Positions 1 through 64,000 of a stretch of 64,000 nucleotides of DNA are shown here, piece by piece. The first letter of the stretch is position 1. Each line of letters opens with the position of its first letter. This stretch comes from Pseudomonadota bacterium. GTDB taxonomy: Bacteria > Pseudomonadota > Alphaproteobacteria > Rhodobacterales > Rhodobacteraceae. The notes below the pieces were generated by a model. The model saw only the letters and a program-made list of their open reading frames with translations. It was not told the origin of the DNA and did not search any database. The DNA lies in the NCBI GenBank assembly GCA_963205235.1, contig CAUJIP010000123.1, forward strand, positions 1 through 64,000, read 5' to 3'. Position numbers and translations under genes: made by a program.

Positions 1-137
1 TAGGGTTCCCCCTACGCTCAGTTAGCAACCGAGTGCTTTCGGCCTCTCAGCCACGCTTCCGACCCCTGTTATTTAGCTGCGCCTGCAGCAAGGGGCAAGA
101 GCGAATGGCAAATTGTCGGCGGAAATGGCGTTCCGCC
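1..137. other. No gene seen at left edge
   Basis: Nothing convincing is visible. The short ORFs listed here on both strands overlap the methyltransferase fragment that follows and have low-complexity Arg/Pro/Ala-rich translations typical of shadow frames. Confidence 0.5.
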
Positions 138-359
138 CTACAGGTCCAGCGCGCCCTGCTTGCCGGGGTCCTCCTCCCGCGCCGCGCGCTTGAAGCTGTC
201 CTGCCGCAGCGCGGGCAGCCGCACCGCCCGGTCGCGAAGTTCCAACGCCTCTGCAATCGTCACGATCTGGATGCGCGGCACCGATCCGGCCAACCCCGGC
301 AGCTCATACTGCCCCGCCCCCGCCGCTTCGGTGATCATCGGGCGGGATGGCACCGTTTC
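138..359 (-). pseudogene. 3' fragment of a site-specific adenine DNA methyltransferase
   Basis: This minus-strand stretch encodes a protein tail (RPMITEAAGAGQYE ... PRIQIVTIAEAL ... GKQGALDL) that I recognise as the C-terminus of the large stand-alone adenine methyltransferases related to type III Mod proteins. The matching N-terminus lies on the same strand at about 1684-1875, and the several hundred codons expected between them are missing. A restriction-modification cassette on the opposite strand fills the gap. The exact boundary of the remnant (near 359) is estimated from where family-like sequence stops. The natural stop codon is intact, but there is no start or catalytic region, so it is non-functional as it stands. 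Confidence 0.7.
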
Positions 360-416
360 GGCACTTGCAAGCTGTGACACCACTATCTATCCTTCAACCC
401 TGACCGGAGCCACAAA

Positions 417-1010
417 ATGTTGAATGATCGCCTTCCTCAGTTTGTTCGCGATCACTACGAATGCCATGAATGGAAACATGCCAGCGCGATCCTGACGCAG
501 GACTTTCCTTCGGAATGGGCCGACATTTTAGATGTGCTGACGACCTTCCGTCTTAGAAAATCGTGGATCACCAAGGGTGGAGGGAACAAGTCTCAGCTCT
601 CGTCCTTTATTGACAGCTTCCTGTCGCAGCGAGGCTGGGTCGAGAAGCAGTTTCAAACAGCAATCGAAGTTGATGGGACACGCATCGACTCTCCCACTCA
701 CAAGATCGATTGCTTCAAGAACGGCGTGGCACTTGAGATCGAATGGAACAACAAGGATCCGTTCTACGACCGCGACCTTAACAACTTTCGTCTGCTATTT
801 GACCTTCGTGCCGTTAGTGTGGGGATTGTCATAACCCGGACTGACGAACTGCAAGATATCTTTAACGATCTTGGGCGAGGCTCCTCGTACGGCAACTCAA
901 CGACCCATATGTCAAAGCTTCTGCCGAGAATTCTCGGGGGCGGCGGCGCTGGATGCCCTCTTCTGGTGTTCGGCATAACCAAGGCTCTCTTCGTGGAGGA
1001 TGAAGAATGA
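417..1010 (+). CDS. BglII/BstYI-family type II restriction endonuclease
   Basis: The 197-residue protein looks like the endonuclease partner of the methylase that overlaps its 3' end. The stretch KIDCFKNGVALEIEWNNK (about residues 97-114) fits the D...ExE/xxK active site of the BglII/BstYI fold, followed by a YDRDLNNFR helix and a hydrophobic VGIVITR strand, in the order seen in BstYI. By analogy the target would be GATC-centred (RGATCY, AGATCT or GGATCC), but specificity cannot be read from the sequence. A weak ribosome site (cggagccac) precedes the ATG. The stop overlaps the methylase start as ATGA, so the two are translationally coupled. The gene is less GC-rich than its surroundings, consistent with transfer. 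Confidence 0.75.
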   Translation: MLNDRLPQFVRDHYECHEWKHASAILTQDFPSEWADILDVLTTFRLRKSWITKGGGNKSQLSSFIDSFLSQRGWVEKQFQTAIEVDGTRIDSPTHKIDCFKNGVALEIEWNNKDPFYDRDLNNFRLLFDLRAVSVGIVITRTDELQDIFNDLGRGSSYGNSTTHMSKLLPRILGGGGAGCPLLVFGITKALFVEDEE

Positions 1011-1654
1011 TCACTGCGGCAGATGACCTGCTTGCCAAGGCAGCCAAGACCAAGTTCCGAACCGTCCTTGCTGACCCACCGTGGCAGTTCCAGAACCGCA
1101 CCGGAAAAATGGCGCCGGAACACAAGCGGTTGTCGCGCTACCCGACGATGACCCTTCGTGAAATTTGTGATCTGCCGGTTGAAGCCATCGTCGCTGATAC
1201 TGCGCACCTTTACCTATGGGTCCCAAATGCGCTCCTGCCCGAAGGGCTGAAGGTGATGGAAAATTGGGGTTTTAGCTACAAAAGCAACATCATATGGTAC
1301 AAGATTCGCAAGGATGGCGGGCCAGATCGTCGAGGGGTCGGCTTCTATTTTCGTAACGTGACTGAGGTGCTGCTGTTCGGGGTTCGAGGCAAGAACGCGC
1401 GCACGATGGAGCTTGGCCGCACGCAGGAAAACATCATCTCGACCCAGAAGCGCGAACACAGTCGAAAACCCGACGAGCAGTATCCGCTGATCGAAGGTTG
1501 CAGCCCCGGTCCGCGACTGGAAATGTTTGCTCGCGGTCCGCGTGTTGGGTGGACAGTCTGGGGAAATCAGTCGGAGGAATACACGCCGACTTGGGACACC
1601 TATTCAAATCATTCACAAGCGAATGTGGTGCCGCTGAAAAGGGCGGTCACATAG
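1007..1654 (+). CDS. MT-A70 family DNA N6-adenine methyltransferase
   Basis: This 215-residue MT-A70 family methylase carries the catalytic DPPW motif in VLADPPWQF (about residues 21-29). It also has the family's characteristic TAHLYLWVPNALL, WGFSYKSNIIWYK and GPRLEMFARG segments; the last resembles the C-terminal motif in which the protein contacts SAM. It lies directly downstream of, and overlaps, the BglII/BstYI-like nuclease gene, so the natural reading is the protecting methylase of a two-gene type II restriction-modification system. It is complete and shows no frame damage. Its 3' end is only about 30 bases from the surviving 5' fragment of the broken methyltransferase on the other strand. 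Confidence 0.82.
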   Translation: MITAADDLLAKAAKTKFRTVLADPPWQFQNRTGKMAPEHKRLSRYPTMTLREICDLPVEAIVADTAHLYLWVPNALLPEGLKVMENWGFSYKSNIIWYKIRKDGGPDRRGVGFYFRNVTEVLLFGVRGKNARTMELGRTQENIISTQKREHSRKPDEQYPLIEGCSPGPRLEMFARGPRVGWTVWGNQSEEYTPTWDTYSNHSQANVVPLKRAVT

Positions 1655-1683
1655 ACCGCGTGAGATCCAGAAACGGCAGCCCG

Positions 1684-1875
1684 ATTCCAGTGCCAGGTGT
1701 TGTCAAACGCCTCGATCTGCGCGGCGCTTTCCGCCCCCGCTAGCCCCTTGAACAACACGTTGTAGCTGGCGTTGGAATTGAACGGCGGGTCCAGGTAGAT
1801 CAGATCGACGCTTTCATCCCGGATGCTGTCGCGCAGCACGGTCAGGTTGTCGCCGTAGTAAAGGCGGTTGCTCAT
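1684..1875 (-). pseudogene. 5' fragment of the site-specific adenine DNA methyltransferase
   Basis: The minus-strand reading starts MSNRLYYGDNLTVL and carries catalytic motif IV as YLDPPFNSNASYN (around residue 30), typical of beta-class adenine methyltransferases. Family-like sequence ends at about TWHWN (residue 64), after which the frame runs into sequence belonging to the inserted cassette and stops at 1609. The C-terminal part of the same gene is at 138-359. The SAM-binding region and target-recognition part are therefore gone. The ORF-track start upstream (MGAERRSE...) reads through a REP-like hairpin and is not used. Confidence 0.75.
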
Positions 1876-1885
1876 GCCCGCCCTC

Positions 1886-1907
1886 GTAGGCCGGGCTTCA
1901 GACCGGC
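1886..1907 (+). repeat. GTAG-headed REP-like hairpin
   Basis: GTAG followed by a GC-rich imperfect palindrome (GCCGG ... CCGGC around a CTTCAGA loop). It lies just upstream of the broken methyltransferase start. Several related copies occur in this window. Confidence 0.55.
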
Positions 1908-1976
1908 GTTCTGCCCCCACCTTGCCAACCGGCGGTTAAGACAAGGTTAGCCAAGCCAAAGCCACCCGGCAACAGC

Positions 1977-1998
1977 GTAGGTCGGGCTTCGTCCCGAC
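1977..1998 (+). repeat. GTAG-headed REP-like hairpin
   Basis: GTAG followed by GTCGGG-CTTCGT-CCCGAC, a clean 6-bp stem. It sits in the gap between the broken methyltransferase and the 3' end of ychF. It is closely similar to copies at 50588 and 51212. Confidence 0.6.
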
Positions 1999-2083
1999 TC
2001 TCCCAACCCTTGCGAAATCCTTAACGTCCACAACCAACCCATTGGAATCGCTTGCGATCCAGAAACTGTCCACCGTGGACAGA

Positions 2084-3181
2084 TCAGCCGTTGAACAGGA
2101 AATGCAGGACATCGCCGTCCTTCACTTCATAGGTCTTTCCTTCGACCCGGAACTTGCCGGCTTCCTTGGCCCCCGCCTCGCCCTTCCCGGCGACATAGTC
2201 GTCGAAGGCCACGGTTTCGGCCCGGATGAAGCCCTTTTCAAAGTCCCCATGGATCACCCCCGCCGCCTGCGGGGCAAGGGTTCCCTTGGTGATCGTCCAG
2301 GCCCGGGCTTCCTTGGGTCCGACCGTGAAATAGGTCTGCAGGCCCAAGAGCGCGTAGCCCGCCTTGATCAGCCGATCCAGGCCCGCTTCATGCAGCCCCA
2401 TCTCCTCCAGGAACATCGCGGCCTCATCTTCGGCCAGCTGGGAAATCTCTTCCTCGATCCGGGCAGAGATGACGACCGAAGCCGCCCCCTGTTTCGCCGC
2501 CATCTCCGCGACCCGCGCCGATTGCGAGTTGCCAGAGGCCGCCGAAGCCTCCTCGACGTTGCAGACATAAAGGACGGGTTTCGCGGTCAAAAGCTGCAGC
2601 ATCCGCCATTGTTTGCGGTCGTCTTCGGCGATGGTCAGCGTCCGCGCGGGCTGACCCTTTTCCAGCGCAGCCAGTGCCGCCCGCAGCAGCCGGTCCTGAT
2701 CCAGCGTGTCCTGATCCCCGCCCCGCAACTTCTTGCCCAGCGCGGTCAGGCGGCGCTCGACCGATTCCATGTCGGCCAGCATCAGTTCGGTCTCGATGGT
2801 TTCGGCGTCGGCGACCGGGTCGATCCGGCCTTCGACATGGGTGATGTCGCCGTCTTCAAAGCAGCGCAGCACATGGGCGATGGCGTCGCATTCGCGGATG
2901 TTGGCCAGGAACTGGTTGCCTAGCCCCTCACCCTTGGACGCGCCACGCACCAGTCCCGCGATGTCGACAAAGGTCATCCGGGTCGGGATGGTCTGCTTTG
3001 ACCCGGCAATCGCGGCCAAAGTGTCCAGCCGCGCATCCGGCACCGCGACCTCACCCACGTTGGGCTCGATGGTGCAAAACGGGAAGTTCGCCGCCTGCGC
3101 CGCCGCCGTGCGGGTCAGCGCGTTGAAGAGGGTGGACTTGCCCACGTTCGGCAGCCCGACGATACCCATCTTGAAACCCAT
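2084..3181 (-). CDS. ychF: Redox-regulated ribosome-binding ATPase/GTPase YchF
   Basis: YchF is an Obg-family P-loop protein that binds ribosomes and, unusually, prefers ATP. Visible features are the P-loop GLPNVGKST at the N-terminus, switch [21 protein letters not shown] in place of the GTP-specific NKxD (the known basis of ATP preference), and a C-terminal TGS-type domain ending [13 protein letters not shown]. The length of 365 residues is normal. The track starts four codons upstream, but a strong ribosome site (GGAGGG, spacing about 4) precedes the MGFKMGIVG methionine, so that start is chosen. The gene is transcribed divergently from the VOC protein gene, with about 110 bases between them. 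Confidence 0.97.
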
Positions 3182-3289
3182 GATGCCCTCCATTGGCGAC
3201 GGCTCGGGCTATAGGCGGGCACGGGCCGGGGATCAAGGTTCCGCGACCAGACTAAAGCGGGTATGATGGCCGAAATCCGGAGGTTTGCG

Positions 3290-3697
3290 ATGAGCTTCGA
3301 TCCCTACATCCACTTTCAGGGCAATTGCCGCGAGGCTATGACCGCCTATCAGACGATCTTCGGCGGCACGTTGCAGGTCACAGGCTATGCGGATGCGCCG
3401 GATGCGACGACGGAAGCCATGGCGTCAGATCTGGTGATGCATGCCGCACTGATGGTCGGGGGGCGGATGCTTCTGGCCTCGGACTTTCCACCGGGATTTG
3501 CCGGTGAAAGACAGCAGGCCGTCACCATCAGCCACATCGCCGCCTCGGGCAGCGAGGCGCAGCGGGTGTTCGACCTTCTGGCCGATGGTGGCGCGGTCAT
3601 CATGCCCTATGCCCCGACCTTCTGGTCGGATGGGTTCGGGATGGTGAAAGACCGCTTTGGCACGCATTGGATGGTATCCTTGCCCTGGCGGGGCTAG
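3290..3697 (+). CDS. VOC (glyoxalase/PhnB-like) family protein
   Basis: A 135-residue single-domain vicinal-oxygen-chelate protein of the PhnB/3-demethylubiquinone methyltransferase-like group. It begins FDPYIHFQGNCREAMTAYQTIFGG, has the central beta strands LVMHAALMVGGRMLLASD, and ends DRFGTHWMVSLP, all typical of the family. These proteins are usually dimers that bind a metal or small ligand; the substrate cannot be inferred. The start is moved nine codons into the track ORF because CCGGAGG lies six bases before that ATG. It converges with the phosphoglycerol-transferase gene, with only seven bases between the stops. Confidence 0.85.
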   Translation: MSFDPYIHFQGNCREAMTAYQTIFGGTLQVTGYADAPDATTEAMASDLVMHAALMVGGRMLLASDFPPGFAGERQQAVTISHIAASGSEAQRVFDLLADGGAVIMPYAPTFWSDGFGMVKDRFGTHWMVSLPWRG

Positions 3698-3704
3698 GCC
3701 CCGA

Positions 3705-5294
3705 TCACGCGGCGGTGCAATCAGCGCCTTGACCGACCTCCGGAGTTTCGGCCCAAAGCCGCTGGCCCAGCCGCGGATCGGCGACGATCATCGCGTCCAA
3801 TCCTGCGATACCGAATTCTTCCACCAGCGTCGGGGCATCGGACAGAAGCGACCGGCCCAACCCTGCGGCTACCGGGGCGGTTGACCAACCCAGCCAGTCA
3901 AGCAGCGTCGGGAACACGTCCACCATGCTGCCCAACCGGTCGATCTGTCGGGGAGTGCTAGCGGTGTCACCCCAAAGAATGACGGTGTTGAACCCGGCAT
4001 AGCCCGGCCCCCCGTCGGGCAGGGTTGGGCAGTGGTTCAGATGGTCCGACAGCAACACGACCCGCAGATCGCGCCCCATGGCCGCACTGGCAGCGCGGAT
4101 GTCGGCCACAAATTCCATCACCTCGTCGATCAGGCATTCGACGGTGCGGCCAAAATCCTTGGTCGCCTCTGCCGTTCCGCTGGCCGAATTGCGGCGCGAG
4201 AGATAGCCCTTAGGTCCATGCGGCGCGATGGTTTCGATGATCAGTGCGAGCGGTTCAGGCCGCTGAACAAGGTCGCGATGCACCCGCCGGGCGGTATCCA
4301 GCACCATCTGGTCATCCAGAAACCATTCGATCCGTGCCGCCTTCACCTCGTCTGCCGGGAACATCTGCACCATGTAATCCATGCCGACCGTCTGCACGCC
4401 ATGCGTCGCGTAAAGCGCTTTCAGCCCGCCGAACGCCGGGTCGCCACCAACGATGAACCGGCTGGAATAGGATTTCGTGGCCAGAATATCGCCCAGAAAG
4501 ATCACGCCAGGCATAAAGCGCCGCAGATTGTCCAGCCCGGTCTGGAACTTCATCCCGCGCGTCGGCACCATCACCCCCGCCTGCGTCGCCGCCATGCCCG
4601 CCGTGCTCCATCCCGTGCCGACGATCTGACCGATGCGCGTGAAGGTGACCCCCTCGGCGGCGAAGGCGTCAAGCTTGCGGTAGATCGCCCCAAAGGCATC
4701 CGGGTCGGCAAAGCGCCGGTCGGTGCCCTCCAGATAGATCAGCACCAGATCGGGGGTCGCAACCGGCCCCGGCCGCAGGTCGGGCGCGACCAGTCGGTCG
4801 GGTAGAACCGTCTCGACTTTGCCAACCCAAAGCCGCCGCATCAGAAACCGCAGCACCGGGTTCGCGGCAAGAACCGCCAGCGCCATGGCACCGGTCAGAC
4901 CCTGATTGGCCCCAATAAGCCCATCCAGCCGGATCGTCGCCATACCCAAAAGGACCACGGTAAGCAAAGCCGTCGCGATCTCGTTCTTCAACCCACGAAT
5001 GTCGGCACCCTTGACGCCGAAATCGCGGTGAAAAAGAAGGGCCAGCATGTCCACCCGCCGAAATCCGCGGGTCATCGTCAGAGCGGGCAACAGGCACAGC
5101 AGCGAAAGACCCAATTCGACACCCGGCAAGGTGACTGTACCCAGCCCCCCTGCCCCGCCCAGACCCAGCGCAAGGCCAAGGGCAGCCACCGCAATCGCCC
5201 CCATGTGATCGGGTCGATGCGCGGGGCGCAGGATCACGAGAAAAGCACTCGATATGGTCAAAACCAGCAGACAGGCAACAACTGCAAAGGTCAT
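3705..5294 (-). CDS. OpgB/MdoB-like phosphoglycerol transferase (sulfatase fold), membrane
   Basis: About 529 residues. The N-terminal third contains four or more hydrophobic segments, followed by a periplasmic alkaline-phosphatase/sulfatase-superfamily domain. The catalytic threonine motif GTGWSTAGMAATQAG matches the GTGWTIAGM signature of phosphoglycerol transferase I, and later pieces (LIIETIAPHGP, LLSDHLNHC, DVFPTLLDWLG) fit the metal-binding and C-terminal blocks. By family it would transfer phosphoglycerol to periplasmic glucans or another envelope glycan; no glucan-synthesis genes are nearby to confirm the acceptor. The start is ambiguous: the track gives 5321, but MTFAVVACLLVL at 5294 puts the first membrane segment directly at the N-terminus. 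Confidence 0.82.
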   Translation of the reverse strand: MTFAVVACLLVLTISSAFLVILRPAHRPDHMGAIAVAALGLALGLGGAGGLGTVTLPGVELGLSLLCLLPALTMTRGFRRVDMLALLFHRDFGVKGADIRGLKNEIATALLTVVLLGMATIRLDGLIGANQGLTGAMALAVLAANPVLRFLMRRLWVGKVETVLPDRLVAPDLRPGPVATPDLVLIYLEGTDRRFADPDAFGAIYRKLDAFAAEGVTFTRIGQIVGTGWSTAGMAATQAGVMVPTRGMKFQTGLDNLRRFMPGVIFLGDILATKSYSSRFIVGGDPAFGGLKALYATHGVQTVGMDYMVQMFPADEVKAARIEWFLDDQMVLDTARRVHRDLVQRPEPLALIIETIAPHGPKGYLSRRNSASGTAEATKDFGRTVECLIDEVMEFVADIRAASAAMGRDLRVVLLSDHLNHCPTLPDGGPGYAGFNTVILWGDTASTPRQIDRLGSMVDVFPTLLDWLGWSTAPVAAGLGRSLLSDAPTLVEEFGIAGLDAMIVADPRLGQRLWAETPEVGQGADCTAA

Positions 5295-5431
5295 GAATGT
5301 CTCGTCGTGGCAGGCGGGCAAAGCCTAACCAGTCGAAGGTCAAGGCGCAACGGCCCCATCCCCCGATTGCGCCCCATTGATTTCCCCTGCCCGGCCATGG
5401 CAGATGGGCCTTGAACTGCAGGGGGCGCCTC

Positions 5432-6223
5432 ATGACACGGATCGATGACACTTTCGCACGGCTGCGGGCGCAAGGGAAAAAGGCCTTTGTCACCTATATC
5501 ATGGGCGGCGACCCCGATCAGGCGACCTCGCTTGAGGTGATGAAGGGTTTGCCCACCGCTGGCGTTGACGTGATCGAGCTTGGCATGCCCTTTACCGATC
5601 CGATGGCCGACGGCCCGACGATCCAGGCCGCAGGCCAGCGCGCGCTGGAAATCGGCATGACGATGGACAAGGTCTTCGCCATGGTCCGCGACTTTCGCGC
5701 AACCGATCAGAAAACCCCCATCGTCCTGATGGGCTATTACAACCCGATCTATTCGCGCGGGGTCGACCGGTTCCTGAAGGACGCGAACGAGGCCGGAGTT
5801 GATGGCCTGATCGTCGTCGACCTTCCGCCCGAGGAAGACGCCGAACTGTGCATCCCCGCCCAAAAGGCCGGGCTGAACTTCATCCGGCTGGCCACCCCGA
5901 CGACCGACGCCAAGCGCCTGCCGAAAGTGCTGCAGAACACCAGCGGTTTCGTCTATTACGTGTCGGTCACCGGAATCACCGGGGCTGCGGCTGCCGTGGC
6001 GACCGAGGTTGCCCCCGAAGTCGCGCGGATCAAGCGGTCGACTGACCTGCCGGTGATCGTGGGCTTTGGGATCAACACGCCCGAGGCGGCTAAAGGCATT
6101 GCCAGCGTGGCCGATGGCTGCGTCGTCGGCTCCGCCATCGTCAAGCGCATTGGCGAGGGGCAGTCGCCCGCCGAAGTGCTGGCCTTCGTCGCCTCGTTGG
6201 CTGCAGGCGCGCATTCGGCCTGA
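5432..6223 (+). CDS. trpA: Tryptophan synthase alpha chain
   Basis: TrpA cleaves indole-3-glycerol phosphate to indole and glyceraldehyde-3-phosphate in the tryptophan synthase complex. The TIM-barrel motifs are intact: [19 protein letters not shown] holds the catalytic Glu and Asp, YYNPIYSRG and LPPEE follow, and the phosphate-binding loops GITGA and [14 protein letters not shown] come near the end. It is 263 residues, normal for the family. A purine-rich site (agggggcg) precedes the ATG at 5432, seven codons inside the track ORF. trpB is not adjacent; upstream is a divergent, unrelated gene. A MEKHLA-domain gene follows after three bases. Confidence 0.97.
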
Positions 6224-6226
6224 CCG

Positions 6227-6655
6227 ATGGGTCCTGACCGCGACCCCGCCTATGCCAGACTGCTGGCCGAAAGCTTTGCCCGCCTGACCGGCACGGCCCT
6301 TGGCGACCCCTGGACGCGGCCTGACCCCATCGTCAGCCACGGGGTTGAGGCAGACCCGATCTTTCGCTGGGCCAACCCTGCGGCGCTGGCGCTTTGGGAA
6401 ATGGATTGGGACCAGTTCACCCGCCTCCCCTCGCGCCAGTCAGCCGCCGACACCGCCGAAGTCCAGGCCGACCGCAGCCGCCTTCTGGCAGAGGCGCGCG
6501 AAAAGGGCTGGGTCTCCGGCTATCGCGGCATCCGCGTTTCCGCCACGGGTCGGCGCTTTGCGATCGACGACACCGTCCTCTGGACGGTCCGCGATGCAGA
6601 TGGCGTGATCCATGGCCAGGCCGCGCTGATCCGTCGGGTGGACCGGCTGGACTGA
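6227..6655 (+). CDS. MEKHLA (PAS-like) domain protein
   Basis: A 142-residue protein consisting almost entirely of a MEKHLA domain, a PAS-related sensory fold. Recognisable blocks are DPIFRWANPAALALWEMDW, LPSRQSA, GYRGIRVSATGRRFAIDD and GVIHGQAALIRR. In plants the domain sits at the end of HD-ZIP III proteins; free-standing bacterial versions are of unknown function. The start codon is three bases after the trpA stop, implying co-transcription, although no functional link to tryptophan synthesis is evident. Confidence 0.85.
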   Translation: MGPDRDPAYARLLAESFARLTGTALGDPWTRPDPIVSHGVEADPIFRWANPAALALWEMDWDQFTRLPSRQSAADTAEVQADRSRLLAEAREKGWVSGYRGIRVSATGRRFAIDDTVLWTVRDADGVIHGQAALIRRVDRLD

Positions 6656-6700
6656 CCCCGGTCTTTTCGGTCGCGCACCCGACACGCACCGCTCCCGCCT

Positions 6701-6779
6701 TTCACCTGTTCCCAAATATCCTCGGGGGGAAGGCGATGGTTTGCCTTCAAACCATCGCCATAGGGGGCGAAGCGCCCCC
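6701..6779. repeat. AAATATCC-type intergenic motif followed by two hairpins
   Basis: About 45 bases after the MEKHLA stop. First comes CCCAAATATCCTCGGGGG, one of several copies of a short motif found just after genes in this window. Next is a perfect 12-bp stem with a 4-base loop (GGCGATGGTTTG / CAAACCATCGCC, 6732-6759), then a second small hairpin (GGGGGCG-AAG-CGCCCCC, 6763-6779). There is no T-run, so these look like repeat or mRNA-end structures rather than a classical terminator. The rest of the 6656-7011 gap shows no gene; it ends in the promoter and leader region of the next gene. Confidence 0.55.
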
Positions 6780-7011
6780 ATGCCCGAGGAGGAGGCGAAG
6801 CCCGACGACGAGACAAGGGACTTCGCGCCCGTCAGGGCGCTCGATTTGGCAACCGTCCACACCGAAGATGGTTAACCCATTCTGACCGTCCACAACCAAC
6901 TCATTGATCTTCCATGATTGTTCAAGCTCATCCAGCGTGGACAACAAAGCCCCTTGTCCCCGCGCCCGTCGTCTTGCAGGATCGGCCCAACCTTTCCCGA
7001 CGAGGACCGGA

Positions 7012-8181
7012 ATGCCCGTCATCACCTGCATCGAAGACCTGAAACGCCTGCATCAGAAGCGCACCCCCAGGATGTTCTGGGACTATTGCGAAAGCGGCAG
7101 CTACACTGAACAGACCTTCCGCGAGAATACGACCGATTTCCAGAAACTCCGCTTCCGCCAGCGGGTGGCCCGCGACCTGTCTGACCGCAAGCTGGCCTCA
7201 GAAATGATCGGACAGAAGGTCACGATGCCCGTCGGCCTCTGCCCCGTCGGATCGACAGGCATGCAGCATGCGGATGGCGAGATCCTCGCTGCCCGCGCCG
7301 CTGCCAGGTTCGGAGTGCCTTTCACCCTTTCCACCATGTCGATCTGTTCCATCGAGGACGTCGCCACCCACAGCCCCGACCCGTTCTGGTTCCAGCTTTA
7401 CGTCATGCGAGACGAGGATTTCGTCGACAACGCCATCGAACGCGCCCGCAAGGCGGGATGTTCTGCGCTGGTCCTGACGCTTGATCTGCAGATCATGGGC
7501 CAGCGCCACAAGGACCTGAAGAACGGCCTTTCCAGCCCGCCCAAGCTGACCTTGCCGAACATCCTGAACATGATGACCAAGCCGCGCTGGTCGATGGGGA
7601 TGCTGAAGACCCCGCGCCGCCAGTTCCGCAACATCGTCGGCCACGCGAAGAATGTCGGCACCCTGGCCGAGGTCACCACCTGGGCCAGCGAACAGTTCGA
7701 CCCGCATCTCGACTGGTCAAAGATCGCCCGCATCCGCGACCAGTGGAAGGGCAAGTTCATCCTGAAAGGCATCCTCGACCCCGAAGATGCCAGGCTGGCC
7801 GCCGACGCCGGGGCCGATGCGGTGATCGTGTCGAACCATGGTGGGCGGCAACTTGACGGGGCGCTGTCCTCGATCCGGATGCTGCCCTCGATCTTCCGCG
7901 CGATTGGCGACCGGACCGAGGTCTGGCTGGATTCGGGCATCAGGTCGGGTCAGGACGTGCTGAAGGCCCTGTCCTTGGGCGCCAAGGGCACGATGATCGG
8001 GCGGGCCTATATCCACGGGCTGGGGGCGATGGGCGAAGCCGGGGTGACCAAAGCGCTGGAGGTCATCCGGAACGAGATCGACATTACCCTGGCCTTGTGC
8101 GGTGAAAAGGATGTCCGCGCGATGGGCCGTCACAATCTTCTGGTGCCCGAGGATTTCGAAGGCCGCTGGGCCGAGGCCTGA
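7012..8181 (+). CDS. lldD: FMN-dependent alpha-hydroxyacid (L-lactate) dehydrogenase
   Basis: A 389-residue (S)-2-hydroxyacid dehydrogenase of the LldD/glycolate-oxidase family, which oxidises L-lactate or a related hydroxyacid with FMN. Clear family segments are PFTLSTMSICSIEDVA, FQLYV, the active-site block SNHGGRQLDGALSS (catalytic His near residue 275), and the FMN-phosphate loop LDSGIRSGQDVLKA...IGRA. The track ORF starts 36 codons too early in non-coding-like sequence; the MPVITCIEDL start has a gaggacc site just upstream. An aminotransferase and a glutamine-synthetase-like ligase follow on the same strand after 133 bases, with an operator-like palindrome in between, so it is probably not simply one operon with them. 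Confidence 0.88.
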   Translation: MPVITCIEDLKRLHQKRTPRMFWDYCESGSYTEQTFRENTTDFQKLRFRQRVARDLSDRKLASEMIGQKVTMPVGLCPVGSTGMQHADGEILAARAAARFGVPFTLSTMSICSIEDVATHSPDPFWFQLYVMRDEDFVDNAIERARKAGCSALVLTLDLQIMGQRHKDLKNGLSSPPKLTLPNILNMMTKPRWSMGMLKTPRRQFRNIVGHAKNVGTLAEVTTWASEQFDPHLDWSKIARIRDQWKGKFILKGILDPEDARLAADAGADAVIVSNHGGRQLDGALSSIRMLPSIFRAIGDRTEVWLDSGIRSGQDVLKALSLGAKGTMIGRAYIHGLGAMGEAGVTKALEVIRNEIDITLALCGEKDVRAMGRHNLLVPEDFEGRWAEA

Positions 8182-8261
8182 ACCATCGCTCATCCCTTCC
8201 GTGCGGTCGGTCGTCGCTGACAGAAAGCGAAGACGCCTGTCAGGGCGGATGAGCGGCCCCT

Positions 8262-8281
8262 TGCAATTTGATCAAATTGCA
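8262..8281. promoter_or_regulatory. Perfect 20-bp palindrome, candidate operator
   Basis: TGCAATTTGATCAAATTGCA is exactly self-complementary over 20 bases and AT-rich within very GC-rich DNA. It lies 34 bases before the aminotransferase start, where a dimeric repressor or activator would act. No regulator gene is adjacent, so the binding protein is unknown. Confidence 0.55.
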
Positions 8282-8314
8282 GCGCATAAGAATGCAGCAC
8301 ATCGGGGGGCATCC

Positions 8315-9688
8315 ATGGCAGACGAAATGATCGCCGGCATCCGCAAGGACCGCCTTGCCGCCTTCGCCACGCGCGAGGCTGCAACCTATGCCAAGGCACG
8401 CCCGAAATCGGCCAAGGCTCTGGCCAAGGGCGCGGGGCATTTCCTGAACGGCGTGCCGATGCACTGGATGGCCGACTGGCCGATGCCGCATCTGCCGTTG
8501 ATCGCATCGGCGCATGGCGCCCGGATCGAGGATATCGACGGCCACGGGCTGGATGACTTTTGCCTCGGCGACACCGGGTCGATGTTCGGCCATTCCCCTG
8601 CCCCAGTGGCACGCGCGATCCGCGAACAGGCGCGGCGTGGTCTGACCTATATGCTGCCGACCGAGGCCGCACTGGAAGCTGGTCGCCTGCTGACCGAGCG
8701 CTTCGGCAATTTCCGCTGGCAGATCGCCACCACGGCGACCGATGCCAACCGATTTGCCCTGCGTGTTGCCCGCGAAATCACCGGGCGGCCCAAGGTCCTG
8801 GTCTTCAACGGCTGCTATCACGGCACGGTCGACGACACCTTTGTCAGGCTGGAGAATGGCAAGACCACCGCCTCCCCCGGCCTGATGGGGCAGGTGAACG
8901 ACCTGACGCAAACCGCTGTCGCCTGCGAATTCAACGACTTGGCAGGGGTCGAAGCTGCTCTGAAGCAGGGCGATGTCGCGGCGATCCTGACCGAACCCGT
9001 GATGACCAATTCCTGCATGGTCCTGCCCGAGGCCGGGTTCCATGATGGCCTTCGCCAGCTTAGCCTGAAATACGGCGCGCTTCTGATCATGGACGAGACG
9101 CATACGATTTCCTCCGGCCTTGGCGGCTATACTGGCGTGCATTCGTTGCGCCCTGATATCTTTGTCGTCGGCAAATGCGTGGCAGGCGGGATGCCGACAG
9201 CGGTCTGGGGGTTAAGCCCTGCCACCGCCGACCGCTACAACGAAGCCGACGCCAAACGTGCGCCGGGGCGGACGGGGATGGGCACGACCCTTTCCGCCAA
9301 CCCGATGCAATTCGCCTGTCTGGTCGCGAACCTGTCGCAGGTGATGACGGCGAAGAACTATGCCCATATGGAAAAGCTGGCCGCCCGGTTAAGCCACGGG
9401 CTTGCCCGCGTCATCGACCGGCACAAGGCCCCCTGGCATGTCGTGCGAGTGGGCGCGCGGGTTGAGTTCATCTGCGCGCCGGGGCCGTTGAAGAACGGGG
9501 CCGAGGCCGCCTTTGCGCATCAGCCCCAGGTCGAGGCGGCACTCCATACCGGGCTGATCAACCGGGGCACACTGATCGCGCCCTTCCACAACATGATGCT
9601 GATCAGCCCGGCAACGAAGAAGGCCCAGGTCGACCACCTGATCGCCAATTTCGATGCCATCATGACCGAACTTTTCAAGGCAGCCTGA
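8315..9688 (+). CDS. Class-III PLP aminotransferase (glutamate-1-semialdehyde mutase-like)
   Basis: A 457-residue fold-type I PLP enzyme of class III. The cofactor-contact blocks are ATTATDANRFALRVAREITG, FNGCYHG, LIMDETHTISSG (the pyridine-nitrogen Asp, with DETHT rather than the common DEV/DEVQ) and VVGKCVAGGMPTAVWG, whose Lys (about residue 286) should form the Schiff base. The amino-group donor and substrate are not determined. The track ORF begins upstream through the palindrome; MADEMIAGIRKD at 8315 is preferred. The stop is separated by one base from the glutamine-synthetase-like gene, indicating tight co-expression. It is probably part of an amine or amino-acid catabolic route with that ligase. 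Confidence 0.82.
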   Translation: MADEMIAGIRKDRLAAFATREAATYAKARPKSAKALAKGAGHFLNGVPMHWMADWPMPHLPLIASAHGARIEDIDGHGLDDFCLGDTGSMFGHSPAPVARAIREQARRGLTYMLPTEAALEAGRLLTERFGNFRWQIATTATDANRFALRVAREITGRPKVLVFNGCYHGTVDDTFVRLENGKTTASPGLMGQVNDLTQTAVACEFNDLAGVEAALKQGDVAAILTEPVMTNSCMVLPEAGFHDGLRQLSLKYGALLIMDETHTISSGLGGYTGVHSLRPDIFVVGKCVAGGMPTAVWGLSPATADRYNEADAKRAPGRTGMGTTLSANPMQFACLVANLSQVMTAKNYAHMEKLAARLSHGLARVIDRHKAPWHVVRVGARVEFICAPGPLKNGAEAAFAHQPQVEAALHTGLINRGTLIAPFHNMMLISPATKKAQVDHLIANFDAIMTELFKAA

Positions 9689-9689
9689 C

Positions 9690-11078
9690 ATGACCCACAA
9701 CAGCCCCTCCGGTTCAACCCCCGCCGAGGCCGAGGCCTTTCTGGCCGCCCATCCCGAGATTGAATCCTTCGATATCGTCTTGCATGATTCGAACGGAATT
9801 GGCCGGGGAAAGATCATCCGGCGCCATGAACTTTTGTCCATTTACAACAATGGACGGCATATGCCGATCTCGATCCTCGGCCTCGACATCTGCGGCGAGG
9901 ATGTGCATGAGACTGGCCTGATCTGGGACGAAGGCGACGGCGACCGCCGGGCCTGGCCCATTCCCGGTACGCTGGTTCCCCTTGCCGGGACCAATCCGCC
10001 GCGCGGCGAAGTGTTCATGTCGCTGTACAATCTGGATGGCAGCCAGATGAGCTCGGACCCGCGCCATGCCTTGCAGCGGCAGGTCGATGCGCTGGCGGCT
10101 GAGGGGCTTTATCCGGCGGGGGCGTTCGAGCTGGAATTCTTCCTGCTTGAGAATGACCGCGACGCCAAGGGCAAGATGGTGCCCGCGCGCGACGTGCTGG
10201 ACGGGCGGCGGAATTCAAAGACCGATGTCTATTCGGTCGACCAGTTGCACGGGATGCTGCCCCTGTTCAACGACATCTATGCCGGGGCCAAGGCGGCGGG
10301 GATCAAGGCGGAAACGCTGATCTCGGAATTCGCGCCGGGGCAATATGAACTGACTCTGCACTACCGCGAGAACGTGATGCAGGCGGCGGATGACCTGATG
10401 CGGCTGAAGCGGCTGGTCCGCATGCATGCGCGGCTGCACGGCCGGACCGCCTGTTTCATGGCCAAGCCGAATGAGGATTATGCGGGTTCGGGGATGCACT
10501 TCCACGTCTCGCTGCAGGATGGGAACGGCAAGAACACCTTTGTCGAAGCGGTCGAAGGCCAATGGAACGACCAGATCCGCCATGCGATCGGGGGCCTGCG
10601 CCAGACCATGGGCGAATCGATGCTGGTCTTTGCGCCACATGCGAATTCCTGGCGGCGGTTCGCGTCGCAAAGCTATGCGCCGGTTTCCCCGACCTGGGGC
10701 GTCAACAATCGCTCGGTCGCGCTGCGCATTCCGGCGGGCGATATCCGTGCCCGCAGGATCGAACATCGCCCGGCAGGGGTGGACGCGAACCCCTATCTGG
10801 TGGCGGCGACGGTACTGGCGGGCATCCGCCACGGGTTGAAGCACAAGATCGACCCCGGCCCGGAAGTGACCGGCAACGGCTATGACGCCAAGACCGACAT
10901 CGTGATGCCCGACGACTGGCGGTCGGCGATCAAGCTGGCGACGGCGTCGGGCTTCCTGAAGGACGCCCTGGGCGAGGACATGCACCGCACCTTCACCGCC
11001 GTGAAGGCGTCGGAATATGCCCGCGTGATGCGCACGGTCAGCGAGGTCGACTTCGACCTTTACCTGCACACGGTCTGA
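9690..11078 (+). CDS. Glutamine synthetase family protein (gamma-glutamyl-polyamine synthetase-like)
   Basis: A 462-residue member of the glutamine synthetase superfamily. The catalytic layout is present: GAFELEFFLLE (metal-binding Glu), SEFAPGQYELTLHY, SGMHFHVSL (metal His), NNRSVALRIP and the substrate Arg in RARRIEHR. The N-terminal segment FDIVLHDSNGIGRGKIIRR is of the PuuA/GlnT-like type rather than the nitrogen-assimilation GlnA type, so a gamma-glutamylation of an amine is more likely than bulk glutamine synthesis. That is inference from family resemblance. It starts one base after the aminotransferase stop and ends just before a REP-like hairpin. Confidence 0.85.
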   Translation: MTHNSPSGSTPAEAEAFLAAHPEIESFDIVLHDSNGIGRGKIIRRHELLSIYNNGRHMPISILGLDICGEDVHETGLIWDEGDGDRRAWPIPGTLVPLAGTNPPRGEVFMSLYNLDGSQMSSDPRHALQRQVDALAAEGLYPAGAFELEFFLLENDRDAKGKMVPARDVLDGRRNSKTDVYSVDQLHGMLPLFNDIYAGAKAAGIKAETLISEFAPGQYELTLHYRENVMQAADDLMRLKRLVRMHARLHGRTACFMAKPNEDYAGSGMHFHVSLQDGNGKNTFVEAVEGQWNDQIRHAIGGLRQTMGESMLVFAPHANSWRRFASQSYAPVSPTWGVNNRSVALRIPAGDIRARRIEHRPAGVDANPYLVAATVLAGIRHGLKHKIDPGPEVTGNGYDAKTDIVMPDDWRSAIKLATASGFLKDALGEDMHRTFTAVKASEYARVMRTVSEVDFDLYLHTV

Positions 11079-11087
11079 CAAACGCAA

Positions 11088-11110
11088 GGGCGGGCCGAAA
11101 CCCGCCCTAC
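11088..11110 (-). repeat. GTAG-headed REP-like hairpin
   Basis: On the minus strand this reads GTAG followed by GGCGGGTTTCGGCCCGCC. It begins ten bases after the glutamine-synthetase-like stop and 19 bases from the stop of the next, convergent gene. It may also act as a weak bidirectional mRNA-end structure. Confidence 0.6.
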
Positions 11111-11128
11111 AATCCCTGAAACTTCAGG

Positions 11129-11899
11129 TCAGATCGTCCCGGCCAGCTCTTCCATCTTGGCTTTCAACGTCAGGATCGGCGCGGGGTCGAAACCGACCGG
11201 AGCGGCGACATTCGGATCAGGCATCGACAGAATGACATCGTCCATCGCCATGCCCATTTCGGCCGCCCCGCCTGCGACATTGGGGTCAGAGTCGCCAAGC
11301 AGCAGGTCGATCTGCACCCGCGCCACCATCAGCATGGCCCAGGCGTCCTGATAATTGTTCACCTCGGTCGGACCGGAAACGTTGATCTCGGCGGCGATAG
11401 CCTCGGTCTGCGCGACGATCGAAAGGAGCAGGTCCCGGTTGGTCGGCTTCAGGCTGGACCTTGCCAGCATGATCCCGGTAATCACGGCCTGAAAATTCGC
11501 GGTAACCGTTGCCGCATCTCCGCCGCCTTCCAGCGTAAGCAGCAACGACTCCAGATCCGGCGCCCCGGCAGCGGCCAGCCCCGCCGCGATCCCCGGCAAG
11601 GTTTCGACGCGCGGGTGGGCGAAATGTGACCCGTCCGGGTTGGTCAGTCCGTCCTGCATGAACAGCATGCCCAGATTCAGATCGCTTTCGATCTTGGCCA
11701 GCGCGGCAAGGATACGGACGGTTTCCGGGTCGGTGGCCGCCGCCTGTGCCAGGATCAGGGCAGGTTCCACCTTGGGCTTCATCCGGTCGATCTGCGCGTG
11801 ACCGGTTGTCGCCAGACCAAGGCCCAGACAGACCCCAAACGTCACCGCGTTCCGCGCCGCCCGACCTGCCCCGCCAAAGGTAATTTTCCGAAGGATCAT
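11129..11899 (-). CDS. Exported protein of unknown function, paralogue A
   Basis: A 256-residue protein with a basic N-terminus, a hydrophobic stretch and a likely signal-peptidase site after GHA. The mature part is mostly helical and acidic. I do not recognise a family. It is clearly a paralogue of the gene at 12136-12912: both share GMLFM.DGLTNP.GSHF.HPR.ET, LEGGGDAATVT, GPTEVNNYQDAWAMLMVAR and the C-terminal MDDVILSMPDPNVAAPV...MEELAGTI. The conserved His and Asp/Glu residues in SHFAHPRVET could bind a ligand or metal, but that is speculation. A GAGAAG site precedes the chosen start. About 236 bases with no visible gene separate it from its paralogue. Confidence 0.75.
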   Translation of the reverse strand: MILRKITFGGAGRAARNAVTFGVCLGLGLATTGHAQIDRMKPKVEPALILAQAAATDPETVRILAALAKIESDLNLGMLFMQDGLTNPDGSHFAHPRVETLPGIAAGLAAAGAPDLESLLLTLEGGGDAATVTANFQAVITGIMLARSSLKPTNRDLLLSIVAQTEAIAAEINVSGPTEVNNYQDAWAMLMVARVQIDLLLGDSDPNVAGGAAEMGMAMDDVILSMPDPNVAAPVGFDPAPILTLKAKMEELAGTI

Positions 11900-12135
11900 T
11901 GCACTTCTCTATGCTTCGTCACGGGTCAGGGCCACTTGCCCCGGACAGGGCCAAAGGGCGACCGCCCGTGGGTTGGATTTACTGGACACCAGGCTGAAAT
12001 GGCACAATCACCGGACGAGGCAAGCCAAGAGGGCCTTCCGTCTGGGTTGTGCAATATTGCCTGATCGCCTGCAGGGCAAGCCCCACCTGTGTCATGACAA
12101 CGGCTGATCACCCAAGATGCCCGCAGGAATGGCCA

Positions 12136-12912
12136 CTAGATGGTCCCTGCAAGCGCCTCCATCTTTTCCTTCAGGGCGTTGATCGGTGCCGGATCGAATT
12201 CGACCGGAGCCGCGACATTCGGGTCCGGCATCGACAGGATGACATCGTCCAGCGCCATCCCCATGTCAGTCGCCGCCTTCGCGATGGCCGGGTCGGAGTT
12301 GCCCATCAAAAGATCGACCTGCCCCCGTGCCACCATCAGCATAGCCCAAGCGTCCTGATAGTTGTTCACCTCGGTCGGGCCAGCGGCGTTGATCTCGCCG
12401 ACCACGGCCTCGGCCTGCGCGACGATCGACAACAGAAAGTCGCGGTCTGTCGGCTTCAGGGTGGATCGCGCCATGGCCAGCGCGGTGATCACCGCCTGAT
12501 AATTCGTTGTCACCGTCGCGGCATCGCCGCCGCCCTCAAGCGTGACCAGAAGCGGTTCGATATCGGCCACCCCGGCTGCGGCAAGCCCGTCCTTGATACC
12601 GGGAATCGTCTCGTTGCGCGGATGGGTGAAATGCGACCCTTCCGGGTTGGTCAGCCCATCGTGCATGAACAGCATGCCAAGTTGAAGGTCGCTTTCAACC
12701 TTGCCCAGCGCGGTCAGGAGGCGAACGGTTTCCGGATTTGTGGCGCTGGCCTCGGCAAGAATGACGACGGGTTGCACGGGGATCACGCTGCGCACCACTT
12801 GCGCGGACACCGGCGACGTCAGCGCAAAACTGGCACAAGCACCAATGGCTACGGCAATGTTCATCCCTTGAAAGAAGGAAACCGGGAACCAACGGCTACG
12901 GAAACTTGGCAT
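12136..12912 (-). CDS. Exported protein of unknown function, paralogue B
   Basis: A 258-residue paralogue of the preceding gene in the same orientation, with a signal peptide ending near SPVSA. The mature regions of the two align along their whole length without gaps of note, with most differences in the signal peptide and the first part of the mature protein. An aaaggac site lies upstream of the chosen start; an alternative start at MNIAVAIG (12864) would shorten the signal region. This is a tandem duplication retained with moderate divergence, which implies selection on both copies. There is no recognisable domain. A REP hairpin and the glutamine-synthetase operon lie beyond paralogue A. 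Confidence 0.75.
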   Translation of the reverse strand: MPSFRSRWFPVSFFQGMNIAVAIGACASFALTSPVSAQVVRSVIPVQPVVILAEASATNPETVRLLTALGKVESDLQLGMLFMHDGLTNPEGSHFTHPRNETIPGIKDGLAAAGVADIEPLLVTLEGGGDAATVTTNYQAVITALAMARSTLKPTDRDFLLSIVAQAEAVVGEINAAGPTEVNNYQDAWAMLMVARGQVDLLMGNSDPAIAKAATDMGMALDDVILSMPDPNVAAPVEFDPAPINALKEKMEALAGTI

Positions 12913-13001
12913 CGACTTGTCCTTTCCTTGATATTCTCCGGCAACGCGCCAGTTGAATTGATCGCCTCATGGTTGCTCTTTTGATCATAAAAGAGGGATC
13001 A

Positions 13002-13172
13002 ATGTGGCGACAGTAGGGACGGTTTGCGACGTCACTGCATCACTGGTTTCTGGACGGATTTGGCTGGATGGTCTGGGCAGCGGCGGAAGTTGGTGTCATC
13101 ATGCTTGGCGCGGCGGCCAAGGGCTTTTGCCCGATCTACCGGCTGACGGGGATCAACACCTGCAGGATCTGA
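13002..13172 (+). pseudogene. Remnant of a DUF2892/YgaP-like membrane protein gene
   Basis: A ribosome site (agaggg) precedes ATG at 13002, but the frame reads M-W-R-Q and then TAG. The same frame continues open to 13172 and encodes a hydrophobic stretch ending KGFCPIYRLTGINTCRI, which matches the CP...LGINTC signature at the end of DUF2892 proteins. It may be a gene broken by a nonsense mutation and 5' degeneration, or an internal ATG at 13068 may still give a 34-residue peptide. Genes of this family commonly precede YeeE/YedE pairs in sulfide-responsive operons, as here, eight bases before the next start. Confidence 0.55.
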
Positions 13173-13179
13173 GGGCCAC

Positions 13180-13611
13180 ATGGAAACAGAGTTCACCCCC
13201 TGGGCGTCACTTGGGGGGGGCCTATTGATCGGCCTTGCCGCCACGCTTCTGATGGTGATGCACGGTCGCATCTTTGGCGCGACCGGCATTCTTGGCGGAT
13301 TGCTGCGGTTCAACGATCCGGGCGACTGGGCGGTGCGCGCGGCCCTGATTGTCGGCATGGCCGGGGGACCGCTGGTCTTTTGGCTGGCAACGGGCGCGAT
13401 GCCGGTGACCGACCTGCCGATCTCGAATCTGGCAGTGGCGGTTGGCGGGCTGATCGTTGGCGTCGGTGTCAGCTATGGCGGCGGCTGCACGTCGGGCCAT
13501 GGCGTCTGCGGTCTGGCACGGGGATCTTGGCGGTCGATGGTGGCAACGGCGACCTTCATGGCCACGGCGATCCTGACCGTGACCGTCATTCGCCACGTTG
13601 TGGGGGCCTAG
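13180..13611 (+). CDS. YeeE/YedE family sulfur-transport half protein (first)
   Basis: A 143-residue membrane protein with about four hydrophobic segments and the YeeE/YedE (DUF395) signature SYGGGCTSGHGVCGLARGS, whose Cys residues are thought to relay thiosulfate or another sulfur species across the membrane. This is a half-length form; the second half is encoded by the next gene one base downstream, as in the PmpA/PmpB pairs of bigR-type sulfide operons. GAGGG precedes the ATG. Together with the persulfide-dioxygenase-like gene it forms a three-gene sulfur unit. Confidence 0.9.
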   Translation: METEFTPWASLGGGLLIGLAATLLMVMHGRIFGATGILGGLLRFNDPGDWAVRAALIVGMAGGPLVFWLATGAMPVTDLPISNLAVAVGGLIVGVGVSYGGGCTSGHGVCGLARGSWRSMVATATFMATAILTVTVIRHVVGA

Positions 13612-13612
13612 G

Positions 13613-14044
13613 ATGCGCATCCTTTCCGCCATTGTCATTGGCCTGATCTTCGGGCTTGGCATCAGCATTTCGGGCATGGCAAACCCGGCCAAAGTCCTGA
13701 ACTTCTTTGATATATTCGGAACCTGGGACCCAAGCCTTGCCTTTGTCATGGCCGGAGCCCTGGCCGTGAACATCCCCGGCTACCGGCTGGCCTTCCGCCG
13801 CCCCGCCCCGGTGATCGAGCCAAGATTCCAGCTTCCCGACAAGCGGGTGATCGACCGCCGCCTTGTGCTCGGCTCGGCCACGTTCGGCATCGGCTGGGGC
13901 ATCGCGGGCTTTTGCCCCGGCGGGGCCTTGCCCGTCATCTCGACGCTGGAACCCGGCGTCCTGCTGTTTGTTGCCGCGCTGATCGTCGGGATGCTTGTGG
14001 CGCGGTTGCCAAGTACCTGGTTCCCATCCCGCGGCAAATCCTGA
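13613..14044 (+). CDS. YeeE/YedE family sulfur-transport half protein (second)
   Basis: A 143-residue membrane protein with the motifs GLGISISGMANPAKVLNFFD near the N-terminus and GIGWGIAGFCPGGALP with the conserved Cys, defining the second-type YeeE/YedE half. It starts one base after the stop of the first half; the track ORF includes five extra upstream codons that overlap the neighbour and are not used. The role is presumed import or export of a sulfur compound coupled to the following metallo-hydrolase. Regulation is not visible; no ArsR-type BigR gene is seen adjacent. Confidence 0.9.
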   Translation: MRILSAIVIGLIFGLGISISGMANPAKVLNFFDIFGTWDPSLAFVMAGALAVNIPGYRLAFRRPAPVIEPRFQLPDKRVIDRRLVLGSATFGIGWGIAGFCPGGALPVISTLEPGVLLFVAALIVGMLVARLPSTWFPSRGKS

Positions 14045-14060
14045 ACCAACCGAGGTCACC

Positions 14061-14942
14061 ATGCCCATCAGCACCGATCTTTCCGTCAAACCCGAAGTCA
14101 CCGGCTTTTTCGACCCGGCGACCAACACGATCAGCTATGTCGTCAAGGACCCCGGTTCCACCGCTTGCGCCGTGGTCGATTCGGTCATGGACATCGACTA
14201 TGCGGCGGGCCGGATCACCTATGACCACGCCGACCAGATCATCGCCCATATCAAGGCGCAGGGGCTGCGGCTAGAGTGGCTGATCGAAACCCATGTCCAT
14301 GCAGACCACCTGTCCGGCGCACCCTATATCCAGAAAGCGCTTGGCGGCCAAATCGGCATCGGCCGCGGAATTACCGTGGTGCAGGACACGTTCGGCAAGG
14401 TCTTCAACGAGGGGACCGAGTTTCAGCGCGACGGGTCGCAGTTCGACCGGCTGTTTTCCGACGGCGACAGCTATCAGGTCGGCGGCATGACCTGTGTCGC
14501 GATGCACACCCCCGGCCACACGCCTGCCTGCATGACCCATGTGATGGGCGATGCCGCGTTTGTGGGCGATACGCTGTTCATGCCGGATGGCGGGTCCGCC
14601 CGCGCCGATTTCCCCGGCGGCGATGCGGGGCAGTTGTGGGACAGCATCCAGAAAGTCCTGGCCCTGCCCGACGAGATGCGGCTCTTCATGTGCCATGACT
14701 ACGGCCCGAACGGGCGCGAGATCCGTTGGGAAACGTCCGTGGCGGAAGAGAAGGCCCACAACATCCACATCGCCGGGAAAAGCCGGGATGAGTTCGTCTC
14801 CCTGCGCACCGCGCGTGATGCGACGCTGGCGATGCCAAAGCTGATCATCCCGTCGCTGCAAGTGAACATGCGCGGCGGCGACCTGCCCCCGGCGGATGAG
14901 GACGGCAAGCGGTTCTTGAAAGTGCCGATCAACGGCCTTTGA
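14061..14942 (+). CDS. MBL-fold persulfide dioxygenase-like protein (ETHE1/Blh type)
   Basis: A 293-residue metallo-beta-lactamase-fold protein. The metal-binding THVHADHLSGA (about residues 77-87), the His in HTPGHTPACMTH, the Asp in FVGDTLFMPDGGSARADFPGG and the final CHDYGPNG are those of ETHE1-type non-haem iron persulfide dioxygenases, which oxidise glutathione persulfide to sulfite. There is no C-terminal rhodanese domain. It follows the YeeE/YedE pair after 16 bases (start MPISTDLS with a cgagg site), supporting a sulfide-detoxification operon. The 3' end is only 14 bases from the 3' end of rnpB on the other strand. Confidence 0.9.
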   Translation: MPISTDLSVKPEVTGFFDPATNTISYVVKDPGSTACAVVDSVMDIDYAAGRITYDHADQIIAHIKAQGLRLEWLIETHVHADHLSGAPYIQKALGGQIGIGRGITVVQDTFGKVFNEGTEFQRDGSQFDRLFSDGDSYQVGGMTCVAMHTPGHTPACMTHVMGDAAFVGDTLFMPDGGSARADFPGGDAGQLWDSIQKVLALPDEMRLFMCHDYGPNGREIRWETSVAEEKAHNIHIAGKSRDEFVSLRTARDATLAMPKLIIPSLQVNMRGGDLPPADEDGKRFLKVPINGL

Positions 14943-14956
14943 CTTTGGTCGGAAAA

Positions 14957-15371
14957 CGCGCGGAGAGCCTGTAAGCCGGATTTTGTCCTGGGCCGAAACC
15001 CATGGATGACCATTCCTCTGCCAACCGTGTTGCCACGGCGGTCAAGCTGCCAACCCGGGCCTCTCGGGCGTTGGCGTCCCTGCGGGCGGTATCCTTTCGG
15101 ACCGGCCCCCGCGCGAGGCCCCTATTTGGCATTGCTCCGGGTGGGGCTTGCCGTGCCGGTCCTGTTGCCAGTCCCGCGGTGGGCTCTTACCCCACCGTTT
15201 CACCATCGCCTTGCCCTAGCGAAGGCGAACCTTCGTTCGTGGCAAGGCAGTCTCTTCTCTGTGGCGCTTTCCCTGGGGTTGCCCCCGCCGGGGGTTACCC
15301 GGCACCCTTGCCAACTGGAGTCCGGACTTTCCTCGGGTGTTGCCACCCGCGGCCATCCAGCCCTCCGCGCG
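14957..15371 (-). ncRNA. rnpB: RNase P RNA (M1-type, class A)
   Basis: On the minus strand the region begins CGCGCGGAGGGCTGGATGGCC and contains the universal block GAGGAAAGTCCGGACTCC near the 5' end. It ends with AATCCGGCTTACAGGCTCTCC and CGCG. The first and last nine bases (CGCGCGGAG / CTCCGCGCG) pair to form helix P1, which sets both boundaries, giving about 415 nt. This RNA is the catalytic subunit that matures tRNA 5' ends. It lies nine bases downstream of the amidase stop on the same strand, so its promoter probably lies inside that gene. A short T-run follows P1 and may end transcription. Confidence 0.95.
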
Positions 15372-15380
15372 AGGGGTGAG

Positions 15381-16040
15381 TTAGGCGCGCAATGCCTCGC
15401 CGTCAACCGCAATCCGCCGCAACCCCGCCGCAAGCGCGCGGTCGGTATCATCCAGCGGCCCCTCCCCCCAAGGGCGAAACCGCAGGCGAAAGGCGGTCAG
15501 CAAGGTGTCGGTCGGGGCGTCAGGATAGCCAAAGGCGCGCAGGTCCGCCTGAAGGTCGCCGGGTTCAGCGGGCACCGGCCAGACCGTCAGCCCCTGCAAG
15601 GCCAGTCGCCGCCAGTCGAACCGCGCGCCGGGGTCGCCCTTGCGGTCAGGCGCCATGTCGCTGTGACCGATCACCGCCTTCGGTGACAAGGCGTGGCGGC
15701 CCAGAAGATCGGAGAGAAGCGCCTCAAGCGCCGCCATCTGCGGTTCGGCAAAGGGTTCGGACCCGGTATTCTGCAATTCGATCCCGATGGACCGGGAATT
15801 CACGTCGCCTTCACCGCCCCATTCGCCTGCCCCGGCATGCCAGGCGCGCATCGCCTCATCCACAAGGTGGAAGACGGTGCCATCCCGGTCGATCAGGTAA
15901 TGCGCCGAAACCTCTGGGCCGGGGTCGCACAGCCGCGCCAGCGCCTCGGCGGCACTGGCCATGGCCGTATAGTGAAGGACGATCAGGTCTACCCGCTTGC
16001 CCCGCCGGTCCCCGAAATTCGGCGACGGGTGCGCCCGCAT
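15381..16040 (-). CDS. N-acetylmuramoyl-L-alanine amidase (AmpD-like)
   Basis: A 219-residue amidase_2 domain protein. Zinc and catalytic elements are LIVLHYTAMAS (first His), a central WHAGAGEWGG, IGIELQN, and GHSDMAPDRKGDPG (second His and metal ligand region). No signal peptide is apparent, which fits a cytoplasmic AmpD-type role in peptidoglycan recycling (cleaving anhydro-MurNAc-peptides), but a periplasmic AmiD-like role cannot be ruled out. It follows the small lipoprotein gene in the same direction after 15 bases and precedes rnpB. Confidence 0.9.
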   Translation of the reverse strand: MRAHPSPNFGDRRGKRVDLIVLHYTAMASAAEALARLCDPGPEVSAHYLIDRDGTVFHLVDEAMRAWHAGAGEWGGEGDVNSRSIGIELQNTGSEPFAEPQMAALEALLSDLLGRHALSPKAVIGHSDMAPDRKGDPGARFDWRRLALQGLTVWPVPAEPGDLQADLRAFGYPDAPTDTLLTAFRLRFRPWGEGPLDDTDRALAAGLRRIAVDGEALRA

Positions 16041-16055
16041 CGCTTCAGACCAACA

Positions 16056-16805
16056 TCACTGCAGCGCGGTGCGGAACGGACGCGGGTCCCACGAGCAGGC
16101 AAAGCCGTCGCCATCGGGGTCGACGCCCAGCCGGTCACGATCGGGCCCGCCTTTGGCAAGGAAATCCTGCTGCGCCTTGTCGGGCGAGGCGTATTTGGCA
16201 CAGGCCGAATCGGCGCTGCGCAGACCGATGCCGCTGCGCTTGTACATCTGGACCCCCGGCGCATGGGTGGTGGCCAGCGCGAACTCCACGATGTTCGGGC
16301 CAGTATCACCCGGACGGGCCGGCAGATCCTTCGGTTCCACGATAACATATTGCGACCGGTTGCGCGCAATGCGTTCAGCATCGCTTTCGATGGTTTCGCG
16401 CGATTTCACCGCTTCGAAATCCTGCTCGTCGGAAATGCCAAGGTTTGAAACCTCGCCACTTTCTTCCTTGATCCCGGCGGGCGCCCCCCCGCGCGGACGC
16501 GAGGAACTATCGGTCGCTTCGGGCAAGGCGGTGGGAAGTTCGGTTGGCAAAGGCCCGCTTGCAGGGACAGTCGAGCCATCGGCCCGGTCAATCGCCGCAG
16601 CGGCAGCGGCTGGATCGAAAGTGGCGGACGGCGGCGGAACCACCGCACCACCTGCCGGGGCAGGCTGCGCGCCCCTGATATAGGTGCCGTAATCGGTAAA
16701 GCCGACGCCCGATCCCGTACCGGTATTCGCGGCAGGGGTGCAGCCTGCAACAGCAAGCATCGCAAGCACCGCGCCAAGGGCGGAACCATGGTAGGAACGC
16801 ATCAT
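16056..16805 (-). CDS. Lipoprotein with Excalibur-like calcium-binding C-terminus
   Basis: The track ORF reaches back over gatA's 3' end; the plausible start is the double Met at 16805, preceded by cgaggcag. That gives 249 residues with a lipoprotein signal ending LAVAGC. A Pro/Ala-rich, disordered middle follows. The C-terminus has CAKYASPDKAQQDFLAKGG then DRDRLGVDPDGDGFACSWDP, which resembles the Excalibur calcium-binding motif (DxDxDG...C). It is probably a cell-envelope protein of unknown function, lying between gatA and the amidase and co-directional with both. Confidence 0.75.
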   Translation of the reverse strand: MMRSYHGSALGAVLAMLAVAGCTPAANTGTGSGVGFTDYGTYIRGAQPAPAGGAVVPPPSATFDPAAAAAAIDRADGSTVPASGPLPTELPTALPEATDSSSRPRGGAPAGIKEESGEVSNLGISDEQDFEAVKSRETIESDAERIARNRSQYVIVEPKDLPARPGDTGPNIVEFALATTHAPGVQMYKRSGIGLRSADSACAKYASPDKAQQDFLAKGGPDRDRLGVDPDGDGFACSWDPRPFRTALQ

Positions 16806-16836
16806 CACTGCCTCGACAGGGTTGTTTTGTGGCCCA

Positions 16837-18318
16837 TTACCACCATTTTTCGGCTTTGGCCACAAAACCCGCGCGGTCCTCAAGAACATGTGCGCATTTC
16901 AGCAACTCTGCCTCGTCCCATGGCCGACCGATCAGTTGCAGGCCAAGCGGCAGACCCTGCGCATCCAGACCCACAGGGACCGAGATTCCGGGCAGGCCCG
17001 CAAGGTTCACCGTCACCGTGAAGACGTCGTTCAGATACATCTGAATCGGATCAGCATCCGACATTTCCCCCAGCCCAAAGGCCGCTGACGGCGTAGCCGG
17101 CGTCAGGATCGCATCGACACCCGCAGCGAAGGCCTGTTCGAAGTCGCGCTTGATCAGCGCCCGCACCTTCCGCGCCCGGTTGTAATAGGCGTCATAGAAG
17201 CCCGCCGACAGCACATAGGTCCCGACCATGATCCGGCGCTGCACTTCCGGCCCAAAGCCTTCGGCGCGGGTCTTCTCATACATCTCGGTGATGCCGTCGC
17301 CCGCCGTCAGCTTGGCGCGGTGGCCATAACGGACGCCATCATAGCGGGCGAGGTTCGACGACGCTTCCGCCGGGGCGATCACGTAATAGGCCGGAAGCGC
17401 GTATTTCGTATGCGGAAGGCTGATGTCCCGCACTTCCGCGCCCGCATCGCGCATAATCGCGATGCCGTTCTGCCACAGCGCCTCGATCTCGGCGGGCATC
17501 CCGTCCATCCGGTATTCCTTGGGAATGCCGATGACCTTGCCGCGAATGTCGCCGGTCAAGGCCGCCTCGAAATCCGGCACCGGAATATCGGCGCTGGTCG
17601 AATCCTTCGGATCATGCCCGCACATCGTCTGCAGCATGATCGCCGCGTCGCGCACCGATTTCGTCATCGGTCCGGCCTGATCAAGGCTTGAGGCGAAGGC
17701 CACGATCCCCCAGCGGGAAACCCGCCCGTAGGTCGGCTTGATCCCCACGATCCCGGTAAAAGCCGCAGGCTGGCGGATCGACCCGCCGGTGTCCGTCCCC
17801 GTCGCCGCAAGGCACAGGTCCGCCGCCACTGCAGCCGCAGAGCCGCCCGAGGACCCCCCTGGTGTCAGCTGCACGTTCGACCCTTTGCGCCGCCACGGGC
17901 TGATGACATTGCCGTAGCAAGCTGTCTCATTCGACGAGCCCATGGCGAATTCGTCCATGTTCAACTTGCCCAGCATCACCGCACCCGCGCCGAACAGCTT
18001 GGTCGTGACGGTCGATTCGTATTCGGGCTTGAACCCCTTCAGGATGTTCGAGGCCGCCTGCGACGGCACCCCTTTGGTGCAGAACAGGTCCTTGATCCCC
18101 AACGGAATCCCGCACATCGACGGCGCATCGCCAGCCTTGATCCGCGAATCCGCCGCCCGCGCCTGCTCCAGCGCGATTTCCGGGGTCTTGTGGACGAAGG
18201 CGTTCAGATCGTCGCCCGCATCAATCGCCGTCAGGCAGGACATGGTCAGGTCGACCGCCGAAATCTCGCCCTTGCGCAGCGCATCCCGCGCCGCCGCGAT
18301 GGTCCAGGTATTGCTCAT
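16837..18318 (-). CDS. gatA: Aspartyl/glutamyl-tRNA(Asn/Gln) amidotransferase subunit A
   Basis: GatA is the amidase subunit that releases ammonia from glutamine to amidate misacylated Glu-tRNA(Gln) or Asp-tRNA(Asn). The 493-residue protein has the Ser-cisSer-Lys triad: Lys in [10 protein letters not shown], the cis-Ser in [19 protein letters not shown] and the nucleophile in [12 protein letters not shown]. Its start overlaps the gatC stop (ATGA). gatB is not in the window, as is common when gatCA is split from gatB. Confidence 0.97.
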
Positions 18319-18602
18319 TCCACCACCTTCGGCACTGCAAAGAAGCCTTCCCGCGCATCGGGAGCGTTCTTCAACACTTGGGCCTGGATGTTCCCATCCG
18401 TCACTTCATCAACCCGCCGCTTCAGACGCATCGGCGTGACCGAAGTCATCGGTTCGACCCCCGTCACATCGACTTCGTTCAACTGCTCCATGAAGCCAAG
18501 GATGCCCGAAAGCTGGCCAGCGAGCTTGGGCAGATCGGCCTCCTCGACCCTTATCCGGGCCAGCTTTGCCACCTTGCGGGCAGTGTCGATGTCGATGGCC
18601 AT
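18315..18602 (-). CDS. gatC: Aspartyl/glutamyl-tRNA amidotransferase subunit C
   Basis: A 95-residue GatC, the belt-like subunit that stabilises the GatAB interface. Sequence blocks [16 protein letters not shown], the [17 protein letters not shown] core and the ending [13 protein letters not shown] are diagnostic. The track ORF starts 56 codons upstream without coding support; ATG at 18602 has a strong cggagggg site. It is translationally coupled to gatA by a 4-base overlap. Confidence 0.95.
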
Positions 18603-18631
18603 GGGCCCCTCCGTTCCGGGAATGACGCCGT

Positions 18632-19306
18632 TTAGCGCCCCGTCCCGTCCTTCGCAAGCGCGCGGGCGGGCAAGGTGGCATGGCGGGCCAGTGCCGCCAG
18701 CAAAAGCGCCGCCGAAGTCGCATTCACCAGATGCCAGACGCCATGCGTGCCCAGCGGCCAGACCGCACAAAGCCCACCGTCCAGAAAGCGGAACGGCAGG
18801 CCCAAAGCCAACACCGCCCCGGCCAAAGCAATCCGCCCGGCGGTGGCCGGATGCCGCGCCCGCAGGCCAAGTGCTGTGCCGATCAGGACCAGCATCAAGA
18901 GAAAGAACGTGTCTGACGGCCGTCCAAGCACCTGCTGGACCGCCGGATTGCCCCCAACCACATGGGTCAGAGCAACAACAGCCACCCCTCCGGCCAAGGC
19001 GCTGACAAAGCCCGCACCGGCCAGACGCCGCAGCATCAGTGCGCCCAGAAGCGTCAGGTAAAGCAGGTTCGCCCCCAGATCGATCCTTACCGTCACCCCC
19101 AAGGCAAACCCGTGCTGCACCGCCGAGGCCAGCCCGACCAGCCCCAGCGCCGCCGCCGCCAGCCGATCCGCCAATGCAGGCGCGCGACGAAAGGCGAACA
19201 GACCCACCGCAAGAAAGGCCAGCCCGGTCAGCATGTTGAACGGCTCGCCTCCAAAGCCGGGGACCAGCCGCTCACAATAGGCATCTACCGCGTCAAACCA
19301 GCCCAT
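18632..19306 (-). CDS. Ceramidase-family (CREST superfamily) integral membrane hydrolase
   Basis: A 224-residue protein with about seven hydrophobic segments. It begins WFDAVDAYCERLVPGFGGEPFNMLT, the typical opening of bacterial ceramidase-domain proteins, and has a C-terminal GTHGVWHLVNA with the HxxxH zinc-binding pair of the alkaline-ceramidase/CREST fold. A middle His in QHGF fits the third ligand. The substrate is unknown; amide-bond hydrolysis of a membrane lipid is the family expectation. It is encoded 30 bases upstream of gatC on the same strand. Confidence 0.8.
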   Translation of the reverse strand: MGWFDAVDAYCERLVPGFGGEPFNMLTGLAFLAVGLFAFRRAPALADRLAAAALGLVGLASAVQHGFALGVTVRIDLGANLLYLTLLGALMLRRLAGAGFVSALAGGVAVVALTHVVGGNPAVQQVLGRPSDTFFLLMLVLIGTALGLRARHPATAGRIALAGAVLALGLPFRFLDGGLCAVWPLGTHGVWHLVNATSAALLLAALARHATLPARALAKDGTGR

Positions 19307-19372
19307 TCCGCCCCTCCTGCTGCGCCCGGTCTATCCGCCCAGCTCCCTGCCAGCAAGAACTGGACAAGGGGC

Positions 19373-19594
19373 CTACCGGCGATGCGGGTTCCAGGGGTCA
19401 AAGCCTGTCAGCGGCTGCAAGCCGATATCGCGCCGGATATGGTTGCTGATCGGCGGGTCGGCCATTGCAGACCGGTGCCGCAGCAAACCGCGCGCCAGAA
19501 CCGTGCGCAACACCGGCCAAAGCCCGTGCGTATGAATGATCTCGTCCAACGCAGCGCGCAGCACCGGTTTGTCGAAAGAATGTGTCGGGGTCAT
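19373..19594 (-). CDS. Small conserved-looking protein of unknown function
   Basis: A 73-residue soluble protein: an acidic helix LRAALDEIIHTHGLWPVLRTVLARGLLR followed by HIRRDIGLQPL and a basic end. The HIRRDIGL segment is reminiscent of DUF1127-type small proteins, but the resemblance is limited. It lies 66 bases upstream of the ceramidase-like gene in the same direction. Confidence 0.55.
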   Translation of the reverse strand: MTPTHSFDKPVLRAALDEIIHTHGLWPVLRTVLARGLLRHRSAMADPPISNHIRRDIGLQPLTGFDPWNPHRR

Positions 19595-19744
19595 GATGTT
19601 CTCCGGCCCCAGATTCGGTGGCCGGTCCCTGTCTGGATGAAAGATGAAACCGACCCGAAGTGGCGGAACAGAGTCCGGCCCTATGGGGTCAGGAATGGCG
19701 ATGCTGGGTGTGCCCGTCGGCCTGATGCCGCCCGGTCAAAGGTG

Positions 19745-19834
19745 TCAGCAGGGACCGGTGGTCCAGCCTGACATCCGATACGCGGCGCAATAGGCCCCAA
19801 GGGCAAAGCCTGGGCGTGCAGTGTTCAACATCAT
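19745..19834 (-). CDS. Candidate 29-residue small protein
   Basis: ATGATG at 19834 is preceded by AAGGGAGGCGTC, one of the best ribosome sites in the window. The frame encodes MMLNTARPGFALGAYCAAYR followed by MSGWTTGPC and a stop. No family is recognised. The strong translation signal and the position upstream of the 73-residue gene on the same strand suggest a real short gene or leader peptide. Without conservation data the call stays tentative. Confidence 0.35.
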   Translation of the reverse strand: MMLNTARPGFALGAYCAAYRMSGWTTGPC

Positions 19835-20066
19835 GACGCCTCCCTTGGTTGCGCGGATCGTTGTCGGTTCCATAGTGCAATCCGGTGCTTCTGGCACCAG
19901 AAATCTGGCGCAGCGCTGGAAATTTGCCGAACCTGTGGCGATCAGGCAACATTCGGCGCAGGACAGCGGCAGAGTTCGCCCGTTGCGCAGCGTTTCGCCC
20001 CGCTCGACGATTGTCATGCTTACAATGGGCCCGAAGCACCCCGACCTTGCCCGTAAGGACCCCTTC
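19835..20066. other. Intergenic stretch, nothing further seen
   Basis: Divergent region between the candidate small protein (minus) and the UPF0173 gene (plus). Long ORFs listed here on both strands have shadow-like composition. Promoters for both sides must lie here, but I could not identify convincing -35/-10 elements. Confidence 0.4.
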
Positions 20067-20762
20067 ATGCGCATCACCTGGCTTGGCCATTCCGGCTTTC
20101 GGATCCAGATCGAACAGGCCGTCCTTCTGGTCGACCCCTGGCTCACCGGCAACCCGCTTTTCCCGGCCGGGCGCGAAGATGAGGCGACGTCAGGCGCGAC
20201 CCATATCCTTCTGACCCACGCCCATGGCGACCACGCCGCCGATGCGGCCCGCCTGGCCCGGAAGCTTGGGATCAAGGTACATTGCATTCATGAATTGTCC
20301 GAATGGATGGGTGCCAACGACCTCTGCGAAACCCTCGGCTTCGGCAAAGGCGGCACGCTGAATTTGAACGGCGCAAAGGTCACCATGGTCAACGCCGTCC
20401 ATTCCTCCAGCATCGACTTTACCGGCAAGGGCCTTCTGCCCGCAGGCGACGCCGCGGGCTTCATGATCGCAGGCGAAGGTCACACGATCTACGTCTCGGG
20501 CGATACCGACTTGATGGCCGACATGGCCTGGATGGGCGAATACCACCAGCCCGACATCGGCATCCTTGCCTGCGGCGGGCATTACACGATGGACATGGAA
20601 CGCGCCGCCTGGGCCGCGCGAAAATGGTTCAACTTCCGCTGGGTGATCCCCTGCCACTACCGGACTTTCGGCCTTCTGGCGCAGGACGCGAGCGTGCTGA
20701 AGGCAGGCCTGCCCGGTATCGAGGTAATCGAACCCGAAGTTCTGGACCCGATCCATATCTGA
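20067..20762 (+). CDS. UPF0173-type metal-dependent hydrolase (MBL fold)
   Basis: A 231-residue metallo-beta-lactamase-fold protein of the UPF0173 type. It opens MRITWLGHSGFRI and has the metal motif LLTHAHGDHAADA, then GDTDLMADMAWMGE and a final WVIPCHYRTFG. The family is widespread but its substrate is unknown. The track start is 82 codons too early; AAGGAC before the MRITWLGH methionine decides the start. It is followed within 45 bases by a copy of the AAATATCC-type intergenic motif. Confidence 0.93.
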   Translation: MRITWLGHSGFRIQIEQAVLLVDPWLTGNPLFPAGREDEATSGATHILLTHAHGDHAADAARLARKLGIKVHCIHELSEWMGANDLCETLGFGKGGTLNLNGAKVTMVNAVHSSSIDFTGKGLLPAGDAAGFMIAGEGHTIYVSGDTDLMADMAWMGEYHQPDIGILACGGHYTMDMERAAWAARKWFNFRWVIPCHYRTFGLLAQDASVLKAGLPGIEVIEPEVLDPIHI

Positions 20763-20800
20763 AGAAACCCGCGGCGATGGCCAGCAGGCCCGACCCGAAC

Positions 20801-20836
20801 ATCTTTCTCTTCGCCAAATATTCCCGCCGGAGGCAC
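20801..20836 (+). repeat. AAATATCC-type dispersed intergenic motif
   Basis: CATCTTT...GCCAAATATTCCC followed by GCCGGAGGC, starting about 40 bases after the UPF0173 stop. It is a near match to the copies at 44007 and 54996. Confidence 0.5.
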
Positions 20837-20878
20837 CCGACATTCCCACCCGCGCGCCCCGTCGGGCACCGGGCGCCC

Positions 20879-20901
20879 AAAATTCTTTCTGCAAGAATTT
20901 T
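20879..20901. terminator. AT-rich hairpin between convergent genes
   Basis: AAAATTCTT-tctgc-AAGAATTTT is a perfect 9-bp stem lying between the converging ends of the UPF0173 gene and tadA. The T-rich 3' arm on either strand could serve as a weak bidirectional terminator. Confidence 0.4.
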
Positions 20902-20919
20902 CCTTGCTGAAGGGCGCCG

Positions 20920-21384
20920 CTACCCCCGCCGGTCCGCGAAGAAGGCCTTCAACAGCGCTTCCGCCTCGTCCCCGCCGATCCCGTCATAGACCTCGGGCAC
21001 ATGGTGGCACTGCGGATGCGAAAACACCCGTGCCCCCACAGAAACACCCCCCGATTTCGGGTCCGCCGCGCCATAGTACAGCCGCCCGATCCGTGCCGCC
21101 GAAATCGCCGCCGCGCACATCGGGCACGGCTCCAGCGTCACGTAAAGGTCATGCCCGCCCAACCGTTCGGACCCGGCCAGCCGACAGGCCTCGCGGATCA
21201 CCAGCATCTCGGCATGGGCCGTCGGGTCCGCCAGTTCCCGCGTCCGGTTGCCCGCCCGCGCCACCACCTCGCCGCCCCGCACGATCACCGCGCCCACCGG
21301 AACCTCGCCCCGCGCCGCCGCCGCCCGCGCCTCGTCCAGCGCCAGCGCCATGAACGACCGGAACCCTTCGCGTTGCTCTTTCAT
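20920..21384 (-). CDS. tadA: tRNA adenosine(34) deaminase
   Basis: TadA converts A34 to inosine in tRNA-Arg(ACG). The zinc and catalytic residues are all present: PTAHAEMLVIREA (His and catalytic Glu) and LEPCPMCAAAI (two Cys). The 154-residue length is typical. GAGGACAG places the start at 21384; a second Met (MALALDEA) 11 codons in is possible. Oddly, the start codon lies inside a degenerate copy of the dispersed AAATATCC-type motif. It is transcribed divergently from rluB. Confidence 0.96.
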   Translation of the reverse strand: MKEQREGFRSFMALALDEARAAAARGEVPVGAVIVRGGEVVARAGNRTRELADPTAHAEMLVIREACRLAGSERLGGHDLYVTLEPCPMCAAAISAARIGRLYYGAADPKSGGVSVGARVFSHPQCHHVPEVYDGIGGDEAEALLKAFFADRRG

Positions 21385-21416
21385 CTGTCCTCAAGTATCC
21401 CACGGGGGTCCGGGGA
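21382..21416 (+). repeat. Degenerate copy of the AAATATCC-type motif
   Basis: TCATCTG...CAAGTATCCCACGGGGG followed by a G/C-rich dyad. It differs from the other copies in lying at a gene start (tadA) rather than after a stop. Confidence 0.35.
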
Positions 21417-21467
21417 TGTGAAACCCCCGGGGCTGGCCACGCAATCCCTGGCCAAAGGATGAAGCCC

Positions 21468-22532
21468 ATGGCCGGAAAAGAAAAGACCAAAGCCCCCGCA
21501 AAGACCCCGGCAACGGACGCACCTGAAGGCGACCGCATCGCCAAGGTCCTCTCGCGCGCTGGCGTCGCGTCCCGGCGTGAGGCGGAACGGCTGATCGAAA
21601 TGGGCGAAGTCAGCGTCAACGGCAAGGTCATCACCTCTCCGGCCCTGAACGTGACCTCCCGCGACAAGATCACCGTCCGGGGCGAACCCGTGGGCCAGCC
21701 CGAACCCCCGCGCCTGTGGCTTTACTACAAGCCCGAGGGCCTTGTGACCTCGGCCTCCGACGAAAAGGGCCGCGACACCGTTTTCGACCACCTGCCCGAA
21801 GACATGCCCCGCGTGATGTCCGTCGGACGGCTTGACCTCAACTCCGAGGGCCTTCTCCTTCTGACCAATGACGGCGAACTGAAACGCCGCCTTGAACTTC
21901 CCTCGACCGGCTGGCTGCGCAAGTACCGCGTCCGGGTGAACGGCAACCCGACCGAGCCCGAGATCGAACCCCTGCGCAAGGGCATCACGATTGAAGGCGA
22001 GAAATTCCAGCCGATGGAGGTCAAGATCGACCGCCACCAGGGTGCCAATGCCTGGCTGACGATCGGCCTGCGCGAAGGCAAGAACCGCGAAATCCGCCGT
22101 GCGATGGCCCATATCGGCATGACGGTGAACCGGCTGATCCGCACCTCTTACGGCCCCTTCCGCCTGAACGAGATGAAACCGGGCGAGGTTGAAGAGATCA
22201 AGCCGAAGATCCTGCGCGAACAATTGGGCATGACCGAGGCCGATATCCCCACCCCGCCGCGTCCAAGCCGTTTTCCCGATGCAAGACCGGCGGCAAAACC
22301 CGCCAGCCGGACCCGCCGCGACAGTGACGACGACGCAGCAAAGACCAGCGCCAAACCGGTCGCCAAAAGGCCGCTCAAACCCGGCGAGGGGCTGAAACAG
22401 CTGTCCGAGGCATGGAAGACCGCGACCCGGCCCGCATCCGGCGGCGCAAAAACCGGCCCTGCCCATCCGCGCAGCCCTGCACGCCCTGCGTCAAAACCCG
22501 CCCCAAAACCCGGCGGGCCAAAGCGCGGCTGA
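21468..22532 (+). CDS. rluB: 23S rRNA pseudouridine synthase (RluB/RsuA family) with long basic tail
   Basis: About 354 residues. An N-terminal S4 RNA-binding domain (RIAKVLSRAGVASRREAERL) precedes a RsuA/RluB catalytic domain with the catalytic Asp in VGRLDLNSEGLLLLTNDG, then GKNREIRRAM. The last 90 or so residues are a low-complexity Lys/Pro/Ala/Arg-rich tail common in alphaproteobacterial homologues. RluB modifies U2605 of 23S rRNA in E. coli; the exact site here is inferred. The track start at 21459 sits directly on its purine-rich site; ATG at 21468 has AAAGGA at proper spacing and is preferred. Confidence 0.9.
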   Translation: MAGKEKTKAPAKTPATDAPEGDRIAKVLSRAGVASRREAERLIEMGEVSVNGKVITSPALNVTSRDKITVRGEPVGQPEPPRLWLYYKPEGLVTSASDEKGRDTVFDHLPEDMPRVMSVGRLDLNSEGLLLLTNDGELKRRLELPSTGWLRKYRVRVNGNPTEPEIEPLRKGITIEGEKFQPMEVKIDRHQGANAWLTIGLREGKNREIRRAMAHIGMTVNRLIRTSYGPFRLNEMKPGEVEEIKPKILREQLGMTEADIPTPPRPSRFPDARPAAKPASRTRRDSDDDAAKTSAKPVAKRPLKPGEGLKQLSEAWKTATRPASGGAKTGPAHPRSPARPASKPAPKPGGPKRG

Positions 22533-22550
22533 TCCGCAGCCCACGGCCAA

Positions 22551-22579
22551 GGGGGGAAGAATGCCGCCGATTTCCCCCC
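22551..22579 (+). terminator. Possible hairpin after rluB
   Basis: GGGGGGAA and TTCCCCCC form an 8-bp stem around a 13-base loop, 20 bases after the rluB stop. No T-run follows, so termination here is uncertain. Confidence 0.3.
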
Positions 22580-22647
22580 TGCCTGACTGGCAAGCGTGAT
22601 CCGGTTCGGCTATCGTCCCCGCAAGTGCCATTTTCAGGGGTGTCGGG

Positions 22648-22731
22648 ATGTCGGGAAGCGGGTTGCGGACCTTGTCACTGGGCCTTCTTGTCGCGCTGAT
22701 CGCCTATGTCGCATGGACCGGGGGCGTGTGA
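22648..22731 (+). CDS. 27-residue single-pass membrane peptide leading the xpaC-telA operon
   Basis: Too short for the ORF track. ATG at 22648 (upstream purines ttcagggg) opens MSGSGLRTLSLGLLVALIAY followed by VAWTGGV and TGA. The peptide is a single hydrophobic helix with a basic N-terminal side. Its stop overlaps the xpaC ATG (TGATG), which argues for translational coupling and therefore genuine translation. The function is unknown: it could be a small membrane subunit of the XpaC/TelA complex or simply a coupling leader. Confidence 0.55.
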   Translation: MSGSGLRTLSLGLLVALIAYVAWTGGV

Positions 22732-23600
22732 TGGCAGAACGTTTCGGCGGCAAATATTCACCACAAGGCAGCCAGTCCGGCCATACTCCGATGCAAAGCC
22801 CGTTTCGGGCGCAAGGGTCGGATGGCCAATGGCGGACGACGGTCCTGTTCCTGTCGGCCTTCCTGTTCCTGTTTCCCGCCTTCGGCGACGGCCCACGCGA
22901 CCTGCTGTTCGGCCTGTTGGCCGGGGGCGCGCTGATTCTGGCGGCCTGGCTGACCCGCGAAGGGATCAAGGCCGAAGCGGAATACAACACCCGCACGCTG
23001 GCCCGCCGCCCGGCCCTGCCGCGCAAGCTTTTTGGTGCCGCGATCACCGGCATCGCCCTGTTCCTTGGCGGCATGACTGCGGGGATCGGACTGATCTACC
23101 CAGCGCTTTTCGCCCTTGTCGGCGCGGGCCTGCATCTGGGGGCTTTCGGCCTTGATCCGATGCGCGACAAGGGGATGGAGGGGATCGACGCCTTCCAGAC
23201 CGGCCGTGTCGCCCATGCGGTCGAAGAGGGCGAGGGCTATCTTGCCGGGATGACCGATGCCATCCTGCGCGCAGGCGACCGAAGCCTTGAAAAGCGGGTT
23301 GACCAGTTCACCGCCCAGGCCCGCAAGCTTTTCCGCACGATCGAGGCCGATCCCGGCGATCTGACCGCCGCGCGCAAGTACATGTCGGTCTATCTGATGG
23401 GTGCCCGTGACGCGACGATCAAGTTCGCCGACCACTATGCCCAGACCCGCGATGCCAGCGCCCGTGCAGACTATGAGGCGCTGCTGACCGACCTTGAAAC
23501 CACCTTCGCCGAAAAATCCACCGCTTTCCTGTCGAACAACCGGACCGATCTAGATGTCGAGATTTCCGTGCTGCGCGACCGTCTCAAGTTTGACCATTGA
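22731..23600 (+). CDS. XpaC-family membrane protein (5-bromo-4-chloroindolyl phosphate hydrolysis family)
   Basis: A 289-residue protein. A polar N-terminus is followed by two pairs of hydrophobic segments (TTVLFLSAFLFLFPAF to LILAAWL, and ITGIALFLGGM to GLHLGAF), then a helical cytoplasmic domain ending EISVLRDRLKFDH. This matches XpaC proteins, which regularly accompany TelA. The track start is 45 codons upstream in another gene's frame; MAERFGGKYS at 22731 is coupled to the 27-codon gene. It presumably acts with TelA in an envelope or toxic-compound stress response; the name from phosphatase assays does not describe its activity. Confidence 0.85.
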   Translation: MAERFGGKYSPQGSQSGHTPMQSPFRAQGSDGQWRTTVLFLSAFLFLFPAFGDGPRDLLFGLLAGGALILAAWLTREGIKAEAEYNTRTLARRPALPRKLFGAAITGIALFLGGMTAGIGLIYPALFALVGAGLHLGAFGLDPMRDKGMEGIDAFQTGRVAHAVEEGEGYLAGMTDAILRAGDRSLEKRVDQFTAQARKLFRTIEADPGDLTAARKYMSVYLMGARDATIKFADHYAQTRDASARADYEALLTDLETTFAEKSTAFLSNNRTDLDVEISVLRDRLKFDH

Positions 23601-23617
23601 CCCAAGGGGAACGTCCC

Positions 23618-24790
23618 ATGTCCGAAACCATTCAATCCAGCGCCGCCGCTTTGTTAAGCGAAGTCGAGAAGGTCACCGCAACCATCCTGCCGGAACCGAT
23701 GGCCGAAGTCGTGCCGCTGGAATCCGCCCCCGCCCCGCAGGCCGAGGCGATCAAGAAACGGATGGCCGAGGTTGACCTGACCAACACCCAGTCGATCATC
23801 GGCTTCGGGTCGGCAGCGCAGTCCGAATTGCAGGTGATCAGCCAGGCCATGCTGCAGGACGTGAAGAACAAGGACGTCGGCCCCGCAGGCGACAGCTTGC
23901 GTAACATCGTCACCACGATCCGTGGCTTTTCGGTCGATGAAATGGACCTGCGCCGCGATGTCAGCTGGTGGGAAAAGCTTCTGGGCCGCGCCGCTCCTTT
24001 CGCCAAGTTCGTCGCGAAATATGAAGACGTGCAAACCCAGATCGACAAGATCACCACCGATCTTCTGACCCATGAAAACACGCTGCTGAAGGATATCAAA
24101 AGCCTTGATATCCTTTATGAAAAGACGCTCGACTTCTACAATGAACTGGCCCTCTACATTGCTGCGGGCGAGGCGAAGCTGGCCGAAGTCGACGCCAAGG
24201 ACATCCCCGCCAAAGAGGCCGAGGTTGCCAAGGCCCCCGAGGCCGATCAGGTGATGAAGGCGCAGGAACTGCGCGACCTGCGCTCGGCCCGCGACGATCT
24301 GGAACGCCGGGTCCATGACCTGCGGCTGACCCGTCAGGTGACGATGCAATCGCTGCCATCGATCCGGCTGGTGCAGGAAAACGACAAGTCGCTGGTCACC
24401 AAGATCAACTCGACCCTCGTGAATACCGTGCCCCTGTGGGAAACCCAACTCGCGCAGGCCGTGACCATCCAGCGCAGCCGCGAGGCGGCAGAAGCCGTGC
24501 GCGACGCCAATGACCTGACCAACGAACTTCTGAAGTCGAACGCTGAAAACCTGCAACAGGCCAACAAGGTCGTGCGCGAGGAAATGGAACGCGGCGTCTT
24601 CGACATCGAAACCGTCAAGGCCGCCAATGCCACACTGATCGCCACGATCAACGAAAGCCTTGCCATCGCCGACGAAGGCAAATCCCGCCGGGCAGCCGCC
24701 GAGCTCGAGCTGGTGAAGATGGAGGCCGAGTTGCGCGATACACTCGCCGCCGCCAAGGCGCGCAAGCCTGTGCCCGCGACTTCGGCCTGA
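23618..24790 (+). CDS. telA: TelA/KlaA-family toxic anion resistance protein
   Basis: A 390-residue, largely coiled-coil protein of the TelA family (tellurite/toxic anion resistance). Segments GDSLRNIVTTIRGFSVDEM, WWEKLLGRAAPFAKF, the long helical block from TQIDKITTDLLTHE to LTRQVTMQSLPSIRLVQE and NTVPLWETQLAQAVT are typical. TelA proteins associate with Ter-type stress systems but their biochemical action is unresolved. It starts 17 bases after xpaC (AAGGGGA site) and is followed by three further genes of the same module. Confidence 0.9.
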   Translation: MSETIQSSAAALLSEVEKVTATILPEPMAEVVPLESAPAPQAEAIKKRMAEVDLTNTQSIIGFGSAAQSELQVISQAMLQDVKNKDVGPAGDSLRNIVTTIRGFSVDEMDLRRDVSWWEKLLGRAAPFAKFVAKYEDVQTQIDKITTDLLTHENTLLKDIKSLDILYEKTLDFYNELALYIAAGEAKLAEVDAKDIPAKEAEVAKAPEADQVMKAQELRDLRSARDDLERRVHDLRLTRQVTMQSLPSIRLVQENDKSLVTKINSTLVNTVPLWETQLAQAVTIQRSREAAEAVRDANDLTNELLKSNAENLQQANKVVREEMERGVFDIETVKAANATLIATINESLAIADEGKSRRAAAELELVKMEAELRDTLAAAKARKPVPATSA

Positions 24791-24806
24791 CACGGACGAC
24801 CGGGGC

Positions 24807-25745
24807 ATGAAAGCATATTTCAGGCTGAAGGCAGGTGTGGCAGGGATCGCCTGCCTTGCGCTTGCGGCCTGCGACTATGCCGGATTTGGCCCCGGCCCCC
24901 GCGCCTCGCCCCCCCCAGCGCTGGACATTCCCGCTGTGCCGACGCCGAAAAGTGCTGCGGCAATGGCGTATTACGCGCAAGTGCAGGCAACCCTTCTGCG
25001 CGAAGGCCTGCTGCGCAGCGACCCCGGCAGTGAAATTCCCGTGACGCCAGAGGTGCTGGCGCAGAATTTCCTGAAGGTCGCGCTTTTCGACGAATACCGC
25101 CGCGATGCGACCGGCTTTGTGCCCGAGGAAACCGAAAGCCGCCTGCGCCGCTGGGTCGTGCCGATCCGAGTGTCGGTGCGTTTCGGCCCCAGCGTCCCCG
25201 CCGACCGGCAAGGCACCGATCGCGCCCGGATTGCCAGCCTGATCGACCGGCTGTCGCGGGTCACCGGGCATCCGATGACCATGGACGAGGGAAACCCGAA
25301 CTTCTTCATCCAGATCGTGTCGGAAGACGAACGCGAGGCGCTGGAGCCGACGATCCGCTCGGTCCTGCCCGGACTTTCGGCCGGCGACGTCGCGGGGATC
25401 ACCCGGATGCCGAAATCGACCTATTGCATGGTCTATGCCCTGTCCGAGGGCAACACTGGCGGCTATACCCGCGCCTTCGCGGTGATCCGGGCCGAGCACC
25501 CCGACCTGCTGCGCCTGTCCTGCATGCATGAAGAACTGGCCCAGGGTCTTGGCCTGCCGAACGACAGCCACGAAGCCCGCCCCTCGATCTTCAACGATGA
25601 CGAGGAATTCGCCCTCTTGACCGATCAGGACGAACTTATGCTGCGGATGCTTTACAGCCCCGAGCTTCACCCCGGAATGTCCGTGACCGAAGCCCGCCCC
25701 CTTCTGTTGCCTCTTGCGCGTCGCCTCTTGGGCGGCGAAACTTGA
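24807..25745 (+). CDS. DUF2927 lipoprotein
   Basis: A 312-residue lipoprotein with signal ending CLALAAC and a Pro-rich linker, followed by a DUF2927-type domain. Landmarks are LRRWVVPIRVSVRFGPSVP, NFFIQIVSEDER, and SCMHEELAQGLGLPNDS; the HEELAQ stretch resembles a zincin-like HExxx helix. The function is unknown; a protease-like role is speculative. Its place between telA and the SPFH gene on one strand, with short spacers, suggests it belongs to the same envelope-stress module. Confidence 0.82.
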   Translation: MKAYFRLKAGVAGIACLALAACDYAGFGPGPRASPPPALDIPAVPTPKSAAAMAYYAQVQATLLREGLLRSDPGSEIPVTPEVLAQNFLKVALFDEYRRDATGFVPEETESRLRRWVVPIRVSVRFGPSVPADRQGTDRARIASLIDRLSRVTGHPMTMDEGNPNFFIQIVSEDEREALEPTIRSVLPGLSAGDVAGITRMPKSTYCMVYALSEGNTGGYTRAFAVIRAEHPDLLRLSCMHEELAQGLGLPNDSHEARPSIFNDDEEFALLTDQDELMLRMLYSPELHPGMSVTEARPLLLPLARRLLGGET

Positions 25746-25779
25746 TCAGCCCGGAACGGGCCCTGTACGGAGTTAGCCC

Positions 25780-26892
25780 ATGGTCTTCGATTTTCTCAAA
25801 GGCGAATTCATCGACGTCATCTCTTGGCTGGATGACACGCGTGATACGATGGTCTGGCGCTTTGACCGGCGCGGGCAGGCGATCAAGATGGGTGCCAAGC
25901 TGACCGTTCGCGAAGGCCAGGCCGCCGTCTTCATCCACGAAGGCCAACTGGCGGATGTCTTCACCCCCGGTCTCTATCAGCTTGAGACCAACAACATGCC
26001 GATCATGACCACGTTGCAGCACTGGTCCCACGGCTTCCAAAGCCCGTTCAAGTCCGAGGTCTATTTCGTCTCGACCACCCGGTTCAATGACCAGAAATGG
26101 GGCACCAAGAACCCGATCATGGCGCGTGACCCCGAATTCGGCCCGGTCCGCATCCGCGCTTTCGGCACCTATTCGATGCGGGTGACCGACCCCGGCAAGT
26201 TCATGACCGAAATCGTCGGCACCGACGGCGAATTCACCACCGACGAGGTGACGAACCAGATCCGTAATCAGATCGTGCAGTCCGCCAGCCAGGCCTTGGC
26301 GGCTTCGGGCATTCCCGTCCTGGACATGGCCGCGAACCTGGAGGACCTGGGCAAGATCATCGCCGAAAAGATCACCCCCAAGGTCGGCGAATACGGGCTG
26401 TCGATCCCGGAATTCTACATTGAAAACATCAGCCTGCCCGAAGAGGTGGAAAAGGCGATGGACAAGCGCAGCTCCATCGGCGTTGTCGGGGACCTGAACA
26501 AATACATGCAGTTCAACGCCGCCGAGGCGCTGAACCAGCCGGGCGGCGCGATGGGCGCGGCCATGGGCACCGGTCTTGGCGCGGGCATCGGTTTCAACAT
26601 GGCGGCGCAGGCCGCTGGCCCTTGGGGCGCGGCCCAGCCGCCCGCTGCCCCGGCCGCCGCAGCCCCGCCACCGCCGCCCCCGCCGCCTGCGGGCAAGCAG
26701 TGGCACCTTGCCGAAAACGGCGCGACCCAGGGCCCCTTTGGCGACGCCGACCTGCGCCGTCTGGCCATGGAAGGCCGCTTTACCCGCGCCACGATGGTCT
26801 GGAGCCAAGGCCAGGATGGCTGGAAGATGGCCGCCGAGACTGAACTGGCCGCTCTTCTGGACAGCCTGCCCCCGCCGCCCCCCAAACCCTGA
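25780..26892 (+). CDS. SPFH/Band-7 domain protein with C-terminal GYF_2 domain (YdjI-like)
   Basis: 370 residues. The N-terminal two thirds form an SPFH domain of the virion-core/YdjI type (VREGQAAVFIHEGQLADVFTPG, RAFGTYSMRVTDPGKF, YGLSIPEFYIENISLPEEVE). An Ala/Gly-rich linker and a run of prolines lead to a GYF_2 domain (WHLAENGATQGPFGDADLRR ... TMVWSQGQDGWKMA), which usually binds proline-rich partners. No membrane helix is obvious. Members localise membrane stress proteins and often occur beside TelA/XpaC and zinc-ribbon proteins, as here. The next gene starts eight bases downstream. Confidence 0.88.
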   Translation: MVFDFLKGEFIDVISWLDDTRDTMVWRFDRRGQAIKMGAKLTVREGQAAVFIHEGQLADVFTPGLYQLETNNMPIMTTLQHWSHGFQSPFKSEVYFVSTTRFNDQKWGTKNPIMARDPEFGPVRIRAFGTYSMRVTDPGKFMTEIVGTDGEFTTDEVTNQIRNQIVQSASQALAASGIPVLDMAANLEDLGKIIAEKITPKVGEYGLSIPEFYIENISLPEEVEKAMDKRSSIGVVGDLNKYMQFNAAEALNQPGGAMGAAMGTGLGAGIGFNMAAQAAGPWGAAQPPAAPAAAAPPPPPPPPAGKQWHLAENGATQGPFGDADLRRLAMEGRFTRATMVWSQGQDGWKMAAETELAALLDSLPPPPPKP

Positions 26893-26900
26893 GTGACTGA

Positions 26901-28076
26901 ATGGCCGCCGAAGAAGAAGAACACCGCTGGCCCTGCTCGCAATGCGGTGCCAAACTCCGCTACTCTCCAGGCCAGAAAAGCCTGACCTGCGATCATTGCG
27001 GCCATGAACAGGCGATCCCTGAAGCTGTCGATGGCGCCAAGACCCGCGCTTTCAGGGAACTTGACCTTGCGCGGGGCCTGGCCGACGACCTGCCCACCGG
27101 CACGGTCGAGGATGTCCGCACCACCTCTTGCCCCTCTTGCGGTGCCCAGATCGAAGTTACGGGGGCCACCCATGCCACCGAATGCCCGTTCTGCGCCACG
27201 CCCGTGGTGCTGGACACCGGCACCCACCGCCTGATCAAGCCGCAGGCCGTCTTGCCCTTCAAACTTTCGGAACCCGAAGCCCGCAAGCAGATGATCGACT
27301 GGATGGGCAAGCTCTGGTTCGCGCCGAACGGGCTTTTGGAATATTCCCGCAAGGGCCGCGCGATGAACGGGGTCTATGTGCCCTATTGGACCTTCGACGC
27401 CGATACCGCGTCTGACTATACCGGCCAGCGCGGCGAACATTACTGGGAAACCGAACATTATACGGTCACCGTCAACGGCAAGTCCGAATCCCGCACCCGA
27501 CAGGTGCAGAAGACCCGCTGGTATTCCGCCTCGGGCCATGTGGCGCGCGATTTCGACGATGTCCTCGTCATCGCCTCGCACGCCCTGCCAAAAACGCTGG
27601 CCGACAATCTGGAGCCCTGGACTCTGGGCGAACTTGCGCCCTACAGCCCCGAATACCTCGCCGGGTTTCAGGCCGAGGGCTATACCGTCAGTCTTGCCGA
27701 TGGCCATGTCGAAGGCCGCCAGCGCATGTCCCGGGTGATCCATGACGACGTCTGCCGCGACATCGGCGGGGATGAACAACGGGTTCATTCGGTGAATACC
27801 GCCTGGTCCGATGAAACCTTCAAACATGTGCTCTTGCCGGTCTGGATGGCTGCCTACAAGTACAACGCCAAAAGCTACCGTTTCCTGGTGAACGGCCAGA
27901 CGGGCGAGGTGCAGGGCGAACGGCCATGGTCGATCTGGAAGATCGGCTTTGCCGTTGCGGGCGTCGTGGCCGTCATTGCCGCCGCGATCTACCTGATCGG
28001 CCCGGAAAAGCTTGGCTTTGTGGCGGAAAGTGTGGGGGGCCGCATCCCCTATATCAACCTTGAAGGAACAGAGTGA
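26901..28076 (+). CDS. Zinc-ribbon membrane-anchored protein (YdjL-like)
   Basis: 391 residues with two CxxC pairs at the N-terminus (CSQCGAKLRY ... CDHCGH) and two more around residues 77-97 (CPSCGAQ ... CPFCATP), making two zinc ribbons. A beta-rich domain follows (MNGVYVPYWTFDADT, VQKTRWYSASGHV, LPVWMAAYKYNAKSYRFLVNGQTGEV) and a C-terminal membrane helix (IGFAVAGVVAVIAAAIYLIG). Proteins of this type are often annotated as helicase-like or TFIIB-finger proteins because of the ribbon alone; no helicase motifs are present. It closes the five-gene xpaC-telA module and probably works with the preceding SPFH protein. Confidence 0.85.
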   Translation: MAAEEEEHRWPCSQCGAKLRYSPGQKSLTCDHCGHEQAIPEAVDGAKTRAFRELDLARGLADDLPTGTVEDVRTTSCPSCGAQIEVTGATHATECPFCATPVVLDTGTHRLIKPQAVLPFKLSEPEARKQMIDWMGKLWFAPNGLLEYSRKGRAMNGVYVPYWTFDADTASDYTGQRGEHYWETEHYTVTVNGKSESRTRQVQKTRWYSASGHVARDFDDVLVIASHALPKTLADNLEPWTLGELAPYSPEYLAGFQAEGYTVSLADGHVEGRQRMSRVIHDDVCRDIGGDEQRVHSVNTAWSDETFKHVLLPVWMAAYKYNAKSYRFLVNGQTGEVQGERPWSIWKIGFAVAGVVAVIAAAIYLIGPEKLGFVAESVGGRIPYINLEGTE

Positions 28077-28155
28077 CGACCGCCGGAACAGGGCCTGACA
28101 ATTTTCCTGCAGGCACCACCGATCCATGCCATGCTGGCCAAACGGAGGACCGCAC

Positions 28156-28473
28156 ATGCCCAGCATTTCCAAGGATTTCCACGGCCAGACCGTGATCACT
28201 ACCTTCGAGACCACCCCCGCCATGGCCTTCGATCTGGTCGAGGCGCTGGAAGCCGCCTATCGCGACTGCATCCGGCACCAGCCGGGCTATATCGCGGCGG
28301 GTCTGCACATGAACGACGCCCGCACGCGGATCTGCAACTATTCGCAATGGCAACGGCGCGAGGATTACCAGGCGATGCTCCGCACCCCCGAAATGCGCGA
28401 GAGGAACCGCAAGATCAACGAACTCTGCAAAGGCTTCGAACCGGTGATGTACGAAGTCGTCGGCGTCTTCTGA
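28156..28473 (+). CDS. Antibiotic biosynthesis monooxygenase (ABM) domain protein
   Basis: A 105-residue ferredoxin-like ABM protein. The motif pattern TVITTFETTPAMAFDLVEALE, QPGYIAAGLHMNDARTRICN and YSQWQRREDYQAML is standard for the family, which includes small quinol-type monooxygenases and haem-degrading enzymes. The specific role is unknown. acggaggac before the MPSISKDF methionine sets the start ten codons into the track ORF. Confidence 0.85.
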   Translation: MPSISKDFHGQTVITTFETTPAMAFDLVEALEAAYRDCIRHQPGYIAAGLHMNDARTRICNYSQWQRREDYQAMLRTPEMRERNRKINELCKGFEPVMYEVVGVF

Positions 28474-28639
28474 CCCCACCCCGGAACGCCAGCCTTGCCG
28501 CGATGGTCCGGACGGATTGATCCGGCCAGATGGTCTTGCAGACTGCGTCGGCGCACATCTTCCGGTTGCGGCGCAGGCCCGATCTGGCCTAGGCATTGGG
28601 CCAATCCGCACCAACGCGCCCATCCTGATCGGAGCCCCG

Positions 28640-29035
28640 ATGCAGCTTGTCCACCTCGTCGCGATCCTTGCGGTCCTGCAATATATCTTCTTCGGCAAGC
28701 TGACAGGCGAGGCCCGTGCGAAGTCCGGCCTGAAGGCCCCGGCGATGACCGGGGATGAAGGGTTCGAGAGGATGCACCGGGTGCATATGAACACGTTGGA
28801 AACGCTGGTCGCCTTCCTGCCGTCGCTGTTCCTTGCGGCGGCCTATTGGTCCAGCCTTTTGGTCGCGGCGCTTGGCGCGGTCTATCTTGTCGGACGGTTC
28901 GTCTATTGGCGCGCCTATGTCGCCAACCCGTCCCGGCGCTTTGTCGGCTTCATGCTGTCGGTGGGCCCGACAATCCTGCTGGCGGTCATGGCGCTGGTCG
29001 GGAACCTTCTTACCCTTGTCGGCCTTTGGGGCTGA
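28640..29035 (+). CDS. MAPEG family membrane protein
   Basis: A 131-residue four-helix membrane protein of the MAPEG superfamily (eicosanoid and glutathione metabolism in eukaryotes). Recognition rests on the R-x-H-x-N-T-x-E segment MHRVHMNTLETLVAFLP and RFVYWRAYVANPSRRFVGFMLS. The bacterial role is probably a glutathione-dependent membrane detoxification activity, by family. The ATG at 28640 follows a cggagcc site; the upstream part of the track ORF is non-coding. Confidence 0.85.
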   Translation: MQLVHLVAILAVLQYIFFGKLTGEARAKSGLKAPAMTGDEGFERMHRVHMNTLETLVAFLPSLFLAAAYWSSLLVAALGAVYLVGRFVYWRAYVANPSRRFVGFMLSVGPTILLAVMALVGNLLTLVGLWG

Positions 29036-29159
29036 TCCCTTCGGCGAACCAACTGGCCCCGGCGCGCTGACATCTGCACAAGCGCTGCACGGATCACGCA
29101 AGCGATCTGCGCAGGGGCGCGCGCAGTCTTTCGGCAGGACAAGCCGAGAGGGGCAGAAC

Positions 29160-30608
29160 ATGGCGGAATGGGTATTGCGCGGGGTGCCGGGGGCACTGGC
29201 GATGGATGCGTGGTGGTTGGGTGACACGACCCCCGCACCACAGGCGGATGGATCACAGGCCAAGCTGGCCCCGGCGCGGGGCGTGCTGACCCTGCTGGCG
29301 CTGGTCGGGATCGGGGATGTCCTGTTCTTCCGTCAGGCCGTTGGGCTGTCACTGGCGATCTTTGCCGGGGCGGTGTTTCTGGCGGTGCTTGCCACCCTGC
29401 CGACCCGGGCGCAGCTTTACCCGTCGCTTCTGATGCTTTTGTCGGTCCTTCCCGTCATCGACTATGTGCAAGCCCTGTCGCTGGCCTTTCTGGCTGTCGG
29501 GCTGACGGCAAGCCTGCTTTGGGCGCGCGGCGGAACGACGGCGCTGATGCAGCGGGGTCTGGCACTTTGGGCGACCCTGCCGTGGCGCGGGATCGGGGAT
29601 GGGTATCGCCAGACCACCACGGTGATGCAAAGCGACGCCCTGCGCGGCCAATGGCGCGCGGCGCGCAGCTGGGCCTTTCCGGCGGGCGGGGCACTGGTTC
29701 TGGTCGGACTCTTGTTGCTGGCCAACCCGCTGTTGGTCCGAATGCTGTCCGATCTTTTCGCCATTCAGGGCGAGGGGATCGTGACCCTTGGCCGCCTGTC
29801 GCTGTGGCTGGGCCTTGCACTGGCCCTTTGGCCCCTGCTTGCCCCGCCGCCACCGGCCTTGGCGATCCCCCTTCCCGCAGTTCCCGCCCGCTTTCGCCCC
29901 GGCGCGCAATCGGTCGCGCGGGGTCTTCTGGTGTTCAACGTGATCCTTGGAGTGCAGACCCTGATGGACGCCGCCTATCTTTGGGGCGGGGCCGTCCTGC
30001 CCGAAGGCATGAGTGCCGCCGAATACGCCCATCGCGGCGCTTATCCCCTGCTGGTGACTGCCCTTCTGGCCGGGGCCTTCGCCCTTGCCGCCCGCCCCTT
30101 CGCGCGTGAGGATCGGCACCTGCGCTGGCTTCTCCTCCTGTGGCTCGCGCAGAACGTGGCCCTTGTCCTGTCGTCGCTCCTGCGGCTGGAACTGTACGTC
30201 GAAGCCTTCGGCCTGACCTATCTGCGCCTGCATTCCGCGATCTGGATGGGGCTGGTCGCCGCAGGCCTTGGCCTGACCGCTTGGCAAGTCTGGCGGGACC
30301 GGTCGAACCTTTGGCTGCTGACCCGAACCGCCGCCATGACACTGGCCACGCTTTACGCCTGCTGTTTCGTGAACTTTGCCGCGATCATCGCGACCGAAAA
30401 CCTGTCGCGAGAGCGGTTCGACGGTACCTATGTCTGTTCGCTTGGCCCGACTGCGGCGGCGGCAATTGTCGCCTCCGGGAACGTCCCGGTCCACTGGGCG
30501 CCCTGCGATCTTGCAGGACCCCATATCGAAGGCTGGCGCGATTGGGGCTTCCGTAATTGGCGCGTCAGCCGTTATCTGGACCAGATGCCGGTCATGGAGA
30601 GGCCATGA
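29160..30608 (+). CDS. DUF4153/DUF4173 multi-pass membrane protein
   Basis: 482 residues (from MAEWVLRGVPGALAMDAWW) with roughly ten to twelve hydrophobic segments and a soluble C-terminus of about 80 residues. The pattern resembles the DUF4153/DUF4173 family, including NLLRDQ-like RERFDGTYVCSLG and an ending with WRDWGFRNWRVSRY. The function is unknown. Its stop overlaps the start of a response-regulator gene (ATGA), and the paired sensor kinase follows. I infer a functional link, for instance as the membrane signal input for a kinase that has almost no extracytoplasmic domain. Confidence 0.78.
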   Translation: MAEWVLRGVPGALAMDAWWLGDTTPAPQADGSQAKLAPARGVLTLLALVGIGDVLFFRQAVGLSLAIFAGAVFLAVLATLPTRAQLYPSLLMLLSVLPVIDYVQALSLAFLAVGLTASLLWARGGTTALMQRGLALWATLPWRGIGDGYRQTTTVMQSDALRGQWRAARSWAFPAGGALVLVGLLLLANPLLVRMLSDLFAIQGEGIVTLGRLSLWLGLALALWPLLAPPPPALAIPLPAVPARFRPGAQSVARGLLVFNVILGVQTLMDAAYLWGGAVLPEGMSAAEYAHRGAYPLLVTALLAGAFALAARPFAREDRHLRWLLLLWLAQNVALVLSSLLRLELYVEAFGLTYLRLHSAIWMGLVAAGLGLTAWQVWRDRSNLWLLTRTAAMTLATLYACCFVNFAAIIATENLSRERFDGTYVCSLGPTAAAAIVASGNVPVHWAPCDLAGPHIEGWRDWGFRNWRVSRYLDQMPVMERP

Positions 30609-31282
30609 AAATCCTTGTCGTCGATGACGACCCGCAGTTGCGGTCACTGGTGGGGCTTGCGCTGGACCGCGCGGGCTTTGCCGTCGTCACCGCCGCCGAT
30701 GGCCAATCCGCGCTGATGCAGGCCGCACGCGAACTGCCCGATCTGATCGTCCTGGATCAGGGCCTGCCCGAACTTGACGGGCTGGAAGTATGCCGCCGCA
30801 TCCGCGCCAAGTCCGAAGTGCCGATTGTCTTTTTGACCGCGCGGGATGATGAACTTGACCGCGTGCTTGGCCTTGAACTGGGCGCCGACGACTATGTGAC
30901 CAAACCCTTCAGCCCCCGCGAACTGGTCGCCCGGATCAAGGCGATCCTGAAACGGGCACGGGGTGGTGCTGCCTCCCCCGTCCTGCGCCACGGTCAGGTG
31001 ACGGTCGAACCCGCCCGGCATTTCTGCAAGGTCGGCGAAGCCGAGATTCCCTTGACCGGCACCGAACTTGCCATCCTGAAATGCCTGATCCAATCGCCCG
31101 AACGGGTCACGACACGGCCTGCGCTGGTCGATCAGGTCTGGGGCGCGGGCAGCCCGGTTTCTGACCGCACCCTTGACAGCCACCTGCGCAACCTGCGCGC
31201 CAAACTGGCCGAGGCCGGTTGCCCGGATGCCATTGACACGCTGCACGGTGTAGGCCTGCGGATGGGCCCATGCCAGGCATAA
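30605..31282 (+). CDS. OmpR/PhoB-family response regulator
   Basis: 225 residues. The receiver domain has the acidic pair in LVVDDDPQ, phospho-Asp in LIVLDQGLPELDG, Thr in VFLTARDD and Lys in YVTKPFSPREL. It is followed by a winged-helix Trans_reg_C domain (IPLTGTELAILKCLIQSPERV, then VSDRTLDSHLRNLRAKL). It is translationally coupled upstream to the DUF4173 gene and overlaps the kinase gene by 13 bases. Targets are unknown; autoregulation of this three-gene unit is plausible. Confidence 0.93.
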   Translation: MKILVVDDDPQLRSLVGLALDRAGFAVVTAADGQSALMQAARELPDLIVLDQGLPELDGLEVCRRIRAKSEVPIVFLTARDDELDRVLGLELGADDYVTKPFSPRELVARIKAILKRARGGAASPVLRHGQVTVEPARHFCKVGEAEIPLTGTELAILKCLIQSPERVTTRPALVDQVWGAGSPVSDRTLDSHLRNLRAKLAEAGCPDAIDTLHGVGLRMGPCQA

Positions 31283-32244
31283 GGCGCAAATGGCGGCCGA
31301 CGCTTTGGCAGGTCTTGGGTGGCGCGCTTCTTGGCACGCTTGGCCTGTCGTTCCTTGGCCTTGTCACCCTGCGCCTGATCGGACCACTGATCGGCTATCG
31401 CTGGGGCGTCGTGCTGGTGGGCGGCGCGATTCTGCTGGCCACGATGCTCCTTGGGGCTTTGCTGGCACGGCTTCTGCTTCGCCCGATCTCGGCCCTGGCC
31501 GAACGCGCAGGGGACTTGCGGCAGGACCCGATGGCGCGGGCCGAACCCTTGGCGCATTACGGCACCCGCGAATTGCGCGATCTGGGCGAAAGCGTCCTTG
31601 CCATGGCAGGCCGATTGCAAGCGCGTGAGGCGACGATCCGCAGCTTTACCGACCATGTCACACATGAGATGAAGACCCCCCTTTCCGCGATCCGCGCGGC
31701 GGTGGAACTGCTGGAGGATGCGGCCCTGCAGGGCGAGGACAAGGCTCTTGTCGCCAGCATCGCCACGGCTGGGGCACAAATGGAACGCCAGTTGCAGGCC
31801 TTGCGGCAGGCCGCAGCGGCGCGCGAACCGGGGCATCACGGCACCGGGCGGCTGGACGAGGTTCTGTCCGCTCTGCAAGCCGCGCATCCGGGCCTTTCGC
31901 TGGACGTAACGGGGGCAAACCAGCCCCTGCCGCTTGCCGCCGGGGGGCTGACGGTGATCTTGCAGCAGCTTTTGTCCAATGCGGCGGCAGCCGGGGCGAC
32001 AGAGGTGGCGATTGCAGCGGAACCCGGTCGCCTGACGATCCATGACAACGGCAGCGGCATTTCCCCCGGCAACCGTGCCCGTGTGTTCGACCCCTTCTTC
32101 ACCACCCGTCGCGACACCGGCGGCACTGGCATGGGCCTGACCATCACCGCCAACCTTCTGGCGGCGCATGGGGCCGAGATCAGGCTTCTGTCCCCCGACC
32201 AAGGCGCGGGGTTCGAGATCACCTTCGACTCCGACCGTGGCTGA
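31270..32244 (+). CDS. Sensor histidine kinase
   Basis: 324 residues. Two transmembrane helices (about residues 14-35 and 45-67) are separated by only a few residues, so there is essentially no periplasmic sensor. A HAMP-like region follows, then the H-box FTDHVTHEMKTPLSAIRAAVE, an N-box (LLSNAAAAGATEVAI), and G-boxes (DNGSGISPGN, FDPFFTTRRDTGGTGMGL). It is complete and pairs with the response regulator just upstream. The missing sensor domain suggests that it senses within the membrane or through the co-encoded DUF4173 protein. Confidence 0.93.
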   Translation: MPGIRRKWRPTLWQVLGGALLGTLGLSFLGLVTLRLIGPLIGYRWGVVLVGGAILLATMLLGALLARLLLRPISALAERAGDLRQDPMARAEPLAHYGTRELRDLGESVLAMAGRLQAREATIRSFTDHVTHEMKTPLSAIRAAVELLEDAALQGEDKALVASIATAGAQMERQLQALRQAAAAREPGHHGTGRLDEVLSALQAAHPGLSLDVTGANQPLPLAAGGLTVILQQLLSNAAAAGATEVAIAAEPGRLTIHDNGSGISPGNRARVFDPFFTTRRDTGGTGMGLTITANLLAAHGAEIRLLSPDQGAGFEITFDSDRG

Positions 32245-32253
32245 TCCGGGGGC

Positions 32254-32895
32254 CTACACCGGGAAATGCTGGAGGATCGCGTCGGCAAAAGCCTTTGCCA
32301 ACGGCGCATTCGCTTCGGGGCCGTAATGGATGCCGTCAATCGGCGAAACCTTGACCACCTGCCCCGCGTCCAGAAACGGCACCCCGGACCGGCGGGCCGC
32401 AGCCGCAACCTCTGCCGCCAAGGCCTGCGACTTTGCAGCACCCCCGGCGAACATGTTGGCAAGACAGCCGACCTCGACAATCGGCGGCGGGGCGACCAGC
32501 AAGACCCCCGGCGCCACCCCGCCCGGCCCGGCCCCCGAGGCGCGAATCACCCGGACCAACCGCTCCAGCGACAGTGCGATGTCGCCTGCATTGACGCTGA
32601 AGCGTTCCTTCAGGTCATTGGTCCCCAGCATGATCAGCACCACGTCGATGGGCTGATGACTTTCCAACAGCGACGGCAGCACTGTCAGCCCGTTGCGATG
32701 CGGGCCTTCGATCGGATCGTCATGCACGGTGGTCCGTCCGGGGTGACCTTCGGCGATCACCTCCCAGTCAGGCAAAAGCTTGGCCAGGCGCGTGGCCCAG
32801 CGCTCATCCCGCGGGAAGCGGTCCGATGCCCCAAGGTCCGGCACCGGCATCGTGCCGTGGGTGTTGCTGTCGCCGAACAAAAGCACTGTACGCAT
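32254..32895 (-). CDS. SGNH/GDSL-family hydrolase (arylesterase-like)
   Basis: 213 residues from MRTVLLFGDSNTHG, the GDS block with nucleophilic Ser. Block III is MLGTNDLKERF, and the catalytic Asp/His pair is in DGIHYGPEANAPLAKA. The overall layout is that of cytosolic arylesterase/acetyl-esterase SGNH proteins. The track adds 20 N-terminal codons; AAGGAATG before 32895 supports the shorter start. It is convergent with the histidine kinase (nine-base gap) and 63 bases downstream of adenine deaminase on the same strand. Confidence 0.9.
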   Translation of the reverse strand: MRTVLLFGDSNTHGTMPVPDLGASDRFPRDERWATRLAKLLPDWEVIAEGHPGRTTVHDDPIEGPHRNGLTVLPSLLESHQPIDVVLIMLGTNDLKERFSVNAGDIALSLERLVRVIRASGAGPGGVAPGVLLVAPPPIVEVGCLANMFAGGAAKSQALAAEVAAAARRSGVPFLDAGQVVKVSPIDGIHYGPEANAPLAKAFADAILQHFPV

Positions 32896-32958
32896 TGAAC
32901 ATTCCTTGCCTGATTCTGGGGCCATTCCGCCCGCTTCCTTGCACTTTTCCGACAAAGC

Positions 32959-34659
32959 TTAGGGGATGATCTCGAACCGGTCCACGTCGACCATCCCCAT
33001 GTCGGTGATCTTCAGGTGCGGGATCACCGGCAGGGCAAGGAAGGCAAGCTGCAGGAAAGGTTCCTCTAGCACCACCTCCAGCGACCGGGCAGCGGCGCGC
33101 AGGGCGACCAGTTTTTCCCGCACTTCCTCGAACGACAAAAGGCTCATCAGCCCCGCCACCGGCAGCGCCAGTTCGGCCAGCACGCGGCCACCTTCCACCA
33201 CGACAAAGCCGCCCTCGATCTGCCCCAGTCGGTTTGCCGCCAGCGCCATGTCATCGTAATCCGCCCCCACCACCGCGATGTTGTGATGGTCGTGGCAGAC
33301 GGTCGAGCCAATCGCCCCGCGCTTCAGCCCGAAGCCCTTTACAAACCCCGTCGCGCGGTTGCCGTTCACCCCGTGCCGCTCCACCACGGCGATCTTGACC
33401 AGATCCCGCGCCAGATCGGGACGCTTGTCGCCATCTTCCGGCGCGATGTCGAAGTTCAGGTGTTCGGTGATGATCTTCCCCGGCAGGATGCCGATCACCG
33501 GCGTTTCCACCCGGTTGCCGCCGGTGCGGAAATCCCGCGCCGAAACGGGCGGTGCCTTGACCGAATGCCGGGCAACCGGTTCGGTCACCCCCCGCGCGGC
33601 ATAGGCCTCGTCCCCCGCGACCACACCCCCCGCCAGCACCAGCGAGGCATTGCAGCCTTCCAGTGTGTCGATCACCGCGATATCGGCGCGCTTTCCCGGC
33701 GCGATCAGGCCCCGGTCTTTCAGCCCGAAGGCCTCGGCAGCACTCAACGACGCCGCGCGATAGACGGCCAAGGGCGGCGCGCCCAAGGCAATCGCCGTGC
33801 GGATCATGTAATCCAGATGCCCGTGTTCGCCGATGTCCAAGGGGTTCCGGTCATCGGTGCAGAAGGCCAGATAGGGTGCCTGCCGTTCGGTCAGCAGCCC
33901 GACCAGCGCGTGCAGGTCCTTTGACACCGACCCTTCGCGGATCAGGACGCGCATCCCCTTGCGCAGCTTTTCCAGCCCCTCGTCATAGCTGGTCGCCTCA
34001 TGCTCTGTCCGGATGCCCGCGCTGATATAGCCGTTCAGGTCATTCCCGCGCAAAAGCGGCGCGTGGCCGTCGATATGGCGGCCCTGAAACGCCTCAAGCT
34101 TTTCCATGCAGCCGGGGTCTTTGAACAGCACGCCGGGGTAATTCATGAATTCGGCCAGCCCGATCACCTTGGGATGGTCCATCAAGGGCACAAGATCGGC
34201 CGCTGAAAGCCGCGCGCCTGTCGTCTCCATATGGGTCGAGGGCACGCAGGAGGACAGGTTGACCCGCAGGTCCATCACCAGCTGCGCCGCACTGTCCAGA
34301 AAGAACCGGATGCCGGGAATGCCGCAGACATTGGCAATCTCATGCGGGTCGCAGATCGCGGTGGTGACGCCGCGAGGGCCCACACAGCGGTCAAACTCAT
34401 GCGGCGTGACAAGTGAGCTTTCCACATGCAGGTGCGTGTCGATGAACCCCGGCACCAGCACCCGACCCGACACATCGATTTCGCGCTTGCCAGAATAGTG
34501 CCCGAACACCCCCACAATCGTATCGCCACAGATCGCGACATCCGTTTCCACCAGATCGCCGGTGATCAGGTCGAACACCCGCCCGCCCTTCAGCACCAGA
34601 TCGGCGGGCACGATCCCCCGGCCCTGATCAATTCTGTCAGCAAGTGGCGCTTTCGGCAT
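32959..34659 (-). CDS. ade: Adenine deaminase
   Basis: A 566-residue amidohydrolase that converts adenine to hypoxanthine in purine salvage. Metal-site motifs are [34 protein letters not shown] and the family-specific C-terminal [17 protein letters not shown] six bases before MPKAPLAD supports that start over the track start seven codons earlier. It is divergent from the EamA transporter gene, with 84 bases between them that must hold both promoters. Confidence 0.95.
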
Positions 34660-34743
34660 GGCATTCTCCCTTTCCATCATGGAAAACCAAAGGGGGGCCG
34701 CCGTCCATAGGCTTCCTCGTGAAACTCCTTTCGGAAAGTCCTG

Positions 34744-35664
34744 ATGCGCCCTCTGCGTGGCATCGCCATGAAGCTGGTCTCGGTCCTTGTGTTCATCGTC
34801 ATGTCGGCGGTGATCAAGGCAACCGATGGCCGCGTGCCGGTGGGCGAGGTGGTGTTCTTCCGGTCGCTTTTTGCAATCCCGGTGATCTTGGGCTGGCTGG
34901 CGTGGCGGGGGGAACTCGCGCAGGGGTTAAAGGCGCAAGATCCGCTGGGCCATGTCTGGCGCGGCTTTGCCGGAACCACGGCGATGGGCCTTGGCTTTGC
35001 GGGCCTGACCTTCCTGCCCCTGCCCGAGGTGACGGCGCTTGGCTATGCAGCACCCCTGCTGACCGTGGTCTTCGCCGCCATGTTTCTGGGCGAAGAGGTC
35101 CGCGCCTTTCGCATCGGCTGCGTCGTGCTTGGCATGGTCGGCGTGATGATCGTGCTGGCCCCGCGCCTGACGCTGGGGGCCGATGCAGCAGGCAGCGCTG
35201 CGGCCTTTGGCGCGCTTTTGGTCCTGTGTGGAGCAGTCTTTTCAGCGCTGGCGCAGGTCTTTGTCCGCAAGCTGGTGATGAGCGAGACAACCTCCTCGAT
35301 CGTCTTCCGCTTTTCCCTGACATCGACCGTCCTTGCGCTGACGACATTGCCCTTCGGCTGGGTCTGGCCCACGCCGGGGGATGCGGCGATGCTGGTCGGG
35401 GCAGGGTTGATGGGCGGGGTCGGGCAGATTTTCCTGACCTCCAGCTACCGCGACGCCGATGCCTCGCTGGTGGCACCGTTCGAATATGCGTCCATGCTGT
35501 TTTCGCTGGCCATCGGCTATCTGGTCTTTGCCGAAGTGCCCAGCCGCGCGATGCTGATCGGGGCGACGCTGATCGTGACGGCGGGGGTTCTGATCATCTG
35601 GCGCGAACGGCGGTTGGGGCTGGAACGCACAAGGCAACGCGGCGCGATGACACCGCAAGGCTAA
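34744..35664 (+). CDS. EamA/DMT-family transporter
   Basis: A 306-residue, ten-helix drug/metabolite transporter with two EamA repeats. The first ends near [24 protein letters not shown] and the second near [26 protein letters not shown], both with the typical Glu-containing end of helix. The substrate is unknown. Divergent pairing with adenine deaminase hints at a purine link, but this is only positional. An alternative start MKLVSVLV lies eight codons in. Confidence 0.88.
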
Positions 35665-35673
35665 GGTAAGTGC

Positions 35674-35702
35674 TTGACGAAGCGCCGCTGACACCCGACA
35701 TC
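35674..35702 (+). promoter_or_regulatory. Candidate promoter of the mrp operon
   Basis: TTGACG, 17-base spacer, GACATC, located about 45 bases before the mrpA start. The -35 is good, the -10 poor; offered only because the position is right. Confidence 0.25.
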
Positions 35703-35743
35703 TTCTCGTAAGCTGTCCAAGATAACGAAGGATCCCCGTCCGC

Positions 35744-38560
35744 ATGTCACTTGTCCTGATTGCGGCCCTTCCCTTTCTTGGCGCCGTCTTGCCCGGACTT
35801 CTGATCCGGCTTGGTCGCACTGCCGCCGCGCTGGCCGCAGGGGCGGTGACGCTGACCGCCCTGATCCTGCTGGCAATCGAAGCCCCTGCGGTTCTGGCGG
35901 GTGGGGTCGTCAAGGCGCAGATCGACTGGTTGCCTGGGCTTGGCCTGAACGCGAACTTCTTTCTGGACGGGCTGTCGCTGTTCTTTGCCGGGTTGATCCT
36001 GGCCATGGGCCTTCTGGTCGTGCTTTACGCCCGGTTCTACCTGTCCGACCGCGATCCCTTGGGGCGGTTCTACGCCTTCCTTCTGATGTTTCAGGGCGCG
36101 ATGCTGGGGATCGTGCTTTCGGACAACATCCTGCTTCTGCTGGTCTTCTGGGAACTGACCTCGCTGACCTCGTTCTTGCTGATCGGTTTCTGGAAAGACC
36201 GGGCCGAAAGCCGTCAGGGTGCGCGGATGGCATTGGCGGTCACCGGGGGCGGCGGGCTTTGCCTGATTGCCGGGATGTTGATCCTTGGCCACGCCGCAGG
36301 TGGCCACGACCTGACCACGATCCTGACCGCCAAGACCGCGATCTGGAGCTCGGGCCTTTACCTGCCTGCGCTGGTCCTGATCCTGATCGGGGCTTTCGCG
36401 AAATCGGCGCAGTTTCCGTTCCACTTCTGGCTGCCGCACGCCATGGCGGCCCCGACGCCGGTGTCGGCCTATCTGCATTCGGCAACCATGGTGAAGGCCG
36501 GGATCTATCTGATGATCCGGCTTTGGCCGGTGATGTCGGGCACGTTCGAATGGTTCGTGCTGCTGGTCGGGACCGGGCTTTTCACCCTGCTTCTGGGGGC
36601 ATGGGTTGCGCTGTGGAAGGATGATCTGAAGGCGATCCTGGCCTATTCGACGATCAGCCATCTGGGCCTGATCACCCTGCTGATCGGCCTTGGCAGCGAA
36701 AGCGCCCTTGTCGCGGCGCTGTTCCATATCCTGTGCCACGCGACCTTCAAGGCGGCGCTGTTCCTGTCGGCGGGGATCATCGACCATGAAACCGGCACCC
36801 GCGACATCACCCGGCTGGGCGGGCTGCGACGGCTGATGCCGATCAGCTTTGGCATCACGGCAATTGCTGGCCTCTCGATGGCGGGCTTTCCCCCGCTGAA
36901 CGGGTTCCTGTCGAAGGAACTGTTCCTCGCCGAAACGACCGAAGTGATCTGGCCCAACCCCTGGATCGTGGCCGTGCTGGCAACTCTTGGCGCGGCCCTG
37001 TCCGTCGGCTACGCGCTGCGGCTTTTGGTCAAGGGCTTCCTTGGCCAGGTGCGCGCCGATTACCCGCACCCACCGCATGATCCATCCCCCGGCCTGTGGG
37101 CGGCCCCAGCCCTGCTGGCCAGTCTGGTCGTCCTGATCGGCCTTTTTCCGAACCTGACAACCCGCTGGCTTTTGCATCCCGCAGCTTCCTCGGCCTCGCG
37201 ACGCGATGTCTTTCCCAACATCGCCCTTTGGCACGGGCTTGACGTGCCCGAGCTTTGGATGTCGCTGGCCGGGATCGGCGGCGGTCTGATGCTTTTGGGC
37301 GCCTATCCCGCCTTGCGCGCCCTGCGCGACCGGATGCCCCGGCTGGACGCCAAGCGGATGTTCGATGCGGTGGTCGATCCCATGGCCGCCGATGCCCGCA
37401 AGGTGACCAAAGCGCTGCACAACGGCAGCTTCACCCGGATGCTGGTGCTGGCGCTTTTGGTCATTCTGGCCGCCACCGGCTTTGCCTGGGTCAGCGGTAC
37501 GCATGACATCGGCACCCGTCCCGGCCTGGCCATGCAGCCCCTCATGGCGACGATCTGTGGCATTCTGGCGCTGGCATCCCTTGCCACCGCAGCCCTGCAC
37601 CGAAACCGGCTTTTGGCCTTGATCCTGACCGGAGTCGTCGGTCTGCTGATTGCCCCGATCTTCGCGATCTTCTCGGCCCCCGACCTTGCCCTGACCCAAG
37701 TCGCGGTCGAGGTGGTGACCGTGCTTCTGATGCTATTGGCGCTGCGCTTCCTGCCAAAGGCGACCCCCGCCGAAACCCAACTGCCGCGCCGCCTGTTCGA
37801 CGTGATCCTTGCCGCAACCGCCGGCCTTGGCATGGCAGCCCTTGCCTATGCGATGCTGACCCGCGCGCCTGCTTTCCCGTCGATCTCTCAGTTCCATCTT
37901 GAGCAGTCAAAACCCGGCGCAGGCGGCACGAATGCCGTGAATACGATCATCGTCGACTTCCGCGGTTTTGATACCTTTGGCGAGATCATCGTGCTGGGCA
38001 TCGCCGCGCTGATCATCTTTGCCCTGTCGCAGACGCTGCTGAAGTCCCCCGAGGTCCACCGCAAGCTGGCCGCCCTGCCGCCCCCCGCCGCTGGCGACCC
38101 GCATCCGATGATGCTGGTCTCGGGCGTGCGCGTCCTGTTGCCGATGGCGCTTTTGTTCGCGGCCTATCTGTTCCTGCGCGGCCACAACCTGCCCGGCGGC
38201 GGCTTTGTCGCGGGACTTGTCGTCGCGGCAGCGCTTTTGCTGCAATACCTTGGGTCGGGTTACGACTTCAGCCAGTCCCGCCAGCGGCGCGACCATCATG
38301 TCGTGATCGCGGCAGGGGTACTTGTCGCGCTTCTGGCCGGGGTCGGGCCATGGGTCATGGGCCTGCCCTTCCTGACCTCGGGCTTCACCTATATCGACCT
38401 CCCACCGCTGGAGAAGTTCGAGCTGGCATCCGCGATGATCTTTGACCTTGGCGTCTTTCTTTGCGTGCTGGGGGCCGTGCTGCTGGCGCTCGACTCGCTG
38501 GCAGGGCTGGCGCGGGTCGACCGGCCCGGCCCCCGGCCGAAGAAAGGCAGGAAACGCTGA
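35744..38560 (+). CDS. mrpA: Na+/H+ antiporter subunit A (MrpA/MnhA, fused MrpA-MrpB type)
   Basis: 938 residues, about twenty membrane helices. The N-terminal 500 residues form a NuoL-like proton-pumping domain (FWLPHAMAAPTPVSAYLHSA, HATFKAALFLSAG, GFLSKELFLAE). The C-terminal part is an MrpB-like domain (LRGHNLPGGGFVAGLVVAAALLLQYL), so this is the fused MrpAB form of group-2 operons; accordingly no separate mrpB is present. The complex exchanges cytoplasmic Na+ for external H+ and is needed for salt and alkali tolerance. Its stop overlaps the mrpC start (TGATG). Confidence 0.95.
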   Translation: MSLVLIAALPFLGAVLPGLLIRLGRTAAALAAGAVTLTALILLAIEAPAVLAGGVVKAQIDWLPGLGLNANFFLDGLSLFFAGLILAMGLLVVLYARFYLSDRDPLGRFYAFLLMFQGAMLGIVLSDNILLLLVFWELTSLTSFLLIGFWKDRAESRQGARMALAVTGGGGLCLIAGMLILGHAAGGHDLTTILTAKTAIWSSGLYLPALVLILIGAFAKSAQFPFHFWLPHAMAAPTPVSAYLHSATMVKAGIYLMIRLWPVMSGTFEWFVLLVGTGLFTLLLGAWVALWKDDLKAILAYSTISHLGLITLLIGLGSESALVAALFHILCHATFKAALFLSAGIIDHETGTRDITRLGGLRRLMPISFGITAIAGLSMAGFPPLNGFLSKELFLAETTEVIWPNPWIVAVLATLGAALSVGYALRLLVKGFLGQVRADYPHPPHDPSPGLWAAPALLASLVVLIGLFPNLTTRWLLHPAASSASRRDVFPNIALWHGLDVPELWMSLAGIGGGLMLLGAYPALRALRDRMPRLDAKRMFDAVVDPMAADARKVTKALHNGSFTRMLVLALLVILAATGFAWVSGTHDIGTRPGLAMQPLMATICGILALASLATAALHRNRLLALILTGVVGLLIAPIFAIFSAPDLALTQVAVEVVTVLLMLLALRFLPKATPAETQLPRRLFDVILAATAGLGMAALAYAMLTRAPAFPSISQFHLEQSKPGAGGTNAVNTIIVDFRGFDTFGEIIVLGIAALIIFALSQTLLKSPEVHRKLAALPPPAAGDPHPMMLVSGVRVLLPMALLFAAYLFLRGHNLPGGGFVAGLVVAAALLLQYLGSGYDFSQSRQRRDHHVVIAAGVLVALLAGVGPWVMGLPFLTSGFTYIDLPPLEKFELASAMIFDLGVFLCVLGAVLLALDSLAGLARVDRPGPRPKKGRKR

Positions 38561-38898
38561 TGGAGCTTCTTGTCGCGCTGACCATTGGCGTTCTGACCGC
38601 TGTCGGCATCTATCTGATGCTGCGCCAACGCAGCTTTCCGGTGATCCTGGGGCTGACGTTCCTAAGTTACGCGGTGAACCTGTTCCTGTTCGCCTCTGGC
38701 CGTCTGGCACTGAACGCCGCCCCGATCATCGGCACGACCGACACGCCGACCGACCCCCTGCCGCAGGCGCTTGTCCTGACTGCCATCGTGATTTCCTTCG
38801 GCATGACCGCCGTCATCCTGATCATGGCCATCGGCGGAAATCTTGCCGCCGGGCATGACCGGATCGACCTTGGCCAAGACCCGAGGGACGACGCATGA
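38560..38898 (+). CDS. mrpC: Na+/H+ antiporter subunit C (MrpC/MnhC)
   Basis: A 112-residue NuoK-like subunit with three membrane helices (ALTIGVLTAVGIYLML, FPVILGLTFLSYAVNLFLF, ALVLTAIVISFGMTAVILIM). The true start is MELLVALT, overlapping the mrpA stop; the longer track ORF has an Arg/Ala-rich shadow N-terminus. It ends in an ATGA overlap with mrpD. Confidence 0.95.
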   Translation: MELLVALTIGVLTAVGIYLMLRQRSFPVILGLTFLSYAVNLFLFASGRLALNAAPIIGTTDTPTDPLPQALVLTAIVISFGMTAVILIMAIGGNLAAGHDRIDLGQDPRDDA

Positions 38899-40388
38899 CC
38901 CATTGGATCATCGCCCCCATCGTCCTGCCCGCGCTGGCCGCCGCACTGATGCTTTTGGCCCTGCGCGGCAGTCTGGCCTTGCAGCGCCTGCTGTCGGTCG
39001 CCGCGATCCTTGGCCTTTGCGCCATTGCGGCGGCATTGCTGATGTTGGTCACCAAGACCGGACCCGAGGCCTATTTCCTTGGCGACTGGCCCGCGCCCTT
39101 CGGGATCGTTCTGGTGCTGGACCGGCTGTCCGCGCTGATGCTGGCGCTGCTGGCGGGGCTTGCGCTTCCAGTCGTGATCTATGCCATCGGGTCCGACTGG
39201 GATGCGCGGGGCGCGCATTTCCACCCGCTTCTGCAGTTCCTGCTGATGGGGATCGGCGGGGCCTTCCTGACCGGCGACGCCTTCAATCTGTTCGTGTTTT
39301 TCGAGGTGATGCTGATCGCCTCCTATGGCCTGATGGTGCATGGCGGCGGGGCGGGGCGCACGCGGGCGGGGCTGCAATATGTCGCGTTCAACCTTGTCGG
39401 ATCATCGCTGTTTCTGGTGGCGCTTGGGCTTTTGTATTCCGTCACCGGCACGCTGAACCTTGCCGATCTGGCCGAAAAGCTGCCGCATCTTCCAGACGGG
39501 GACACTGCCCTTTTGCGGGTGGCGGCGGTGATGCTGATCATGGTCTTCGCCATCAAGGCCGCACTGGTGCCGCTGCAATTCTGGCTGCCCGGCACCTATG
39601 CCGCCGCACCGGGAGTTGTTGCCGCCATCTTCGCCGTGATGACCAAGGTCGGGGTCTATGCCACCTTGCGCTTTGCGACACTGGTCTTCCCGCCTGCGCT
39701 GCATGCAACCGACCTGCTGATCGCGGCCTTCCTTCTGCCTGCGGGCCTTGCCACGCTTGGCCTTGGCGCGGTTGGTGTGCTGGGAGCCTCCACCCTGCCC
39801 CGGCTTGCCGCCTTTGCCGGGATCGCGTCGACCGGGACGATCATCATCGCCATCGCGCACCTGACCCCCGAAGGCACGGCTGCCGCACTGTACTACACCC
39901 TGCATTCCACCCTTGCGACGGCGCTGATCTTCCTGCTGGCCGACCTGATCGACCGCCGCCGCGCCGATCTGAGGCTGGATCACCCCGCCCCCGTCGCGAA
40001 CCCCGGCCTGATGGGCGCGCTGTTCCTGATCGCCGCGCTGGCGCTGGCCGGAATGCCGCCCCTGTCGGGCTTTGTCGGCAAGCTTCTGATCCTGGACGCC
40101 TGGCAGGATCACATGCTGCAAGTCTGGGCTGCTGTGCTTGTCACCTCGTTCCTGATGATCCTTGGCTTTGCCCGCGCCGGGTCGCTGCTGTTCTGGAAAC
40201 CCACCGAAGCCGCCCCGCCCATCCGGCCCGAGCCGGTGGCGCTGCTGGCGCCCTTCGTCCTTCTGGCCGGATTGGTCGCGCTGACCGTGCTGGCCGGGCC
40301 GATCCACGATTGGCTGCGTGTCGCCGCTGATGACCTGCACTATCCCAAGGCCTATATCGACGCGAACCATCTGGCGAAGGGGGACTAG
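38895..40388 (+). CDS. mrpD: Na+/H+ antiporter subunit D (MrpD/MnhD)
   Basis: A 497-residue NuoM/N-like subunit with about 14 helices and the conserved transport segments GGAFLTGDAFNLFVFFEVMLI, ALVPLQFWLPGTYAAAP and ALAGMPPLSGFVGKLLIL. The Glu in FFEVML and the Lys residues in the central helices are the expected proton-path residues. It overlaps mrpC by four bases and precedes mrpE by three. Confidence 0.95.
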   Translation: MTHWIIAPIVLPALAAALMLLALRGSLALQRLLSVAAILGLCAIAAALLMLVTKTGPEAYFLGDWPAPFGIVLVLDRLSALMLALLAGLALPVVIYAIGSDWDARGAHFHPLLQFLLMGIGGAFLTGDAFNLFVFFEVMLIASYGLMVHGGGAGRTRAGLQYVAFNLVGSSLFLVALGLLYSVTGTLNLADLAEKLPHLPDGDTALLRVAAVMLIMVFAIKAALVPLQFWLPGTYAAAPGVVAAIFAVMTKVGVYATLRFATLVFPPALHATDLLIAAFLLPAGLATLGLGAVGVLGASTLPRLAAFAGIASTGTIIIAIAHLTPEGTAAALYYTLHSTLATALIFLLADLIDRRRADLRLDHPAPVANPGLMGALFLIAALALAGMPPLSGFVGKLLILDAWQDHMLQVWAAVLVTSFLMILGFARAGSLLFWKPTEAAPPIRPEPVALLAPFVLLAGLVALTVLAGPIHDWLRVAADDLHYPKAYIDANHLAKGD

Positions 40389-40391
40389 GTC

Positions 40392-40883
40392 ATGCTGCGC
40401 CGCCTGTTCCCGCATCCCTACCTGTCGCTGACACTGGCCCTGTGCTGGGTCCTTCTGTCGAACTCCGTGTCGCTTGGCACCCTGGTCCTGGCCCTGATCC
40501 TTGCCACCGCGATCCCGCTGTTCACCAGCCCCTGGTGGCCGGGCCGTCCGCGGATCAAACGGCCCTTCGCCTTTGCCGCCTATGCCGCGCTGGTGTTGTG
40601 GGACGTGATCGTCGCCAACTTTCACGTCGCGCGGATCATCCTGTTCATGCCGCGCGACAAGATCCGCTCGGCCTGGGTCACCGTGCCGCTTGACCTGAAA
40701 TCGCCCGAGGCGATCAGCCTTCTGGCCGGAACCATCACGATGACCCCCGGCACCCTGACGGCGGATTTTTCCGCCGATGGCCGCGCCCTTCTGGTCCATG
40801 CGTTGCACGCCCCGGACCCCAAGGCGCTGTGTGCCGAGATCAAGTCCCGCTACGAATCTCGCCTGAAAAGGATCATGGAATGA
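40392..40883 (+). CDS. mrpE: Na+/H+ antiporter subunit E (MrpE/MnhE)
   Basis: A 163-residue small membrane subunit: two or three N-terminal helices, then a soluble domain with TVPLDLKSPEAISLLAGTITMTPGTLTADFSADGRALLVHAL, the hallmark of MrpE. It is required for complex assembly in studied systems. It overlaps mrpF by four bases. Confidence 0.95.
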   Translation: MLRRLFPHPYLSLTLALCWVLLSNSVSLGTLVLALILATAIPLFTSPWWPGRPRIKRPFAFAAYAALVLWDVIVANFHVARIILFMPRDKIRSAWVTVPLDLKSPEAISLLAGTITMTPGTLTADFSADGRALLVHALHAPDPKALCAEIKSRYESRLKRIME

Positions 40884-41152
40884 TCACCGCCTATGCGCTG
40901 GATATCGCCCTTGGCTGCTTTGGCCTGGCCCTGATCCTGAACCTGATCCGGCTGGCCACCGCCCCCAGCCTGACCGACCGCATCCTTGCCGTCGACACGA
41001 TGACCGTGAACATCATCGCGATCATCGTCCTGACAGGCCTTGGCAGCGGATCGGTCCTGAACCTTGACGCCGCGATCCTGTTCGCCCTGACCGGTTTCGT
41101 CTCGACCGTCGCCTTCTGCAAATACCTTCTGCGGGGAAGCATCATCGAATGA
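40880..41152 (+). CDS. mrpF: Na+/H+ antiporter subunit F (MrpF/MnhF)
   Basis: A 90-residue three-helix subunit beginning MITAYALDIALGCFGLAL with the conserved APSLTDRILAVDTMTVN. The start is set by the ATGA overlap with mrpE; the track ORF starts 17 codons too early. It ends in an ATGA overlap with mrpG. Confidence 0.95.
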   Translation: MITAYALDIALGCFGLALILNLIRLATAPSLTDRILAVDTMTVNIIAIIVLTGLGSGSVLNLDAAILFALTGFVSTVAFCKYLLRGSIIE

Positions 41153-41508
41153 CCCTTCTTGCCGACTATGCCATCGCAGCGCTTCTGGTCCTTGGCGGGG
41201 CCTTTGGCCTGATCGGAAGCTTTGGCCTGTTGAAACTGAAAGACCCGATGCAACGGCTGCACGCGCCCACCAAGGCCACGACCATCGGAGTCGGTGCAGC
41301 CCTTGTCGCCTCGGCGCTTGACCTTGTGATGCTTGGCCAAGGCGTCACCTGGCAGGGGGTGCTGGTCGCCGTCTTCCTGTTCCTGACGGCCCCGCTTTCG
41401 GCGCTTTACCTTGCCAAGACCAACCTTGCCCGCAACATCGACCGCAAATCCCTGCCCCCGACCGGAACCAAAGCCGATTGGGCGACGTTCAAGACAGCCG
41501 CCAAATAG
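41149..41508 (+). CDS. mrpG: Na+/H+ antiporter subunit G (MrpG/MnhG)
   Basis: A 119-residue three-helix subunit with the family segment GSFGLLKLKDPMQRLHAPTKA and TAPLSALYLAKTN. It is the last gene of the mrp operon; its stop is ten bases from the stop of the convergent nhaD. Confidence 0.95.
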   Translation: MTLLADYAIAALLVLGGAFGLIGSFGLLKLKDPMQRLHAPTKATTIGVGAALVASALDLVMLGQGVTWQGVLVAVFLFLTAPLSALYLAKTNLARNIDRKSLPPTGTKADWATFKTAAK

Positions 41509-41518
41509 GACGGGCCCC

Positions 41519-42823
41519 TTAAAACCAGGCGGCGTTGACCACCAGATGCGCCGCAATCGCCGCGACATAGCCCAGCGCAATCGCCCAGGCCCATTTCAGA
41601 TGCGCGCTGAACGTATAGACCCCCTTGGCCTGCCCCATCAGCGCCACCCCGGCCGCCGACCCGATCGACAGCATCGACCCGCCGGTTCCCGCCGTCAGCG
41701 TGATCAGCAGCCACTGCCCATCCGACATCTGCGGGTCCATCGTCAGGACGGCAAACATCAGCGGGATATTGTCGACAATCGCCGACAGCGCCCCGATGAT
41801 CACATTGGCCGGGGTTGACCCAAGATCGGTGTAGAGAAGCTCGGATGCCAGCCCCAGATAGCCCAGCACCCCAAGCCCGCCCACCGCAAAGATGATGCCG
41901 AAAAAGAACAACAGCGTGTCCCATTCCACCCGCTGCACCTCTTTGAAGCTGTCCAGCACCATATCCGCATCACCCCGCCGGTGGCCGGTGATCTGCAGGT
42001 AATAGGACCACATCTGCAGATAGCCCAACCCCAGCATCATCCCCATCGCAGGCGGCAGGCTCAGAAAGTTCTTGAACGACACCGCCGTCGCAATGGTCAG
42101 CCCAAACAGAACCGCGACCCCGATCATCCCCGGCTTGCCCCTGACCCTTTCGGCCTGCGTCGCAGGCCTTTCATTCGGCACGGCGGTAAACATCAATGCG
42201 GCAGGCACCAGCCAGTTCACCAGCGACGGCAAAAACAGCGCGAAGAACTCAAAGAACTCCAGCTTGCCCTTCTGCCAGACCATCAGCGTGGTGATGTCGC
42301 CAAACGGGGAAAACGCTCCGCCCGCATTCGAAGCTACCACCAACGAAACGCAGCTTAGAACCACAAACCGCGGATTGTCCCGACCCAGCGCCATCACCAC
42401 CGCCCCCATGATCAGGGCCGTCGTCATGTTGTCCAGAACCGCCGACAGGAAGAACGACAGGATCCCGGTCAACAGGAACAATTGGCGATAGCCAAGCCCA
42501 AGCCCGACCAGTTTCATCCGCAAGACGTCAAAGGCCCGCCGCTCCTCCAGCGTGTTGACATAGGTGATCGCCACGATCAGGAACAGGAACAACTCTCCAT
42601 ATTCCTCAATGATCTCAAGCGCATGGAAATGTGCCACCTCGGGCTGGCCCGCCTGCGAAAAGGCGATTCCGATCAGCGCCCAGATCAGCCCCGCCGCCAG
42701 CATCACCGGCTTGGACTTGCGCATGTGGGTGGTTTCCTCGAACACCACCAGCACATAGGCCAGCACGAAGATGATCAGCGACAGGAAGCCTGCCCAATGG
42801 CCCGTCAGGCTCAGGTCCTGCAT
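41519..42823 (-). CDS. nhaD: Na+/H+ antiporter NhaD
   Basis: A 434-residue NhaD-type antiporter of the ion-transporter superfamily, with about 12 helices. Key segments are LSAVLDNMTTALIMGAVVMAL, ASNAGGAFSPFGDITTLMVWQ (transport motif with Asp and Thr) and the repeat-related SAIVDNIPLMFAVLTM ... TAGTGGSMLSIGSAAGVALMG. The start MQDLSLTGHW has AAGGAGG upstream; the 29 extra track codons overlap operator-like sequence. It lies convergent to mrpG, so two independent Na+ exporters sit side by side. Confidence 0.93.
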   Translation of the reverse strand: MQDLSLTGHWAGFLSLIIFVLAYVLVVFEETTHMRKSKPVMLAAGLIWALIGIAFSQAGQPEVAHFHALEIIEEYGELFLFLIVAITYVNTLEERRAFDVLRMKLVGLGLGYRQLFLLTGILSFFLSAVLDNMTTALIMGAVVMALGRDNPRFVVLSCVSLVVASNAGGAFSPFGDITTLMVWQKGKLEFFEFFALFLPSLVNWLVPAALMFTAVPNERPATQAERVRGKPGMIGVAVLFGLTIATAVSFKNFLSLPPAMGMMLGLGYLQMWSYYLQITGHRRGDADMVLDSFKEVQRVEWDTLLFFFGIIFAVGGLGVLGYLGLASELLYTDLGSTPANVIIGALSAIVDNIPLMFAVLTMDPQMSDGQWLLITLTAGTGGSMLSIGSAAGVALMGQAKGVYTFSAHLKWAWAIALGYVAAIAAHLVVNAAWF

Positions 42824-42858
42824 GTGCCAGATCCTCCTTGGCAATTTCGACGCAAAAG

Positions 42859-42873
42859 GCACCGTTCCGGTGC
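42859..42873. promoter_or_regulatory. 15-bp perfect inverted repeat upstream of nhaD
   Basis: GCACCG-TTC-CGGTGC. On the minus strand it falls in the spacer just after a good -35 element (TTGACC), a position suited to a repressor controlling nhaD. Confidence 0.4.
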
Positions 42874-42898
42874 AAAGGTCAACAGCCGCGCCATGGCC

Positions 42899-42922
42899 AA
42901 AGTTGACCATTTAGTCAACTTT
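42899..42922. promoter_or_regulatory. 24-bp inverted repeat between nhaD and deoC
   Basis: AAAGTTGAC-cattta-GTCAACTTT has perfect 9-bp arms. It lies midway between the nhaD and deoC start codons (about 75 bases from each), so it may control either or both divergent genes. Confidence 0.5.
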
Positions 42923-42996
42923 ACCCCCCGAAACCCTTGCGACATCGGGCATGGCATGGCATCGTCGCGGCATCTGGCACCCGCTTGGGGACGTTC

Positions 42997-43986
42997 ATGA
43001 ACACGCTGTCACTGGCCCAACCCGGCCTCCTTCCCCAGGTCACCCATGCCCGGAACCCCGGCATGGCCTTGGACCTTGACTGGGTCGCGAGCGTTCAGGC
43101 CAACACCTCCGCCATCGAACGCCGCGCCGCCACGCTGCCGGGCCGCCGCAGCGTGAAGAAGGAGTATCAGGCCGCCTGGCTCCTCAAAGCGATCTCCCTC
43201 ATCGACCTCACGACCCTAAGCGGAGACGACACCGCCGGCCGCGTCCAGCGCCTTTGCGCCAAGGCCCGCCAGCCGGTTGCCCCGTGGATGCTGGAAAAGC
43301 TGGGGATGCAGGGCCTGACCGTCGGCGCCGTCTGCGTCTACCACGAGATGGTTGAACCCGCCGTCCGCGCGCTTGAAGGCACGCAGATCCCCGTCGCCGC
43401 CGTCTCCACCGGCTTCCCCGCAGGGCTTTCCCCCTACAAGCTCCGCATCGCGGAAATCGGCGAAAGCGTCCGCGCCGGGGCGAAGGAAATCGACATCGTC
43501 ATCTCCCGCCGCCATGTCCTCACGCAAAACTGGCAAGCCCTCTACGACGAAATGCGCGACATGCGCGAAGCCTGCGGCGACGCCCACGTCAAGGCGATCC
43601 TTGCCACCGGCGAACTTGGCACCCTAAGAAACGTCGCCCGCGCCAGCCTCATCTGCATGATGGCCGGGGCCGATTTCATCAAGACCTCCACCGGCAAGGA
43701 AACCGTCAACGCCACGCTGCCGGTAAGCCTCACCATGATCCGCTGCATCCGCGACTATCAGGAGCGTACCGGCTTCAAGGTCGGCTACAAACCCGCCGGC
43801 GGCATCTCCAAGGCCAAGGACGCCCTCGTCTACCTGAGCCTCATGAAAGACGAACTCGGCCACCCCTGGCTTCAACCCGACCTCTTCCGCTTCGGCGCGT
43901 CCAGCCTCCTCGGCGACATCGAACGCCAGCTCGAACACCACCTCACCGGCCACTACTCCGCCGGCTTCCGCCACGCGATGGGCTGA
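42997..43986 (+). CDS. deoC: Deoxyribose-phosphate aldolase
   Basis: A 329-residue class I aldolase that splits 2-deoxyribose-5-phosphate into acetaldehyde and glyceraldehyde-3-phosphate. SLIDLTTLSGDDT marks the N-terminal substrate region. ADFIKTSTGK and FKVGYKPAGGIS carry the Schiff-base and second active-site lysines. It is of the longer (about 330-residue) DeoC type. A ttgggg site precedes MNTLSLAQ. Codon use shifts towards C-ending codons from here into the next gene. It is co-directional with the aldehyde dehydrogenase 96 bases downstream, which could oxidise the acetaldehyde product. Confidence 0.95.
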   Translation: MNTLSLAQPGLLPQVTHARNPGMALDLDWVASVQANTSAIERRAATLPGRRSVKKEYQAAWLLKAISLIDLTTLSGDDTAGRVQRLCAKARQPVAPWMLEKLGMQGLTVGAVCVYHEMVEPAVRALEGTQIPVAAVSTGFPAGLSPYKLRIAEIGESVRAGAKEIDIVISRRHVLTQNWQALYDEMRDMREACGDAHVKAILATGELGTLRNVARASLICMMAGADFIKTSTGKETVNATLPVSLTMIRCIRDYQERTGFKVGYKPAGGISKAKDALVYLSLMKDELGHPWLQPDLFRFGASSLLGDIERQLEHHLTGHYSAGFRHAMG

Positions 43987-44006
43987 CATGCCCACCGCCC
44001 GCGTTT

Positions 44007-44038
44007 TCATCTTTGCCCAAATATCCCAGCCGGAGGCG
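44007..44038 (+). repeat. AAATATCC-type dispersed intergenic motif
   Basis: TTCATCTTTGCCCAAATATCCC followed by GCCGGAGGC, 20 bases after the deoC stop. It is the clearest copy of the motif; the inverted copy at 54996-55023 shares TTCATCTTTGCCCAAATATCC exactly. Confidence 0.6.
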
Positions 44039-44082
44039 CAGGCCAGCCACAAGCCCGCCGCCACGCAGTCAAGGACCCTCCC

Positions 44083-46422
44083 ATGACCATCAAGGAAATC
44101 TTCGACAGCATGGCCTACGGCCCCGCCCCCGAAAGCGCCAGCGAAGCCCTCGCCTGGATTGCCAAGCACAATGGCACCTTCGGCCATTACATCGACGGCA
44201 GCTTCACCGCGCCCGGTGAGACCTTCGCCACCCACAACCCCGCCACCGGCAAACCCCTCGCCCATGTCACCCAAGGCACCGCCGAGGACGTCACCAAAGC
44301 CGTCCAAGCCGCCCGCCGCGCCCAGCCGAAATGGGCCGCTCTCCCCGCCCACAAACGCGCGCAATACCTCTACGCCCTCGCCCGCCTCACCCAGAAACAC
44401 TCCCGCCTCCTCGCCACCCTGGAAACCCTCGACAACGGCAAACCGATCCGCGAATCCCGCGACATCGACATCCCCCTCGTCGCCCGCCACTTCTCCTACC
44501 ACGCGGGCCTCGCCCAACTCCTCCCGGCCGAACACCCCGACCTCCAACCCCTCGGCGTCTGCGGCGCAATCATCCCCTGGAACTTCCCCCTCCTGATGCT
44601 CGCCTGGAAGGTCGCCCCCGCGCTCGCCGCCGGGAACACCGTCGTCCTCAAACCCGCCGAATACACCCCCCTCACCGCCCTCCTCTTCGCCGAAATCAGC
44701 AAAGAAGCAGGCCTCCCCAAGGGCGTGCTCAACATCGTCACCGGCGACGGCACCACCGGCGCAGCCCTCGTAGACAGCCCGGTTGACAAGATCGCCTTCA
44801 CCGGCTCCACCTCCGTCGGCAAACGTATCCGCGAAGCCACCGCAGGCACCGGCAAGGCCCTCACCCTCGAACTCGGCGGCAAATCCCCCTACATCGTCTT
44901 CGACGACGCCGACCTTGACAGCGCCATCGAAGGCCTCGTCGACGCCATCTGGTTCAACCAGGGCCAGGTCTGCTGCGCCGGCTCCCGCCTCCTCGTCCAG
45001 GAAGGCATCGCCCCCCGCTTCTACGACAAACTCAAACGCCGGATGGACGGCCTCCGGGTCGGCGACCCCCTCGACAAGGCCATCGACATCGGCGCCATCG
45101 TCGACCCGATCCAACTCCGCACCATCACCGACCTCGTCGCCAAAAACCCCGAGGGCGACCACTACCAGGCCCCCTGCCCCCTCCCGAGCCTTGGCTCCTT
45201 CTACCCCCCCACCCTCATCACCGGCCTCGGCACCGCCTCCCCCCTCATGCAGGAAGAAATCTTCGGCCCCGTCCTCGTCGCCATGACCTTTCGCACGCCC
45301 GAAGAAGCCGTCGCATTGGCCAACAACACCCGCTACGGCCTCGCCGCCACCGTCTGGACCGAGAACATCAACCTCGCCCTCGACATCGCCCCCAAACTCA
45401 AGGCCGGGGTCGTCTGGGTCAACGCCACCAACCTCTTCGACGCCGCTGCAGGCTTCGGGGGCGTCCGCGAATCCGGCTTCGGGCGTGAGGGCGGGTGGGA
45501 GGGCCTGATGGCCTACCTCAAACCCGCCGCCAAACCCGCCGCCCTGAAACCCGTCACCACCCCGGCAGTCCCCACGGACCCCCAAGTCGACACCCTAGAC
45601 CGCACCGCCAAGATGTACATCGGCGGCAAACAGGCCCGCCCCGACTCTGGCTACTCGCAACCCGTCTACAGCCCCAAAGGCCACCTCCTCGGCCACGTCG
45701 GCATCGGCAACCGCAAGGACATCCGCAACGCGGTCGAGGCCGCCCACGCCGCCAAAGGCTGGGCCAAAACAACGGCCTACAACCGCGCCCAGGTCCTCTA
45801 CTTCATCGCCGAAAACCTCTCCGCCCGCGCGACGGAGTTCGCCCAGCGCATCCAGGACCTCACCGGCAAACCAGGGCTTGCCGAGGTCGAAGCCTCCATC
45901 CAACGCCTCTTCACCTACGCCGCCTGGGCCGACAAATACGACGGGTCCGCCAAATCCGTCCCGATCCGCGGCATCGCCCTTGCGATGAACGAACCCGTCG
46001 GCGTGATCGGCATCCTCGCCCCCAACGAATGCCCCCTCCTCGGCCCCATCTCCACCCTCGCCCCCGCCATCGCGATGGGCAACACGGTCGTCCTCGTCCC
46101 CGGAGCCTCCCCCCTCGCCGCCACCGACTTCTACCAGGTCCTCGACACCTCTGACCTCCCCGCCGGAGTCGTCAACATCGTCACCGGTCCCGCCCCCGAC
46201 CTCGCGAAATCCCTTGCCGGCCACATGGACGTGGACGCGGTGTGGAGCTTCTCCTCCCACCCCCTCTCCGCCCTGATCGAGGCCGAGGGAGCCTCCAACC
46301 TCAAACGCACCTGGGTCAACCACGGTCGCGCGAGAGACTGGCTCTCCCCCACCTCCGAAGGCCGGCCGTTCCTGGCCCAGGCGACCGAGATCAAGACGGT
46401 CTGGGTGCCGTATGGGGAGTGA
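44083..46422 (+). CDS. ALDH16-type double-domain aldehyde dehydrogenase
   Basis: 779 residues made of two aldehyde dehydrogenase domains. The first is complete: IIPWNFPLLMLAWK, FTGSTSVGKRI, the general-base Glu in LELGGKSPYIV, and the nucleophile in NQGQVCCAGSR. The second (from about residue 510, MYIGGKQARPDSGY) keeps the NAD-fold parts (GVIGILAPNECPLLGPI) but has no catalytic-Cys block and ends early at VWVPYGE. This is the ALDH16 layout known from bacteria, including marine Rhodobacteraceae. Placement after deoC suggests acetaldehyde as substrate. Leucine is encoded mostly by CTC here, unlike neighbouring genes, and the strand is strongly C-rich. Confidence 0.92.
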   Translation: MTIKEIFDSMAYGPAPESASEALAWIAKHNGTFGHYIDGSFTAPGETFATHNPATGKPLAHVTQGTAEDVTKAVQAARRAQPKWAALPAHKRAQYLYALARLTQKHSRLLATLETLDNGKPIRESRDIDIPLVARHFSYHAGLAQLLPAEHPDLQPLGVCGAIIPWNFPLLMLAWKVAPALAAGNTVVLKPAEYTPLTALLFAEISKEAGLPKGVLNIVTGDGTTGAALVDSPVDKIAFTGSTSVGKRIREATAGTGKALTLELGGKSPYIVFDDADLDSAIEGLVDAIWFNQGQVCCAGSRLLVQEGIAPRFYDKLKRRMDGLRVGDPLDKAIDIGAIVDPIQLRTITDLVAKNPEGDHYQAPCPLPSLGSFYPPTLITGLGTASPLMQEEIFGPVLVAMTFRTPEEAVALANNTRYGLAATVWTENINLALDIAPKLKAGVVWVNATNLFDAAAGFGGVRESGFGREGGWEGLMAYLKPAAKPAALKPVTTPAVPTDPQVDTLDRTAKMYIGGKQARPDSGYSQPVYSPKGHLLGHVGIGNRKDIRNAVEAAHAAKGWAKTTAYNRAQVLYFIAENLSARATEFAQRIQDLTGKPGLAEVEASIQRLFTYAAWADKYDGSAKSVPIRGIALAMNEPVGVIGILAPNECPLLGPISTLAPAIAMGNTVVLVPGASPLAATDFYQVLDTSDLPAGVVNIVTGPAPDLAKSLAGHMDVDAVWSFSSHPLSALIEAEGASNLKRTWVNHGRARDWLSPTSEGRPFLAQATEIKTVWVPYGE

Positions 46423-46441
46423 CGCCCTCAACGGCGTAGTT

Positions 46442-46493
46442 GTAGGGTGGGTGCCAACCCACCGTCGCCGGGAAGGGGGGTTGGCACCCACCC
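46442..46493. repeat. Inverted pair of GTAG-type REP hairpins
   Basis: The first element is GTAG + GGTGGGTGCCAACCCACC (46442-46463). The second is its inverted copy GGTTGGCACCCACCC (46479-46493). The two can also pair with one another in a 15-bp stem, the BIME-like arrangement of REP elements. It lies 20 bases after the ALDH16 stop. Confidence 0.7.
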
Positions 46494-46536
46494 AACAACT
46501 CGCTGCGAGGATGTGAATGGCGCGACCGGTTGACGA

Positions 46537-46923
46537 GTGGTTGCTTTCTTTTGGATTCACGCTTCGTCCGCCATTCTTGCGCCGCATGCGATCGCAACGA
46601 CAGACCCTGTCCGAAAGACTCGCTCTGGTCACCTTTTTCGGAAGCTCTGGGGCTCCAAAGCGGCACATGATCTCGAAGATCGGCGGTCGAGAAGACAGGC
46701 TTGCTTACAGCGACACAGCCCCATTCATCTGGTTCTGGACCCCCAAACCGTCCTTCCGGAAAACACTCAAGCCCGGTGGACCGCGGCATATTGGGGGCCT
46801 GCTACGTGGTTTTGGACCCGCGATCTTTCAACTTTGCTCGCTCTTGATGACATGGAGTTTCACATCAGGCCTGACGAGGCTGAAGCGCTGGAGACGGCGC
46901 TGTTTGACAACAGACAGCCGTAG
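46537..46923 (+). CDS. Hypothetical 128-residue ORF between REP elements
   Basis: This is the best protein-like reading in the 46.4-47.0 kb gap. The C-terminal half (HLVLDPQTVLPENTQARWTA, RDLSTLLALDDMEFHIRPDE) is acidic and balanced in composition. The N-terminal half looks like shadow sequence, so the true gene may be frameshifted or start later. No family is recognised and no clear ribosome site is seen. The reading ends exactly at the next REP element. Overlapping ORFs in the other frames are less credible. Confidence 0.3.
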   Translation: MVAFFWIHASSAILAPHAIATTDPVRKTRSGHLFRKLWGSKAAHDLEDRRSRRQACLQRHSPIHLVLDPQTVLPENTQARWTAAYWGPATWFWTRDLSTLLALDDMEFHIRPDEAEALETALFDNRQP

Positions 46924-46941
46924 GGTGAGTGCCAACCCACC
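46920..46941 (+). repeat. GTAG-type REP hairpin
   Basis: GTAG + GGTGAGTGCCAACCCACC, one mismatch from the copy at 46442. The TAG is also the stop codon of the hypothetical ORF before it. Confidence 0.65.
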
Positions 46942-46966
46942 TCCCCATCGGCCGACCCTCGCAAAC

Positions 46967-46987
46967 GGTGGGTTCCACCCACCCTAC
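46967..46987 (-). repeat. GTAG-type REP hairpin at the RAYT gene end
   Basis: On the minus strand this reads GTAG + GGTGGGTGGAACCCACC. The TAG of the GTAG head is the stop codon of the RAYT gene. With the copy at 46920 it forms an inverted pair. Confidence 0.65.
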
Positions 46988-47508
46988 TCCCCGAACACAC
47001 CTTCGATGCTTGCGCCTGACCATTCCGGCTCGATCATGCCCAAACGGATCTCCCGGTGGATCGACGAGTATGGCCACTCCACCGGCTTCTCGACTAGCCC
47101 ATGCTTCACCGGGTTCCACCAGCAATACCGCAAATGCGTCGTGAAATCGCGCTCATCGCGGATGTGATGATCCCAGAACCGCCGCTGCCACAGCCCGCTC
47201 TCGCCTTTCGCGACTTTCGATGCGCTCCGATGGCCGATCAGTCCGACGGCCTTGGTGAACCGGGCTTTGATCTTCTTCCACCTTGTCGAGTAGTCCGCAT
47301 CACCTTCCGGCAATGTCCAGACGCAATGCAAATGGTCGGGCAAAACGATCCATGCGTCGATGAAAACCGGATAGTCCGAGAGAGTTGCGCCAACGGCACG
47401 ACGAAGGGCATCAATCTCCTGCACGAGCAAGTCTGACCGACGGTCGGCTAACGCTACGGTGAAGAATACCGATGCGCCTGCAACCTTCGGTCTGATGTAT
47501 CTGGACAT
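46984..47508 (-). CDS. REP-associated tyrosine transposase (RAYT, TnpA_REP)
   Basis: A 174-residue Y1/HUH single-strand transposase of the IS200/RAYT kind. The metal-binding HUH motif appears as PDHLHCVWTLP, and the catalytic Tyr is likely that in LRYCWWNPVKHGLV. WIVLPDH, the helix RWKKIKARFTKAVG, LWQRRFWDHHIRDERDF and KPVEWPYSSIHR are typical RAYT blocks. RAYTs recognise the GTAG tetranucleotide next to REP hairpins, and this gene is flanked by such hairpins on both sides. It appears intact. There are no IS-type terminal structures of its own, as expected for a domesticated single-copy RAYT. Confidence 0.9.
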   Translation of the reverse strand: MSRYIRPKVAGASVFFTVALADRRSDLLVQEIDALRRAVGATLSDYPVFIDAWIVLPDHLHCVWTLPEGDADYSTRWKKIKARFTKAVGLIGHRSASKVAKGESGLWQRRFWDHHIRDERDFTTHLRYCWWNPVKHGLVEKPVEWPYSSIHREIRLGMIEPEWSGASIEGVFGE

Positions 47509-47554
47509 TCATCCGGTCTATCCGAACAATGTTAACCGAACCTTTCCGACCCTC

Positions 47555-47576
47555 GCAGGGTGGGTGCCAACCCACC
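47555..47576 (+). repeat. REP hairpin upstream of the RAYT gene
   Basis: GCAG + GGTGGGTGCCAACCCACC. The palindrome is identical to the 46442 copy, with one change in the GTAG head. It lies about 47 bases before the RAYT start. Confidence 0.6.
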
Positions 47577-47711
47577 ACCCCCGTCACCCCCCCATGGTTA
47601 ACACCCCCTCCGTCTCCCCAAGGGCAAGACGGAAGGAAGACAAAAGCAAGACGTTTGGAAGACGCTTAACCTTCCCGAAACCTGTCGGATTAAGCCTGCG
47701 GTCTCAGGCCC

Positions 47712-50177
47712 TTACTGCCCCCGCCCGAACCGCCGCAGCCGCAGGGCGTTGCCGATCACGAAGACCGACGACAACGACATCGCCCCGGCCCCCAGCGCGG
47801 GGGACAGGAGGAGGCCGTAGGCAGGCCACAGCGCCCCCGCCGCGACCGGGATCAGGACGGCGTTATAGGCGAAGGCCCAGAACAGGTTCTGCTTGATATT
47901 GCGCATCACCGCGCGGGACAACGCTATGGCTTGGGGGACCGATGGCAGGCGACCCGCCACCAGAACCACCTCGGCCGCCTCGATGGCGACCTCGGTGCCG
48001 GTTCCCATCGCGATGCCCACATCCGCCTCGGCCAAGGCGGGGGCGTCGTTGATGCCGTCGCCGACAAAGGCCAATGGACCCAAGGCCTTGAGGCCGCGCA
48101 GCACCTGAACCTTGCCTGCGGGCAGAACCTCGGCATGAACCTCGTCGATGCCCAACCCACGGGCAATTGCCTCGGCCGTGCGACGGTTGTCGCCGCTGAT
48201 CAGCACGACCCGAAGACCCAATGATTTCAAAGCGGTAATGGCGGCAGGGGTCGTCGGCTTGACCGGATCGGCCACCGCCAGAACCGCCGCCAGCTTGCCA
48301 TCCAAGGCGGCATAAAGCGGCGTCTTCCCCTCATCCCCCAACCGCGCGGCATCGGCGACAAAGGGTCCAAGGTCCAGACCCAACTTGGCCATGTACCGGT
48401 CAGCCCCCGAGGCCACCTCGACACCGCCAACACGAGCACGGACACCCAACCCGGTAAGCGTTTGAAATTCCGTGATTTCCGGCAGGGAAAGCCCCTCATC
48501 CCCCGCCGCCTTGACCACCGCTTGGGCGATGGGATGTTCAGACTTCGCCTCCACCGCCGCCAGTCGGGCCAGCACGTCGGACCGCTCAAATCCCGGCGCA
48601 AGGATCAGGTCGGTCAACGCCGGACGCCCCTCAGTGAGGGTGCCGGTCTTGTCCAAAGCCACCGTCCTGACCCCCTGCAAGGCCTGCAAGGCATCGCCCT
48701 TGCGAAACAGGATCCCCAGTTCCGCCCCCCGCCCGGTGCCGACAAGGATCGAGGTCGGGGTGGCAAGCCCCATGGCACAGGGGCAGGCGATGATCAGGAC
48801 AGTCACCGCATTGACCAAGGCAAGGCCCAGGGCGGGGCTGGGGCCGAAGACCATCCAGGTCAGAAAGGTCAGCAAAGACAAGGCCATGACCACCGGCACG
48901 AACCAGAGCGTGACCTTGTCGACCAGGGCCTGCACCGGCAGCTTGCCGCCCTGCGCGGCTTCGACCATGCGGATGATCTGCGACAGCAGGGTGGCCGCGC
49001 CCACCTCGGTCGCGCGGAATTGCAGGTGGCCCGCCTGGTTCACCGTGCCACCTGTGACCCGCGCGCCGATGGTCTTTTCCTGCGGCAGCGGTTCCCCGGT
49101 GATCATGCTTTCGTCGATCCAGCTTTGACCTTCGGTCACCTCGCCATCGGTGGGCACGCGGTCCCCCGGACGCAGGTCGATCAGATCGCCGGGGACAAGG
49201 TCCGCCACCGGAATTTCCAGCACTTGGCCGTCGCGGAGCACGGTTGCGGTTCGGGGTTGCAGTCCCACAAGCCGTTGAATGGCCGCCGAACTTTGGCCCT
49301 TGGCCCGCGCCTCAAGGAAGCGGCCCAGGAGCACCAGACCGACGATGACGGCGGCAGCTTCAAAATAGACATTCGCCGTGCCTTCGGGCAGCAAGGAGGG
49401 GGCAAAAGTGGCGACGACCGAAAACCCATAGGCGGCCAACGTGCCGACGGCGACAAGGCTGTTCATGTCGGGGGCGGCCCGCAAAAGCGCAGGAATGCCA
49501 AGGCGATAGAAGCCGCGCCCCGGCCCGATCAGAACCAGCGTTGTCAGCACGAACTGGACCAGACGGCTGCCCTGCATGCCCAGCGTAGACATCACCAAGT
49601 GATGGACGGAGTCGAAAAGATGCGCGCCCATCTCTAGCGTGAAGATCGGCAGGATCAGGATCGCGGCCAACAGCAGGTTCCGTTTCTGCGCCGCCGCTTC
49701 GGTCTCAATTCGGGCCGTCGTGGTCGCCTCATCCTCGCGCACGGAAGAGACCGTACGCGCCGTATAGCCTGCCGCCTCGACCGCCGACAGCAGGGCCTTG
49801 GGGTCGGCGTTGCCGGTGACGCTGGCCCGTTCGGTGGCAAGGTTCACACTGGCCGACTGCACCCCCGGAACGCGGGTCAGGGCCCGTTCCACCCGCGCGA
49901 CGCAGGAGGCGCAGGTCATCCCCTCGACCCCAAGGTCGACGGTGGTGACCGCGATATCATAGCCGGCATCCTCGACCGCCTTTACCAGACCCGCCCGGTC
50001 AAGGTTTGCCCCCGTGACCTCAGCCCGTCCGGTCAGCAGGTTCACGGCGGCGGTTTCAACACCCGGCACCTTGGTCAGCGCCCGTTCGACCCTTGCCGAA
50101 CAGGCGGCGCAGGTCATGCCGTCGACTTTCAACTCAATCTGGCGGGAGGGGTCGGGGTGGGTCTGGGCCTTGGTCAT
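47712..50177 (-). CDS. copA: Copper-exporting P1B-type ATPase
   Basis: An 821-residue P1B-1 ATPase that pumps Cu(I) out of the cytoplasm. It has two N-terminal metal-binding domains ([11 protein letters not shown] and [11 protein letters not shown]). Eight membrane helices include the CPC transport motif in [12 protein letters not shown]. The TGEPLPQ actuator loop, the phosphorylated Asp in DKTGTLTEG, the SEHPIA ATP-site motif, [10 protein letters not shown] and a C-terminal [12 protein letters not shown] ... [11 protein letters not shown] complete the family set. AAGGAG precedes the MTKAQTHP start. It is divergent from copZ, with 93 bases between the starts. Confidence 0.96.
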
Positions 50178-50206
50178 GGCAGGACTCCTTCTGGCCGAGA
50201 TAGGGC

Positions 50207-50237
50207 TTGCCCTTCCCCGCACTCAAGAGGAGAATTG
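50207..50237 (+). promoter_or_regulatory. Candidate MerR/CueR-type promoter in the copA-copZ gap
   Basis: TTGCCC followed by a long (about 19-base) spacer containing CTTCCCC...GAGGAG, an imperfect dyad, and an AT-rich GAATTG. Long-spacer promoters with such dyads are typical of CueR-controlled copper genes. The match is weak and no cueR gene is in the window. Confidence 0.25.
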
Positions 50238-50270
50238 GTCCCGCACGCGACGGAACGCAAGGGGTGGCAG

Positions 50271-50459
50271 ATGCAGTTTCACATCGAGAACATGACCTGC
50301 GGTGGCTGCGTCAAGGGGGTCACGCGGGCGATCCAGTCGCAGGACCCCGCAGCCGAAGTCAGCGCGGACCTGGAGAGCCATCAGGTTCAGGTCACCACCT
50401 CTGCCCCGCGGGAAAAACTGGTTTCCGCCTTGGCTGAGGCTGGGTTCACGGCGGTCTGA
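50271..50459 (+). CDS. copZ: CopZ-like copper chaperone (HMA domain)
   Basis: A 62-residue single heavy-metal-associated domain with the metal-binding NMTCGGCVKGVTRAI and the typical C-terminal KLVSALAEAGF. It delivers Cu(I), presumably to CopA encoded divergently next door. An AAGGGG site precedes the ATG at 50271; the track ORF runs 38 codons too far upstream. Confidence 0.9.
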   Translation: MQFHIENMTCGGCVKGVTRAIQSQDPAAEVSADLESHQVQVTTSAPREKLVSALAEAGFTAV

Positions 50460-50587
50460 CGGGTCCGGGGTCCGGAGTGGGCTTTGGGGTGCCCGCGCGC
50501 GGACAGCTTTGTGATCCGTTTGATGTCAATGGCTTTGCTGCGGGCGTTAGGGATTTGGCAAGGTTTCCGGATGTGGGGAATTGGCGA

Positions 50588-50609
50588 GTCGGTCTGAAGC
50601 CCGACCTAC
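50588..50609 (-). repeat. GTAG-headed REP-like hairpin
   Basis: On the minus strand: GTAG + GTCGGGCTTCAGACCGAC, close to the copies at 1886 and 1977. It lies upstream of the toxin-antitoxin operon. Confidence 0.6.
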
Positions 50610-50616
50610 GGTTGAT

Positions 50617-50662
50617 TTTTGTACAGATGTGACATATCTTGTGTTTCTGACGTTTTGTACAA
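50617..50662. promoter_or_regulatory. Paired TTTTGTACA sites before the antitoxin gene
   Basis: TTTTGTACA occurs at 50617-50625 and again at 50653-50661 in direct orientation, 36 bases apart; the second extends to the palindrome TTGTACAA. They bracket the likely promoter and are good candidates for antitoxin/toxin autorepression sites. Confidence 0.45.
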
Positions 50663-50674
50663 ACTGGACACACC

Positions 50675-50950
50675 ATGATCGAAGTCACCGTATCGGAAGC
50701 GCGGGAGCGGCTGGCGGACCTGTTGGGCAAGGTCCAGCACGGCGGCGAGGATGTGACCATCAAGAAGCACGGGAAGCCGGTGGCGGTGATGATCTCGGCC
50801 GAGGCGATGGAATACTATGAGCGGCTGGAGAATGAGGAACTGGCGCGCGAAGGGGCCAGGGCCTATGCGGAGTATCTGGCGGACCCGTCGCAGGCGGTGA
50901 CGCTGGAACAGTATCTGGCGGAAACGGCGGCTGAACGCGCTGCGGAATGA
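50675..50950 (+). CDS. Phd/YefM-family antitoxin
   Basis: A 91-residue antitoxin. The N-terminal DNA-binding part is IEVTVSEARERLADLLGKV followed by VTIKKHGKPVAVMISAEAMEYY, the Phd/YefM signature. The C-terminal half is acidic and helical and should wrap the toxin. It neutralises the RelE-like protein encoded next (ATGA overlap) and probably represses its own operon through the paired TTTTGTACA sites upstream. Confidence 0.92.
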   Translation: MIEVTVSEARERLADLLGKVQHGGEDVTIKKHGKPVAVMISAEAMEYYERLENEELAREGARAYAEYLADPSQAVTLEQYLAETAAERAAE

Positions 50951-51207
50951 CCTACCAGATCGAACTGTCGCCCGAAGCGAAGAAGAACCTGCGGCGGATC
51001 AGGGACCAGCGGCTGCACGAAAGGCTGATCGCAGCGATTGCTGACCTGGCGAGTGACCCCCGCCCGCCGGGCTGTCTGAAACTGGTGGGCGAGGTCAACC
51101 AGTGGCGGGTCCGGGTTGGGGATTGGCGGGTGGTCTATGTGATCGAGGACGGGCGGTTGATGGTGCTGGTGGTTCGGGTCGCGCCGAGGAGTGGGGTGTA
51201 TGGGTAG
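50947..51207 (+). CDS. RelE/ParE-superfamily toxin
   Basis: An 86-residue toxin of the RelE fold: YQIELSPEAKKNLRRI, the helix LHERLIAAIADL, then the beta segments KLVGEVNQWRVRVGDWRVVYVIEDGRLMVLVVRVAPR with the basic residues used for ribosome-dependent mRNA cleavage in RelE relatives. It is co-translated with the antitoxin. It could instead be ParE-like (gyrase-targeting), but WRVRVGDWRVVYVI is more RelE-like. A REP hairpin follows five bases after its stop. Confidence 0.9.
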   Translation: MTYQIELSPEAKKNLRRIRDQRLHERLIAAIADLASDPRPPGCLKLVGEVNQWRVRVGDWRVVYVIEDGRLMVLVVRVAPRSGVYG

Positions 51208-51211
51208 GGGA

Positions 51212-51233
51212 GTCGGGGTGAACCCCGACCTAC
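51212..51233 (-). repeat. GTAG-headed REP-like hairpin at the end of the decayed gene
   Basis: On the minus strand: GTAG + GTCGGGGTTCACCCCGAC. The TAG of the head is the final stop codon of the decayed gene at 51230-51976. Confidence 0.6.
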
Positions 51234-51976
51234 ATTGGCTTAATATGATCATCACGTGTCGACTTAATGAACTCGATTGAGCACAACCGCACAGCTTGTT
51301 GGCGATCTCTTATTTGAAGCGCCCTCCAGCGATCACTCCAAATCAACTCCAACGATTCAATAAGGATATTATAGCCGGAAATACTGTTGATGTGTGCAAT
51401 GTCAACATTCGGCTGGCCGAGCACTTGTGAAAAATAGGCTCTTCAAAGCTCAGATGCCGAGTCGATCTTATATTCAGACATCTGGGAGAGAGCCAAAACG
51501 TTAGGATGCGCTCCCATGTCAATGAGCGCCTCGTAAGTTGAGCGGATTCCAGACGCGAGATTCACGCTCTTCTCTTCAATGATGGCAAGAGCCCTTGACC
51601 AGCCTTGCCTCTTAAATTTCTGGGCAAGGGATTCATCGCGATGACGTGCCTTCCAAGCCTCGTGGAACTCCCCATCAAACCTAAAAAGTAATGCATAACC
51701 AACGCTTTAAATTGCCTGCCTTTGCACAGGAGGCGCTTGAATTACAAGGCCCATTCGGGCGAGCAATGTCGCAACTCTAAGACTTCCCCAAGCTAGTGCG
51801 ATCATTTTCAGCGACGAAACGTTGCTGGCCTGCTCCCAATCAGTAAAGAACAGTCGAAGCAGCTCATCCGCTTGTCCAATACAAATTGGATGTGGAGCAC
51901 CTGCATTGCTTAGAGCAGCATCGAGAAAGGTCGACGCAGAGAGGTCTCCGATAATCTCTCTCGCTTCCTCACCCAT
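51230..51976 (-). pseudogene. Decayed AT-richer gene with two in-frame stops
   Basis: A single minus-strand frame runs for 249 codons from ATG at 51976 (overlapping the lepA stop), interrupted by TAA at 51707-51709 and TGA at 51443-51445. All three segments read like one soluble, mixed helical protein: [20 protein letters not shown] ..., then GEFHEAWKARHRDESLAQKF and SRALAIIEEKSVNLASGIRS ..., then GYNILIESLELIWSDRWRAL .... The ORF track shows only the first and last segments. The family is not recognised. Lower GC and different codon use than the neighbours suggest acquisition followed by decay. Readthrough or recoding is a less likely alternative. Confidence 0.6.
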
Positions 51977-53768
51977 CCATCTTCAACGCCGCAATGAACG
52001 CTTCCTGCGGGATCTCGACCTTGCCGAACTGGCGCATCTTCTTCTTGCCGGCTTTCTGCTTTTCCAGCAGCTTCTTCTTCCGGGTCGCGTCGCCGCCGTA
52101 GCATTTGGCGGTCACGTCCTTGCGCATGGCGGACAGGGTCTCGCGGGCGATCACCCTGCCCCCAATCGCGGCCTGGATCGGGATCTTGAACATGTGGCGG
52201 GGGATCAGGTCTTTCAGTTTCTCGACCATGGAACGACCCCGAGCCTCGGCCCGGTCGCGGTGGACCATCATCGACAGGGCGTCGACGGGCTCGTCGTTCA
52301 CCAGGATCGACATCTTGACCAGATTGTCCTCACGATATTCCGAGATGGAATAGTCGAAGGAGGCATAGCCTTTGGTCACCGATTTCAGGCGGTCGTAGAA
52401 GTCGAACACCACTTCGGCGAGTGGCAGGTCGTATTCGACCATGGCTCGGGTCCCGGCGTAGGTGAGGTTCGACTGGATGCCGCGGCGGTCCTGGCAGAGT
52501 TTCAGGATGTCGCCCAGGTATTCGTCGGGCACCATGATCGTGGCCTTGATCCGCGGCTCCTCGATATGGTCGACGTAGGTGAGGTCGGGCATGTCGGCGG
52601 GGTTGTGAAGATCGCGAACCTCACCATCCTTCATGTAGAGCTTGAAGACCACGGACGGCGCGGTGGTGATGAGGTCGAGGTCATATTCGCGTTCAAGGCG
52701 GTCGCGGATGACTTCGAGGTGCAGAAGGCCAAGGAAGCCGCAGCGGAAGCCGAAGCCAAGTGCGGCGGAGGTTTCCATTTCGGTGGAGAAGGAGGCGTCG
52801 TTGAGCGAGAGCTTTTCGATGGCGTCGCGCAGGGCCTCGAAATCATTGGCGTCGACGGGGAAGAGGCCGCAGAACACCACGGGGACCGAGGGTTTGAAGC
52901 CGGGGAGCGCCTCGGCGCAGGGTTTGCGTTCGTGGGTGATGGTGTCGCCGACCTTGGTGTCGCGGACCTGCTTGATACTGGCGGTGAAGACGCCGATTTC
53001 GCCGGGGCCAAGTTCGTCGATGTCGACCATCTGGGGCTTCAGGACAGCCAGCTTGTCGATGCCGTACAGCGCGTTGGTGGCGATCATGCGGATGCGGTCG
53101 CCTTTTTTCATCACGCCGTCCATGATGCGGACCATGACGACGACGCCAAGGTAGGCGTCATACCAGCTGTCGACGAGCATCGCCTTCAACGGCGCGTTGC
53201 GGTCGCCTTTGGGGGCGGGCAGGCGGGTGACGATGGCTTCCAGCACGTCGGGGATGCCAAGGCCGGTCTTTGCGCTGATCGCGATGGCGTCGGAGGCGTC
53301 GAGGCCGATCACATCCTCAATGTTCTGCTTGACCCGGTCGGGTTCGGCGGCGGGGAGGTCGATCTTGTTCAGGACCGGGACGATGTCGTGCCCTGCGTCC
53401 AGCGCCTGGTAGACGTTGGCGAGGGTCTGGGCTTCCACGCCTTGGCTGGCGTCCACCACCAGAAGCGAGCCTTCCACGGCGCGCATCGACCGGCTGACTT
53501 CATAGGCAAAGTCGACGTGGCCGGGGGTGTCGATCAGGTTCAGCACATAAGTCTTGCCGTCCTTCGCCCGGTAATCGATGCGGACGGTGTTGGCCTTGAT
53601 GGTGATGCCGCGTTCGCGTTCGATATCCATCGAGTCCAGCATCTGGGCCTTCATGTCGCGGTCGGCGACAGTGCCCGTCGACTGGATCAACCGGTCAGCG
53701 AGGGTGGATTTACCGTGGTCGATATGGGCCACGATGGAGAAGTTGCGGATCTGGGAAAGCTCGGTCAT
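51969..53768 (-). CDS. lepA: Elongation factor 4 (LepA), translational GTPase
   Basis: A 599-residue back-translocating or initiation-supporting ribosomal GTPase. The G-domain has [28 protein letters not shown] and LNKIDLP. The LepA-specific C-terminal region includes [18 protein letters not shown] and the tail [24 protein letters not shown]. The length is standard. The final codons overlap the start of the decayed gene by eight bases. It is divergent from the sterol-desaturase-like gene with about 140 bases between them. Confidence 0.97.
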
Positions 53769-53906
53769 GGGCGTGCGTATAGCGTGAAGGGGAAGGTCGG
53801 GAAAGGGGGGGATGCGCGGCGGAAACCGGCAGATTGGCGCGGGTTGCGAGATTCTTGATCGGGCGGCGGATGTGGGCCAGTCTGACGGTTAAAGGCGGGG
53901 GTTCGG

Positions 53907-54902
53907 ATGCTGCAGGACAAGGACTATGGAACCGAGGACGCGCGGGGGAATTGGGCACCTGCCAAGCCGATTTCCTATGGGCCGGCGGTTGACTGGCCAC
54001 CCGACCCGAAACGGCTGGTGAAGTGGCTGTTCGGGTTTCCGGGCTATTTCCTGCCGTGGAATGTCTTCTATGCCGCGATGGCGCTGGTCTTGTGGACCTG
54101 GTTTTCGCCGGGGCTGGAGGTGACGAAGGATCTTGCGCCCGGCTGGATCGGGTATCTGTTGATCCGCAACGAGATCTTGGCGGTGCTGGTCTATGGGGCC
54201 TGGCATCTGTGGCTTTACCGCTGGAAGCGGCAGGGGACGGCGTTCAAGTACAACCGGCAATTCCCGCGCGAAAAGGCACCGGGGTTTCTGTTCGGCAATC
54301 AGACCTGGGACAACATGTTTCACACGCTGGTCAGCGGGGTGCCAATCTGGACGGCGTATGAAGTGCTGCTTTTGTGGGCCTATGGCAATGGCTGGGCCCC
54401 AATGATCACGTTTGCCAGCAACCCGGTCTGGTACGTCGCGGTGTTCTTTCTGGTGCCACTGATCCATGAGGTGGGGTTCTATTTCTGCCACCGGCTGCTG
54501 CATTTCAGCCCGCTCTATGAGTTTGCGCACAAGTTGCATCACCGCAACATCAACCCCGGCCCGTGGTCGGGGCTGTCGATGCATCCGGTGGAACATCTGG
54601 TCTATTTCTCGACAGTGCTGTTGTTCTTCGTGATCCCCAGCCATCCGGTTCACATGATCAACCTGGCCGCGCGGTTGGGTGTCGCACCGGCCCAGGGGCA
54701 TACCGGGTTTGACCGGGTGGTGTTGGGTGAGGAGACGAGTTTCGAGGCGAGCTATTACGCGCATTACCTGCATCACAAGTATTTCGAGGTGAACTATGCC
54801 GATGGGATGGTGCCTTTGGATCGCTGGTTCGGGTCGTTCCATGACGGCACAGCCGAAGCACATGAGGCGATGAAGGCGCGGCGGCTGCGGCGGACTGCCT
54901 GA
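53907..54902 (+). CDS. Sterol desaturase/fatty-acid hydroxylase family membrane protein
   Basis: 331 residues with four or more hydrophobic helices and the di-iron histidine clusters HEVGFYFCHRLLH, HKLHHRN and HYLHHKYFEVNYAD expected of the fatty-acid hydroxylase superfamily. The substrate is probably a membrane lipid or carotenoid-like compound; nothing nearby narrows this. Long N-terminal and C-terminal cytosolic parts flank the core. The ORF starts 14 bases after a purine-rich aggcgggg stretch. Confidence 0.88.
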   Translation: MLQDKDYGTEDARGNWAPAKPISYGPAVDWPPDPKRLVKWLFGFPGYFLPWNVFYAAMALVLWTWFSPGLEVTKDLAPGWIGYLLIRNEILAVLVYGAWHLWLYRWKRQGTAFKYNRQFPREKAPGFLFGNQTWDNMFHTLVSGVPIWTAYEVLLLWAYGNGWAPMITFASNPVWYVAVFFLVPLIHEVGFYFCHRLLHFSPLYEFAHKLHHRNINPGPWSGLSMHPVEHLVYFSTVLLFFVIPSHPVHMINLAARLGVAPAQGHTGFDRVVLGEETSFEASYYAHYLHHKYFEVNYADGMVPLDRWFGSFHDGTAEAHEAMKARRLRRTA

Positions 54903-54954
54903 CGGGTTCGGGCGGTTTTCAGATTGAGCGCGTACCGCGCAGTTCTTTTGTCTC

Positions 54955-54982
54955 GCCGCATCGCTGAAGAACACGATGCGGC
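54955..54982. terminator. 9-bp stem-loop between convergent genes
   Basis: GCCGCATCG-ctgaagaaca-CGATGCGGC lies between the converging sterol-desaturase-like and PNPOx-like genes. There is no T-run; a possible mRNA-end structure. Confidence 0.35.
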
Positions 54983-54995
54983 TCGGGGTGCCTTT

Positions 54996-55023
54996 GGCAA
55001 GGATATTTGGGCAAAGATGAAAG
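54996..55023 (-). repeat. AAATATCC-type dispersed intergenic motif (inverted)
   Basis: Reads TTCATCTTTGCCCAAATATCC on the minus strand, ending about eight bases from the stop of the PNPOx-like gene on that strand, so it again directly follows a gene. Confidence 0.6.
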
Positions 55024-55030
55024 GCGAAGG

Positions 55031-55681
55031 TCAGCCGATCCGGTAATTGCGCGCATGGTCCGGCAGGGTCAGGCCGGGGGCAAGGTCGGGGGCGGGTTCG
55101 GGGGGGCCCATGGTCAGGCGGATCGGCAGGACACCGGCCCAGACCGGCCAGGCCACGTCTTCGGGCGGGTCAAGCGGCGGACCGGCGGATATCTTGGCTG
55201 AGGCTTCAGTGAGCGGGAGCGACAGGATACGGGTGGCCTTGAGTTCCTGCGCGGTGATCGGGCGAAGCTGATCCCAGCGGCCGGGAAAAAGCTGCTCCAT
55301 CATCTCTTTGAGATGCGCTTCCTTCGCGGCGGTCCCTTCGACCAGTTCGGCGGTGCCGAAGACCATGACGCAGCGGTAATTGACCGAATGTTCAAGGCCG
55401 GAGCGTGCAAGAAGCATGCCGTCGGTCAGGGTGACCGTGACGCAGACCTGTTCGCCTGCCGCGCGTTTCTGCATCCGGCTGGCGGATGAGCCGTGCCAGT
55501 AGATCCGGTCGCCTTCCCGCCATTGCAGGGTAGGGGTGACAACGGGGAAGCCGTCGACGATATGGCCGACATGGGCGACGGGCATCGCATCAAGGATGGC
55601 GTCGATCACCGCGCGGTCATAGGCGGCCTTTTCGTGCAGGCGGCGCACGCGGGTGCGGGGCGAGGGCGCGGTGTCGGGCAT
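55031..55681 (-). CDS. Pyridoxamine 5'-phosphate oxidase-like FMN-binding protein
   Basis: A 216-residue split-barrel flavoprotein of the PNPOx-like 2 type. Blocks are AAYDRAVIDAILDAMPVAHVGHIVDGFPVVTPTLQWREGDRIYWHGS (FMN-phosphate and substrate strands), VCVTVTLTDGMLLARS, YRCVMVFGTAELV and a C-terminal ISAGPPLDPPEDVAWPVWAGVLPI. The latter is typical of bacterial proteins annotated as pyridoxamine oxidase-like or NimA-like. The reaction is unknown; true vitamin B6 oxidation is unlikely for this subfamily. Confidence 0.85.
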   Translation of the reverse strand: MPDTAPSPRTRVRRLHEKAAYDRAVIDAILDAMPVAHVGHIVDGFPVVTPTLQWREGDRIYWHGSSASRMQKRAAGEQVCVTVTLTDGMLLARSGLEHSVNYRCVMVFGTAELVEGTAAKEAHLKEMMEQLFPGRWDQLRPITAQELKATRILSLPLTEASAKISAGPPLDPPEDVAWPVWAGVLPIRLTMGPPEPAPDLAPGLTLPDHARNYRIG

Positions 55682-55917
55682 GGGTCACATTCCGGTGTAG
55701 TGGGGTGGCCTTGCAAGGCTTTCGTCGAGGGATGCTACTGCATCTGGTAGGATAAGGGCGAGCCTGCCGCGAGTGATTGCGCATTTCGGCAAAAAGCAGC
55801 CTAAGTCGCGCCAAGGATTGAAAATTTTTCTTGGAATCGGCATTATCCGTGGCAGAAAACGACCGGTGAGGGAGGGAGCAACCAGCGCCCCCCGGCCCGG
55901 CAACGAGGCAGAAGACG

Positions 55918-56226
55918 ATGAAATCCTTCAGACTTGCGGCTGCATTTGCAGTCATTCTTCCGGCAGTTTCGGGCGCAGCGGTTGCGGGTCCGATCCAGAA
56001 GGCCTGCATGGCCTCGGACCGGGGCGGCGACCGGACCCTGTGCAGTTGCATCCAGCAGGCGGCGGACATGACCCTGTCCGGGTCGGACCAGCGCCGGGCG
56101 GCGAAATTCTTCAAGGACCCCGAAGCGGCGCATGTGACCTGGGTGTCGCAGAAGGCGTCGGATGATGCGTTCTGGGAGCGGTACAAGAGCTTTGGCCAGA
56201 CCGCCGAGGCCTATTGCGCCGGGTGA
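55918..56226 (+). CDS. Small exported Cys-containing protein
   Basis: 102 residues: a signal peptide (FRLAAAFAVILPAVSGAAVA, cleavage near VAG) and a short helical mature domain with Cys at CMASD, LCSCIQQAADM and a final YCAG, probably forming disulfides in the periplasm. I recall relatives in Rhodobacterales genomes carrying arbitrary transporter names; the size and sequence do not support transport. The function is unknown. A REP-like hairpin and a strong terminator follow. Confidence 0.75.
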   Translation: MKSFRLAAAFAVILPAVSGAAVAGPIQKACMASDRGGDRTLCSCIQQAADMTLSGSDQRRAAKFFKDPEAAHVTWVSQKASDDAFWERYKSFGQTAEAYCAG

Positions 56227-56246
56227 TCCTTCGGGGGTGATCGGAA

Positions 56247-56270
56247 GGTGGGCATTAGTGCCCATCCTAC
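56247..56270 (-). repeat. GTAG-headed REP-like hairpin
   Basis: On the minus strand: GTAG + GATGGGCACTAATGCCCACC, an imperfect stem. It starts 20 bases after the small exported protein's stop. Confidence 0.5.
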
Positions 56271-56314
56271 CTGACGGCCCGAATACCTGCCCGAATACCT
56301 GATCGAGACAACAG

Positions 56315-56350
56315 AAAAAGCCCCGCCTTCGTCGCGAAGGCGGGGCTTTT
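56315..56350. terminator. Strong bidirectional intrinsic terminator
   Basis: AAAAGCCCCGCCTTCG-tcg-CGAAGGCGGGGCTTTT: a GC-rich perfect stem flanked by A-run and T-run. It serves rpmB on the minus strand (19 bases from its stop) and the exported-protein gene on the plus strand. Confidence 0.9.
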
Positions 56351-56368
56351 CGATGACTGCCAGCCGGA

Positions 56369-56656
56369 TCAGGCCGAGGCTTGCGCCTTGGCGATATCCT
56401 TCTTGACCTTCAGCGCGGCGGCCGAAAGCTCTTCGTCCCTGGCTTTGGCCAGATAGGCGTCAAGCCCGCCACGATGGTCGACCGAGCGCAGGGCGGCCGC
56501 GGTCACGCGGAATTTGAAGGACTGGCCAAGCACGTCCGAGATCATGGTGACCTCGTTCAGGTTCGGGAGGAACCGACGACGGGTTTTGTTGTTGGCATGG
56601 CTGATGGTGTTGCCGGACATCGGCCCCTTGCCGGTAAGTTCGCAGACGCGCGACAT
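56369..56656 (-). CDS. rpmB: 50S ribosomal protein L28
   Basis: A 95-residue L28 with the diagnostic [20 protein letters not shown] and [15 protein letters not shown], and the alphaproteobacterial longer C-terminus. It is a single-gene unit with its own terminator just downstream. Here rpmG is not adjacent. Confidence 0.97.
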
Positions 56657-56874
56657 TGTGGTGTTCCTTCAGTTCGTCAAAGCGGGAAAGGGCGGAATCC
56701 CCGGCCCTTGAATTCGATTTTGGGCGTGTAAGGGGAATCCCGGCGAAGGTCAAGCGGCGCTGAGGGTGTCTTTCGTGGTTGATGCCCGGATTTCCAGGAG
56801 CGCCGACCATCACCGCCTACACAGGCTTGCAGCTTTCGCAGTCGCATGCAACCTGCCGGGGCAACGGAGCAGAC

Positions 56875-57768
56875 ATGGCCTTTCCAATCCACGAACTTGC
56901 AGCGCTTGGCACCGCGACCTGCTGGGCGACGACGGGAATCATCGCCTCGGATGCGATCCGGGTGCTGGGGGCGTTTCACTTCAATCTGCTACGGCAGGGG
57001 TTTGTGACGCTGATTCTGGCGGGGATCGTGCTGGCTACGGGCAATTTGGACCTGCCGGGGATTGAAGGGGTGGCGTTGTTGGCGCTGTCGGGGCTGGTCG
57101 GAATCCTGTTGGGCGACACGTTCAACTTTGCGGCTGTCGGACGATTGGGGCCAAGGCGGGCTGGGGCTGTCTTTGCGCTGAATGCGCCGATGGCTGCGAT
57201 GTTGGGCTGGCTGGTGCTGGGCGAAGGGCTGGGGGGCCAGGCTGTCCTTGGGATCGGGGTGACGATTGCGGGGGTCGCGCTGGCGATCCTGGGGCGGCCG
57301 GGGGAAGGCGCGCATCGGTTCGAGCAGGTGCGCGGGCAGTTCCGCACCGGGCTTGCCTTCGGGCTTTGTGCGGCGTTGGGTCAGGCGATCGGGGCGCTGA
57401 TTGCCCGGCCTTACATGGCGGGGGGATTGGACCCCTATCTTGGCTCACTATTGCGGGTCGGAGCGTCGGGGATTGCGATGGGTCTGGTCGCGACGCTGCC
57501 TTTTGCGCCGAAGGCTCCGACGGTTTGGTCGGGCAAGGTGCTGATCCTGACCGCAGCGACGGCGGTGATCGGGTTGCTGCTGGGAATGACGCTGTTCCTT
57601 TACGCGCTGCAGGGGTCGCAGACCGGGATCATCGCGACACTTTCGGCAACCTCGCCCGTGATCATCCTGCCGCTATTGTGGTTGCGCACGGGGCAAAGGC
57701 CCAGCGCCAAGAGTTGGGCAGGGGCGGGGCTTGCCGTCATCGGGTTGGCGCTGATCTTCACGCGGTAG
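56875..57768 (+). CDS. EamA/DMT-family transporter
   Basis: A 297-residue ten-helix EamA protein. Repeat one runs to AGAVFALNAPMAAMLGWLVLGE and repeat two to GIIATLSATSPVIILPLLWLRTGQ. The start is MAFPIHELAALGTATCW (acggagc upstream), not the track start 32 codons earlier. The substrate is unknown. It stands alone, divergent from rpmB. Confidence 0.88.
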   Translation: MAFPIHELAALGTATCWATTGIIASDAIRVLGAFHFNLLRQGFVTLILAGIVLATGNLDLPGIEGVALLALSGLVGILLGDTFNFAAVGRLGPRRAGAVFALNAPMAAMLGWLVLGEGLGGQAVLGIGVTIAGVALAILGRPGEGAHRFEQVRGQFRTGLAFGLCAALGQAIGALIARPYMAGGLDPYLGSLLRVGASGIAMGLVATLPFAPKAPTVWSGKVLILTAATAVIGLLLGMTLFLYALQGSQTGIIATLSATSPVIILPLLWLRTGQRPSAKSWAGAGLAVIGLALIFTR

Positions 57769-57876
57769 GCTGTCGCTTCTGGCTGCGTCCCGTTTTCGTG
57801 CGTTGGTCATGATCCTCGACAGCCGTGTCTGACACCATCATGCGCATGGACGCTTAACGGGTGTATAAACCATGGG

Positions 57877-57904
57877 TTGCATTTGCCTTTCCTTTCCATA
57901 TGTT
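57877..57904 (+). promoter_or_regulatory. Candidate promoter for the LysM/solute-binding pair
   Basis: TTGCAT, 16-base spacer, TATGTT, about 110 bases before the first LysM gene in the 57769-58015 gap; nothing else is recognised in that gap. Confidence 0.35.
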
Positions 57905-58015
57905 AGCGCCACAAGAAGGAGAATTCGCCTCAATTTCGCCGTATCTGGCCGGGACAGTTGAGTTGTCTTGCGGCTTGGTCCGTACCCCGGCCGCACACCG
58001 CAAGGGGAACAAGAA

Positions 58016-59119
58016 ATGGCGCGATTCGTTTTGCGAAGCGCCGCCCTGTGGGCACTGGCAGTTGCCTTTTGCCCTATCGGCAGCGTGTCGGCCCAGGAAG
58101 CCTGTTCGACTTATGTGGTAAAAGAAGGTGATACGCTCGGCTCCATCTCGTTGGCTGCCTATGGCCAGCTTGACTATCAGCTGATCTTCAACGCCAACGC
58201 CGATGTCCTGCGGGATGGCGGCGCAAGCGTCGCGGCGGGAACCGAGCTGAAGATTCCCTGCGCGGATGGTCGCCTGACCAAGGAATCGGCGATTGCGCCG
58301 ATTGAAGAGGCCACCGCAACCGCCCCGGCGGCCGGAAACAGCAGTGGCAAGTATCTGCCAGCGATCCGGATCGCGACCGGGGGCGACTGGTATCCATTCG
58401 CGGACGAGGGCCTGTCGGGCGGCGGGTTCCTGATCCGGCTGACATCGACGGCGTTCATCCGGTCGGGCACGGAATATCCGTTCAAGATCGACTGGGTCGA
58501 CGACTGGGATTCGCATCTGACAACGCTGCTGCCCGCCGATGCCTTTGACCTGTCGGTCGCCTGGTACCAGCCGGATTGCACCAACCTTGATCAGGTGTCC
58601 GAATTCACCCGGAACCTGTGCCTGAACTACCTGTTCTCGGATTCGCTTTATGACGCGGTTTTCGGGTTCTTTGCGCAGAAGGACAATCCCTATGCCGAGG
58701 CCAAGACCTTTGCCGACCTGAAGGGCTCGCGCATCTGTCGGCCCGAGGGCTATTCCTATCATGATCTGGATGCCGAAGGGCTGATGGAGCCGGTGATCAC
58801 CCTGTCGATTCCAGCATTTACCGAGGACTGCTTCCAGGGGCTGATCGATGGCACCTATGACATCGTCAGCATTGAATCTCAGGCCGCTGCGGTTGTCATA
58901 CAAACCATGGGCATCGGCGATCAGGTGGTTGAAAACCCCCGCATCACCTCGATCCAGGCGATTGCGGCGATGGCGTGGAAGGCCAACCCCCGCTCGTTGG
59001 AGTATCTGACCTATCTGAACCGGGGTCTGGCCGTGATGCGCGACAGCGGCGAATGGAACGACATCGTGTCAAGCTCGCTGCAGGAAGCGAACGAGAAGCT
59101 GGCGGCTGAGACAGAGTAG
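58016..59119 (+). CDS. Exported LysM plus solute-binding (SBP_bac_3-like) fusion protein, copy 1
   Basis: 367 residues. A signal peptide ends near GSVSAQ. A LysM module follows (about residues 28-83: STYVVKEGDTLGSISLAAYG ... AAGTELKIPC), which binds peptidoglycan or chitin-like glycans. An Ala-rich linker leads to a periplasmic binding-protein domain resembling family 3 (IRIATGGDWYPFADEGLSGG ... FDLSVAWYQPDC ... DGTYDIVSIESQ ... VMRDSGEWNDIVSSSL). No permease or ATPase gene is nearby, so it may be a sensor or cell-wall-tethered binding protein rather than an ABC component. Its close paralogue starts 37 bases after it. Confidence 0.8.
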   Translation: MARFVLRSAALWALAVAFCPIGSVSAQEACSTYVVKEGDTLGSISLAAYGQLDYQLIFNANADVLRDGGASVAAGTELKIPCADGRLTKESAIAPIEEATATAPAAGNSSGKYLPAIRIATGGDWYPFADEGLSGGGFLIRLTSTAFIRSGTEYPFKIDWVDDWDSHLTTLLPADAFDLSVAWYQPDCTNLDQVSEFTRNLCLNYLFSDSLYDAVFGFFAQKDNPYAEAKTFADLKGSRICRPEGYSYHDLDAEGLMEPVITLSIPAFTEDCFQGLIDGTYDIVSIESQAAAVVIQTMGIGDQVVENPRITSIQAIAAMAWKANPRSLEYLTYLNRGLAVMRDSGEWNDIVSSSLQEANEKLAAETE

Positions 59120-59156
59120 GCGGCCCGTTCGCTGGGTGTGCAAAGGGGACGGTAAA

Positions 59157-60242
59157 ATGGTTGCAAGGAGGTTTGCGCTGGTCCTGGGCCAGGTTCTTGG
59201 CCTTGCATCAGGCGTTTCGGCGCAGGAGGCCTGTTCGACCTATGTCGTGCAGGACGGAGACACACTGGGCACGATCTCGATGACCGCCTATGGCGTGCTG
59301 GACTACCAGACACTGTTCAACGCCAATGCCGACCTGTTGCGCGACGACCCGACCGCGCTGGCTGCGGGGACCGAAATCCGCATCCCTTGCGCGGACGGGC
59401 GGCTGACTGTGACCGAGGTGATCCAGCCCATCGCCGAGGCCGTGGCCGAGGAGGTCGCGGCAGCCGAGTCCGACACCGGAGAATATCGCCAGAAGATCCG
59501 CATCCTGACCGGTGGCGACTGGTTCCCCTTTGTCGATGAATCCCTTTCTGGCGGCGGCGCGATGGTGCGGGTTGCGACGACAGCGCTGGTCCGGGGCGGC
59601 AATGACTATGCCTATTCCATCGGCTGGATCGACGACTGGGAATCGCATCTGAACGTCTTGTTGCCGAACGGCAGTTTTGATCTGTCGGTTGCCTGGTATG
59701 TGCCCGATTGCAGCACCCTGGATCAGGCGTCGGACCTGACCCGCTATACCTGTCTGAACTTTGCCTTTTCCGACCCTCTGTATGATTCCGTCTTTGGTTT
59801 CTTTGCCCAGAAGGACAATCCTTTTGCCGGGGCCAAGACCTTTGAAGACCTGATGGGGGCCCGGATCTGCCGACCCGAAAGCTATTCCTTCCATGACCTT
59901 GAGGCCGAGGGTCTGATGGAGCCGGCGATCACCCTGTCGGTGCCGGAATGGGCCGAGGATTGTTTTCAGGGCCTGGTCGACGGCACCTATGACGTCGCGA
60001 CGATCGAGTCCCAACTGTCGAACATCACCATTGAGGACATGGGGTTGGCGGACCAGATCGTCGAGAACCCGCGCCTCTCGTCGATCCAGTCGGCGGCGGT
60101 GATGGCCTGGAAGGACAATCCCAAGGCGCGGGCATACCTGGACATCATCAACCGGGGTCTGGCCGAGATGCGGCAATCGGGGGAATGGAACTCGATCGTC
60201 TCGGGGTCGCTGAAAGAGGCCTTCGACCAATCGGCAGAGTAG
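59157..60242 (+). CDS. Exported LysM plus solute-binding (SBP_bac_3-like) fusion protein, copy 2
   Basis: A 361-residue paralogue of the preceding protein with the same order: signal peptide (ending near GVSAQ), LysM (STYVVQDGDTLGTISMTAYG), linker and binding-protein domain (IRILTGGDWFPFVDESLSGG ... FDLSVAWYVPDC ... MRQSGEWNSIVSGSL). All four Cys of the binding domain are conserved between the copies, suggesting two disulfides. The linker is shorter and more acidic than in copy 1. The tandem arrangement and the short gap imply co-expression; the two may bind different ligands. Confidence 0.8.
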   Translation: MVARRFALVLGQVLGLASGVSAQEACSTYVVQDGDTLGTISMTAYGVLDYQTLFNANADLLRDDPTALAAGTEIRIPCADGRLTVTEVIQPIAEAVAEEVAAAESDTGEYRQKIRILTGGDWFPFVDESLSGGGAMVRVATTALVRGGNDYAYSIGWIDDWESHLNVLLPNGSFDLSVAWYVPDCSTLDQASDLTRYTCLNFAFSDPLYDSVFGFFAQKDNPFAGAKTFEDLMGARICRPESYSFHDLEAEGLMEPAITLSVPEWAEDCFQGLVDGTYDVATIESQLSNITIEDMGLADQIVENPRLSSIQSAAVMAWKDNPKARAYLDIINRGLAEMRQSGEWNSIVSGSLKEAFDQSAE

Positions 60243-60245
60243 GGG

Positions 60246-61229
60246 TCAGCCGGAACCCCTGGCCAGCAGCGCCAGAACCTGCGCGGCGGCGGTGGACGGC
60301 GACATGCCCTGCGCGACCTGATCGCCCAGGGCCTGCATCCGGGCGCGGATCGCGGGGTCGGCGGACAGGCGCGCCAGAAGGCCCTGACGCACCTCTTCCT
60401 CGAACCAGTGGCGCGCTTGTTCGGCGCGGCGGCGGTCGTGGTGGCCCGTTTCGTGCCGCCAACCGGCCAGCGCGGTGATTTCGGCCCAGACCTCGGTCAT
60501 GCCGCTGCCTTCTGCGGCGGATACCATCAGCGCCTTGGGAAACCCTGTGGGGTCCTGAGGGCGGCGGCGAAGCAGTTGCAGCGCGCCAGAGTAGTCGGCG
60601 CAGGTGCGGCGGGCGGTGGGCAAAAGCTCGCCATCCGCCTTGTTCACCAGGATCAGGTCGGCCATCTCCATGATGCCGCGTTTGACGCCCTGCAATTCAT
60701 CCCCGCCCGCGGGCGCGAGGAGGAGGAGGAAGATGTCGGTCATCTCGGCGACCATGGTCTCGGACTGGCCGACGCCCACGGTTTCGATCAGGACCACGTC
60801 AAAACCGGCGGCTTCACACAGCGCCACCGCCTCGCGCGTGCGGCGGGCGACGCCGCCAAGCTGCGTCTGGCTGGGCGACGGTCGGATAAAGGCGTTCGGA
60901 TCGCGGGAAAGCCGTTCCATCCGGGTCTTGTCGCCCAGGATCGAGCCACCGGACCGGGAGGAGGAGGGATCGACGGCCAGCACCGCGACTTTCAGGCCAA
61001 GGCCGGTCAGCATCAGGCCGAAAGCCTCGATGAAGGTCGATTTGCCCACCCCCGGCGTGCCGGACAGGCCGATCCGCAGCGCCTGCCGCGAAGGGTCGCG
61101 CAGCGCGTCCAGAAGGGCCAGCGCCTGTTCCCGGTGATCGGCGCGGCCGCTTTCGACCAGCGTGATCGCGCGGGCCAAAGCGCGGCGGTCGCCAGCGCGG
61201 ATCAGTCGGGCGCGGGTTTCGGTTTCCAT
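60246..61229 (-). CDS. meaB: Methylmalonyl-CoA mutase-associated GTPase MeaB
   Basis: A 327-residue G3E-family chaperone GTPase that protects and reloads methylmalonyl-CoA (or ethylmalonyl-CoA) mutase with adenosylcobalamin. P-loop [18 protein letters not shown], the switch region [28 protein letters not shown] and base-recognition NKAD are all present. The mutase itself is not in the window. It is convergent with the LysM tandem (three-base gap) and divergent from hrpB. Confidence 0.95.
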
Positions 61230-61340
61230 GCAATCGTCCCTTCACGGTCTTTCTGCCGGATGCAGGCGGGCTTGGCGAGAGGTCTTCGGCGGAAATCTTG
61301 GGGCTTCCCTTGACGCGGGCACGCACGCCATAAGCGGGGC

Positions 61341-63749
61341 ATGATCGACCTGCCCGTCAGCGCCATCCTGCCCGACCTTGCCGATGCCTTGCAGGCGCGC
61401 GGGCTGGCGGTGTTGCAGGCGCCCCCCGGCGCGGGCAAGACGACGCTGGTGCCGTTGCATCTGCTGACAACCACACCGGGCCGCATCCTGATGCTGGAAC
61501 CCCGGCGTCTGGCGGCTCGGGGCGCGGCGGAACGGATGGCCGAGACGCTGGGCGAAGCGGTCGGCCAGACGGTCGGCTATCGCATCCGAGGCGAGGCGAA
61601 GGTTTCGGCGACCACCCGGATCGAAGTGGTGACCGAAGGCATCCTGACCCGGATGATCCAGACCGACCCCGAACTTCAGGGCGTGGGGCTGGTGATCTTT
61701 GACGAATTCCACGAACGCAGCCTGAATGCCGATCTGGGGCTGGCCTTGTGCCTTGAGGTGCGGGGTGCATTGCGGCCCGACCTGCGGCTTCTGGTAATGT
61801 CGGCGACGCTGGACGCGGCCCCGGTTGCCGCGCTGATGGGCGATGCGCCGGTCATCACCTCGGAAGGCCGCGCCTTTCCGGTTGAGACGCGCTGGCTACC
61901 CCGCCCACCCGATGCAAGCCTGCGGCTGGAGGCAGTGGTGGCGGGGGCCGTCCGGCAAGCGCTGGAGGAAACCGAAGGTGGGGTGCTGGCCTTTCTACCG
62001 GGCGAAGGCGAAATCCGGCGGGTTGAGGGTCTGTTGTCCGGCTTGGCGGGGGTGACTGTGCGGCCCCTGTTCGGCGCGATGGACTTTGCCGCCCAACGCG
62101 CCGCACTTGCCCCGGTTCCGGGGCGCAAGGTGGTGCTGGCGACATCGATCGCGGAAACCTCGCTGACGCTGCCCGACATCCGGGTGGTGGTGGATGCGGG
62201 CCGGGCGCGGCGGGCGCGGTTCGACCCGAACTCGGGCATGTCGCGGCTGGTGACGGAACGGGTGACCCGGGCCGAGGCCGATCAGCGCCGGGGTCGGGCG
62301 GGGCGCGTGGCAGAAGGGGTCTGCTATCGGCTGTGGACCAAGGGCGAGGAAGGCGGGCTTGCCGCCTTTCCCCCGGCTGAAATCGAGGTGGCCGACCTGT
62401 CCGGCCTTGCACTGGAACTGGCGCTTTGGGGCGGGGCGGACCTGCCGTTCCTGACCCCACCGCCACCCGGCCCGCTGGCCGAGGCGAAGGCGCTGTTGCA
62501 AGGCTTGGGCGCGCTGGATGGCAAGGGTCACATCACCGCCCATGGCCGCCAACTGGCCGCCCTGCCCCTGCATCCCCGCTTGGCGCATATGCTGGCGGTC
62601 GCGGGACCCGAAGCGGCCACGCTGGCCGCCCTTCTGGCCGAGCGCGACCCGTTGCGCGGTGCCCCGCCCGATCTGGCCCTGCGGATGCAGGCGCTGGCAC
62701 GACCGGGACCGGACGTGCATCGCCCGACCGTGGAACGCATCAGGGACGAGGCGCGGCGGCTGGCTGCCAGCTTCAAGGGGGCGGGTGGCAGGACCAAGGG
62801 CCTTACGCTGGCTCAGATGGCCGCGCTGGCCTATCCCGACCGGATCGGGCTGCGGCGCAAGGGGGATGCTCCCCGGTGGGTGCTGTCGGGTGGCAAGGGC
62901 GCGGCGATGGCGGCGGGATTGCCGCTGTCGGGTGCCCGGTTGATCGTGGCGACCGATCTGGACGGCGACACGCGCGAGGCGACGGTGCGACAGGCCGTGG
63001 CGATTTCCGAGGCCGAGGTCCGGGCGCTTTACGCCGACCGGATCGGCTGGGAGGACGTCTGCGACTGGTCACGCCGGGAAGGTCGGGTGCTATCGCGTCG
63101 GCAGGAACGGTTGGGGGCGCTGGTGCTGGACGACCGGCATTGGGATGCCCCGCCCGACCGGGTGGCCTTGGCCGCGCTGGAGGGGGTACGTCAGCTTGGC
63201 CTGCCATGGTCGGCGGCGGCGCGACGGCTGAGGGCACGGGCGCGACTGGCGCGGCGCGAGGGCTGGCCCGAGGTCGAGGACCCTGCCCTGCTGGCCAGCG
63301 CCGGGGATTGGCTTTTGCCGCATCTGTCCGGGCTGAAGACCGAGGCTGACTTGCGGAACCTGGACCTTGTGCCAGCGCTTCAGGCCCATCTGGGCTGGGA
63401 CCGGCTGGCCGAGATGGACCGGCTGGTGCCGGGCAGCTTTGAAACCCCGCTGGGGCGCAAGATCCCGATCGACTATGACAGCGAGGTGCCGTCCATCGAG
63501 GTGCGCCTGCAAGAGATGTTCGGGGTGACCGTGCATCCGGTGATCGGGGCCGACCGCCTGCCCCTGCGCATCACCCTTCTGTCGCCTGCCCGCGCCCCGG
63601 TGCAGGTGACGACCGACCTGCCGCGGTTCTGGGCCACGTCCTATGCCGATGTCCGAAAGGACATGCGCGGGGCCTATCCGCGCCATCCCTGGCCGGAAGA
63701 CCCGACCGAAGCCGAACCGACCTTGCGGGCGAAACCGCGCGGGACGTGA
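61341..63749 (+). CDS. hrpB: ATP-dependent helicase HrpB
   Basis: An 802-residue DExH-box helicase of the HrpA/B family. Motif I is APPGAGKTTLVPL, motif II is IFDEFHERS, motif III is VMSATLDA, and motif VI is RRGRAGRVAEG. The C-terminal half has the HrpB-specific domain (RKGDAPRWVLSGGKGA, FETPLGRKIPIDYDSEVPSIEVRLQEMFG). The RNA-processing role in bacteria is poorly defined. Full length, single gene. Confidence 0.96.
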   Translation: MIDLPVSAILPDLADALQARGLAVLQAPPGAGKTTLVPLHLLTTTPGRILMLEPRRLAARGAAERMAETLGEAVGQTVGYRIRGEAKVSATTRIEVVTEGILTRMIQTDPELQGVGLVIFDEFHERSLNADLGLALCLEVRGALRPDLRLLVMSATLDAAPVAALMGDAPVITSEGRAFPVETRWLPRPPDASLRLEAVVAGAVRQALEETEGGVLAFLPGEGEIRRVEGLLSGLAGVTVRPLFGAMDFAAQRAALAPVPGRKVVLATSIAETSLTLPDIRVVVDAGRARRARFDPNSGMSRLVTERVTRAEADQRRGRAGRVAEGVCYRLWTKGEEGGLAAFPPAEIEVADLSGLALELALWGGADLPFLTPPPPGPLAEAKALLQGLGALDGKGHITAHGRQLAALPLHPRLAHMLAVAGPEAATLAALLAERDPLRGAPPDLALRMQALARPGPDVHRPTVERIRDEARRLAASFKGAGGRTKGLTLAQMAALAYPDRIGLRRKGDAPRWVLSGGKGAAMAAGLPLSGARLIVATDLDGDTREATVRQAVAISEAEVRALYADRIGWEDVCDWSRREGRVLSRRQERLGALVLDDRHWDAPPDRVALAALEGVRQLGLPWSAAARRLRARARLARREGWPEVEDPALLASAGDWLLPHLSGLKTEADLRNLDLVPALQAHLGWDRLAEMDRLVPGSFETPLGRKIPIDYDSEVPSIEVRLQEMFGVTVHPVIGADRLPLRITLLSPARAPVQVTTDLPRFWATSYADVRKDMRGAYPRHPWPEDPTEAEPTLRAKPRGT

Positions 63750-63873
63750 ACCGCAAATTCCCTCTTTCGAAATTTGCCCCGTCTTACAGACCTGCAACAA
63801 GGATTGACCGCCCCGCCCCTTTCCCCTTGGCGGCCTCCGGCCTATGACACGCGCTAACATCACAGGGGACGCC

Positions 63874-64000
63874 ATGCATTCGGACAGACAAGCGCAACGG
63901 GCCCGGTGGGCGGTTGCAGGAATGTTTCTTGCCAACGGGTTCACCATGGGGGCCTGGGCACCGCAGATCCCGCTTTTGATGCCGCGCCATCAGGTCACCG
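63874..64000 (+). CDS. MFS transporter, N-terminal part (cut by window end)
   Basis: An AGGGGAC site precedes ATG at 63874. The 42 visible codons give a basic N-terminus then WAVAGMFLANGFTMGAWAPQ, a first membrane helix typical of YbjJ-type major facilitator proteins. An earlier ATG at 63844 is in the same frame but lacks a ribosome site. The rest lies outside the window. Confidence 0.7.
   Translation, partial: MHSDRQAQRARWAVAGMFLANGFTMGAWAPQIPLLMPRHQVT

Follow-up and report, generated by a model that had tools for sequence, protein, structure and literature searches.

Two adjacent genes in a 64,000-nucleotide stretch of DNA (the window) from a Tabrizicola-group genome on balance appear to encode exported, peptidoglycan-tethered substrate-binding proteins (SBPs) that serve as receptors and not as transporter subunits, and their relatives at a home locus in other Rhodobacteraceae would signal to a PDZ-ectodomain Ser/Thr kinase. 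Tandem paralogues joining a LysM domain to a family-3-like SBP domain had been described in the earlier note on this DNA, and they hold up as real genes with intact reading frames, 37 bp apart on the + strand and 65% identical over 341 residues, whose domains are recovered by Pfam or profile searches and by AlphaFold2 and Foldseek. The features of the pair are as follows.

58016 to 59119, + strand: LysM-SBP gene A, 367 amino acids, comprising signal peptide, LysM, linker and family-3 SBP domain.
58016 to 58093, + strand: predicted Sec signal peptide of gene A, about residues 1-26, ...SVSA/QEAC, read from the sequence.
58112 to 58258, + strand: LysM domain of gene A, residues 33-81, PF01476 E 8e-06, flanked by C30 and C82.
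58352 to 59068, + strand: family-3 SBP domain of gene A, about residues 113-351, from AlphaFold2 and Foldseek, with four invariant Cys.
58616 to 58618, + strand: codon 201 (Leu) of gene A, aligned with the canonical ligand-carboxylate Arg of family-3 SBPs.
59157 to 60242, + strand: LysM-SBP gene B, 361 amino acids, tandem paralogue of gene A.
59241 to 59387, + strand: LysM domain of gene B, residues 29-77, Pfam E 0.0041 (sub-threshold), assigned by homology to gene A.
59484 to 60239, + strand: family-3 SBP domain of gene B, Pfam E 0.0024, 65% identical to that of A and included in the family alignment.

Comparison with orthologues in one relative gave dN/dS values of 0.12 and 0.14 for the two genes, which are therefore both under purifying selection. 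Their third-position GC is 0.75-0.78, the start of gene B is better placed at the ATG at 59157 than at the GTG at 59136, and a promoter and terminator scan returned no signal exceeding chance. The signal peptides are of Sec type (ending ...SVSAQEAC in A and ...GVSAQEAC in B, with low AlphaFold confidence at residues 1-15 of A), so that proteins A and B are probably exported; no lipobox was read in either N-terminus. The LysM domain of gene A scores over the Pfam cut-off and that of gene B, at 17.5 bits, under it, and the family profile matches the LysM of E. coli-type Kbp (E 1.3e-12). Through this domain the pair would be tethered to murein. The conserved cysteines pointed out in the earlier note were recovered: C188, C202, C241 and C272, all in the SBP domain, show no variation across 65 homologues, and C30 and C82, either side of the LysM, are kept in 82-95%, although their arrangement in pairs is putative.

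Sequence matches to SBP_bac_3 (E 0.26 and 11.5 bits for A, E 0.0024 and 18.1 bits for B) fall below the Pfam gathering score of 26.4 bits, and the earlier note had left room for a different C-terminal fold. The AlphaFold2 model (pLDDT 88) adopts the two-lobed type II periplasmic-binding-protein fold, and a Foldseek search of the PDB retrieved 1417 chains at E <= 0.001, with family-3 amino-acid SBPs at the top (best E 1.3e-14, ArgBP). As modelled, the domain is clearly a family-3 SBP despite the marginal sequence match. It has its fold in common with the cluster F SBPs LAO, ArgBP and the GlnPQ SBDs, but differs from them in the added LysM, four further invariant Cys, a stretch inserted ahead of the FSDP motif, the lack of a permease and, in the window pair, the replacement of the ligand-carboxylate Arg. 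The structural neighbours also include a histidine-kinase sensor domain (3h7m), BvgS VFT2 (3mpl) and an ancestral precursor of cyclohexadienyl dehydratase. Venus-flytrap sensor kinases (BvgS VFT, 3h7m) likewise use the SBP fold as an input domain, but there it is covalently part of a histidine kinase, whereas here it sits in a separate, putatively wall-tethered protein with relatives beside a Ser/Thr kinase.

The idea that the pair is a one-off was rejected, given paralogues in its own genome, its genus and the wider family. LysM-SBP paralogues occur in 24 of 25 examined genomes of the genus, and in a sample of 199 Rhodobacteraceae genomes 41 had some match and about 30 a long match covering the SBP; the family is found in about a sixth to a fifth of the sampled genera. 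Anchoring of a binding protein to the wall had been called unusual in the earlier note. No full LysM plus SBP protein was found outside the Rhodobacteraceae in 190 genomes across the class (where matches were SBP-only or LysM-only), and the genome of the window itself holds about eight paralogues.

LysM-SBP genes were found in four settings; the 122 loci counted are a partly redundant set collected through LysM-SBP similarity. At the home locus, a Ser/Thr kinase gene is accompanied by usually two and up to four consecutive LysM-SBP genes, with the fixed order kinase, LysM-SBP 1, LysM-SBP 2 in about a dozen named Rhodobacteraceae genera. This locus also holds genes for FHA, PP2C and dynamin-like proteins in Ruegeria, Leisingera, Aliiroseovarius, Defluviimonas, Frigidibacter, Albidovulum and Thalassobius, and the kinase stands alone in Tabrizicola, Gemmobacter, Silicimonas and Boseongicola. 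Some first-subunit proteins (L054:1570-3042, L067:8873-10513, L040:500) have much longer N-terminal parts (490-546 amino acids) in which Pfam detects no LysM, reflecting either a gene-start error or a real longer linker. The second setting, at 13 loci, lies between mraY and murD in the dcw cell-wall cluster (e.g. L037, L042, L050, L052 and L053), an unusual insertion in so conserved an operon. A divergent branch forms tandem pairs in other genera with no nearby kinase, mostly in genomes that lack the kinase altogether. The fourth setting is that of the window pair, with these neighbours.

56779 to 57768, + strand: EamA-family (DMT) transporter, upstream neighbour, PF00892, with synteny in L043 and L044.
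60246 to 61229, - strand: MeaB GTPase, downstream convergent neighbour, PF03308 and NCBIfam, with synteny in relatives.

EamA and MeaB border a conserved off-locus site common to the relatives L043, L044, L045 and L076, and no kinase gene adjoins the window pair. Two small conserved genes of no strong family (55918-56226, with no Pfam or NCBIfam match, and 56369-56656) also adjoin this site in relatives. Further upstream in the window, at 50675-51207, overlapping Phd/YefM-like and RelE-like frames resemble a type II toxin-antitoxin system, as judged by sequence.

A Ser/Thr kinase gene lies within five genes of a LysM-SBP in 75 of the 122 partly redundant loci. The long kinases among them (n=72) carry a single strongly hydrophobic stretch downstream of the kinase domain, followed by 267-457 residues whose end is modelled as a tandem PDZ (pLDDT 96) closest to DegP (E 1.7e-5) and the RseP PDZ pair. 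This ectodomain was found in 72 of 72 kinases near LysM-SBPs, a set selected through the LysM-SBPs themselves. The converse approach, a kinase-domain search of 198 genomes of the family followed by inspection of 66 kinases and their neighbours, gave 5 PDZ kinases with and 15 without a LysM-SBP, as against 0 with and 46 without among kinases lacking PDZ. LysM-SBPs thus adjoin 5/20 PDZ kinases and 0/46 others (Fisher p 0.0017, for kinases that are not phylogenetically independent and some of whose flanks are shortened by contig ends). However, the 15 of 20 PDZ kinases with no LysM-SBP count against the kinase-receptor reading. The proposal that every LysM-SBP needs a kinase was rejected, as the divergent pairs occur mostly in kinase-less genomes, and kinase coupling is not universal in the family.

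Kinases lacking PDZ are mostly soluble, about 440 amino acids long and commonly accompanied by FHA, PP2C and dynamin genes. These genes were rejected as SBP partners, since soluble kinases with no LysM-SBP have them too, and their distribution ties them to the kinase family and not to the SBPs. In Rhodobacteraceae, a Ser/Thr kinase gene forms a conserved cassette with genes for an FHA protein, a PP2C phosphatase and two or three dynamin-like GTPases (e.g. L155:776-11095, L156:6636-18608 and L163:2905-10515), which occurs in a soluble-kinase form with no LysM-SBP and in a PDZ-ectodomain form with SBP partners.

PDZ kinases with no LysM-SBP have revealed a second type of neighbour. Three of them adjoin a fusion of a PstS-like SBP (PBP_like_2) with a murein-binding OmpA domain (L208:5135-6610, L209:5686-7269 and L216:2141-3703), and these fusions resemble a replacement receptor. 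Another has two tandem NMT1/TAXI-like SBP genes directly upstream (L201:652-2682). A directed search of selected genomes with a single OmpA-fusion query found a homologue within 20 kb at 7 of 9 PDZ kinase loci lacking a LysM-SBP, although three of these were known beforehand and the independent part is 4/6; the chance rate is estimated at about 2-4% per locus, from 2-4 copies in about 4 Mb. The three genomes included that have LysM-SBP-linked kinases (G000, G181 and G120) contain only distant OmpA homologues (31-37%), which lie away from the kinase, and one genome (G226) has both types at separate loci. When the neighbours of PDZ kinases were compared with those of soluble kinases by a systematic Pfam count, the outcome was no more than suggestive; the directed search was clearer. 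The most telling indication that the SBPs act as receptors is that two unrelated wall-anchored designs occur beside one kinase type. Sensing or wall-associated signalling, as suggested in the earlier note, is strongly supported on circumstantial grounds by the PDZ Ser/Thr kinase as conserved home-locus partner, but the pair itself is not beside a kinase.

How the pair came to stand apart is indicated by a tree of 95 rows (quick method, SH-aLRT support), in which the first genes after the kinase form one clade and the second genes another. The mraY-linked and window genes are nested in the second-gene clade (support 100), the window group being an 11-row clade (SH-aLRT 100) that includes the middle gene of a three-gene Defluviimonas kinase locus. 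The simplest reading is that the window pair arose by duplication of a second-subunit gene that had moved away from the kinase locus. Its pocket has also changed. HMMER alignment to AncQR and other solved SBPs assigns the canonical Arg position to Leu201 of gene A and to Thr (residue 198) of gene B. The Arg is present in 33 of 38 kinase-linked rows of the tree and is replaced by Leu, Thr, Met or Phe in all 11 rows of the window clade, where the sole kinase-linked gene has already lost it, and by Met or Leu in 9 of 9 mraY-linked rows. Branches away from the kinase thus apparently acquired altered pockets on separate occasions. With the pocket Arg replaced, a different ligand or a role as ligand-free adaptor is most likely for the window pair, and ligand binding itself could have been lost.

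A rather unlikely alternative is that the proteins are wall-homeostasis factors: their SBP domain would control a peptidoglycan enzyme and take a muropeptide or another piece of the wall as its ligand, kinase coupling being secondary. The lytic transglycosylase MltF has an SBP-like domain located at peptidoglycan that is thought to regulate by binding a wall fragment; the pair resembles it in having such a domain, putatively at the wall, but lacks a catalytic domain and has LysM instead. Retention of LysM across the family, the mraY-murD branch in the dcw cluster in a well-supported part of the tree, the existence of divergent pairs lacking a kinase, and the loss of Arg in the mraY and window branches, which fits a non-amino-acid ligand, all favour such a role. 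However, no wall enzyme is conserved beside either the window pair or the pairs at the home locus, the insertion between mraY and murD may be passive, and the amino-acid Arg is mostly kept at the home locus.

It is distinctly improbable that the pair are ordinary scavenging SBPs handing substrate to an ABC permease whose gene lies elsewhere. There are general precedents for orphan SBPs sharing a permease, the domain has the family-3 amino-acid SBP fold, and BPD_transp_1 matches number 94 in the genome. The genome-wide search with BPD_transp_1 (PF00528) and ABC_tran (PF00005, 113 matches) nevertheless placed none above cut-off anywhere along the 100-kb contig, and a cognate transporter was rejected on these grounds, in agreement with the earlier note, which had seen no permease or ATPase gene nearby. 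Because about 2-3 matches are expected per 100 kb, this gap is only mildly informative alone, but an associated permease at a conserved distance, also raised there, was looked for and no ABC permease or ATPase is conserved at the homologous LysM-SBP loci. In Tabrizicola, a complete ABC transporter upstream of the kinase was rejected as partner, since by sequence judgement it seems to have its own binding protein; it is missing from most other genera. The LysM tether, the three putative Cys pairs, the missing carboxylate Arg of the two window proteins and the repeated pairing with a kinase and not a permease also speak against scavenging. Very unlikely, finally, are drifting surplus duplicates or repurposed SBP-fold enzymes with no sensing role: the SBP fold also gave rise to cyclohexadienyl dehydratase, whose ancestral precursor is among the structural neighbours, and eight or so paralogues share one genome, but the low dN/dS, intact frames, conserved Cys and off-locus synteny kept in relatives argue otherwise.

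Under the favoured receptor reading, the LysM domain would keep the protein on murein while the bilobed SBP domain shuts on its ligand. At the home locus, distinct first and second subunits would signal to the Ser/Thr kinase through its DegP/RseP-like periplasmic tandem PDZ, the ligand-bound, wall-tethered SBP altering its contact with this ectodomain. The FHA protein would read and PP2C erase the phosphorylation set by the kinase, with the dynamin-like GTPases as candidate effectors. The window pair may have changed ligand, or may act as an adaptor that feeds into the same kinase or a different wall-linked partner; because the pair appears relocated from the kinase and its pocket Arg has changed, we can only infer a kinase link for it. 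More tentatively, murein-anchored SBPs may be interchangeable receptor cartridges for one class of PDZ kinase in Rhodobacteraceae, LysM plus family-3 SBP in some genomes and OmpA plus PstS-like SBP in others, with dispersed copies widening the inputs of one kinase, which would read a wall ligand and control FHA/PP2C output and dynamin-like membrane remodelling.

A search of the open literature found no published description of a LysM-SBP and PDZ-kinase module, although absence there is not proof of novelty. In its proposed logic the module is comparable to the GlnH-GlnX-PknG system of Actinobacteria, in which the gene of a family-3-type SBP with no transporter duty accompanies that of a Ser/Thr kinase, which the SBP is proposed to control from across the membrane (PMC6069109, PMC9769921); the home-locus LysM-SBPs are likewise encoded with a Ser/Thr kinase. 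However, GlnH is a lipoprotein signalling through the membrane protein GlnX to PknG, whereas here the SBP bears a LysM, the SBPs are paired and the kinase itself is predicted to span the membrane with a PDZ ectodomain. The mycobacterial LpqZ and FecB are also orphan SBP-fold proteins that have no transporter and act in the cell envelope (PMC12802301), but they are lipoproteins of other SBP families with arabinosyltransferase partners.

The activation of bacterial Ser/Thr kinases is an outstanding question (PMC6069109), and with their activators largely unknown, likely wall-tethered receptors encoded next door give testable ligands and partners. The module suggests a second route, beside PASTA domains, to cell-wall sensing by such kinases. 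It also suggests that annotations reading 'transporter substrate-binding domain-containing' may hide non-transporter proteins.
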